IMG/VR virus record: IMGVR_UViG_3300020174_000035
Span: 1 to 33,081 of that record
DNA: 33,081 nucleotides
From: a virus
Direction: 5' to 3' (one strand)
This document shows, piece after piece, positions 1 to 33,081 of the stretch. Position 1 is the stretch's first letter; each line of letters starts with the position of its first letter. The notes beneath the pieces are model-generated. The model worked only from the letters and a program-made list of their open reading frames with translations. It was not told where the DNA came from and did no database searches. A program made the position numbers and the translations under genes.

Positions 1-145
1 CAATCTCAATATTGTTGTTCTCACAGTACAACACAACGGCATCCATGAAATAGATTTCGTTGCCATTTGTGAGTTTTTCAATGTCTTCGATGAAAGTTGA
101 AACCGCGGCTATCTGCGGATCATCATCCTTGAAGATAGCAATCAA
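1..145 (-). CDS. Late-transcription coactivator, T4 gp33-like (partial, 3' end outside window)
   Basis: Forty-eight residues are visible before the window ends. The stretch FIEDIEKLTNGNEIYFMDAV followed by VLYCENNNIEI resembles the conserved core of the T4 gp33 / Trans_coact family, in which a short helical protein bridges the sliding clamp and RNA polymerase at late promoters. The reading frame opens with TTG, and its TTG overlaps the TGA of the upstream gene (TTGA); no in-frame ATG occurs until the MDAV methionine. Co-occurrence with TATAAATA promoters in this window supports a late-transcription role. Identification is from memory of the family pattern, and the missing C-terminal half prevents a firm call. 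Confidence 0.6.
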   Translation of the reverse strand, partial: MIAIFKDDDPQIAAVSTFIEDIEKLTNGNEIYFMDAVVLYCENNNIEI

Positions 146-432
146 GAGTCACCTCGCGCAAGACCATTCGCACAGATTTCAACGACCATACGCTTCTTTG
201 TCCACGACATCTTCAGTACTTCGAGTCCAAAGCCTTCCGCGTATTCGACCAACTGTGCCTTAGTCATTGCATTCAGTTCTTCTTCAGTCTTGACATCAGG
301 AAAAGTAACTCGATATTCGGCTATGTCTTCCTCAGCAGTTGTATCGACTGTATCAATGCCCTCGAAAGGATCACGGGGCGGAAATGCCATATTCAATATT
401 TGAAGAACAAAGTTTCTAATCATATCCAGCAT
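142..432 (-). CDS. Small protein with SAP/HeH-like C-terminal domain
   Basis: A 96-residue protein. Residues about 50-90 contain an L-x-x-M-T-K-x-Q-L-x-x-Y-A pattern and a second T-K-x-x-M helix, resembling the helix-extended-helix folds of SAP, LEM and Rho-N-like domains that often bind nucleic acid. The first 45 residues are hydrophobic, then acidic. An AGGAG site (440-444) lies 7 bases before the ATG. It sits just after a strong terminator and a GATAAATA late-promoter variant, and its stop overlaps the start of the gp33-like gene, so the two are probably co-transcribed. Function is unknown; nucleic acid binding is an inference from the fold pattern only. Confidence 0.7.
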   Translation of the reverse strand: MLDMIRNFVLQILNMAFPPRDPFEGIDTVDTTAEEDIAEYRVTFPDVKTEEELNAMTKAQLVEYAEGFGLEVLKMSWTKKRMVVEICANGLARGDS

Positions 433-460
433 TGAATTTCTCCTAGTTCTGTTGAAATAC

Positions 461-468
461 TATTTATC
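461..468 (-). promoter_or_regulatory. Candidate late promoter, variant GATAAATA
   Basis: On the minus strand the sequence GATAAATA sits 28 bases before the ATG at 432 and just past the terminator at 474-501. It differs from the T4 late consensus TATAAATA at the first base. Position is right for the 142-432 gene and the gp33-like gene. Confidence 0.4.
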
Positions 469-473
469 AGATG

Positions 474-501
474 TGAAAAAAGGCTGGAGCGAACTCCAGC
501 C
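474..501 (-). terminator. Intrinsic terminator with UUCG tetraloop
   Basis: Read on the minus strand, GGCTGGAG-TTCG-CTCCAGCC forms a perfect 8-bp GC-rich stem capped by the very stable UUCG loop, followed directly by six T residues. It lies 14 bases after the stop of the DUF932 gene. This is the clearest terminator in the window and separates the early cluster (515-3436) from the gp33-like unit. Confidence 0.93.
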
Positions 502-514
502 AAAGTGGACAGTA

Positions 515-1519
515 TTATGCCGCTTCGGCGTACTCTACTGCCAGACCCAGAGCGTTAATGTTACGGTCTTTGTTAGAGCCGTACCACACAGACTGCATAC
601 GAGTGTCGGGATTGTGACCCGTCATGTGATTGGTCATATAAGTGACTGCATTGTAAGCAGACCACCATGAACCAGCACCAAACTCAGCGCCAGGCTGTGT
701 TTCTACCACTTGCATTGCCTCTTGAGCATTACGAGAGACAACCTTTTCGCCTTTCTTAAACTGCTTCATCAGTTCATCAAAAGACACAGCACCCGACTTC
801 GTGGTCGTCTTCGGAAAGACTCGCGCAAAGTATTCGAACAGGTTATCTTGAGTGTACCGCTTCTCAGAGAGAAACTGTGCCATCTCGCGATACTTGTCCA
901 TCTTCTCATGGGCTTCATTGAGCGCCAACTTCACTTTCTCAGCATCGAACGATGCGCGGTGATTCAGTGAGATACCCAACGATGCCTTGCCTTCAAGAGA
1001 CAGAGACAGAGTGTTGTTGCATACAACACGGATCGGAGTGAATCGAATATCGACACCCTTGCCGTAGTTGTGAGGGTTAGACAACAAGAGATAAGATTCT
1101 ACCTCATCTTTGCCGCCAAAGAGACTGAAGGACTCGTTGACTTTCGCCAGACCCCAAATGATCTGACCGTCTTTGAGTGAACCAGCAGTGTGCATTGACA
1201 TGCCACCAGTCTTGGTGTACTCATCAAAGAACTCGAAAGCCTCTTCATTCTGAACAGGGATCCAGTTGTCAGAGACGATATCTAGATACTTGTTATCAGA
1301 AGAGCGAACGAGCGCCTGACGCTTCGGTGCGCGGACCATTTCGCCATTGCGCGAGTAGAAGACATTTTCTTTCTCGACAGACCAGTCAAGACCAGCCGCT
1401 TCCATCATCTCACGCGGAGTGAGATTGTCATCAACTTTAACACCGAGGCCGTGCCAAGGCACTTCACCAACGTAGGCCATTTGTGCTTGGCCGTTCAGCA
1501 TTTCGATTTCATGACTCAT
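515..1519 (-). CDS. DUF932 / TIGR03299-type phage-plasmid protein
   Basis: A 334-residue protein. The N-terminus (VGEVPWHGLGVKVDDNLTP), a helix reading MMEAAGLDWSVEK, and the later RVVCNNTLSLSL segment are hallmarks of the DUF932 / TIGR03299 family found on many phages and plasmids. The biochemical role of this family is not established. Length matches the usual 300-350 residues, so it appears complete. The start has GAGG about 8 bases upstream. Its promoter is a near-consensus sigma70 site (TTGACA, 17 bp, GATAAT) with a 16-bp palindrome over the -10, so it is probably expressed early and perhaps repressed later. A strong terminator follows. Confidence 0.88.
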   Translation of the reverse strand: MSHEIEMLNGQAQMAYVGEVPWHGLGVKVDDNLTPREMMEAAGLDWSVEKENVFYSRNGEMVRAPKRQALVRSSDNKYLDIVSDNWIPVQNEEAFEFFDEYTKTGGMSMHTAGSLKDGQIIWGLAKVNESFSLFGGKDEVESYLLLSNPHNYGKGVDIRFTPIRVVCNNTLSLSLEGKASLGISLNHRASFDAEKVKLALNEAHEKMDKYREMAQFLSEKRYTQDNLFEYFARVFPKTTTKSGAVSFDELMKQFKKGEKVVSRNAQEAMQVVETQPGAEFGAGSWWSAYNAVTYMTNHMTGHNPDTRMQSVWYGSNKDRNINALGLAVEYAEAA

Positions 1520-1555
1520 AACGATTTCCTCATCAATTAACGTTTTACCACACTA

Positions 1556-1571
1556 TGAGATAATTATCTCA
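1556..1571. promoter_or_regulatory. 16-bp perfect palindrome over the -10 (candidate operator)
   Basis: TGAGATAATTATCTCA is its own reverse complement. It contains the -10 hexamer GATAAT of the DUF932 promoter, so a dimeric repressor bound here would block RNA polymerase. A related but imperfect copy, TGAGATAATTACCTTG, occupies the same place in the promoter at 2642-2670. Confidence 0.55.
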
Positions 1572-1591
1572 GGAAAAATTCAGCCTGTCAA
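1563..1591 (-). promoter_or_regulatory. Sigma70-type promoter for the DUF932 gene
   Basis: Minus-strand -35 TTGACA (1591-1586), 17-bp spacer, -10 GATAAT (1568-1563). The -35 lies in the last codons of the upstream gene. Leader to the ATG at 1519 is about 35-40 bases and carries a GAGG ribosome binding site. Confidence 0.82.
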
Positions 1592-1918
1592 GCGTGAATT
1601 TTGCATATTTTCTTCAAGAAAAGTTCGAATAGCATCGACAGCCCGCAAAGACTTGCCACCGATGTGCCAGTTGTATACTGCATCTTCGCGACACCGCAGG
1701 CTGAACTCCTTCCAGTCATAGATAGTCACTGGAACGATGTCGCCGTCATCTTCGTCTTCGAAGTCCAACAACCACTCAGTAGTGACCTTATCGTCACCCG
1801 ATGGTTCCATGTAAGTAGGCTCACCTAGCAACTCGACCAGATCATGATAGTTCGCAGACACATAGCCTTGAAGACTAGTACCGAAAACATTCGATTCACC
1901 TAACAATGAATAACTCAT
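1580..1918 (-). CDS. Conserved phage protein, unknown function
   Basis: A 112-residue acidic protein. The pattern in order is a helix around YHDLVELLGEP, then GDDKVTTEWLLDF, TIYDWK, and WHIGGKSLRAVDAI. I recognise this arrangement from uncharacterised small phage proteins found across many tailed phages, but know no function for them. AAGGAG precedes the ATG by 6 bases. The last codons contain the -35 element of the next promoter. It belongs to the early-type cluster of short acidic proteins at 1580-2611. Confidence 0.8.
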   Translation of the reverse strand: MSYSLLGESNVFGTSLQGYVSANYHDLVELLGEPTYMEPSGDDKVTTEWLLDFEDEDDGDIVPVTIYDWKEFSLRCREDAVYNWHIGGKSLRAVDAIRTFLEENMQNSRLTG

Positions 1919-1928
1919 AACAAACTCC

Positions 1929-2159
1929 TTACAGATAATCGCAAACTTTTTTCCAGATGCCTTCTAACTCTTCTTGAGAGTCGAACCCGAAGGCAGTTGC
2001 TTCGTCCCAGTCTGAAGACTTATAGATCACACGATCAGGACCACCATTGTTCATAATCGCTTCGGCGATCATGGCAGGACTACGATACGTGGCAACCCAA
2101 TCACCGTTGTGGTCGATCAATTCGATGCAACCTTCGCAAACAGAAACAAAACTAATCAT
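1929..2159 (-). CDS. Hypothetical small acidic protein
   Basis: A 76-residue protein with no family I recognise. It is soluble in character, with a beta-rich N-terminus containing two cysteine-flanked strands (VSVCEGCIEL), then a helix and an acidic C-terminal helix. An AGGAGG ribosome binding site precedes the ATG, which overlaps the stop of the upstream gene (TAATG), so translation is probably coupled to it. Confidence 0.75.
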   Translation of the reverse strand: MISFVSVCEGCIELIDHNGDWVATYRSPAMIAEAIMNNGGPDRVIYKSSDWDEATAFGFDSQEELEGIWKKVCDYL

Positions 2160-2410
2160 TACGCAACCTCCTTCGGTGCGAACAGTTCAGACATACCAGC
2201 GTAGACGATGTTGTAGGCATTGAACTCATACTGCCAGTTGCGAAACAACTCATCATCATCTTGGTCGGGAGAAGCACAGTACTCAGACCACATTCGGTCC
2301 ATCGCTTTCATGCCTTCGAGACAGTCACCGCGACCATGACGAGTCATGATATCCCATGCCTCTTGAAAACTCAAATCGTCATTCTGGTAAAAATGGGGAA
2401 TTCTAAACAT
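2159..2410 (-). CDS. Hypothetical small protein
   Basis: An 83-residue mostly helical protein, rich in aromatic and acidic residues, with no recognised motif. AAGGAG lies upstream of the ATG. It is translationally coupled to the next gene through a 1-base stop/start overlap. Likely an early host-interaction or accessory protein by position, but this is inference. Confidence 0.75.
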   Translation of the reverse strand: MFRIPHFYQNDDLSFQEAWDIMTRHGRGDCLEGMKAMDRMWSEYCASPDQDDDELFRNWQYEFNAYNIVYAGMSELFAPKEVA

Positions 2411-2422
2411 TACACTCTCTCC

Positions 2423-2611
2423 TTAAGACAAGTAGATGCCGACAGCGCCAGGGATACCGTTTCGAAGACGGGCGGCTTCACAGCGGAAACTCGCACCGTT
2501 AGACCAACGAATCAACACTTCATTGCCTTCGCGACCGTAGATCACGCCAAACGATGAAGGGTGTTCACAACCCCAGTAACCCTCAACTTCACGACCAATC
2601 AACTCTTTCAT
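2423..2611 (-). CDS. Hypothetical small protein (62 aa)
   Basis: An upstream ATG at 2632 is in frame, but it has no ribosome binding site and would sit almost at the predicted transcription start. The ATG at 2611 has GAGG 8 bases before it, so I use that start (MKELIGREVEG). The product is a compact beta-rich protein with a GYWG turn and the strand pair VIYGREGNEVLIRWSNG, reminiscent of small SH3-like barrels. Function is unknown. It is the first gene of the early-type unit that runs down to the DUF932 gene. Confidence 0.7.
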   Translation of the reverse strand: MKELIGREVEGYWGCEHPSSFGVIYGREGNEVLIRWSNGASFRCEAARLRNGIPGAVGIYLS

Positions 2612-2641
2612 CTCAATAACCTCATCTCTCATTACAAGGTA

Positions 2642-2670
2642 ATTATCTCATAGGTAGCCAAAAAACACAA
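2642..2670 (-). promoter_or_regulatory. Sigma70-type promoter for the 1929-2611 gene group
   Basis: Minus-strand -35 TTGTGT (2670-2665), 17-bp spacer, -10 GATAAT (2647-2642). The -10 region TGAGATAATTACC closely repeats that of the DUF932 promoter, including half of its palindrome. Confidence 0.6.
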
Positions 2671-2680
2671 GCGCCAAGTT

Positions 2681-2730
2681 ATTGATTTTATTGAAGTTTT
2701 TTGACGCTCGTAAGTGATTGATTTTATTGA
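2681..2730. repeat. Two 14-bp direct repeats in an AT-rich gap
   Basis: ATTGATTTTATTGA occurs exactly at 2681-2694 and 2717-2730, a 36-bp period. The 2671-2803 gap is AT-rich with long T tracts and holds no gene. The copies lie upstream of the promoter at 2642-2670, where activator sites or UP-type elements would be expected. No function is shown. Confidence 0.5.
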
Positions 2731-2803
2731 CATTTTTTCTCAAGAAAATTGAATTTTTTTTAGAATATTTTCGCATAAGAATCGAGTTCCTTAGAACTTT
2801 TTC

Positions 2804-3436
2804 TTATAAGCTGGCGCGCATCTTCTGAGCGCGGTAGTATGACTCAAGCCATGCCTCGGGCGACTTCGCCTTGGGAATAGTCAGCTTCAGCTTGCGCTCT
2901 TTGAACTCTGCCTTGAGCATACCGGCTGCCTCACGACCCATAAAGCGAGACACGAGGGCAAGTAAGTCTTGACGGAAACCGACATCGTGGTGCATGTTGC
3001 CTGACTGGTGAGCCAGCTCATGCAGGAGAGTGTACTCATTCATACCAGCTGGCGACAGTTCGATTCGACCACCGTAGTGAGCGCGACCAGCAGTGCGCTG
3101 ATTCGCACGACCTTGAATGGTGCCGAGATAGCATCGCTTACCATCAGCGAGCTTCTCCCATGCTTTGGAGCGCATCACCTTCTGCAGGTAGCGTTCTGCT
3201 TGCTTCATAGTCTTGAACTCTTGACCATTGCCGAACTTGCGCTGGAACGCCCATTCAGACTGGTAGACCTTAGAACGTTGACTATCTTGAGTACTACAAA
3301 GACGGCCACCGTTGGCCTGACTGTTTCTCTTAATGAGATAGCTACTGTACTTCATCAGCACCTCATCGGTCCAGCGATCATCCTGAGCGCGGAGATCGTT
3401 TTTCATAGCAGAGACAGTAGAACAAAGAACCAACAT
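2804..3436 (-). CDS. Putative SprT-like zinc metalloprotease
   Basis: A 210-residue protein. The zincin signature HELAH lies at about residues 140-144, followed by MHHDVGFRQDLLALV, where a third metal ligand is expected. This HExxH-(spacer)-H arrangement resembles SprT/WSS1-type metalloproteases and the related phage metallohydrolase families. The N-terminal half is basic and may bind nucleic acid. A good AGGTGA site precedes the ATG, and a sigma70 promoter (3467-3494) drives the gene, implying early expression. A role in degrading host or DNA-linked proteins is possible but is inference. Family assignment rests only on the motif and its context. Confidence 0.72.
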   Translation of the reverse strand: MLVLCSTVSAMKNDLRAQDDRWTDEVLMKYSSYLIKRNSQANGGRLCSTQDSQRSKVYQSEWAFQRKFGNGQEFKTMKQAERYLQKVMRSKAWEKLADGKRCYLGTIQGRANQRTAGRAHYGGRIELSPAGMNEYTLLHELAHQSGNMHHDVGFRQDLLALVSRFMGREAAGMLKAEFKERKLKLTIPKAKSPEAWLESYYRAQKMRASL

Positions 3437-3466
3437 AGAATCACCTCAATCATCATTACAGTTACA

Positions 3467-3494
3467 ATTATAATGGAATTTGATCGAGAGTCAA
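3467..3494 (-). promoter_or_regulatory. Sigma70-type promoter for the metalloprotease gene
   Basis: Minus-strand -35 TTGACT (3494-3489), 16-bp spacer, consensus -10 TATAAT (3472-3467). The sequence just after the -10 contains ACTGTAAT (3462-3455), also found just after the -10 of the promoter at 7891-7920. Confidence 0.75.
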
Positions 3495-3543
3495 GAAATA
3501 TTTTGATAAAAATTATGATTATTTTTGTTAAAAAGTCACAAAT

Positions 3544-3562
3544 TGATCGATTTTATCGATCA
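3544..3562. terminator. 8-bp inverted repeat at end of cupin gene (possible terminator)
   Basis: TGATCGAT-TTT-ATCGATCA is a perfect 8-bp stem with a 3-base loop. It overlaps the stop codon of the 3560-4018 gene. On the minus strand the following bases are ATTTGTGACTTTTT, a weak and delayed T tract, so it may be a poor terminator, an RNA 3'-end stabiliser or a protein site. Confidence 0.4.
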
Positions 3563-4018
3563 GACAAGACCGTCTTTGACTAGTCGCTTTTTGACGTATT
3601 CCTTACTATAGCCCTGTTTCATCCAATATTTCATGTCGCGCATGGGCTTACCGTCTACTAGAAACTGAGTCGATGGCTGTTTCATCTTGCCTCGCCAGAA
3701 TAGCGTGATTGCTCTTTTGCCTATGGGACGAATACGATGAAAGTCGCTGTATTTACGGAACGAGAAATATCCTGGACCTCGTCTCTTCGTTACTTCTTTG
3801 CCGTCTTCATTGACTGTCTCGAAGTAACCGCCCCAAAGTATCAGTGTGAAGTAGTCCCATGGATGATTGTGAAGGTGAGGAAACGAATCATCTCCTTCAA
3901 TGAAGTTGATACAGAAATTTCGTGCGAAGTCAAACATGTATCGTTTGATGTACGTTACTTCGACACTGCTCTCCTCGTAAACGGGAGATGTAACAAACTC
4001 TTTTCTAAAAATCTTCAC
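3560..4018 (-). CDS. Cupin-fold protein
   Basis: A 152-residue protein. The run PHLHNHPWDYFTLILWGGY at about residues 47-65 matches the first cupin motif, with histidines 48, 50 and 52 as likely metal ligands. A later GYFSFRKYSDFHRI segment provides the second motif histidine. Small cupins with this HxHxHPWD pattern recur in tailed phages; their substrates are unknown. Translation begins at GTG, inside the last codons of the RecB-like gene (14-base overlap), with GAGGT upstream, so the two are coupled. An inverted repeat covers the stop codon. Confidence 0.78.
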   Translation of the reverse strand: MKIFRKEFVTSPVYEESSVEVTYIKRYMFDFARNFCINFIEGDDSFPHLHNHPWDYFTLILWGGYFETVNEDGKEVTKRRGPGYFSFRKYSDFHRIRPIGKRAITLFWRGKMKQPSTQFLVDGKPMRDMKYWMKQGYSKEYVKKRLVKDGLV

Positions 4019-4679
4019 CGAGCATACCTCTGTTGTATAGATCGAAAAACTTTTTTGTCATCTTTATATAGTCATCGATCGGCTCTACGAACACAATAGG
4101 CTCACCTTGATGTACTGCCATCAATATCACTACTTGCTCAATGTCCATGTCATACAATTCTTTTACCATGACAGAATATGCCGCGGCTTGCATGAAGTAT
4201 GTTGTGATGTCTTCTTTCTTCTTAACGCGCTTCGATGTCTTGAAGTCGAGCATCGTATTCTTGCCGTTATACTTACAGATCAGGTCAGCAGTACCAGCCG
4301 TTCGAAGTGCGTCAGAATACATTTGCAATTCGATACCATAGATTGTATCGACATTCTCATCGAGATAAGGTTGAATAGTTCGAAAGGTAGAAAGAGCAAT
4401 CGGGTTTACTTTTTTCTGATTTAGTGTACCGAGAGTATACATTTCCGCGATATTATGAACCTCTGTGCCTGCTCTAGACGCTTGCGCAGATACTTTGTTT
4501 GCTTCTTCAGCGCCTACACGTTGTCGCCAGCGGTAAATACTCTTTTTGCTAAAATAAGAAAGGACTGTAGTGACCGATGGATATTTTTCTCCGCTCTCAG
4601 TCACGTACAGTCGTTTTCCGTCCACATTCTTTCGATTGAGTTTTTTAGGCTCAAACAATTCATAATCAAAAGTTTTCAT
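4005..4679 (-). CDS. RecB/Cas4-family PD-(D/E)XK exonuclease
   Basis: A 224-residue protein with the full RecB-like motif series: GTEVHNIAE (His75), GTADLI (Asp132), the catalytic LDFKT (Asp145, Lys147), and QAAAY (Gln164, Tyr168). These match the Cas4/RecB-type nuclease domain. There is no four-cysteine cluster, so it is not an iron-sulfur Cas4. Standalone proteins of this kind in T4-like phages are thought to process DNA during recombination or host DNA breakdown. AGGG lies upstream of the ATG. The gene starts one base into the stop of the PhoH gene, in a DNA-handling operon. Confidence 0.88.
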   Translation of the reverse strand: MKTFDYELFEPKKLNRKNVDGKRLYVTESGEKYPSVTTVLSYFSKKSIYRWRQRVGAEEANKVSAQASRAGTEVHNIAEMYTLGTLNQKKVNPIALSTFRTIQPYLDENVDTIYGIELQMYSDALRTAGTADLICKYNGKNTMLDFKTSKRVKKKEDITTYFMQAAAYSVMVKELYDMDIEQVVILMAVHQGEPIVFVEPIDDYIKMTKKFFDLYNRGMLGEDF

Positions 4680-5449
4680 TACACTGCCCTTAGCATCTCT
4701 CTTGGATTATATGCACCAAGTTCATGTTCTGCAATGATGAAATCTCGTACAAAGCCTGAACGTACAATGTCATCAATGCCGAACTCGATATGAGCCATGC
4801 AATCCATTCTATTAAAAATTTTCATGATTCCTTGAAGTCCAGATTCTTGACTGTATCTGGCACTCGTTAGATCATCCTGTAAAATATCACCACAAATAAT
4901 GATACGTGAGCTATCACCAACACGAGTTAAAACTGTTTTAAGCTCCATGTAAGATAAGTTCTGTGCCTCGTCTAGTATGATGATACAGTTGTCTAGTGTC
5001 GTTCCTCTGAGAAACGATGTAGACTGAAATTCAAACAAACCTTTTTGCTTCAGAATATCGTAAGCATCTCCTCTGTTAAAAAGTTCTGAGCAAATGTTTT
5101 TATAAGGTGCTTCGTAGTTCGCCATCTTTTGTGTCTCAGTTCCTGGTAAGAACCCTATGTCTTTAGATGGTTGCGCGGAGCGAATGACAACGACTTTATC
5201 CTTAGTATTATCATGATACTCGAATAAGTCGAAGAAAGCAAGATACAGGCTTAAAAAAGTTTTGCCTGTGCCTGGTGAACCATGTAACAAAATGTGCTTA
5301 TCGTTATCGTATGCCTCAAAAGCACTTTGCTGGTTGTCGGTTTTTGGTGTGATTTCGCGAAGTTTCATGCCTCTCTGTGGAACAGTGTCACGATCATCTA
5401 AAATACCTTGTCGTCTCAGTGATCGTCTTTGTTTCTTTGAAAGCGCCAT
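4679..5449 (-). CDS. phoH: PhoH-like P-loop ATPase
   Basis: With the start at the ATG at 5449 the protein is 256 residues. Walker A is GSPGTGKT at 57-64 and Walker B is IIILDEAQNL at about 156-165, followed by IIICGDILQDD, the usual PhoH sensor motif. PhoH-like proteins are ATPases, sometimes with RNA helicase activity, and are very common in marine phages; their role in infection is not settled. An upstream in-frame TTG at 5488 would overlap the previous stop, but MALSKKQRR has the better ribosome binding context and matches family N-termini. It overlaps the RecB-like gene, suggesting a joint nucleic acid role. Confidence 0.92.
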   Translation of the reverse strand: MALSKKQRRSLRRQGILDDRDTVPQRGMKLREITPKTDNQQSAFEAYDNDKHILLHGSPGTGKTFLSLYLAFFDLFEYHDNTKDKVVVIRSAQPSKDIGFLPGTETQKMANYEAPYKNICSELFNRGDAYDILKQKGLFEFQSTSFLRGTTLDNCIIILDEAQNLSYMELKTVLTRVGDSSRIIICGDILQDDLTSARYSQESGLQGIMKIFNRMDCMAHIEFGIDDIVRSGFVRDFIIAEHELGAYNPREMLRAV

Positions 5450-5481
5450 ATACTCTTTCCCTATGTTGGTTATTATTGTAA

Positions 5482-6093
5482 TTACCAAAAAATATAGCCT
5501 GCATCACTCACATGAAATTGAAGTGTGATTCGGCTTTCGTTTTCTCCTATGTTAAAAGTTCCCATTGAATGTTGTAGATTTCCATCCCAAGTACACAGAT
5601 CGCCTACATTATAATAGAACGTCTGATATTCTTTGCCGTCTTCCTTCGCCTCCCTATTAGTTAAATTGTTATCGACAGAATAAATCAAACCTGTTTTTTC
5701 TTTTGGAAGTGTAATAGGTAAAATATAAGAAGTTATTTTCGTGTGCCTGATTAATGGATGATCAAATCCATCTATGTGAAAATTTAAAGAAGTTTTCTCG
5801 CCTGGTCTAGCAAAGACATGAAATCCAGGATAACTTAAATCGTCATGGTAATCAGAATTAAATACTTCCTTAAGTTTCACGTACAACCAATCGAATGAGT
5901 TTTTCATGATCGGCTTCATTTTCCATATATATTTCTGTGACGGTATATAGTATAAACCTAGAGGAAGCATACCCCATTCTGGATACATTTTATCAAATGG
6001 AACCCAATATTTCTTTAGTTCTAACACTGACCTTAGCACACTTTTTACCTCTTTATCAGTAAGAAAGTTTGGGACAAAAATTTCAGGTTTCAT
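5482..6093 (-). CDS. 2-oxoglutarate/Fe(II)-dependent oxygenase
   Basis: A 203-residue protein. The iron-binding triad is visible as HID (His106, Asp108) and His175 in LQHSMG, with Arg188 in SRITLQFHV as the likely 2-oxoglutarate anchor. These fit the double-stranded beta-helix oxygenases. The substrate is unknown; phage members of this superfamily can modify protein, nucleic acid or small molecules. AGGCGA precedes the ATG. It lies directly upstream of phoH. A second oxygenase of a different subfamily is encoded at 15542-16201. Confidence 0.82.
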   Translation of the reverse strand: MKPEIFVPNFLTDKEVKSVLRSVLELKKYWVPFDKMYPEWGMLPLGLYYIPSQKYIWKMKPIMKNSFDWLYVKLKEVFNSDYHDDLSYPGFHVFARPGEKTSLNFHIDGFDHPLIRHTKITSYILPITLPKEKTGLIYSVDNNLTNREAKEDGKEYQTFYYNVGDLCTWDGNLQHSMGTFNIGENESRITLQFHVSDAGYIFW

Positions 6094-6101
6094 AAGTTCG
6101 C

Positions 6102-6338
6102 CTAGAATGTGTTAATATTGTTTCCTCTACCAGATGCTTTTTTGATTGATTTTAGAACGTCACGAAAGCCCTCGTCTGGCTTTTTATTGCCAGCGTCACG
6201 AGCCATCGATGGTGCTCCAGTGATGATTTGCTGGAGATGCGGATTGTCGGCCTTGAATTGATCAAGTTCCGATATGCGAAGAGACACCTCGAACAATGGT
6301 TCATCGGTGTCTTTATTTTTGAAAGTATAGATTGGCAT
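6102..6338 (-). CDS. Conserved T4-like small protein (FmdB-like N-terminus without zinc cysteines)
   Basis: A 78-residue protein. The opening MPIYTFKNKDT resembles FmdB-type zinc ribbons, but the expected CxxC pairs are absent. The central ISELDQFKADNPHLQQII and the GFRDVLKSIKKASGRGNNIN tail are a pattern I recognise from small conserved genes of marine T4-like phages with no known function. A perfect TATAAATA lies only 7 bases before the ATG, which would leave almost no leader. Confidence 0.78.
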   Translation of the reverse strand: MPIYTFKNKDTDEPLFEVSLRISELDQFKADNPHLQQIITGAPSMARDAGNKKPDEGFRDVLKSIKKASGRGNNINTF

Positions 6339-6345
6339 ATGCTTG

Positions 6346-6353
6346 TATTTATA
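6346..6353 (-). promoter_or_regulatory. Candidate late promoter TATAAATA very close to a start codon
   Basis: The minus-strand context GATATAAATACAAG is identical over 14 bases to the site at 20011-20018. It ends 7 bases before the ATG at 6338, so transcription would begin at or near the start codon. The transcript would be leaderless for 6102-6338 or serve the genes downstream. Confidence 0.5.
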
Positions 6354-6355
6354 TC

Positions 6356-6550
6356 CTAGTTGTTTTCATAGAAGAAATCTTCTTCTTCTAGTTCCATGAT
6401 TGTATCGATATCTAGATTGCCTGATCTGAAAATATTCTTCATCTTTTTTTCTTCGCGGGCTTCGAAAGAAGTGTTTCGTTGTGCATATGCGCCATCAACA
6501 AAGCGGCGATCATCTGAACGATTAAACTTATCTTTCTTTGTCTTACTCAT
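6356..6550 (-). CDS. Hypothetical small charged protein
   Basis: A 64-residue protein, basic in the first half and strongly acidic at the C-terminus (ELEEEDFFYENN). No family is recognised and it is probably partly disordered. AAGGAG sits 7 bases before the ATG, an ideal ribosome binding site. It lies between the DUF6433-like gene and the FmdB-like gene. Confidence 0.72.
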   Translation of the reverse strand: MSKTKKDKFNRSDDRRFVDGAYAQRNTSFEAREEKKMKNIFRSGNLDIDTIMELEEEDFFYENN

Positions 6551-6561
6551 CTCACATCTCC

Positions 6562-6987
6562 TTATGAGTCAATCAGGCCAGGAAAGGCCTTTTCTACAGT
6601 CTTAGCAGTAATACCTTTATACGGAAGTTTCTTATCTTTCACTGCAAGTATCAATTTCGCCTCATCTGGATGAATACTTTCCAGTAGCTCAATGAATAGC
6701 ATCTCGCGCTTAGGCTGTGTCAGACCAGGCGAACCACCTTTTAGAAAGATATAGAAACTACGAAAGCGACCATACAGACCAGACTCATTGTTCTCAAGTA
6801 CTTTGTCTTCTTTGTATGGAGGTGAACCTTCTGGAAGATCAAACTCGACTCTTGGATCAAATGCGTATTTCAATAATGAAATCATCACTTTGTTTCCTCG
6901 ATGATAGAGTAGATGATCTACTTTCTCTTTCGTTGTCTTCTTCTCTGATACCTCTTTCAAGACAGTACTGACTAATGGTAATGGCAT
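6562..6987 (-). CDS. DUF6433-like T4-superfamily protein
   Basis: A 141-residue protein. Features I recognise from the DUF6433 family are an N-terminal helix pair with a TTKEKVDHLLYH pattern, DPRVEFDLPEGSPPYK, the KREMLFIELLESIHPDEAKL helix, and an ending in LPYKGITAKTVEKAFPGLI. The family occurs in many marine T4-like phages next to rnh or recombination genes and has no assigned function. The LLESIHPDEA plus AVKDKKLPYKGIT layout suggests a helical adaptor. GGAG lies upstream of the ATG, which follows the RNase H gene by one base. Confidence 0.75.
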   Translation of the reverse strand: MPLPLVSTVLKEVSEKKTTKEKVDHLLYHRGNKVMISLLKYAFDPRVEFDLPEGSPPYKEDKVLENNESGLYGRFRSFYIFLKGGSPGLTQPKREMLFIELLESIHPDEAKLILAVKDKKLPYKGITAKTVEKAFPGLIDS

Positions 6988-6988
6988 T

Positions 6989-7852
6989 TTAAAACTCCGA
7001 TATACATTCAGTTAAAAGTTTCAGTTTGTTCTTAATGAAGTAATTGAACAAGTCTTTTCGGCTCTTGCCTTCTTGCTCACCAAACTGTGTGAGAACGTCT
7101 TCTCTGATATTATCTGGTGTATTGCTCAGATCAATCAGTTTAACGTTGCGATGATAGTTGCGAGTAATTTCGCTGGTGAATAAGGTACAGTCTTCTGGCC
7201 AATCAGCAGATAGAACTGCATCAATGAATTTTGCTCGAATGGGCTTCTGTCGACCACCACTAACGAATGTATCGTCAGGTGATAACACATTAGGAACACC
7301 GTCACCAGAATCTCCACGTAGAACATGTTCTAGAAGAAATTGTGCTGGATCGTTGCATCGAAGCCAACGCTTCCGTACAGGATCATATTGCTCGACATTT
7401 GCGAACTTCTGCAACTGTTGGAAGTCTTTGTCGCCTGACAGAATCAAAATAGGATCACCACCGACTGGCATGCCATATTCGTAGCAGAGTACACCGATGA
7501 TATCGTCTGCTTCAGCATGTTCTGATTGTATGACACGATAGGGAAAATACTCTTTGATCTCATCACGAATTTTGTTGAGTGAGGTAAAGATGCTGTTCCA
7601 GTCAAGATCAGATTTTTCTCTGTTCTTCCGACGGGACGCTTTGTAGTAAGGAAAGAGTTGCTTGCGCCAGTAATTCTTATCATCACAGGCAATTACGAGT
7701 TCGCCGTATTCAGAACCAAACTTTACACGATTCATACGGATTGAGTTGAGTATCATATGCCGAAGTAGATTCTCATCGACATCTATGGAATGACCTTGAA
7801 GTGACATCATCAGGTTAGATATCATCACTTGGTTTAAGTCTAAAATAATCAC
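6989..7852 (-). CDS. rnh: T4 RNase H-like 5'-3' exonuclease (FEN family)
   Basis: A 287-residue protein with FEN-type nuclease signatures: Asp5 in MIILDLNQ, the CDD at 56-58 followed by a basic KASRRKNREK helical arch, AEADD at 113-117, the SGDKDFQQL motif at 139-147, and the GDSGDGVPNV helix-hairpin-helix at 180-189. These acidic clusters bind the two metals. T4 RNase H removes RNA primers from lagging-strand fragments, and the primase encoded at 16198 would be a functional partner. A strong sigma70 promoter with a 13-bp palindrome lies just upstream, so this gene probably heads its own early transcript. Confidence 0.93.
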   Translation of the reverse strand: MIILDLNQVMISNLMMSLQGHSIDVDENLLRHMILNSIRMNRVKFGSEYGELVIACDDKNYWRKQLFPYYKASRRKNREKSDLDWNSIFTSLNKIRDEIKEYFPYRVIQSEHAEADDIIGVLCYEYGMPVGGDPILILSGDKDFQQLQKFANVEQYDPVRKRWLRCNDPAQFLLEHVLRGDSGDGVPNVLSPDDTFVSGGRQKPIRAKFIDAVLSADWPEDCTLFTSEITRNYHRNVKLIDLSNTPDNIREDVLTQFGEQEGKSRKDLFNYFIKNKLKLLTECISEF

Positions 7853-7876
7853 AAAATTTCTCCGATTAATATAGTC

Positions 7877-7889
7877 ACTGTATTACAGT
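7877..7889. promoter_or_regulatory. 13-bp palindrome next to the -10 (candidate operator)
   Basis: ACTGTA-T-TACAGT is a perfect inverted repeat just downstream of the -10 of the RNase H promoter, over the expected transcription start. That is a typical place for a repressor site. The half-site ATTACAGT recurs at 3455-3462 beside another promoter. Confidence 0.5.
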
Positions 7890-7890
7890 A

Positions 7891-7920
7891 ATTATACATC
7901 ATTCTCCGTGTCACTGTCAA
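7891..7920 (-). promoter_or_regulatory. Sigma70 consensus promoter for the RNase H gene
   Basis: Minus-strand -35 TTGACA (7920-7915), 18-bp spacer, -10 TATAAT (7896-7891). Both hexamers match consensus. The -35 and spacer lie in the last codons of the 7892-8272 gene. Confidence 0.85.
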
Positions 7921-8272
7921 CCTCTTTGTAGAAGTCGAAACATAGCTGTTTTTCCTCTTCACCGTCATCAAAGTCGTACAATGTATACGCCATGGACTGC
8001 AAAGGATGATAGGAATTATCAGTATTATAGACGAATGACTTCAAAGATTCATACAACAATGCTATATCGCTTGTATATGAGTCAGAGAAGTCATCTGGTA
8101 GAATATTTTCTTCCATCAAAAAAGAAAGGATATCAGATGTCACATCTTGACACAATTCATCGATTACCTCGACACTATAACTGGTAAGAGTGACACCTGG
8201 TTCTTTTTCTTTCTGCTTACGTTTTTTGATTGCAATGAAATCGTAAACATTGTTACCGTTTTCGGCTGTCAT
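7892..8272 (-). CDS. Hypothetical acidic protein
   Basis: A 126-residue protein with a basic N-terminal patch (IKKRKQKEKE) followed by an acidic helical body. Resemblance to short genes near rnh in other T4-like phages is only an impression. The ATG overlaps the stop of the glycosyltransferase gene (ATGA), and the 3' end doubles as promoter sequence for rnh, which constrains its last ten codons. Confidence 0.75.
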   Translation of the reverse strand: MTAENGNNVYDFIAIKKRKQKEKEPGVTLTSYSVEVIDELCQDVTSDILSFLMEENILPDDFSDSYTSDIALLYESLKSFVYNTDNSYHPLQSMAYTLYDFDDGEEEKQLCFDFYKEVDSDTENDV

Positions 8273-9267
8273 GCAGAATACTTAAAGACTTCAGCTGGAA
8301 ATGATCGATCTTCGATTTGGTGCTTCAATGCATTCAGCAGTGAAGTCCACTCAGCGGCTCTCGAATCCCAGTTATGAAATGCATTGATATAACCTTGCAT
8401 CGGTCCAGTTCTATCAGCCATTCTTGAATAGTTACTGATTGCAATATCAAGAACATTGTGAAATAGACCAGCATGGCGATTTACATCTTCATGGTACTGA
8501 TACATGTGCGTCCAATGTCCAGCAGTCTCATAGAGAGCCGCATAGTTTGAATGTACACATAGAAGACCAGCACTCATTGCTTCCATCAAGCAGAGACATG
8601 ATGTTTCAGGCCAGATTGAAGGATAAGCAAAGATATGAGATTTCTTCAGATGATCACGAATAACTTCATTATCAACGGTGCCATGATTTGTCATATTAGG
8701 ATGAGCATCGATGGCATCAAATAGATTCTTATAGTCCTCGTCTCTTTGATCCCAGCCATATAATCCAAATGATGAGAAGACATCTAGATGAATATTTTCA
8801 TGTTTCTTTGCAAGACTCTCAAACACAGGCAAAAGAATGTTTAGTCCACGATGTGGCGTAGGAGTATAAACGATTCGAATACCTTCTTCGGTCGATGGTT
8901 TTTCATGCGGCTCGATTGGTGTGATAGCGTTATGCATTACAACACATTTAGACCAAGGTAGATCATATTGCTGAATGTATTGTTGCATTTGCCAGTTTGA
9001 TACGAAAACATATTTGTGAAACTGATCACGAATGTTAACGTTGCGAATGAACTCAGACTCAGGATCTCCTGGCAAATCATGTGCCCAGAAGATTCGAATC
9101 TTATCTTTGTTGAGTGGAGTTTTAACGCGAGACGAAACAATTTGAAACTCTTTGAGTAGCTCTTTGTCGATACGCTTGGCAAGTTCCATTGTCATGCGCT
9201 CAGTGCCACCCATTGATTTCATATTAGTTTCATTGCGAATGAATTCGCCATTAATAATCTCTGCCAT
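8269..9267 (-). CDS. Glycosyltransferase, GT4-type (GT-B fold)
   Basis: A 332-residue protein. The MGGTERMTMELAKRI segment near residue 19 is the donor-side glycine loop seen in GT4 enzymes. The C-terminal half has PHRGLNILLPVFESLAKKH and a later SIWPETSCLCLMEAMSAGLL, the usual E-x(7)-E nucleotide-sugar binding region. Length is typical of a compact family 4 retaining enzyme. The acceptor is unknown; phage enzymes of this type may glycosylate DNA bases, virion proteins or host surface sugars. AAGGA precedes the ATG. The gene sits in a DNA-metabolism region, which favours a DNA or nucleotide target only weakly. Confidence 0.85.
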   Translation of the reverse strand: MAEIINGEFIRNETNMKSMGGTERMTMELAKRIDKELLKEFQIVSSRVKTPLNKDKIRIFWAHDLPGDPESEFIRNVNIRDQFHKYVFVSNWQMQQYIQQYDLPWSKCVVMHNAITPIEPHEKPSTEEGIRIVYTPTPHRGLNILLPVFESLAKKHENIHLDVFSSFGLYGWDQRDEDYKNLFDAIDAHPNMTNHGTVDNEVIRDHLKKSHIFAYPSIWPETSCLCLMEAMSAGLLCVHSNYAALYETAGHWTHMYQYHEDVNRHAGLFHNVLDIAISNYSRMADRTGPMQGYINAFHNWDSRAAEWTSLLNALKHQIEDRSFPAEVFKYSA

Positions 9268-9280
9268 GATAAATCCTTAA

Positions 9281-9460
9281 TTAGCCAGCGTATTCATTCA
9301 CTGAAATTAGATTACTGTTCTTAACGCGCATCAACTCACCACGACTTCCACGCTTAGATGTGAAATCAAAAGGCTTCAATACCAGCGTGTGCATAGAGCC
9401 GCTTGATCCCATGGGATAAACAGTCTGATTCGTCTTTTTGATTTTTGTCACTTTATTCAT
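9281..9460 (-). CDS. Hypothetical small basic protein (59 aa)
   Basis: This 59-residue frame begins at an ATG overlapping the glutaredoxin stop (ATGA) and ends at TAA 9281-9283, close before the glycosyltransferase. The product is basic at the N-terminus (MNKVTKIKKTNQTVYPMGSS) with a central FDFTSKRGSRGE stretch. Tight overlap with its neighbour and continuous coding support a real gene; its function is unknown. Confidence 0.65.
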   Translation of the reverse strand: MNKVTKIKKTNQTVYPMGSSGSMHTLVLKPFDFTSKRGSRGELMRVKNSNLISVNEYAG

Positions 9461-9681
9461 TGATCTAGATGCTCCTGTAGAGATTTGAAACCGCCGATGA
9501 CATCGCCATCTTCAGCTAGAATGAAAGGCATTGTTCGTACATCAGGATATTCGTCTAAGAATTCCTCCCGCGTAATGTCTTCGCCAACCTTGATCACTTT
9601 ATAATTTTTAGAATTAATATCAAGTAAACCGATCGCGGCTACACAATAGCCACAATTCTCTTTACTATAAACTGTGTACAT
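9457..9681 (-). CDS. Glutaredoxin
   Basis: A 74-residue complete glutaredoxin. The redox site is CGYC at residues 10-13. The cis-proline loop is TMPF and the glutathione-binding GG lies in VIGGFKSL. It probably reduces the phage ribonucleotide reductase, whose large subunit ends with a CESC cysteine pair. The short length is typical of phage NrdC/Grx proteins. It lies downstream of nrdB with a small membrane gene and an endonuclease gene in between. Confidence 0.93.
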   Translation of the reverse strand: MYTVYSKENCGYCVAAIGLLDINSKNYKVIKVGEDITREEFLDEYPDVRTMPFILAEDGDVIGGFKSLQEHLDQ

Positions 9682-9683
9682 TT

Positions 9684-9806
9684 TTATTCACCTGTGCCTT
9701 TAAACCAACTCACAATCTTATCTTGAAATGCTTTTGCAAATGCTGGCTGAGGAAAGTTCCAACCAATCAATGCGCCCACTGCTACCCAGAAAATCATTTC
9801 TAACAT
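9684..9806 (-). CDS. Small membrane protein (40 aa)
   Basis: This frame encodes one N-terminal hydrophobic helix (MIFWVAVGALIGWNFPQPAF) followed by a short amphipathic tail ending in WFKGTGE. GGAGTGAGTT precedes the ATG. Comparable one-helix proteins with a GWN-x-PQP turn occur in marine T4-like phages. The function is unknown; inner membrane location is inferred. Confidence 0.68.
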   Translation of the reverse strand: MLEMIFWVAVGALIGWNFPQPAFAKAFQDKIVSWFKGTGE

Positions 9807-9809
9807 AAC

Positions 9810-10235
9810 TCACTCCTTTAGTAGATTTCTACCGTTTATTTTTCCACCAACAAAACCATTATAGTACTCATGCGTCAGGAGAACATCTCTGTCCATCTGT
9901 TCTTTCATTTCATAATATGCACATTCTGATTTTGTATTACACAATCTTAACACATATCTTTCGAACTTGTCAAGACCATGTTTCTCTATTTGCTCAAGCA
10001 ATTCGTTACTTGAGCCCCAATATTTTTTCCAGTCGGACTGTACAGTCTTGATCCTTCTTCTGGTTTTTCCTTTAAGTGGAGGAAGTTTCTTTGTAGACCA
10101 GAAAAACTTTTTGCCGATGTATTTCTTATTGTTTACATTGTCAATTATAATGTACACAAACCCAGCATATGGTGCTAGAAATTCATCGTCTGGATCAAAT
10201 ATTTTTTCCTCATAATACCACGGATTAGAATACAT
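9810..10235 (-). CDS. SegE-like GIY-YIG endonuclease
   Basis: A 141-residue protein. The GIY-YIG core reads GFVYIIIDNVNNKKYIGKKF at about residues 25-44. A later FERYVLRLC strand, then SECAYYEMKEQM (Glu as metal ligand) and the terminal YYNGFVGGKINGRNL, match the SegE GIY-YIG family of T4-like phages. Such enzymes are free-standing homing or DNA-processing nucleases. It lies among nrdB, a zinc-ribbon gene and glutaredoxin, a classic location for homing endonucleases in T4-like genomes. The ATG overlaps the upstream TGA (TGATG). Confidence 0.8.
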   Translation of the reverse strand: MYSNPWYYEEKIFDPDDEFLAPYAGFVYIIIDNVNNKKYIGKKFFWSTKKLPPLKGKTRRRIKTVQSDWKKYWGSSNELLEQIEKHGLDKFERYVLRLCNTKSECAYYEMKEQMDRDVLLTHEYYNGFVGGKINGRNLLKE

Positions 10236-10405
10236 CAACTCCAGTCCATGGCCTCATCAAACAACGTATCCATGCCGTCATCGATATCACAACTGCATAC
10301 AGGACAATATTTAACTTCTATTTCTTCATCTTCGAAGTTTGACTGTGTTATTATTATATCACATCTTGTTTCGCAAGACATGCATTTGATACTTTTCTTT
10401 ATCAT
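10235..10405 (-). CDS. Small zinc-ribbon-like protein (56 aa)
   Basis: This short frame overlaps the nrdB stop (ATGA) and the start of the next gene (TGATG). It has two cysteine sets: C8, C11 and C15 near the N-terminus, and CPVCSC at 34-39, with an acidic linker and tail. The pattern suggests a single zinc ribbon. It could aid transcription or DNA binding; no family is assigned. Confidence 0.68.
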   Translation of the reverse strand: MIKKSIKCMSCETRCDIIITQSNFEDEEIEVKYCPVCSCDIDDGMDTLFDEAMDWS

Positions 10406-11475
10406 AAAGAAAATCCTTTAAACGTTTCTTCTCCTATATCCTGTACAATACCACCGACAATGTATGATGTAATTTCAGTCTCTTGTGGTGCAACTTGAAC
10501 ATTCGCACCGCTAATCCACTTCTCTGTCCAAGGCAGTGGATTACTACCGCCTCGATTTGTCGATAGACCGACAGCATACATTCTTTTGTTAGCAATCCAG
10601 TCTACATATTCTGATAGCAATGCTTCATTCAATCCGATCATTGTACCGTCTTTGAATAGATACTTTGCCCATGTCTTTTCTTGTTCTATAACTTCATTGA
10701 ATATTGCACGAACTTCTTCCTGACATTCTTCTGCAATCTTCTCAAAATCTTTATCTTCGCGTGGTAGAATTTTAAGCAATTGCTGTGTCGATGCTAGGTG
10801 TACATTCTCATCACGCGCAATAAACTTAATGATCTTAGCATTGCCTTCCATCTTCTTTAACTCAGCGAATGCCCATGAACACGCAAAGGACACATAGAAG
10901 CGAATGCCTTCAAGAGCATTTACAGCATTCAGACAGCGCCACAAAGCCTTCTTGTGTGCGTAAGTGCCATACTTCTCTCTATTATCGGTGAGAGTGATAA
11001 GATTGTCGTAATGTTTAGAAATAGAATTAGCACAGTCTACAATTTCTTTTAGATCCAACATCTCATCAAACACCTTAGATGGATCACTGTAGATGTTTCG
11101 AATGATGTGAGTGTATGACCGTGAGTGAATCGTTTCACTGAATGACCATGTAAGAATCCAGTTCTCTAATTCTGGCAATGAACAGATTGGCAACAATGCT
11201 TCGACTGGCGCTCGGCCTTGAACAGAGTCAAGAAGAATCTGTCGCTTTAGATTGCTAGTGAAAATGTGTTGCTCGTGATCAGTCAGTGCTTTGAAATCTT
11301 TACTATCACGACTGATATCAACTTCTTCTGGTCGCCAAAAGAATCCCAACTGCTTATCAGTTAATTTCTCAAAAATATTATATTTCTGTTTATCGTATCG
11401 TGCGATGTTGACAGGTGCACCAAAAAATGCTGGCTGTGTTGTGCTATCTATTTTTCGAGGATTAAATACAGACAT
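10402..11475 (-). CDS. nrdB: Class Ia ribonucleotide reductase, beta subunit
   Basis: A 357-residue subunit that aligns by eye with E. coli NrdB throughout. The di-iron ligands and radical tyrosine are all present: Asp83, Glu114, His117, Tyr121 (in SETIHSRSY), Glu189, Glu223 and His226. The C-terminus ends GFSL, the tail that docks in the large subunit. The enzyme makes deoxynucleotides for phage replication. It is followed by the zinc-ribbon and SegE-like genes and preceded by thyX, with nrdA further upstream. Confidence 0.97.
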   Translation of the reverse strand: MSVFNPRKIDSTTQPAFFGAPVNIARYDKQKYNIFEKLTDKQLGFFWRPEEVDISRDSKDFKALTDHEQHIFTSNLKRQILLDSVQGRAPVEALLPICSLPELENWILTWSFSETIHSRSYTHIIRNIYSDPSKVFDEMLDLKEIVDCANSISKHYDNLITLTDNREKYGTYAHKKALWRCLNAVNALEGIRFYVSFACSWAFAELKKMEGNAKIIKFIARDENVHLASTQQLLKILPREDKDFEKIAEECQEEVRAIFNEVIEQEKTWAKYLFKDGTMIGLNEALLSEYVDWIANKRMYAVGLSTNRGGSNPLPWTEKWISGANVQVAPQETEITSYIVGGIVQDIGEETFKGFSL

Positions 11476-11484
11476 CGTTATCTC

Positions 11485-12201
11485 TTATGCGTTAATAGGA
11501 TAAATTTGTGAAATGACCTTAGCGCATTCTTTTGCAATAGCCATATGCTCTTTCTGTGTACCATTTTCTTTACGTAATTCTATGTAGTGTATCCAAGATC
11601 GTAGCGTTCCATTCACGTACATGCGGGATTTAGTATTACCCTCTGGTAAAACACATCGTGCTTGCTCTTTTGCAATTCCATTCGCTAATGCCCATTTATA
11701 TGCTTTCGATGCGATATTCATAACCTCTGTTTGTTTCTCATACCATTGTCTTGCTAACATCTCTTCACTTGTACTGTCAACTCCTTCGCCGCCTTTTCCT
11801 ACGTTTTCTAGATTCAACTCAATGCTGTTTTGTCGATTCTTTGGATCTTGAAGTCTTGCTTCACGATGCTCGAACATATTTCCGAGATCAGATACATCCG
11901 CATACCTCTGACTAAATTCTTGAAAAGAAAAACTGCGGTGTCGTAGAATCTGTCGTGCGATGTCGCGTGTGGTTTCAATCTCCAAACACACACTGACCAT
12001 CTCGAAAGGTGACCAGTGTTTATGTTTGATGAGATAATTTAGAAGTCTGTCGTTAGTTTCGACATTTATCTGATTGCTAGGGTTACTCACTCGCGCACAA
12101 TATGCTACAAGATTTTCTATGTCTTTATCTCGTTGGGCATTTGTGGTAACAGGCAAAATACTAGCGTCACATGTACTGTGACTAATCAAAGTTACTTTCA
12201 T
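11485..12201 (-). CDS. thyX: Flavin-dependent thymidylate synthase
   Basis: A 238-residue ThyX. The family signature RHRSFSFQEFSQRY spans residues 87-100 and matches RHRxxS-x(4)-SxRY. CVLPEGNTKSRMYVNGTLRS in the C-terminal part forms the usual substrate-binding segment. The enzyme makes dTMP from dUMP with FADH2 and methylene-tetrahydrofolate. AAGGA lies upstream of the ATG. Together with dCMP deaminase (31189-31635) and RNR it completes a dTTP supply route. Confidence 0.96.
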   Translation of the reverse strand: MKVTLISHSTCDASILPVTTNAQRDKDIENLVAYCARVSNPSNQINVETNDRLLNYLIKHKHWSPFEMVSVCLEIETTRDIARQILRHRSFSFQEFSQRYADVSDLGNMFEHREARLQDPKNRQNSIELNLENVGKGGEGVDSTSEEMLARQWYEKQTEVMNIASKAYKWALANGIAKEQARCVLPEGNTKSRMYVNGTLRSWIHYIELRKENGTQKEHMAIAKECAKVISQIYPINA

Positions 12202-12212
12202 AATATATTCCT

Positions 12213-12800
12213 TTACTGAAGCGTTACTAGAATACTCGCTTGTCTGTTTGCAAAAACTCTGTTAACTTTAAATGCGGTTCCAGATATAATTGAATGCCTG
12301 GGCAAAACTTGACTACTTAATTCTTCAATCTCATTAGTCAATGTTGTTTTGGCTATACTACCAGTTTGTGTTTCAACACCATTAATAGTCACGTTAATAA
12401 CTTCTGTATCAAGCGTTAAATCTTCTTGACCAACTGTTCCATATTCGATAGCATTAGATACAGTATCTAGATCAAAAGAAAAAAGCATACAACTAGAATT
12501 AACAAATAAATTTGTTGTATGGCTAGGGACGTCGGGTGAAATTATCATGAACATTCCGAGTACTGCCTGAAAATCATATGCTCCAGCAATATTTTGAGCA
12601 TGATTCAACATAAGTGAATGTCCTGGATTATTAGGAGTTATAACTGAAACTCTACCATACTCAAATTCGGACTTTGATTCAATATAAAGTGGTGTCAAAC
12701 TATTAAACGGCACATCACCGAACATCAAGTCAGATGTCATCATTGATACTTTAGTATCAATGTCTGGATGTGTTGTAAGATCGATTACCGAAAGACTCAT
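12213..12800 (-). CDS. Unknown protein under a late promoter (possible virion protein)
   Basis: A 195-residue, beta-rich, slightly acidic protein with few lysines and many Ser/Thr/Asn. It has no signal peptide or membrane helix and no recognised motif. GGAG precedes the ATG, and a perfect TATAAATA lies 29 bases upstream of it. The composition resembles virion surface proteins rather than its neighbours nrdA and thyX. A late-expressed structural or adhesion role is inference. Confidence 0.75.
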   Translation of the reverse strand: MSLSVIDLTTHPDIDTKVSMMTSDLMFGDVPFNSLTPLYIESKSEFEYGRVSVITPNNPGHSLMLNHAQNIAGAYDFQAVLGMFMIISPDVPSHTTNLFVNSSCMLFSFDLDTVSNAIEYGTVGQEDLTLDTEVINVTINGVETQTGSIAKTTLTNEIEELSSQVLPRHSIISGTAFKVNRVFANRQASILVTLQ

Positions 12801-12829
12801 TTTGTTTCTCCAAAAATTAGATTGCTAGA

Positions 12830-12837
12830 TATTTATA
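12830..12837 (-). promoter_or_regulatory. Late promoter TATAAATA for the 12213-12800 gene
   Basis: Minus-strand TATAAATA in the context GATTATAAATATC, 29 bases before the start codon and just before the nrdA stop. It matches the T4 gp55-dependent late promoter. Confidence 0.78.
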
Positions 12838-12840
12838 ATC

Positions 12841-15123
12841 TTAAATTTTGCACGATTCACAATCATCTTGAGAGTCAGTGCTAGACAGTGGCGTAGTAGT
12901 TTTATCTTCAACTTCACCTGCACCATCATAAGTGTTATTGTAGTACAACTGCTTTCCACCGTATTTGTAGAAGTTAAGAATATCTTTAATCAGTACACTC
13001 AATGGAATTTTTTCATCTTGATAATGTAATGGATTATAGGATGTATTGACAGAAATACCTTGATCGATAAACTTCTGCAATACAGCCATGATCTTCAAGT
13101 AACCATCAGGCGACTTATGATCCCATAGCAAATCATACTTGTTCTTGAGACGCTGAAACTCAGGAACGACTTGCTTTAATATGCCATCTTTCGATTGTTT
13201 CACAGACACGAGCGAACGCGGCGGTTCAATGCCGTTTGTACTGTTACTGATCTGCGCTGAAGTTTCAGCAGGCATTAGAGCCATCAATGTCGAGTTTCGA
13301 ATGCCGTACTCTAACAGATCAAGCCTAAGTGCTTCCCAGTTCATATTATACACAGGCTTGACTAGTTCGTCAACGTCTTTCTTGTATGTATCGATAGGAA
13401 GAATACCTTTGCTGTACTTTGTTTCTTCTGATTTCAGACAAGCGCCTTTCTCTTTGGCAAGATCAACAGACGCTTTGATCAAGTAGTACGACCATGCTTC
13501 GGTATATTGATGAATCATTTCAAGATTTGGATCTTGATAAGTTGTGCCATTCTTTGCAAGCCAGTATGCAAAATTAATGATGCCTACGCCAAGCGGTCTA
13601 CGATTCATTGTGCTGATCTGTGCCGCAAGTACAGGATAATCTTGATAGTCGAGCAATGCATCAAGACAGCGAACAGCGAGCATACATGGCTTCTCGAAAT
13701 CTTCTACTCTGCGAATCTTACCCCAATTGATTGCCGCGAGTGTGCATAGACTAATCTCGCCTTCTTCATCCGAAATATTATCCAGCGGCTTTGTAGGTAG
13801 ATTAATTTCACAGCATAGATTGCTTTGCTTGATAGGTGCTACTGTAGGATCAAATGAAGAATGATCATTCGCGTTATCAACATTCATCAAATAGATACGA
13901 CCAGTATCTTTACGCTCTTGAACGAATGCACTGAATAACTCAACAGCTTTCACAGTCTTTTTACGAATCGAATAGGCGCGCTCATATTTCTCATAGAGTT
14001 CACGGAACTTGTCATTGTCAGTAAAGAAAGCCTCATATAGATCAGGCACATCGCCAGGTGAGAACAGAGTGATATCACCACCAGAAAGCAGACGCTCATA
14101 CATTACTTTGTTGAACTGTACGCCGTAATCTAGATGGCGAACACGGTTCTCTTCGGTACCCTTATTGTTTTTCAATACGAGTAGATCGTCTACTTCGTAG
14201 TGCCAGATCGGATAGTAGAGAGTCGCCGCGCCACCTCTGACACCGCCCTGTGAACAGGACTTAACAGAACTCTGGAACAGTTTATAAAAAGGGATAACGC
14301 CAGTGTGAGAAGTGTCACCGTTCCTAATAGGAGAACCAACAGCACGGATGCGACCGGCACCGATGCCGATACCAGCTTTTTGAGAAACGTATTTAACAAT
14401 TGCCGAAGATGTTGCATTGATAGAGTCCAGTGAATCGTCCGTCTCGATAAGTACGCAAGACGAAAATTGTCGTTGAGGCGTTCGTACTCCCGCCATGATA
14501 GGTGTTGGTAGACTGATATAGAAAAGACTCAGAGAATCGTAAAGGTCTTTTACGTATTTTATACGTATGCTCTTCTCATACTTGCAGAACAACGTCATCG
14601 CAATACACATGTAAGCAATCTGCGGTGTCTCAAAGATTTCACCAGTAACACGATTCTTTACAAGATATTTGCCACGCATCTGCTCCATTGCCGCATACGT
14701 GAGATTGAAATCGCGGTCATGATTGATATGGCCATCCAGTTCAATAAATTCTTCTTTAGAATAAAATTCTAGAAGATTGCTATCATAGTATCCAGTGCTA
14801 ACATTTCTAGACACAATATTGTGAAGCGATAGTGGATTGAAGTTGTCATAGACTTCTTTGCGCAATGCATAATTGACAAGACGACCAGCGACATATTGAT
14901 AGTTTGGCGATTCTTCTGAAATCAAATCAGACGCCGCTCGAATCAATGTCTCTTGAATGTCTTTAGTCTTAATGTTGTTATACACTTGCAGGTGTGTTTT
15001 AATTTCCAACTCAGAAGCAGAAACACCCGCTAGGTCTTCACACGCAAATTGTGCTACTCTGTGAAACTTGTCCAGATCAAGTTCTTCACGCTTACCGTTT
15101 CTTTTAATTACCTGTATATTCAT
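12841..15123 (-). CDS. nrdA: Class Ia ribonucleotide reductase, alpha subunit
   Basis: A 760-residue large subunit. It has an N-terminal ATP-cone (IQVIKRNGKREELDLDKFHR). FSSCVLIE supplies the first active-site cysteine and NLCCEINLPT the radical cysteine. SQGGVRGGAATLYYPIWHYE is also present, and the C-terminal CESC pair accepts electrons from glutaredoxin. Length is that of E. coli NrdA. The ATP-cone suggests that dATP inhibition may be retained. The gene starts in an ATGA overlap with the small membrane gene at 15120. Confidence 0.97.
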   Translation of the reverse strand: MNIQVIKRNGKREELDLDKFHRVAQFACEDLAGVSASELEIKTHLQVYNNIKTKDIQETLIRAASDLISEESPNYQYVAGRLVNYALRKEVYDNFNPLSLHNIVSRNVSTGYYDSNLLEFYSKEEFIELDGHINHDRDFNLTYAAMEQMRGKYLVKNRVTGEIFETPQIAYMCIAMTLFCKYEKSIRIKYVKDLYDSLSLFYISLPTPIMAGVRTPQRQFSSCVLIETDDSLDSINATSSAIVKYVSQKAGIGIGAGRIRAVGSPIRNGDTSHTGVIPFYKLFQSSVKSCSQGGVRGGAATLYYPIWHYEVDDLLVLKNNKGTEENRVRHLDYGVQFNKVMYERLLSGGDITLFSPGDVPDLYEAFFTDNDKFRELYEKYERAYSIRKKTVKAVELFSAFVQERKDTGRIYLMNVDNANDHSSFDPTVAPIKQSNLCCEINLPTKPLDNISDEEGEISLCTLAAINWGKIRRVEDFEKPCMLAVRCLDALLDYQDYPVLAAQISTMNRRPLGVGIINFAYWLAKNGTTYQDPNLEMIHQYTEAWSYYLIKASVDLAKEKGACLKSEETKYSKGILPIDTYKKDVDELVKPVYNMNWEALRLDLLEYGIRNSTLMALMPAETSAQISNSTNGIEPPRSLVSVKQSKDGILKQVVPEFQRLKNKYDLLWDHKSPDGYLKIMAVLQKFIDQGISVNTSYNPLHYQDEKIPLSVLIKDILNFYKYGGKQLYYNNTYDGAGEVEDKTTTPLSSTDSQDDCESCKI

Positions 15124-15335
15124 AGTTCTTCATCTTCTTCCGTATCTATTTTTAAATCAACCTTGAACTGCATTCCATATAATTCGTGGAGTTTTACTAA
15201 TATCGCGCTGATACCACTTTCAGCGCCGTCGGCAAAGCCATCGTTTGCGCCTCTAGCATAACCTATTGATGATCCTATTGCATATGATATGACTATTACA
15301 GCAAGACTGATAAACGTATGTTCGAGTGAATCCAT
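15120..15335 (-). CDS. Small membrane protein with acidic tail
   Basis: A 71-residue protein. One N-terminal hydrophobic segment (FISLAVIVISYAIGSSIGYA) is followed by a Gly/Ala-rich turn and an acidic tail ending TEEDEEL. No family is recognised. GAGGTG precedes the ATG. The stop overlaps the nrdA start. Confidence 0.72.
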   Translation of the reverse strand: MDSLEHTFISLAVIVISYAIGSSIGYARGANDGFADGAESGISAILVKLHELYGMQFKVDLKIDTEEDEEL

Positions 15336-15539
15336 TTACACCTCATCTTTGAAAGCTCCATATTTCAAGACGAAGTTTTCAGCTAAGTCTTCAGCATAAC
15401 ACAAAGCGTGGTCTGTAATCAACTCTGTTTTCCAAAGTTTATCATTAATGTACATAGCGACTGCCCAGTGATACTCATCTCGGTATACGATTGCTTTTCT
15501 TTTATTTTCTTTAGAAAAAAATTCTGTTACTAGTTTCAT
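15336..15539 (-). CDS. Hypothetical small protein (67 aa)
   Basis: I place the start at the ATG at 15539, since the upstream in-frame codon is TTG and AAGGAG is about 10 bases before this ATG. The protein is soluble and mixed alpha/beta (YHWAVAMYINDKLWKTELIT, then a helical C-terminus). It resembles small phage orphan proteins but fits no family I know. Confidence 0.7.
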   Translation of the reverse strand: MKLVTEFFSKENKRKAIVYRDEYHWAVAMYINDKLWKTELITDHALCYAEDLAENFVLKYGAFKDEV

Positions 15540-15541
15540 AA

Positions 15542-16201
15542 TCAATCAACTCCTTTTTCTTCACGGGTGAAGTTGTAGTAGCACCATTGAACAAGGACTA
15601 ATCTTCTGCCTGTTCTTAGTTGAGTTACACCATGTTGCGCTCTATTGCCATATGATATAGTTTCATTAACATTCAGTTTAGCAACTGACGGCATCATTGT
15701 CAACTTTACAGCCTTGTCAGTCTTAGACATTTTTGACCATTCAGCTTGACTTACCACCATGTTTTCGCGTGTTTCTTTTTTAGGAATCCATGCTCCGCCA
15801 TAAGTAATTACTTCGCCGCCGACTGTTCCATCTTCAATGTCGAGTAACGTAACTAAAGTCAACTCTGAAAGATTATCTTCATGTACTTTGGCGAAAGAAC
15901 CTTCTGTGTACTCTAGTATGTAGTGTGTCATATCTTTAAGACCATATTTTTCTTTGAAGTCTTTAAAATATTTTTCACACTTATCATCGCTGTGTGTATG
16001 ATATCTCCTAGTTTGAAATAAGTTATACATGCGATAATCATCACGAAATTTCATGTTCTTATAATTTTCTCTCAGATAATCCAGAAACTCTAGATCATGA
16101 ACTATTCCATGTCTATTGTATCCGTCTTTCTGTAGAAAACACTTATCAAGAAAGTCTTGATTAAAAGGAGTTGGAAATTTCTTTATGGGTATGTCGATCA
16201 T
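15542..16201 (-). CDS. Prolyl-4-hydroxylase-like 2OG/Fe(II) oxygenase
   Basis: With the ATG at 16201, in an ATGA overlap with the primase stop, the protein has 219 residues. VHEDN carries the HxD iron motif. GGEVITYGGAW is the strand pair typical of P4H-like enzymes. QHGVTQLRTGRRLVLVQW brings the distal His and the Arg for 2-oxoglutarate. Members are common in T4-like marine phages, and substrates are unverified. It is cotranscribed with primase and nrdA. Confidence 0.85.
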   Translation of the reverse strand: MIDIPIKKFPTPFNQDFLDKCFLQKDGYNRHGIVHDLEFLDYLRENYKNMKFRDDYRMYNLFQTRRYHTHSDDKCEKYFKDFKEKYGLKDMTHYILEYTEGSFAKVHEDNLSELTLVTLLDIEDGTVGGEVITYGGAWIPKKETRENMVVSQAEWSKMSKTDKAVKLTMMPSVAKLNVNETISYGNRAQHGVTQLRTGRRLVLVQWCYYNFTREEKGVD

Positions 16202-17205
16202 GCTCTCTTCCAAACAGTATAGCAGAGTTTTGCTTCTAGACCAGAAGAGATATTATCGAATAAGAGCTTGTTAACATCAGTCACTTCTTTTCTTTGTATC
16301 ATCAAATTCAAGTCTTTTGATTTTATGTTCTCTGGCCAAATGCACACTTTGTGGTTCATATCACACACTTTCTGTATTTTAGCACAGGTTTCTTTTGAGC
16401 GTGGTTCATTGTCATATACAAAAACAGAATTTTCATTCACATAATTCCAGTCGATTGAACCACCAGCCATAGCGAGCGAGTTCTCAGCAAACATCGCATC
16501 GATTGGCCCTTCAAATATATAGTGTATTTTATTTCGATCACATGCGTCCAGATTAAAAATCTTCGGCTTACTAGTATCTAGCATGATTGTGATATAGCGA
16601 ATCGAGTTATCAGAGAATGCTCTGCCTTGAAAGCCAAACAAATTCTTCTCTTCATCGAGAAATGGTATGATCAATCTTGGTTCATCATTTGCTTCACTCT
16701 CGAACTTATTAGGTAACACTGAGTTGACAAACTTCTTGAACTTAGGCGCATAGAATAGTTTAGAATGATATGCATTTGGTATGAGTCGTTCTGACACATA
16801 CTTTTTAGCAGGATGATCCCAATTCAGTTGTGAGATTTTCTTGAGTGAGTTAAGAGCAGTTGCCTTAATAAAAGTTGGCTTCTTCATTTTGTCTGCGAAT
16901 ACTTCAACGTCAGTCTTGACGCGAGTACCACCTTTCAATGCCATCTTTTCCATGACATATTCTTTGAATAAAGTTTTGTCAACAGACTCTAGAAATTTGT
17001 CTATGCCTAGTGTAATATTACAGTTATGACAATGATAGAGATAGCCACCGTGATCTTTCTCGAAGAAGAATCCACGTGCTTTGCTTTTGTTCTTTTGAGA
17101 GTCACCACAGAAAGGGCAACGGAAGTTATAGAGTTTCTGATTTACTGTCTTGAATTTCTCAAGACGAGACGAAATCATGCCAATGTATTTCTTATCAAGC
17201 CACAT
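16198..17205 (-). CDS. DNA primase, T4 gp61-like
   Basis: A 335-residue protein when started at MWLDKKYIGM (17205), where AGGT is correctly spaced; the ATG six bases upstream is too close to it. A zinc ribbon RCPFCGD-x(20+)-CHNC lies near residues 29-62. A TOPRIM core follows with EGPIDAMFAEN (about 232-242) and VFVYDNEPR (about 261-269). It makes RNA primers with the phage helicase, which is not in this window. A perfect consensus sigma70 promoter lies directly upstream. Confidence 0.93.
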   Translation of the reverse strand: MWLDKKYIGMISSRLEKFKTVNQKLYNFRCPFCGDSQKNKSKARGFFFEKDHGGYLYHCHNCNITLGIDKFLESVDKTLFKEYVMEKMALKGGTRVKTDVEVFADKMKKPTFIKATALNSLKKISQLNWDHPAKKYVSERLIPNAYHSKLFYAPKFKKFVNSVLPNKFESEANDEPRLIIPFLDEEKNLFGFQGRAFSDNSIRYITIMLDTSKPKIFNLDACDRNKIHYIFEGPIDAMFAENSLAMAGGSIDWNYVNENSVFVYDNEPRSKETCAKIQKVCDMNHKVCIWPENIKSKDLNLMIQRKEVTDVNKLLFDNISSGLEAKLCYTVWKRA

Positions 17206-17239
17206 AAACATTACCTAAGAATTGATTGATTACACTGAG

Positions 17240-17268
17240 ATTATACCAAATCTCCTATGGCTTGTCAA
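17240..17268 (-). promoter_or_regulatory. Consensus sigma70 promoter for the primase operon
   Basis: Minus-strand -35 TTGACA (17268-17263), 17-bp spacer, -10 TATAAT (17245-17240), an exact consensus match. It likely drives primase, the oxygenase, the two small genes and nrdA, separating them from the lysis genes upstream. Confidence 0.9.
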
Positions 17269-17586
17269 TCAATTTTGGAAGAAATGTGAGGCTAATGCGG
17301 CACCCGCAACTGATACTGCAATCCAGTACAGTTTTGTAAAGATTGCTAGTGATTTTTCTGAAGAAATAAGCCTCTGCTCGATGTCATCCAGCTTAATAGA
17401 GTGCGCATTCATACGCTCATATTGCGCAAAATTATTTTTTTCGATGGCAATTAGTTTCTCTTCAGCACGAGCGAGTGAAATCATCGCGTCACTTAGCTGA
17501 TCTATCTTCTTCTCTATTCTATCGAGACGCTTATCGTCCATTGCTCTTCTGAATGACGATTCGACTGGTGAATTATTGGCTGACAT
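17269..17586 (-). CDS. Coiled-coil protein with C-terminal membrane helix (possible holin)
   Basis: A 105-residue protein. Residues about 15-85 form a heptad-rich coiled coil (RLDRIEKKIDQLSDAMISLA). A single C-terminal hydrophobic helix follows (LYWIAVSVAGAALASHF). The layout resembles XhlA-type lysis proteins and some one-helix holins. It overlaps the o-spanin gene by 14 bases. Adjacency to the spanins supports a lysis role but does not prove it. Confidence 0.72.
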   Translation of the reverse strand: MSANNSPVESSFRRAMDDKRLDRIEKKIDQLSDAMISLARAEEKLIAIEKNNFAQYERMNAHSIKLDDIEQRLISSEKSLAIFTKLYWIAVSVAGAALASHFFQN

Positions 17587-18025
17587 TTTTTCCTATTCCT
17601 AGTGTATTTTTGAATGAAGTTATTGGTCCTTCCTGGACTACTTCCGAGGTTGTCTCTGGAAGTTCCTCTTTATTTCTAATACTATCTTCATAATACACTA
17701 TTAAGGCTTTTTGCTGATCAATATATCTCTTCAATTCACTGACATTCAGCGACAGATTTTCATAGTCTGGTACACTTATTGCAAAAAATACCACTTCACC
17801 ATGTACATCTTCATATTTGATTAAAAATTCTTCAAGATTTTCTTTTGTTACAGCATAAAGTTTTACATCATACAGATTGACGCCTTTCGGTCTGCTCTGT
17901 ATTGGTATCTCTTTCTCTACGTATTGTGTCTTTACAACAACAGTTTCAAGACTCGAACACGCAGATAAAACACTACTGAGAAGTATCAGATTCCAAATCT
18001 TCAAATATTTTTTTAGTTGCATCAT
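17573..18025 (-). CDS. Outer-membrane lipoprotein, o-spanin (Rz1-like)
   Basis: A 150-residue protein. The N-terminal signal with lipobox LSAC gives lipidation at about Cys23. The mature part begins with a basic strand (VVVKTQYVEKEIPIQSRPKG). It then carries VNLYDVKLYAVTKENLEEFL, a pattern I recognise from T4-like phage lipoproteins. It would pair across the periplasm with the i-spanin encoded just upstream. Its first codons overlap that gene by 53 bases, the hallmark of embedded Rz/Rz1 arrangements. It implies a Gram-negative host. Confidence 0.8.
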   Translation of the reverse strand: MMQLKKYLKIWNLILLSSVLSACSSLETVVVKTQYVEKEIPIQSRPKGVNLYDVKLYAVTKENLEEFLIKYEDVHGEVVFFAISVPDYENLSLNVSELKRYIDQQKALIVYYEDSIRNKEELPETTSEVVQEGPITSFKNTLGIGKNVSQ

Positions 18026-18350
18026 TAACTCTTCTTTCTATTAGTCCTGGCTTCTCTAGTGTGAGTCTCGTTAAGTCGTGTCTTCTTAACTTATCTTGCA
18101 ATTCACTTCTATATGTCTCAGATTTATTTAGCTCTGCTTGTAACGCTGTCAAATTTCTTCTTATCTCAGAATAATTTTGTTGTACTTGATCCAGCGTATC
18201 AGTACATTCTTGTGCCGCTAATTCTAACGCTAAATTCTTTTTCGTAAGTGTTGCAATTCTGCTCTGTGTATCTGTATAATAATAGTACGCACCACCAACA
18301 ATACCACTTAACAATAACAGAATGAAACCTAATACATATAATCTAGCCAC
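17973..18350 (-). CDS. Inner-membrane i-spanin (Rz-like)
   Basis: A 125-residue protein. One N-terminal membrane helix (LYVLGFILLLLSGIVGGAYY) is followed by a long periplasmic coiled coil. A conserved tail reads RHDLTRLTLEKPGLIERRVN. Translation starts at GTG (18350) with an AGG site; no ATG lies in frame nearby. The stop falls 53 bases inside the o-spanin gene. Together they would fuse inner and outer membranes during lysis. Confidence 0.8.
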   Translation of the reverse strand: MARLYVLGFILLLLSGIVGGAYYYYTDTQSRIATLTKKNLALELAAQECTDTLDQVQQNYSEIRRNLTALQAELNKSETYRSELQDKLRRHDLTRLTLEKPGLIERRVNDATKKIFEDLESDTSQ

Positions 18351-18849
18351 GTACCTGCCTTTTCCTCACACCATTCACTTCGATGTAGTGTCTAGTCAGC
18401 GGCTTTGTCTTTCTCTTCTTTTTAATTCCTGGCTCACCGTCATCGCCTACACCAATGCCAGCGACTGAGCCACTGCCTGCTATATTTGTTGGTACTTCTT
18501 CCATGAGCATATCAACATGATTCATATAATCATGCAGACATTCTTCCAGATAATCTAAATCATCTGGATCTAAATTCTCTTCTCTCAACAGAAGCAGTGC
18601 CGCGGCAAACGATGCAATTCTTGTTTTACCGCCAGGAATCTTGCCTAGCAGTTTTTTAAGATTCGCGAGAAGTCTATCGTAATAGCCCCATGATCTGTCT
18701 TGTTCTGTTGTTCTTTCATCTTTAGGCAAAATTACTTTACCATCAGCATCAATTACACCTAGCTTATAAGCGTCCCAGTTTTTAAATGGTGACACCAGCC
18801 TCTTTAGAAACTGGTAGATGTTGAATATGTCAATAACGCCTTTAGCCAT
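18343..18849 (-). CDS. Conserved T4-like hypothetical protein
   Basis: A 168-residue protein. FLKRLVSPFKNWDAYKLGVI near the start is a pattern I recognise from conserved late-region genes of marine T4-like phages. A helical centre (KKLLGKIPGGKTRIASFAAA) precedes a Gly/acidic linker and a basic tail that ends HYIEVNGVRKRQVRG. The ATG overlaps the upstream stop (TAATG). A virion or assembly role is plausible by position only. Confidence 0.75.
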   Translation of the reverse strand: MAKGVIDIFNIYQFLKRLVSPFKNWDAYKLGVIDADGKVILPKDERTTEQDRSWGYYDRLLANLKKLLGKIPGGKTRIASFAAALLLLREENLDPDDLDYLEECLHDYMNHVDMLMEEVPTNIAGSGSVAGIGVGDDGEPGIKKKRKTKPLTRHYIEVNGVRKRQVRG

Positions 18850-19238
18850 TATAGTTCCCTTAGTCTGTTTGCAATGAACAAATCGACTGATATCTCTGAG
18901 CTTATTATGTCGCCGTGTGCATCTAAAGCGTCAATCTTGTCTGGCATTTTACCTAAAAATATTAAGAACGTTTTTAAGTGTGGCCAGTGACATTCGTTCA
19001 CTCTAAAGAAAAGCATTCTTGTTAATGCTTTCGTTTCAAATACATTATACAGTGTCAATATATGATTCAATATCAATCTTTCTTTTAAGTCTTTGTTCTC
19101 AGTATAACGCGAGAACAATCTTTTTATATACTTAAATCGATTCAAATCTTCATTGAATTCATCGATATCATACTTCACATTATTAGTATAGTTAGCGGCG
19201 GCATATAACAAAAAATTATTCTCATTCAGTATTTTCAT
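18849..19238 (-). CDS. Conserved T4-like small protein, helical
   Basis: A 129-residue protein. MKILNENNFLLYAAANY and FKYIKRLFSRY are patterns I recognise from conserved small proteins in marine T4-like phages. RLILNHILTLYNVF followed by TRMLFFRV belongs to the same pattern. Function is unknown. AGGTAG precedes the ATG. The gene lies just after a hairpin terminator candidate, so it probably starts a new transcript or is reached by read-through. Confidence 0.78.
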   Translation of the reverse strand: MKILNENNFLLYAAANYTNNVKYDIDEFNEDLNRFKYIKRLFSRYTENKDLKERLILNHILTLYNVFETKALTRMLFFRVNECHWPHLKTFLIFLGKMPDKIDALDAHGDIISSEISVDLFIANRLREL

Positions 19239-19251
19239 TATCTACCTAAAG

Positions 19252-19300
19252 AGTAAACCCCACGTGGTGCGCATACTTTGTAAGTAGAGGCGTGTGGGGT
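19252..19300 (-). terminator. Hairpin after the Ig-domain gene (probable terminator)
   Basis: ACCCCAC and GTGGGGT (19300-19294 and 19263-19257) form a 7-bp outer stem. An inner TACTT/AAGTA stem lies inside the 30-base interior. The minus strand then continues TTTACTCTTT. It lies between the virion protein gene and the 18849-19238 gene. The weak T tract makes it less certain than the one at 474-501. Confidence 0.5.
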
Positions 19301-19308
19301 ATTATTGA

Positions 19309-19896
19309 TTAAGCAACAGTCAATTCAGCGGCTGAAGATGTTACACTATCTGCGCCCGTTGCAGTCATCACTACTCGGAACTGATTCGCAGTTACGTATT
19401 CAGCGTCAGTAGATATTACTGTCAACGTAGCACTAGTGCCGTCTGCATCAACTGTACTTGCCCAGGTGCTACCACTATCAGTAGAAACTTGCCACTGATA
19501 GCTGATTGTTCCGCCTGTTGGAACTGTAGCTGCCGTCACTGTGAATACTGCGTCTGCGGGAGATGTTACTGAAACTGCCGCTGGCTGTGAAGACACTACA
19601 ATATTCAGATCAGGGAATGCTACGTCTTCAGCGTCAGTTGAAATGCCGCCTTGACTTGACATTGCCACCAATGTTTCGTGTGTCACTCGACCAGCGCGAC
19701 CGCCAGAACCAGTTACTTTGCGTACCCAACCAGGAGCAACAGAACCTTTTCCATCGCTTCTAGCCGCCCGTGATTCATTTTCATCAACACCAAAGACAAC
19801 AGTACCGAAGTCTTGTGAACCAGTGTTACCGTTAGCGGCAGTCGTGGTATATTTAGGTGCTGACCCCGAAGCGTCTGTTAAACCCCATAGTGCCAT
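19309..19896 (-). CDS. Virion protein with C-terminal Ig-like domain
   Basis: A 195-residue protein. The start MALWGLTDASGSAPKYTT resembles the N-terminus of a family of T4-like virion proteins. The C-terminal half (about 105-195) is an Ig-like domain with ISYQWQVSTDSGSTW and a terminal VTSSAAELTV strand. Such domains decorate phage capsids and tails and bind surface sugars. A TATAAATA late promoter inside the upstream gene would drive it. The final strand runs to the C-terminus, so the domain appears complete. Confidence 0.82.
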   Translation of the reverse strand: MALWGLTDASGSAPKYTTTAANGNTGSQDFGTVVFGVDENESRAARSDGKGSVAPGWVRKVTGSGGRAGRVTHETLVAMSSQGGISTDAEDVAFPDLNIVVSSQPAAVSVTSPADAVFTVTAATVPTGGTISYQWQVSTDSGSTWASTVDADGTSATLTVISTDAEYVTANQFRVVMTATGADSVTSSAAELTVA

Positions 19897-19897
19897 T

Positions 19898-20209
19898 TTA
19901 GTTATCCTCTTCTATGATTAACATGTCTAGTAAATATTTTGATTTTTTACTAATCTCTTTTGGTTTACCATTAACCACGAGATAAGTTTTTTTAGAATCA
20001 AATTCTCTTGTATTTATATCATTACTGATCTTTGGTTTTTCAACAGGCGCTGGTGTTTCCACTTCTTGTCTGACCTGTTTCTTTAAATCAGCAAAAGATT
20101 TTTTCTTACTGATCTTAGGTCCGTCTTCACTCTTTTCAGAACCAGCAGTCACAGGCGGCAAGTTTGCTACCTGTTTAGCCTTTTTCTTTAAATCAGCAAA
20201 CGATGACAT
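19898..20209 (-). CDS. Small basic protein with duplicated SFADLKK motif
   Basis: A 103-residue, lysine-rich protein. SFADLKKKAKQ (residue 3 on) and SFADLKKQVRQE (about residue 38) are near-identical copies separated by a Ser/Pro linker. The C-terminal part (YLVVNGKPKEISKKSKYLLD) looks folded. AGGA precedes the ATG. It sits between two virion-type genes, so it may be an internal head protein. A late promoter lies in its coding sequence. Confidence 0.75.
   Translation of the reverse strand: MSSFADLKKKAKQVANLPPVTAGSEKSEDGPKISKKKSFADLKKQVRQEVETPAPVEKPKISNDINTREFDSKKTYLVVNGKPKEISKKSKYLLDMLIIEEDN
20011..20018 (-). promoter_or_regulatory. Late promoter TATAAATA inside the 19898-20209 gene
   Basis: Minus-strand GATATAAATACAAG, identical over 14 bases to the site at 6346-6353. 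It lies 115 bases before the start of the Ig-domain virion gene. Confidence 0.6.
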
Positions 20210-20218
20210 TCTAGTTTC

Positions 20219-22441
20219 CTATTTCTTTTTTGCTCTAATTTTAGCAAGGTCTTCGCCGTCAATGTCGTTATCATCGTCAACGTCCATGTGCTTTAACTGA
20301 GCAGGTGATAGTTTCTTTTTCTCAGAAATATAATCACTGAACGATAGGAAAGATTCCTTCTTCATTTTCTTATGACTACCATGACCTTCTTGCATCAATA
20401 CTGTTACACTCTCATCATCAACGTGTACAGTTTCAATGCCATGTTCGAACATTACTTTGTACCAAGAGACATGACCGTTCTCATCTGGTACAGCGTGTTC
20501 GCCAGTCAGTGGAGTGCCTTCGTTCCACTCGTTGTGCATGATCTTTGTCGCGCACATATGTTGATCGCCTTCAAGTGAACCCTTCTCAACTCCGTCCACT
20601 TTTGCTTCATCTACTTTTTTCATAGGTAGCCCCTTATGTTTAGTTTTTGCGAAATCCTCTAAATCTTTTTCGGACATCGACTTCGCAAGTTTCTTAACTT
20701 CATCGGAAGCATTATCCATTTCACCGCGCTTATATGCAAGCGCCATGCCCATCATTTTCTGTTGTGCTTGTGATACAGACTTTTCAGACAGTTCAACTGA
20801 CTCTGCAACACCAGAGACCATGCGAGCAAACTTCAACTTAGCTCCGCGCGTTTCGAATTTAACTTCATCGATATCGCCTGAAGATGATTCTTGTGTGAGA
20901 TAGTAAACCATGCCTTTGCTGAGATTGACTTTAATCAGCGGGAAGATATCACCAGAAACTGTTGAGCGAGTAGCATAGCGGAACACTTGCTCGCCTGCTT
21001 TAATGTTAGCACCTTTAAGGTCTTTCTTGTCTGCAGGCTTTAGATGAAACAGAACCATTGCTTTGATGGGAGAATCTCCAATGACACCAGCGTCTTTATA
21101 GCCTTTTCTTCGACCATAGCTGATTGCTTTGTCTTCGCCAGAGTCATTGATTGTTTTTACATTAACGACTTCGTATTTCTCTGAAAGTTGGACTTCTTCC
21201 ATATGTGCTTGGGCACGAGTCAACGACTTCTGGTTCTTTTTCGCTTTCATATGACGATTCATAGCGGCAACCATATCAGCACGAGACGTTGCTTTGCTCA
21301 TCTTTCCACGTTGCTTAGAAGCAATATTTTTTTGACGCCGAATCTCTGCATTATAATTCTTTGCTTCATCTGTCTGCTCGACTGATTCGAAAAGTTCTGG
21401 AAATTCATCTTCAATTTCATCTTTACGCCATTCTAAAGTATCTTTGTCCATCAAGAACTTAACAATGTTCTTTTTATCACCAGTGATTTGATAATCTCTA
21501 CCTTTGTCAACTACCTTGACACGATGTTTTCTTTGAACCTTTTTGGCTCGTGCTGGTTCATCATCAAAGTAAGGAATATCTACTCTGATAGAGGTAGCTT
21601 CAGTAACCTGCTCGACTTCTTCTTTCATGCCTTTAATATAGTTCAACGTTTCTTTCTTTGCGAGAGGCATTGACTTAAATGTTTTCCACTCTTTGCCGTC
21701 AATATAGACAACAATAGGATCAGTCATTTTAGGACCACGGCGCTTATATGTGTGCTTTGTGCCTTTGTAATCAAGACCAGTCAGAAAATATTCCTTTGCT
21801 TCTTTCACTTCAGTCTCTTCTTTAGGCACACAATTAGGAACTTCTTTGCCGTTCTTTTTCTTTGTGCCGACCATCTCATAACCTTTCCAGCAAGGATCTT
21901 TGCCTTTCATTTTCTTTTCTTCTTCCATATCTTCTTTACCCGCGGCGCGGCCCCTATAATCTGCTTTAACTTTGCTGTCAGGCGTTCGCTCGACATCTTT
22001 AATCATCGCTGGTTTTTTCAACAACGAGCGGAGTGCTTTCTTGACTTTACCAGGAGAGTCGCTGTCCATATAGAAACGTGGTAGACCTTCGATGTCTACA
22101 CTGAACTTCGCTTCGTCAATTTCTTTTTCTTTTTTCTCGCCTGGAGTTTTTTCTTTGGCAAATTTTCTGCTTGCATCTGTTCCCCATTCATGTTTCTGAG
22201 GCGAGTATGTTTCCTCTTTAATGCCAAACAGTTTCATTGTCTGATCTGGACCCATGACCTCAGCGAACGCGGCAACAACATCATCATTCTTTTTATATGA
22301 TGATACTTTTGGCATTTTGCCTTTCTCTAAATCTTTAACGAGACCATCTAACTTACGATTTTTACGTGCCATAGGTGCAAGAACCTTAGCAACTTTCTTC
22401 AGTTGAATAGTCTGCACAGCCTCTTCGATATTGAATGTCAT
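20219..22441 (-). CDS. 740-aa modular internal head protein, candidate prohead polyprotein
   Basis: Several short modules are strung together. Residues 182-206 hold DPCWKGYEMVG-(spacer)-VPNCVP, a motif shared by many phage structural proteins. Residues 282-352 hold a compact domain (KVVDKGRDYQITGDKKNIVK). Residues 556-607 match a DUF3008-like unit (DLEDFAKTKHKGLP). Residues 613-690 hold a HMCATKIMHNEWNEGT unit. Residues 696-740 carry a capsid-targeting-like SFLSFSDYISE and a D-x-D-x-D-G calcium loop. Module borders repeat xxE followed by A or K (after residues 7, 110, 214, 281, 359, 421, 553, 612, 707), resembling T4 gp21 cleavage sites. AAGGA precedes the ATG. Cleavage into several internal peptides is inference. 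Confidence 0.8.
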   Translation of the reverse strand: MTFNIEEAVQTIQLKKVAKVLAPMARKNRKLDGLVKDLEKGKMPKVSSYKKNDDVVAAFAEVMGPDQTMKLFGIKEETYSPQKHEWGTDASRKFAKEKTPGEKKEKEIDEAKFSVDIEGLPRFYMDSDSPGKVKKALRSLLKKPAMIKDVERTPDSKVKADYRGRAAGKEDMEEEKKMKGKDPCWKGYEMVGTKKKNGKEVPNCVPKEETEVKEAKEYFLTGLDYKGTKHTYKRRGPKMTDPIVVYIDGKEWKTFKSMPLAKKETLNYIKGMKEEVEQVTEATSIRVDIPYFDDEPARAKKVQRKHRVKVVDKGRDYQITGDKKNIVKFLMDKDTLEWRKDEIEDEFPELFESVEQTDEAKNYNAEIRRQKNIASKQRGKMSKATSRADMVAAMNRHMKAKKNQKSLTRAQAHMEEVQLSEKYEVVNVKTINDSGEDKAISYGRRKGYKDAGVIGDSPIKAMVLFHLKPADKKDLKGANIKAGEQVFRYATRSTVSGDIFPLIKVNLSKGMVYYLTQESSSGDIDEVKFETRGAKLKFARMVSGVAESVELSEKSVSQAQQKMMGMALAYKRGEMDNASDEVKKLAKSMSEKDLEDFAKTKHKGLPMKKVDEAKVDGVEKGSLEGDQHMCATKIMHNEWNEGTPLTGEHAVPDENGHVSWYKVMFEHGIETVHVDDESVTVLMQEGHGSHKKMKKESFLSFSDYISEKKKLSPAQLKHMDVDDDNDIDGEDLAKIRAKKK

Positions 22442-22452
22442 GTTAGTCCTTC

Positions 22453-22734
22453 TTATTCTTCTGGTTGTTCTGGTTCAGAAACATCTGGTACTTCTTCTAC
22501 GGATGCTTCAACTTCAGCAGTACCGCTAGAACCAGGAATAATTGTTTCTGGATCAACGTCTTGCGCTCCTGAGTCTCTTTCAGCATCAACTGCCACTTCA
22601 TCTGGAGTAGCGGCAGGTATTGTGCTGTATTTACTGTATTTCGCTTCTACATCATTTTGATAGAGATTCTGATTTTTCATCATGATATCTCTAACTGCGC
22701 TCATCAAACTTGCTGGTGTATCTTTCAAATCCAT
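22453..22734 (-). CDS. Acidic low-complexity protein
   Basis: A 93-residue protein. The first 35 residues form a helix (ASLMSAVRDIMMKNQNLY). The rest is disordered and rich in Glu, Pro, Val and Ser, ending EPEQPEE. GGGAG precedes the ATG. Position between the modular head protein and a protein with a capsid-targeting-like peptide suggests an internal scaffold or head component. I know of no family for it. Confidence 0.72.
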   Translation of the reverse strand: MDLKDTPASLMSAVRDIMMKNQNLYQNDVEAKYSKYSTIPAATPDEVAVDAERDSGAQDVDPETIIPGSSGTAEVEASVEEVPDVSEPEQPEE

Positions 22735-22745
22735 GATATTCTCCC

Positions 22746-23231
22746 TTACTTGGTCATCATCTTTTTAATTTTTTGCATGAGACTAGGCTTTTGTTGAATT
22801 AAGTCCTGTCTCCATGCTAAATGCTTTGGTAGTTTTCCATCGCGAATCATTTGATGGAAAATCAATTCTAAATTTCTATAATCTGCGCCTGTCATCTGTG
22901 CAACTCTAACTGCGTTTTGCTTCGCTTTACCTGGATTCGCTTTACGATAGTCTAGATAGTAACGAATAGCTTTCTTATATGCATTTTTATTTGCAACACG
23001 ATTGATCAATCGATCAAGATCAGGTTGCATTGTAATTTCTCTTACTTCTTCGGCGACGGCTTTAGGCTTAGTACTCATCGCTTTTTCTTTTGCGTCAGCC
23101 ACTTTCGCACGATCCATGATTCGATCAAACTTATTAGCGTCACTTCTGCGCTCGCGTTTGATACGTTCTTTGGCCGCTTTCTCGTGAGAGCCTTCGTTTT
23201 TTTCTTCTGTGAAATTATTAAATGATTTCAT
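22746..23231 (-). CDS. Basic protein with capsid-targeting-like N-terminus
   Basis: A 161-residue strongly basic protein. It opens MKSFNNFTEEKNEG, close in pattern to the T4 capsid-targeting sequence MKTYQEFIAE that sends internal proteins into the prohead. The C-terminal half (DLDRLINRVANKNAYKKAIR onward, helical, with IFHQMIRDGKLPKHLAWR) is a fold I recognise from other marine phage proteins but cannot name. Packaging into the head with DNA binding is inference. The ATG overlaps the cupin stop. Confidence 0.75.
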   Translation of the reverse strand: MKSFNNFTEEKNEGSHEKAAKERIKRERRSDANKFDRIMDRAKVADAKEKAMSTKPKAVAEEVREITMQPDLDRLINRVANKNAYKKAIRYYLDYRKANPGKAKQNAVRVAQMTGADYRNLELIFHQMIRDGKLPKHLAWRQDLIQQKPSLMQKIKKMMTK

Positions 23232-23503
23232 TTCTCTACTATCTTTAAGATTAAACCTGTTTCGGCTTCTTCTTTAATCAGCCTGTGATATTCCATTTTC
23301 GAGATATTTATCGTATCACCTGTATTCAATTCGATCGGCATTTTATTTTCGTATTGAAATTTCCAACCATACCCAGCGACAACATAGAGTTCTCTATCTT
23401 TATGATCTCTATGCCATACGTATTCTTCGTCCTCTTCATCTAGATGAAATTGTCGATAAAAACTATTATCATTAATTATTGTATCTTTGTATACTTTAGA
23501 CAT
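23228..23503 (-). CDS. Small cupin-like protein
   Basis: A 91-residue protein. The motif order VWHRDHKDRELYVVAGYGWKFQ and LNTGDTINISKMEYHRLIK matches a small single-domain cupin family seen in T4-like marine phages. It has the histidine pair in the first motif and another His in YHR. Substrate is unknown. It lies between the nucleotidyltransferase fusion and the basic head-type protein. The ribosome binding site is weak, so translation may rely on coupling to the upstream gene. Confidence 0.78.
   Translation of the reverse strand: MSKVYKDTIINDNSFYRQFHLDEEDEEYVWHRDHKDRELYVVAGYGWKFQYENKMPIELNTGDTINISKMEYHRLIKEEAETGLILKIVEK
23305..23312 (-). promoter_or_regulatory. Candidate late promoter variant GATAAATA
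   Basis: Minus-strand GATAAATA inside the cupin gene, 74 bases before the 22746-23231 start. It is the same variant as at 461-468. Chance occurrence in AT-rich coding sequence is possible. Confidence 0.35.
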
Positions 23504-23509
23504 GTTAAA

Positions 23510-25267
23510 TTACCAGAAGAAATTGCCACCACCTGACATACCTAGTGATTTCGCATAACGAGGCAATCTACATGCCCAATAAGCCGCGGAAGTTTTGTCA
23601 GTTTGAGTTGAACACTTGTGTCTAGCGGCAAATGACTTTCTTGCTTCAGGATTATCAATCTTTGCTTTGAGACCAGTAGTGTCGCCGAATGTTACTTTTT
23701 TGATGTTGCCTGTGCTTGGATCTTTTACATAAACATAAAACTTTTTAGGACCACCACGTTTTGGTTTATTGAGTTCTTTACTCTCTTCACCTTCTTTCTC
23801 TTCTTCGATCATAGGACAATCGAGTGGTACCCATTCTTCATTATATTGTGCAAATTCACCGATGTCAGTATTTAAAATACTTTTATCATAGTCTGCAAAT
23901 TCAAGTCCAGATTTTCGTGCTTCATTAAATAATTTAAAATAATTAACACTGCCAACACGGAACACATTTTCTATTAGCGGCACTTCATTGTCTTTGTGAT
24001 ATTCAAGTGCTTCTTCGATCTGTGTTCTTTGATGATTTGCTAATGCAACATTCAGTGTTTGGAATACGTCTTTTTCTTCTGATATCTCATTCTTGAGATG
24101 TACATATTCTTTTTTGATTTCGTTGAGAGAGAGTCCATAACGCTCACTCTTTTTAATTAGATTTTTTTCAACTGATTCTGTAATGTTTTCCATGTCAATC
24201 TGTGTGAGCATTTCATTGATTATTTCAAGATATTCGAAATCTTGCTCAATGGAGTTCTTCAGATTTTTTCTTTGTTGAAAACTACGAAGTCTATCTTTCT
24301 CTGCCGATCTTACTTTCGGCAATAGCCGTTTTGCAATTTTTGTAATTGCGTCTTTTTTCTTTTCAAGTCTTCTATCGATTGCAATCTTAGATGAAGTTGA
24401 CAGCGATTTATAATCTTTGCCTTGTGCGCCCATCATTCTCTTACGAAGAAGTTCTCTAGCTTTTCTCTTTGATCGGACCTTTAATTTATCATTCGATGCA
24501 AGTCTGCGCATGGCTCTCATTCTACCACGCTTGATCTTTGACTTGATTCTGCGCATTGCTATCTTCTTGCGCATACGCTGTTGAATATTCAATACTTCTT
24601 GCAATGAAAGGTCTTCAGTAATACCCATTTGTGTACGAACAATTTCGTACATCTCTTTCGCGTCTCTATCCGTTAGCTTACGTGGAAGTCCACTCTTAAA
24701 TTCTTTGTATTTGCCTGCGACTGCTAATGCTCTTAACTTAGATGCGCTCATTCCTGATACGTCATCGGCATCTGGATCACGCTCACCAGCACTTACTATT
24801 TCGATGCTGTTGAATGTGTAATCTTTGCCGTTGTAATCGTTTAACAGTTTTTTGAACGCGGAGACTCTATCACTGCCCACAACAACCACAACATCTTTGA
24901 ATTTGTTGTCGAGTGTTTTGAGGACTTCGATGATAGTTCTAGCAGGAGACTTTACGACAATGTTGCCGAACGCTTTCTTTGCGAACTTGACCTTCTGGTC
25001 GTATGATAGTGGATTCTTTTTCTTGTCTTGCGAGTGTGATACGTATAGCTGTGGAGTTGCTTTACGTGATTTGGCTTCTTTGTTGATCTTGTCTACTAAC
25101 TTTTGGTGTCCCGATGTGATCGGATTCATTCGACCAAAAGATAGAACCACGACAGACCCACGCTCTTCGGATAGTTCATTTAGCTCATCAACAAGAGAAT
25201 TTTCCGCCGCCGCGGTTCGCCCGATTCCCTCATCATTATTGCTAGGAGTGTTTTCTTCTTTTTTCAT
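23510..25267 (-). CDS. Cytidylyltransferase-like nucleotidyltransferase fused to basic and C-terminal modules
   Basis: A 585-residue multidomain protein. Residues 38-190 are a nucleotidyltransferase of the HxGH superfamily: SFGRMNPITSGH (43-54) and MSASKLRALA (173-182). Residues 225-325 form a very basic helical stretch (MRRIKSKIKRGRMRAMRRLA). An acidic middle (340-500) follows. The C-terminus (540-585) is the ARHKCSTQTDK-(spacer)-YWACRLPRYAKSLG motif found at the end of several phage structural proteins. A TATAAATA promoter precedes it. The substrate may be a nucleotide or NMN-type molecule. The fusion to basic DNA-binding and virion-type parts suggests that the enzyme is a head component. 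Confidence 0.82.
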   Translation of the reverse strand: MKKEENTPSNNDEGIGRTAAAENSLVDELNELSEERGSVVVLSFGRMNPITSGHQKLVDKINKEAKSRKATPQLYVSHSQDKKKNPLSYDQKVKFAKKAFGNIVVKSPARTIIEVLKTLDNKFKDVVVVVGSDRVSAFKKLLNDYNGKDYTFNSIEIVSAGERDPDADDVSGMSASKLRALAVAGKYKEFKSGLPRKLTDRDAKEMYEIVRTQMGITEDLSLQEVLNIQQRMRKKIAMRRIKSKIKRGRMRAMRRLASNDKLKVRSKRKARELLRKRMMGAQGKDYKSLSTSSKIAIDRRLEKKKDAITKIAKRLLPKVRSAEKDRLRSFQQRKNLKNSIEQDFEYLEIINEMLTQIDMENITESVEKNLIKKSERYGLSLNEIKKEYVHLKNEISEEKDVFQTLNVALANHQRTQIEEALEYHKDNEVPLIENVFRVGSVNYFKLFNEARKSGLEFADYDKSILNTDIGEFAQYNEEWVPLDCPMIEEEKEGEESKELNKPKRGGPKKFYVYVKDPSTGNIKKVTFGDTTGLKAKIDNPEARKSFAARHKCSTQTDKTSAAYWACRLPRYAKSLGMSGGGNFFW

Positions 25268-25343
25268 ATGGAGATTGCCTTAGCCTTATCCTTTGAGCGC
25301 AGGTCTGCCGTAGCCTAAACTGCACATTAATGGTTTAACGTTA

Positions 25344-25351
25344 TATTTATA
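25344..25351 (-). promoter_or_regulatory. Late promoter TATAAATA for the nucleotidyltransferase fusion
   Basis: Minus-strand TATAAATA in the gap between the sulfotransferase stop (25357) and the ATG at 25267. The leader would be about 70 bases. It starts the late block running down to 19309. Confidence 0.72.
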
Positions 25352-25356
25352 AAATT

Positions 25357-26205
25357 TTACGGTGCAACCTTGTGTTGCATGTATTCTTCATGTGTTGTTA
25401 TCATCTTGTAACCAAGCCGTCTGAATACTGGCGTGGTCAACACTTCATTATATTTCTGTATTTGTTTCCAACTAAACTTTCTAATTTCTATCTTAGTGTA
25501 TTTAGCGTGCCTCGTAGAGTCCCACTTAGCAGACTGTGAAACTCTATCTGGTATTAATAGCTCTTTTTTTAAAGGAAAATTGAATTGCTCAGATATTTCA
25601 TCCATATGCCTCTGAGTATCTTCCTTCGACTGTATCAACTGCTCATACATTATTCTTTTATGATTCAGTGCTGGTTTACGTTTGAATACGCTGAACCAAT
25701 ATAATGTATGCTCTCTATATAGTTCACACAACCGCAATGTATTTAATGCTTGTTTTTTATCATTGAAAAAGACAAACTCATTGTCTTGATCTTCGCGTCT
25801 TGCGATAACCCATTTATATGTATTTAGTATATCTACGGATTTATTCGTAACACTCTCAAGCCACGAGTAAGGATGCTTGTGTATCCAAATGTAATTTTTA
25901 GATGTGATCGCAGGATTATCCACGTCCAATAGTTTGCTACCAGCTGGCGCTCGTGTCGAGTCCGTTTGCTGTCTTTCTATCTCAGGTCTATATAAGCCTT
26001 TCTCATTCTTCTGTGCAATCTTCAGGTCTTCTGGATCAACATCATAAGCATGTTTCCATATACCATTAAGCTGGCGTTGATGCCACATATTAATTATGCC
26101 CACTGATCTTTTTTGTTCACAATTATCTTTTAATAATTGTTCAAGAAAATTAGTGCCTGATCTCTGTAGTCCAAGAATTTGGAAGTTATGTTCATGCTTC
26201 GCCAT
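25357..26205 (-). CDS. Sulfotransferase-family protein
   Basis: A 282-residue protein. ILGLQRSGTNFLEQLL (residues 10-25) is the PAPS-binding loop (QRSGTNF) of sulfotransferases. A later IMYEQLIQSKEDTQRHMDEI fits the 3'-phosphate-binding region. Length matches the family. Phage sulfotransferases are rare but known in marine T4-like genomes; targets are not known. It lies between the ligase-like gene and the nucleotidyltransferase fusion and is probably co-transcribed with the upstream late genes. Donor specificity and target are not predictable. Confidence 0.82.
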   Translation of the reverse strand: MAKHEHNFQILGLQRSGTNFLEQLLKDNCEQKRSVGIINMWHQRQLNGIWKHAYDVDPEDLKIAQKNEKGLYRPEIERQQTDSTRAPAGSKLLDVDNPAITSKNYIWIHKHPYSWLESVTNKSVDILNTYKWVIARREDQDNEFVFFNDKKQALNTLRLCELYREHTLYWFSVFKRKPALNHKRIMYEQLIQSKEDTQRHMDEISEQFNFPLKKELLIPDRVSQSAKWDSTRHAKYTKIEIRKFSWKQIQKYNEVLTTPVFRRLGYKMITTHEEYMQHKVAP

Positions 26206-26208
26206 GCA

Positions 26209-27438
26209 CTATCTTTGCCATCCTTTAATTACATCTGGAGAAAAGTTAGCACGAGAGAATTCCATGCGATCAATAATTTTAACTGCTCCGTCTGACATGT
26301 GATCAATAGCAACAAAGCCTTCTTGATTCGTTACCTTAAATCCTTGCTTTGTTCTCAAGAATGTTCCTAGCGCAGTTGCTTGGTTCATCTTGTCTACAAT
26401 CATTTGTTTCGCATCAACGAGTAAATTCATCAGCATGAATAGATTCTGAAAGTCGGCCGAGTTGTGTCGTGTGAACACACTCATGACATCTTTTCTTTTC
26501 TGTGTCCACTCATCTTTAGACTTCTGTGTTTTCTTTTTGTCGATTTCTTTTTGATAGAAACTATGAATGTTATCGAACATGCCTTTCATATGAGTACGTG
26601 GATTAATTCGCTTGCCTTGCTTGATCAATGAATTATTGTATGCTTTTACTCTGATCAATAGTTCATTGTTATCTTTGAAAGCATTCAACAATGACGCTGG
26701 TACTTTTCTAAATGTTCTACCAGCATCTGATAGCAGTGATGTGATAGCATCTGTTTCTGCTTTTGTGAAGGTAGCGTTTCCTGTTTCGTCACGGTATGTC
26801 GCATCGGTTTGCCATATAGAACTACTCGCATTGAACTTCGATACTATGCTCTTGCCAAAAGAAGCAGACATAGATTCAAGACTATTACCGGTATAAGTAG
26901 TATGCCAAACCACTCCAATCTTAGCTCTTGCGATTTGTTTGCCAAGACTACTGTTAGTAGGAATAGCATAAACGATAGTATTAGGTTGGAAAGTATAATA
27001 AGATTGCCCATCAATGGTCTCCGTAGCTACATCTCCTTTCGTGAACATTAGATCGCCTTGATATACACCAGACTTAATACCTAACTTCGAAAACTCACTC
27101 AGTGCTATCAATAGCTTTTTCTGTAAGTCGCCTGACGTATCTGCTTTTACATCAGCAGGAGTCTTATAAACCTTTGGATTTTTGTTAAAAACGCCTTTCT
27201 TCGCGACAAAAAACTTGCCGTCACTTGGATCGATGCCCACAAACACAGCAGGCGCACCATCCCATTTCACAGTTCGAGATATCTTGCTTTTATTATGTCC
27301 AGCCAGCATGTCTCTAAGATCACGCAGAAAGTTAATTGCTTTTCGTGTGCCATCGACACCTTCGTTGAAGATCAAATCCTCAACGTGTTCCATATGAGTA
27401 TTTTTTTGTTCAATAAGAAACTGATTAAAATTTTTCAT
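26209..27438 (-). CDS. DUF6267-like protein with nucleic acid ligase-type nucleotidyltransferase motifs
   Basis: A 409-residue protein. Motifs in order match covalent nucleotidyltransferases: KWDG (58-61, Lys58 as the AMP-binding lysine), AKKG (79-82), YQGDL (126-130), EGFV (373-376) and VKIID (386-390). Motifs I, Ia and III have the spacing usual for ATP-dependent ligases. An insert of about 240 residues separates motifs III and IV. The N-terminus MKNFNQFLIEQ resembles the T4 capsid-targeting peptide. No OB-fold domain is obvious after motif V. It is co-expressed with a nuclease-like gene from a late promoter. Activity is inferred from motifs only. I recall the family as DUF6267 without a known function. 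Confidence 0.72.
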   Translation of the reverse strand: MKNFNQFLIEQKNTHMEHVEDLIFNEGVDGTRKAINFLRDLRDMLAGHNKSKISRTVKWDGAPAVFVGIDPSDGKFFVAKKGVFNKNPKVYKTPADVKADTSGDLQKKLLIALSEFSKLGIKSGVYQGDLMFTKGDVATETIDGQSYYTFQPNTIVYAIPTNSSLGKQIARAKIGVVWHTTYTGNSLESMSASFGKSIVSKFNASSSIWQTDATYRDETGNATFTKAETDAITSLLSDAGRTFRKVPASLLNAFKDNNELLIRVKAYNNSLIKQGKRINPRTHMKGMFDNIHSFYQKEIDKKKTQKSKDEWTQKRKDVMSVFTRHNSADFQNLFMLMNLLVDAKQMIVDKMNQATALGTFLRTKQGFKVTNQEGFVAIDHMSDGAVKIIDRMEFSRANFSPDVIKGWQR

Positions 27439-28805
27439 TAATATTTCAACTCGTAATTTACTAGACCTTGTTTAGCATCAATGTCATTGATCGCCGCTTT
27501 ACTTCCAATGAAAGATGTCTTCGCATTACCAGACAGTAAAAGTTTAAAGTAAACTTCGCCTTTCTTCCATTTATTTAGGTCTAAATTTGCTTGATAAAAA
27601 TTCTTGCCTGCAAGGATATTAGCAACGATGTCTTGTGATACAGAATCTTCATTTAGTCTTCTTGCGATTTCACGATTGAATGCAGAGGTGACTGATAATG
27701 GCAGTGCGTCTTTTACATTCTGCGGTATATCTGGATGCTTTGCAATCGCTGATATTACTTTCAATGTAGGCGCAGAAAAATCTGTCAGATTTCCTTTCAG
27801 TGAACCTTGACGTATCTCAGTGTACACTGCATATGGATCATTTACCTGTGACTGCTTCAGTCCTAAAATCTTTCTCACGCCGTATTCATATACAATGTCT
27901 TTTGATCCTTGCTTTGCATCGAGTTTCGCTTTTGTGATATTTGCTTTCTTTGCAGAATCAACTAAATCTTTAATCACGCTTGCGGGTAGATTTGTTTTGT
28001 TGATTACTTTCGGCAAGAAGTTGGTGAAGATAGACGCTTTAGCGCCTACTCCTGCTTTTGAAGAAATAGGAACAAGTGTGCCATCGTCCAACATTACAGC
28101 AGAGTCAACACCAGAGAAGGAAGGATCATCGGGTACAATAAACTTTTTTGCTTTTCCCTTGAATGGATTTTGCGATATCAGTGAAGATTTATTCTTGAGT
28201 GCGACAGCACCAATGATGATTTCACCGAGATATTTTCCAAGTTCATTTATCTCAGAGTCTTGAAATGACTTGTCTTGCCAATCGAAGTTTTTCAGTGATG
28301 TACTAGCAAACCATTCATCGACAGCATCAACAATATGATTGCCGACTTTATTCGAACTTTTCATGTAAGATATAACAGATGTTCTAAGTGTTTTGAGGTC
28401 GCTGAAAGTTTTACACGATACACCTTCTTGACCATTGATTGTCAATTTTTCGGAAGTGCCTTTCAGGATTAAATTGCTTGCTTGAATGCCTAGGTTCTCA
28501 GTCGCGCCCTTTGCGCCAGAGTATTGCATACCAAGTTTGCCAGCATTGATATTGGAACTAGACGAAACGGAAGTAGCATAATAGACTACACCCGCTTTCT
28601 TATTGCCAGTCTTTTCTTTAAAATAAAAGATAGCACCAGTTTTCTTCTTAGTGCCAATCTCATCAATGATCTTGTCAACATTTCCGACCAATGTCATGAC
28701 ATCTCTACTGAACTCGAATCCCGTATAGATGTATTCTTTATTGGTCTTTAAATGCTTAATAGCCTTACCGACATGTGCAGTAGGATGTGTTAGACCTCTG
28801 GCCAT
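27438..28805 (-). CDS. Late protein with PD-(D/E)XK-like nuclease features
   Basis: A 455-residue protein. An N-terminal beta-rich segment precedes GEIIIGAVALKN (about 194-205, with Glu195). DSAVMLDDGTLVPISSKAG then follows (234-252), with Asp234 and Lys250 placed as in restriction-fold nucleases where the usual D/E-x-K becomes S-x-K. The C-terminal 150 residues are helical. GGAG precedes the ATG and a TATAAATA promoter lies 29 bases upstream of it. The stop overlaps the ligase-like gene by one base (TAATG), so the two are a coupled late pair. Nuclease function is inferred and unproven; a structural protein is the alternative. Confidence 0.62.
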   Translation of the reverse strand: MARGLTHPTAHVGKAIKHLKTNKEYIYTGFEFSRDVMTLVGNVDKIIDEIGTKKKTGAIFYFKEKTGNKKAGVVYYATSVSSSSNINAGKLGMQYSGAKGATENLGIQASNLILKGTSEKLTINGQEGVSCKTFSDLKTLRTSVISYMKSSNKVGNHIVDAVDEWFASTSLKNFDWQDKSFQDSEINELGKYLGEIIIGAVALKNKSSLISQNPFKGKAKKFIVPDDPSFSGVDSAVMLDDGTLVPISSKAGVGAKASIFTNFLPKVINKTNLPASVIKDLVDSAKKANITKAKLDAKQGSKDIVYEYGVRKILGLKQSQVNDPYAVYTEIRQGSLKGNLTDFSAPTLKVISAIAKHPDIPQNVKDALPLSVTSAFNREIARRLNEDSVSQDIVANILAGKNFYQANLDLNKWKKGEVYFKLLLSGNAKTSFIGSKAAINDIDAKQGLVNYELKY

Positions 28806-28833
28806 GTTAATACTCCGAATTAAGTTATCGAAG

Positions 28834-28841
28834 TATTTATA
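28834..28841 (-). promoter_or_regulatory. Late promoter TATAAATA for the 27438-28805 operon
   Basis: Minus-strand GATATAAATACTTCG, 29 bases before the ATG at 28805, an ideal distance. It drives the nuclease-like, ligase-like and sulfotransferase genes. It sits just before the stop of the 28843-29424 gene. Confidence 0.8.
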
Positions 28842-28842
28842 T

Positions 28843-29424
28843 CTATGCTACAGAGAACCAACCAGGAACATCGCGATTTTTCCATGTCATAGAGAAACGC
28901 TCTTGCTTTGTTTGATAGTATGCGCGATAAGACTCGACAACATCATCCTGCATACACTCAGGATTAGACTTCATTGCGAGTGGCATTTTAGTCAAAGGAC
29001 CGTGCGGTATATTGCGGGGTGGTGTACGCAGAGGCCAGAGAACTTTCTCAGCACCATGAATCTTGCCATACCGATGTGTGTATTCTTGACAGAGCGCGAA
29101 CATATGCTCCCAGTGCCAACGATAGTTTGACTCTGTTTCCATAGTCCACACTGTACAGGGATGACCCATATGTACTGCTTTGTACAGTATCATTTCCATT
29201 TCGAGATCATCAATACCTTCGAACAGGTCCCAATACTTGACCATGCGCTTACCAGATTTTGATGGGCGCATCTCAAGTTTGCCGTCAAGCATACGATGCG
29301 CAGTCGATAACATCTGACCAGACTCTGTAGGCATTTTGACTACATGTTTGTCACACTGCGATTTAGCAGAGGCGACAGGACAAGGATAGTCATTGTCGCC
29401 GTGTTCTAGTGGAAATACGTTCAT
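28843..29424 (-). CDS. Conserved phage protein with CDKHVVKM motif
   Basis: A 193-residue protein. CDKHVVKMPTESGQMLSTAH (24-43) is the recurrent motif of a family in many marine tailed phages, often with M-N-I/V-F-x-L at the start. I have seen members annotated as pyrimidine-dimer glycosylase-like, but the sequence does not resemble T4 DenV by eye, so I do not accept that function. The central YRWHWEHMFALCQEY and PLRTPPRNIPHG are also family patterns. It overlaps the next upstream gene (ATGA). Confidence 0.78.
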   Translation of the reverse strand: MNVFPLEHGDNDYPCPVASAKSQCDKHVVKMPTESGQMLSTAHRMLDGKLEMRPSKSGKRMVKYWDLFEGIDDLEMEMILYKAVHMGHPCTVWTMETESNYRWHWEHMFALCQEYTHRYGKIHGAEKVLWPLRTPPRNIPHGPLTKMPLAMKSNPECMQDDVVESYRAYYQTKQERFSMTWKNRDVPGWFSVA

Positions 29425-29729
29425 GCCATTTCTCTCAATATTGTAGTCGCTATCATAAAACCTGAAACAGCATTGAGCATGATAAGCGCCCTATCTTTCC
29501 ATATTATTGATACCCATGTCCATAGAATAATGCCTATGAAGCCGATTGTCAAGTCATACATACGATATTCTGGACCTGCCGCTCTCATTGCTAATGATGT
29601 GAGAATAGTCAGAGAAGCAATCCACTTTAGATACCAGTCGAAGTCTTCTGGATACCATTTACGATCAGGCTTAGTTCGACCGTCTGCGCGAACCATTGGA
29701 TCGCCACGGCCTTCTTTAGGCGGGGTCAT
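29421..29729 (-). CDS. Multi-pass small membrane protein
   Basis: A 102-residue protein. A hydrophilic N-terminus (MTPPKEGRGDPMVRADGRTK) is followed by three hydrophobic segments: LKWIASLTILTSLAM, LTIGFIGIILWTWVSIIW and ALIMLNAVSGFMIATTIL. The predicted topology is three inner-membrane helices. No family is known to me. It overlaps both neighbours (ATGA at each end). A holin or anti-holin role is possible given three short helices and the 102-residue length. Confidence 0.72.
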   Translation of the reverse strand: MTPPKEGRGDPMVRADGRTKPDRKWYPEDFDWYLKWIASLTILTSLAMRAAGPEYRMYDLTIGFIGIILWTWVSIIWKDRALIMLNAVSGFMIATTILREMA

Positions 29730-29902
29730 AACAATAAACTCACAAAAAAGAATAACAAGATAATGAACAGCAATCCAATACCAAGTAATTTAAAGATAAA
29801 GCCAGCAAATTCCCATAAGAACCAGACGATAGCGCCTAGTATGATTATGGGAATCATTATATTGGCTAGGACATAGAGACCAAAGAAGAATTCAAGAATC
29901 AT
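29726..29902 (-). CDS. Very hydrophobic small protein (58 aa)
   Basis: This short frame is almost wholly hydrophobic, with two membrane helices: LANIMIPIIILGAIVWFLW and LLGIGLLFIILLFFFVSLLL. Its TGA overlaps the ATG of the 29421-29729 gene. It may be a holin, an antiholin or a membrane-remodelling peptide. No other evidence is available. Confidence 0.66.
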   Translation of the reverse strand: MILEFFFGLYVLANIMIPIIILGAIVWFLWEFAGFIFKLLGIGLLFIILLFFFVSLLL

Positions 29903-29919
29903 AATATAATTTCGCTCAA

Positions 29920-30285
29920 TTAAAAACTACAGTCAGCAATCATCCGACAAGCAACACTATTTCCAGAACCACACTGGTAGATCAGAGAATCTTGTCGGCG
30001 TTCACACGCACGAATCTGTTCGATCTCTGCCTGAATGCGAGTGCTATATCCATCGCGAACACCTTCGAGATAACGAGTACCGTAACCACGAGGAATATAA
30101 ACAGGAGCTGGTGACCCATAAGAGCCATGCGCGCCATGATGACGATGATTCTGAATCAACTCTTGACCCAGAAGAGTGCCAGCAATGCCGATCAGAATGC
30201 CTTGCTCTTTATCGCCCCATGCTGAAGCATTGACAGACACACCCAGCGCCAGCGCGGCAACAACAGCAGTTAAGTACTTTTTCAT
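29920..30285 (-). CDS. Exported protein with Sec signal peptide
   Basis: A 121-residue protein. Residues 1-22 form a signal peptide (MKKYLTAVVAALALGVSVNA) with likely cleavage after ASA. The mature part has a glycine-rich helix (GILIGIAGTLLGQELI), a His-rich segment (HRHHGAHG), and four cysteines near the C-terminus (CERRQDSLIYQCGSGNSVAC plus a final CSF). AGGAG and a near-consensus sigma70 promoter precede it. It probably acts in the periplasm or envelope early in infection; superinfection exclusion is a possibility and not shown. Confidence 0.78.
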   Translation of the reverse strand: MKKYLTAVVAALALGVSVNASAWGDKEQGILIGIAGTLLGQELIQNHRHHGAHGSYGSPAPVYIPRGYGTRYLEGVRDGYSTRIQAEIEQIRACERRQDSLIYQCGSGNSVACRMIADCSF

Positions 30286-30318
30286 AGGAAACTCCTAAAA
30301 TTCAACAGAACAATACTA

Positions 30319-30347
30319 ATTTTACTGTATTTATGCCCCATTGTCAA
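30319..30347 (-). promoter_or_regulatory. Sigma70-type promoter for the exported protein
   Basis: Minus-strand -35 TTGACA (30347-30342), 17-bp spacer, -10 TAAAAT (30324-30319). The spacer contains CATAAATA, a late-promoter-like string. The gene it drives stands alone. Confidence 0.82.
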
Positions 30348-30355
30348 GCATTTTT

Positions 30356-31033
30356 TCATGAAAAATCATCGTAATATTCACTAATTGTTGCTTCATCTGG
30401 GTATGGATCAAGCCAGTCGAGATTCACCCTACCAAGTTCGCAGAAGAAACTCTTGCCGACTGTATCGCACCAGTCGTATTCGATGTCGAGTTGTCGGCCA
30501 TCGTACAGTGCGCCTTCAACGAGTTCACACATGTCTGACTCAACTGCTAGAAATGACATCTTCTGAGGATCAAAATCATCGCCATCAGTTTCAACGAAGA
30601 TATGACCAAACTGACCTTTCTCTCCAGAGTGACACATCAGAACAGGAACTGTCACATAGTCCTCAGAGAAACAAGTGTAACGTTCATAACCGATCATAGC
30701 GTTAATTTCATAGCGTTCTTCATTAGATAAAATCTTTGCATTATGTTCAGGTGCATCAACTTCTTCGACATAGTACCACGAATCACTATAACAACCATAG
30801 TTGTGCGACAACTCATCAAACTCATGCCACGAATTGTTACCATGCTCAGTCATATCAGGAGAATTGTATTGCTCAAGTCCTTCTTCCCAATCGACATCAT
30901 TGATAAAATCACCTAGTGTCTGCTCATCGTCATCAGTGTCTTTCCATCGCTCATAGAATTCTTCTGATACTTGACCCATGGTAAACTCACCGCCGTAGCC
31001 AGCAAGGGTAACTCTAAAATAACGTTTAGACAT
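30356..31033 (-). CDS. Highly acidic protein, unknown function
   Basis: I choose the ATG at 31033 (MSKRYFRVTLAGYGGEF), with GAGGAG upstream, over an in-frame ATG at 31048. The 225 residues include 54 Asp or Glu and only about 13 Lys or Arg. They hold repeated acidic turns (WKDTDDDEQTLGDFINDVDW) and two CFSED-like segments. The N-terminus is a beta-strand pattern I have seen in other marine phage proteins without a function. The charge makes it a candidate DNA-mimic or anti-restriction protein, by inference only. Confidence 0.78.
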   Translation of the reverse strand: MSKRYFRVTLAGYGGEFTMGQVSEEFYERWKDTDDDEQTLGDFINDVDWEEGLEQYNSPDMTEHGNNSWHEFDELSHNYGCYSDSWYYVEEVDAPEHNAKILSNEERYEINAMIGYERYTCFSEDYVTVPVLMCHSGEKGQFGHIFVETDGDDFDPQKMSFLAVESDMCELVEGALYDGRQLDIEYDWCDTVGKSFFCELGRVNLDWLDPYPDEATISEYYDDFS

Positions 31034-31196
31034 CGATGAACTCCTCAATTAGTTTGCCGCCCCACTCATCAAACTTCTCCATATTCTTTTGAAGAAAAGT
31101 TACGAGCCAGAATGTTGTGTCCCAGACTAAAACGATTGGCATGATTAGTGCCATTTTACCCCAACGAATCACATTCTCTTTGGTAATCTTATTCAT
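31026..31196 (-). CDS. Small membrane-anchored protein (56 aa)
   Basis: This frame overlaps the dCMP deaminase end by 8 bases and the next start by 8 bases. One hydrophobic stretch (MALIMPIVLVWDTTFWLVTFL) precedes a charged C-terminus (KFDEWGGKLIEEFIDV). Double overlap and codon continuity support it. Its function is unknown. Confidence 0.65.
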   Translation of the reverse strand: MNKITKENVIRWGKMALIMPIVLVWDTTFWLVTFLQKNMEKFDEWGGKLIEEFIDV

Positions 31197-31635
31197 GATC
31201 GTCCTCCATGAAAACTTCTACACCGCTTTTAATTAAAAAATTTAGACCACTTCCTTTTCTTGCTTCATATCTGTTCTTCACATACAATGTTTTGATGCCG
31301 CTTTGGTATATCAATTTAGCGCAGTCAATACATGGCGTATGAGTACAGAACATTGTAGCGCCCTCACAACTCTCAGGACTTTGTGCTACTTTTGCAATTG
31401 CGTTTGTCTCAGCATGAAGTACTTCTGGCTTACTCTTAAACTCTCGACCACCATCTTCATAGAGGTATTCTTCTTCGCATTCATTGGTCCATCCACTAGG
31501 CATTCCATTATAACCAATGCTAATAATGCGATTATTTTTCACAATAATACTGCCGACTTGTAAACGTTTTGCCGTACTCAGTTGCGCGAATCGCTCGGCA
31601 ACATCCATGAACGCTTCAACAAACTTACGTTTCAT
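31189..31635 (-). CDS. dCMP deaminase
   Basis: A 148-residue zinc deaminase. Zinc ligands are HAE (74-76, His and catalytic Glu) and PCIDC (101-105). RLQVGSIIVKNNRIISIGYN and GMPSGW are the family's substrate-binding strands. It converts dCMP to dUMP, which ThyX (11485-12201) then methylates. It is translationally coupled to the upstream gene. Confidence 0.95.
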   Translation of the reverse strand: MKRKFVEAFMDVAERFAQLSTAKRLQVGSIIVKNNRIISIGYNGMPSGWTNECEEEYLYEDGGREFKSKPEVLHAETNAIAKVAQSPESCEGATMFCTHTPCIDCAKLIYQSGIKTLYVKNRYEARKGSGLNFLIKSGVEVFMEDDHE

Positions 31636-31895
31636 TCTTTCATTGCCTCGTATCTTTGTCTTGCGTACTCTGCCGCTTCAGCCATCGCATTCACAAATTC
31701 TTCCGCGTCTGGTTGATTTCTTTTGAGGATCAAATCGCCGACACAATGTGCTTGAAGTTCTTTATCGATCAACTCTTCATATGTCTCTACAATCTCTACA
31801 CATGGTTCACATGCATCACCAATGAATACTGTAGTCGTTGCGCCTTTAGCATCTAACCAAGTACCAGCATCGACATCTAATTTGAACTCACTCAT
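31632..31895 (-). CDS. Hypothetical small protein
   Basis: An 87-residue acidic protein. It has a beta-rich N-terminal half (DVDAGTWLDAKGATTTVFIG) with a CEPC cysteine pair, then a helical C-terminus (NAMAEAAEYARQRYEAMKE). The paired cysteines might bind a metal. It overlaps its neighbours in an ATGA arrangement on both sides. No family is recognised. Confidence 0.74.
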   Translation of the reverse strand: MSEFKLDVDAGTWLDAKGATTTVFIGDACEPCVEIVETYEELIDKELQAHCVGDLILKRNQPDAEEFVNAMAEAAEYARQRYEAMKE

Positions 31896-32062
31896 TGCGC
31901 ATATCTCCTAAAATCAAATTTACGAATTGTAATTGTACCGTCTTCATTATCTATCCATTCTAACTCATCACCGATGTCGATGTCAAGTTCTTCCATAATC
32001 TCATCAGGCAAAGGCAAGATCAGTTCGCCTGTCAACGGGTCTTCTTCAAGTTTCACTATCAT
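31892..32062 (-). CDS. AbrB/MazE-like transcription regulator fold (56 aa)
   Basis: The ATG at 32062 has AGGTGG just upstream and gives MIVKLEEDPLTGELILPLPD. This is followed by EIMEELDIDIGDELEW, IDNEDGTITIRKF: the swapped-hairpin beta pattern of SpoVT/AbrB/MazE domains. Such domains bind DNA as dimers and often neutralise a toxin, but no MazF-like partner is seen nearby. A free-standing DNA-binding regulator is likely. Confidence 0.72.
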   Translation of the reverse strand: MIVKLEEDPLTGELILPLPDEIMEELDIDIGDELEWIDNEDGTITIRKFDFRRYAQ

Positions 32063-32213
32063 AATTCCACCTGTGACCGTTGTCGGAACATTCTTTAACA
32101 ATCAACTTTGCGAATCTTTCAATCGCCTCTTTAGCATAATCGTCAAGTTCGTCCCAGCATCCCTGTGCGGTCAAACCTGATTCATACAGGCAGTGTTCAA
32201 TAAGTTCATTCAC
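32046..32213 (-). CDS. Hypothetical protein starting at GTG (55 aa)
   Basis: The frame begins at GTG 32213, which overlaps the TGA of the upstream gene (GTGA). It reads MNELIEHCLYESGLTAQGCW and then an acidic helical centre, ending at a TGA (32046-32048) 17 bases inside the AbrB-like gene. No in-frame ATG exists near the start. Coupled overlaps at both ends support it. Its function is unknown. Confidence 0.62.
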   Translation of the reverse strand: MNELIEHCLYESGLTAQGCWDELDDYAKEAIERFAKLIVKECSDNGHRWNYDSET

Positions 32214-32542
32214 CACTTAATCTCCATCCAATTCGTGTCTTCAGGCATCAGTGTAATCTGCCCTTCGAATGCTTCATTCTCTTTGAGTTGATTATACACT
32301 CCACTGTTTGCCATAGTCAAGCGGTAAGCACCTTTGCGACAAACATAGCAACTACCGCTTGAACCATAAAACTCCCAAGACTTATTTTCTTCAACAACAC
32401 GAGTAATACCACTGTTCATTCGCCAGCGGTCACCCTCAAGATAACCGCCTGACCAACCAGCAAGCACTTTGTAGAATCCACGATCATACTTGCCTTCTTT
32501 GATTTTCAGTACAACCCAACTGTCGGGATAATAGTCACTCAT
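32210..32542 (-). CDS. Hypothetical protein
   Basis: A 110-residue protein from the ATG at 32542 (TGATG overlap). It is beta-rich with many Tyr, Trp and Gly (DSWVVLKIKEGKYDRGFYKV, GWSGGYLEGDRWRMNSG) and one CYVC pair. It resembles small uncharacterised early proteins of other T4-like phages, with no function known to me. No signal peptide is present. Confidence 0.74.
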   Translation of the reverse strand: MSDYYPDSWVVLKIKEGKYDRGFYKVLAGWSGGYLEGDRWRMNSGITRVVEENKSWEFYGSSGSCYVCRKGAYRLTMANSGVYNQLKENEAFEGQITLMPEDTNWMEIKW

Positions 32543-32829
32543 CACTCAACCTCAACAATAAAGCCTTCATCAGTCGAGCGAATTCGTGTCACAGTCAAAG
32601 GTTCTTGTTTTTCAGCACCTTTGATTTCATCCCAGTAGATTCCACTACCAACTCCAACATAAGGACCACCACTCGGATCAAACATGCCAAGGTCATTCGG
32701 ATCAAGTCCTTCTTGAAATGGTTTACCGCCGATACGACAGTGGTCCATCGACTTGCCTTCCATTACAAACCGATATTCTTTCTCACCGATCTGTTGCCAA
32801 TAATATTCATCACCGTATCTATTTCTCAT
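32542..32829 (-). CDS. Hypothetical protein
   Basis: The ATG at 32829 overlaps the end of the upstream gene and gives a 95-residue protein (MRNRYGDEYYWQQIGEKEYR). A beta-rich body contains SMDHCRIGGKPF and a glycine-rich DPSGGPYVGVGSGIYWDEIK, then the C-terminal VTRIRSTDEGFIVEVE strand. It has no recognised family. I rejected the ATG at 32925 because it lies inside the upstream gene with no usable ribosome binding site. Confidence 0.73.
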   Translation of the reverse strand: MRNRYGDEYYWQQIGEKEYRFVMEGKSMDHCRIGGKPFQEGLDPNDLGMFDPSGGPYVGVGSGIYWDEIKGAEKQEPLTVTRIRSTDEGFIVEVE

Positions 32830-33022
32830 TTTTCCAGTTTCCAAAAATATCAGGACATTGTTCAGCGGCTTCATCCATATAGTACGCAGACGGATAATGT
32901 TTAAGCAATCGCCGCGCTTCTTCACGAACAGCCTTAGGCACTCGTGGTATATCTCTGCACAAACCGCGTAGAAATTCTTCAGTCTGAATCACTGCGCGTC
33001 TGCGTTCGTACGGCATCGTCAT
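32819..33022 (-). CDS. Hypothetical small helical protein
   Basis: The ATG at 33022 has AGGAG about 8 bases upstream, better than the ATGs further upstream. The 67 residues (MTMPYERRRAVIQTEEFLRG onward) form a helical protein with a central RVPKAVREEARRLLKHYPSAY helix, a pattern reminiscent of small BPSL0761-type phage proteins that I recognise only loosely. It is the first complete gene in this window. Confidence 0.7.
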   Translation of the reverse strand: MTMPYERRRAVIQTEEFLRGLCRDIPRVPKAVREEARRLLKHYPSAYYMDEAAEQCPDIFGNWKNEK

Positions 33023-33063
33023 GCTTCGTTCTCCTATATTCATCTCTGTCGATTTGCAACAGT

Positions 33064-33069
33064 ATAATA
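33064..33069 (-). promoter_or_regulatory. Possible -10 near window end
   Basis: TATTAT (or TATACT shifted by three bases) lies about 42 bases before the 33022 start. The -35 would lie beyond the window, so only half can be judged. Confidence 0.35.
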
Positions 33070-33081
33070 CCAATTGTAATG

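What the first reader, a model, noticed from the sequence alone, without database searches (positions are those of the whole stretch)
26209..27438. DUF6267-like protein carries all nucleic acid ligase motifs with a large insert
KWDG, AKKG, YQGDL, EGFV and VKIID appear in the right order, and motifs I to III have normal spacing. The roughly 240 residues between motifs III and IV are not seen in known ligases to my knowledge. This would make a family of unknown function a lysine-adenylating (or guanylating) enzyme of the phage late phase.
Basis: partly seen in the sequence, partly recalled or inferred. Interest (0 to 1): 0.8.

Follow-up and report, generated by a model that had tools for sequence, protein, structure and literature searches.

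The report
Possible missing DNA ligase of cyanophages
A very common marine-phage protein of unknown function has the fold and invariant active-site residues of DNA/RNA ligases, and its distribution suggests it is the catalytic half of a two-piece DNA ligase that these phages were thought to lack.

Summary
The gene is real: minus strand, 26209-27438, 409 aa, Pfam DUF6267 (E 3e-107). AlphaFold models are confident (pLDDT 87 and 91). For a natural short form the first 44 PDB fold matches are all covalent nucleotidyltransferases (DNA and RNA ligases, capping enzymes), each weak on its own (best E 0.03). So the ligase-type fold is well supported; activity is not shown. Corrections: motif III is D not E, the second motif V lysine is missing, there is no OB domain, the "insert" is a helical segment that is shorter in a quarter of relatives, and "late phase" is unsupported. 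New: the same window encodes DUF6433, a stand-alone T4-type ligase DNA-binding domain, next to T4 RNase H. All 19 DUF6267 genomes tested carry it and 18 lack a recognised DNA ligase; phiM12 and Cr30, with DUF6433 but no DUF6267, have a separate ligase lacking that domain. Best reading: DUF6267 is the catalytic subunit of a split cyanophage DNA ligase.

The parts
26209..27438 (-). DUF6267 gene, 409 aa; predicted covalent nucleotidyltransferase (ligase catalytic domain), cyanophage cluster T4-GC 71
   Evidence: Pfam PF19782 E 2.9e-107; AF2 pLDDT 87.3; PDB fold matches to ligases; short homologue's 44 top fold matches all covalent NTases
27256..27267 (-). motif I KWDG, nucleophile candidate Lys58
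   Evidence: K58, D60, G61 kept in 342/343 sequences, one gap; at the end of strand 53-58 in the model
27193..27204 (-). AKKG, Lys81 (position of the K/R-rich strand after motif I in RNA ligases)
   Evidence: K81 in 343/343
27049..27060 (-). motif III QGDL, Asp129 in place of the usual Glu
   Evidence: Q127 and D129 in 343/343; G128 is G or A; inside strand 125-133
26968..26985 (-). PNTIVY, probable motif IIIa, Tyr157
   Evidence: Y157 in 343/343; strand 155-160
26383..26763 (-). residues 226-352, enlarged helical segment between motifs IIIa and IV
   Evidence: six helices in the model; shorter in short-form homologues
26311..26322 (-). motif IV EGFV, Glu373
   Evidence: E373, G374 in 342/343, one gap
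26266..26283 (-). motif V VKIIDR, Lys387 and Arg391; second motif V lysine absent (I389)
   Evidence: K387, R391 in 342/343, one gap; position 389 V/I
6562..6987 (-). DUF6433 gene, 141 aa: stand-alone T4-type DNA ligase DNA-binding domain, proposed partner subunit
   Evidence: PF20025 E 6.6e-28; PHROG 114 'ATP-dependent DNA ligase' E 0.003; hhalign to DLP6/T4 ligase N-termini E 5.7e-6, prob 85.5; named a ligase DBD by Iyer et al. PMC7824862
6989..7852 (-). T4 RNase H / 5' flap nuclease, directly upstream of DUF6433
   Evidence: PF09293 E 3.3e-16, PF02739 E 1.9e-13; same order in S-CREM2 and phiM12
23510..25267 (-). HIGH-type nucleotidyltransferase ('cytidyltransferase', T4-GC 190), conserved downstream neighbour, fused to DUF6267 in S-PM2
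   Evidence: PF01467 E 3.1e-5; phrog_3041 E 4e-74; found downstream in 282 loci, missing in 11 with at least 3 kb of downstream sequence; fusion
27438..28805 (-). upstream gene, 455 aa, 1-base overlap with DUF6267; possible PD-(D/E)XK nuclease (GVDS...VPISSK), highly variable slot
   Evidence: no Pfam hit; motif recognised by eye in cluster consensus

Best explanation
DUF6267 is a divergent covalent nucleotidyltransferase of the polynucleotide ligase / RNA capping superfamily (about 0.93). It most likely attacks ATP (or NAD+) with Lys58 to form a lysyl-AMP, using Asp129, Tyr157, Glu373 and Lys387 to hold the nucleotide, and passes AMP to a 5'-phosphate (about 0.8 that it self-adenylylates). 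In these phages it most likely serves as the catalytic subunit of a two-piece DNA ligase: the separate T4-type ligase DNA-binding domain DUF6433, encoded in the same window beside T4 RNase H, would place it on nicks left by lagging-strand synthesis. Shown here: residues, predicted fold, co-occurrence and complementarity. Inferred: catalysis, nick sealing, physical partnership. The adjacent HIGH-type nucleotidyltransferase could regenerate NAD+ from NMN if the enzyme is NAD+-dependent; this is speculative.
For: Invariant catalytic residues in 45 diverse homologues down to 24-30% identity and in 342-343 of 343 sequences. AF2 model pLDDT 87; motif residues lie in or at the edges of strands. [quoted passage not shown] short homologue: ranks 1-44 all DNA ligases, RNA/tRNA ligases or capping enzymes. 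DUF6267 genomes lack known ligases: PF01068 in 1 of 18 (DLP6), PF09414 0/18, PF01653 0/18, PF09511 0/18 with T4 as positive control; P-SSM2 and S-CREM2 also lack PF01068. DUF6433 in 19/19 DUF6267 genomes, not in T4. phiM12 and Cr30 have DUF6433, no DUF6267 and a PF01068 ligase without the DBD; the 7 Sinorhizobium and 2 Caulobacter records with DUF6433 match in number the Sinorhizobium/Cr30 records with that ligase. Phage records: DUF6433 486, DUF6267 468-471, nearly the same organisms. Gene sits beside gp43/uvsX/gp41 in Syn1, P-SSM4, Syn33, HTVC008M, Melnitz and S-PM2. Literature: cyanomyoviruses lack a g30 ligase homologue, an unidentified distant homologue being one option the authors name (PMC2984593); stand-alone ligase DBD noted by PMC7824862.
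Against: No fold match reaches E 0.001 and TM-scores are low; no sequence-level match to any ligase family and none to T4 Rnl2 by profile comparison. No OB domain or motif VI, which nick-sealing DNA ligases normally need. Motif III E is D; second motif V lysine missing. The gene's nearest neighbours are a variable, possibly nuclease gene and a virion-detected nucleotidyltransferase (PMC3037559), not DUF6433, which lies about 19 kb away here. DLP6 carries DUF6267, DUF6433 and a full DNA ligase. Two Vibrio and one Pseudoalteromonas record have DUF6267 without appearing by name in the DUF6433 tally. Co-occurrence of two lineage-core genes is weak evidence of partnership; the authors of PMC2984593 favoured use of the host ligase.
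Confidence: 0.5

Rival explanations
1. RNA ligase (Rnl2/REL1-like) that repairs RNA, such as tRNAs cut by host defence nucleases.
For: No OB domain or motif VI, as in T4 Rnl2-type enzymes; fold matches include archaeal Rnl, Naegleria RNA ligase, REL1 and T4 Rnl2; motif V region KIIDRMEFS resembles Rnl2 KCKNSKFSE by eye (sequence); some upstream slots hold a HAD protein or P-loop kinase of the kind seen in end healing.
Against: Gene neighbourhood is DNA replication; presence/absence complements DNA ligases; best fold matches are as often DNA ligases.
Confidence: 0.22
2. Covalent nucleotidyltransferase working with its immediate neighbours (variable upstream gene and HIGH nucleotidyltransferase) in a nuclease-NTase module, for example DNA end processing, host takeover or inter-phage conflict, unrelated to Okazaki joining.
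For: Neighbour HIGH nucleotidyltransferase in 282 loci versus 11 informative loci without it, and fused in S-PM2; upstream slot falls into 20 sequence clusters, many with D...S/ExK motifs; T4-GC 190 was found in S-SM1 virions (PMC3037559).
Against: The upstream gene is not conserved, so it may simply be an insertion hotspot; nuclease assignment rests on motifs by eye only; the gene is near-universal in cyanophages, fitting a core replication role.
Confidence: 0.18
3. DUF6433 recruits the host NAD+-dependent LigA (as proposed by Iyer et al. for the DBD) and DUF6267 is a ligase-fold protein with a different job (AMPylation, capping) or a non-catalytic factor.
For: PMC7824862 and PMC2984593 favour host ligase; DLP6 keeps its own ligase as well.
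Against: All catalytic residues are invariant, which argues against a pseudo-enzyme; phiM12/Cr30 pair DUF6433 with a phage-encoded ligase.
Confidence: 0.1

Closest known systems
ATP-dependent DNA ligases (PF01068; T4 gp30, archaeal ligases)
   Same: Order of motifs I, III, IIIa, IV, V; predicted fold; best PDB fold matches; complementary distribution
   Different: No fused DNA-binding domain, no OB domain or motif VI, D in motif III, one lysine in motif V, no detectable sequence similarity
RNA ligases of the Rnl2/REL1/Rnl5 kind (PF09414)
   Same: NTase domain without OB; K/R strand after motif I; fold matches 5cou, 6vtd, 1xdn, 2hvr
   Different: III-IV spacing 150-250 versus about 105 in T4 Rnl2; no profile match
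NAD+-dependent LigA adenylation domain (PF01653)
   Same: Fold matches 3jsn, 3baa, 1tae; neighbour gene is NMNAT-like
   Different: No recognisable Ia domain; N-terminal HxxHxE is unlike the LigA NMN site as I know it
DUF6433 / T4-GC 313 stand-alone ligase DBD (Iyer et al. 2021)
   Same: Encoded by the same phages; homologous to the N-terminal domain of DLP6 and T4 ligases
   Different: Binding domain only, no catalytic motifs

Membership tests
Covalent nucleotidyltransferase superfamily (ligases, capping enzymes) | KxDG with invariant Lys | tested here: met
   342/343, one gap
Covalent nucleotidyltransferase superfamily (ligases, capping enzymes) | motifs III, IIIa, IV, V in order with conserved acidic, aromatic and basic residues | tested here: met
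   D129, Y157, E373, K387 invariant; motif III is D not E, second V lysine absent
Covalent nucleotidyltransferase superfamily (ligases, capping enzymes) | NTase fold | tested here: met
   44 of 44 top PDB matches for the short form, but E 0.03-0.9 and low TM; top 6 ligases for the window protein
Covalent nucleotidyltransferase superfamily (ligases, capping enzymes) | self-nucleotidylation on lysine | not testable with these tools
   needs biochemistry
ATP-dependent DNA ligase PF01068 | profile match | tested here: not met
   no hit at E<=1
ATP-dependent DNA ligase PF01068 | C-terminal OB domain with motif VI | tested here: not met
   22 residues after K387, one helix
RNA ligase PF09414 / Rnl2 | profile match | tested here: not met
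   no Pfam hit; hhalign with T4 Rnl2 family prob <1
NAD+-dependent ligase PF01653 | profile match including Ia domain | tested here: not met
   no Pfam hit
DUF6267 PF19782 | curated cut-off | tested here: met
   359.7 bits against 27
DUF6433 as ligase DBD (window 6562-6987) | homology to N-terminal domain of T4-type DNA ligases | tested here: met
   hhalign E 5.7e-6, prob 85.5, 129 columns; PHROG 114 E 0.003; PF20025 hits DLP6 ligase N-terminus E 6.5e-4

The most novel reading that the evidence does not exclude
T4-like cyanophages do encode their own DNA ligase, split into two separately encoded and separately annotated unknowns: DUF6433 (DNA-binding) and DUF6267 (catalytic), the latter lacking an OB domain and perhaps NAD+-dependent, with NMN recycled by the neighbouring HIGH-type nucleotidyltransferase.
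Probability: 0.4. Interest if true: 0.85.

Novelty: new variant of a known kind. Interest (0 to 1): 0.74.

Why it matters
T4-like cyanophages are among the commonest DNA viruses in the sea, and reviews state that they lack the T4 DNA ligase (PMC2984593) or, for the jumbo ones, any known ligase (PMC7824862). A near-universal gene of unknown function with a ligase active site, paired across genomes with an orphan ligase DNA-binding domain, offers a direct, testable answer to how these phages seal their DNA. It would also add a highly divergent family to the ligase superfamily and a natural two-piece ligase.

Tried and rejected
Sequence search of PDB with the protein and with the family profile: only coiled-coil chance hits. 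Pfam scan of all 45 members for a ligase family: none. Profile comparison with T4 Rnl2 relatives: no signal. BLASTP of DUF6433 against T4 gp30: no signal; needed profiles. PDB search with the HIGH nucleotidyltransferase domain: chance Hsp70 hits only, so NMNAT identity stays a guess; NCBIfam gives weak NMNAT leads below cut-off. The PHROG 455 'fusion' was checked: S-PM2 shows it in an early record as a split frame and as a 591-aa protein in BFVD. Upstream gene as a conserved partner: rejected, only 6 of 312 loci have a homologue of the window's. 'Late phase' claim: found no support.

Full report
OBSERVATION. The ORF at 26209-27438 is on the minus strand, 409 aa, and is Pfam DUF6267 (E 2.9e-107) and PHROG 455 (unknown function). 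No paper in the held library names DUF6267. On this one sequence alone the ordered pattern is not decisive: 86 of 20,000 shuffles and 4 of 899 unrelated ORFs from the same contigs contain a loose version.

CONSERVATION. Relatives are abundant: 461 of 50,697 phage records by tblastn, nearly all cyanophages, and hundreds of IMG/VR contigs. In 45 aligned representatives, down to 24-30% identity, 32 columns are invariant, among them H15, H18, E20, K58, D60, G61, K81, Q127, D129, Y157, H179, E373, G374, K387 and R391. In all 343 sequences these motif residues are kept in 342 or 343, the exception being one gap. The chance that seven motif residues all fall in invariant columns is about 1e-8.

FOLD. 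AF2 of the window protein with its family alignment gave pLDDT 87.3, pTM 0.82. Motif residues sit at or in strands (K58 at the end of strand 53-58, D129 in 125-133, Y157 in 155-160, E373 just before 374-379, K387 in 384-388). Foldseek against the PDB: top six are three archaeal ATP-dependent DNA ligases, two NAD+-dependent ligase adenylation domains and an archaeal RNA ligase, E 0.02-0.4. A natural short homologue (299 aa, pLDDT 91.0), which lacks most of the helical segment, gave 44 consecutive top matches that are all DNA ligases, RNA or tRNA ligases or mRNA capping enzymes, E 0.03-0.9. No single match is strong, but the uniformity leaves little doubt about the superfamily. Sequence methods see nothing, so the divergence is extreme.

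Motif III is Q(G/A)D rather than (D)GE; motif V has one lysine; there is no OB domain or motif VI. The 226-352 segment is helical and is shorter in 98 of 343 relatives, whose D129-E373 distance is about 150-170 instead of 240-250. T4 Rnl2 has about 105 (sequence). Nothing points to the late phase: in Syn1, P-SSM4, Syn33, S-PM2, HTVC008M and Melnitz the gene follows DNA polymerase, UvsX/RecA or helicase genes.

THE MISSING LIGASE. Clokie, Millard and Mann (PMC2984593) state that g30 DNA ligase homologues are not found in cyanomyoviruses. Iyer et al. (PMC7824862) state that most subgroup 2.1 jumbo phages (prototype P-SSM2) lack any known DNA ligase but carry a stand-alone ligase-type alpha-helical DNA-binding domain, P-SSM2 AAX44695.1. 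That protein is T4-GC 313, Pfam DUF6433. The window encodes it at 6562-6987 (E 6.6e-28), one base from a T4 RNase H gene at 6989-7852; RNase H then DUF6433 is also the order in S-CREM2 and Sinorhizobium phiM12. I tested the domain claim: DUF6433 aligns over its whole length with the N-terminal domains of the DLP6 and T4 ligases (hhalign E 5.7e-6, prob 85.5), and PF20025 itself hits the N-terminus of the DLP6 ligase (E 6.5e-4).

COMPLEMENTARITY. Of 18 DUF6267 records, mostly genome-sized, 17 lack PF01068 and all lack PF09414, PF01653 and PF09511 (T4 and relatives as positive controls). P-SSM2 and S-CREM2 have DUF6267 and DUF6433 and no PF01068. DUF6433 is in 19 of 19 DUF6267 genomes tested. phiM12 and Cr30 have DUF6433, no DUF6267, and a PF01068 ligase whose N-terminus is not the T4-type DBD. 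T4 has the one-piece ligase and neither DUF. DLP6 is the exception with everything. S-CREM1 has DUF6267 plus a sub-threshold PF01068 hit that looks like an Rnl5-type RNA ligase. Some of these genomes are close relatives, so the counts are not independent events.

NEIGHBOURS. A HIGH-type nucleotidyltransferase (T4-GC 190) lies downstream of DUF6267 in 282 loci and is missing in 11 loci with at least 3 kb of downstream sequence, and is fused to DUF6267 in S-PM2. Sullivan et al. list it as a core cyanophage protein detected in S-SM1 virions (PMC3037559). It could be an NMN adenylyltransferase, which would fit an NAD+-dependent ligase, but that is a guess. The gene upstream of DUF6267 is highly variable: 312 loci fall into 20 clusters, several with D...(S/E)xK motifs suggestive of PD-(D/E)XK nucleases, others a HAD protein, a P-loop kinase or a DNA methylase; this reading is by eye.

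MECHANISM. Supported by computation: superfamily fold and active site. Inferred: Lys58 forms lysyl-AMP; AMP moves to the 5' phosphate of a nick; DUF6433 supplies the DNA grip. The absent OB domain is the main difficulty; it may be supplied in trans, as in the RNA-editing ligases (own knowledge), or replaced by the helical segment.

VERDICT. Superfamily membership about 0.93; active nucleotidylating enzyme about 0.8; catalytic half of the cyanophage DNA ligase about 0.5.

Noticed in passing
window 27438-28805 and the same slot in 312 loci: The gene just upstream of DUF6267 varies between 20 different sequence clusters of about 190-580 aa, many with PD-(D/E)XK-like D...SxK/ExK signatures (window: GVDSAVMLDDGTLVPISSKAG); others are a HAD protein, a P-loop kinase or a DNA methylase.
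   Followed up: partly
window 23510-25267; L347: The neighbouring HIGH-type nucleotidyltransferase (T4-GC 190) is reported in S-SM1 virions and is fused to DUF6267 in S-PM2; its substrate is unknown.
   Followed up: partly
L334 (1363-2148 and 3422-4345): One contig of the P-TIM68 type carries two tandem short-form DUF6267 genes.
   Followed up: no
L347 (S-PM2, NC_006820): In the original S-PM2 record DUF6267 is split between two annotated genes, while the resequenced record gives one uninterrupted match; probably a sequencing frameshift.
   Followed up: partly
window 25357-26205: A sulfotransferase-like ORF (weak Pfam hit, E 7e-4, below cut-off) sits between DUF6267 and the nucleotidyltransferase.
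   Followed up: no
L413/L420 (S-CREM1): This cyanophage also encodes an ORF resembling Rnl5/DRB0094-type RNA ligases, a few kb from DUF6267.
   Followed up: no
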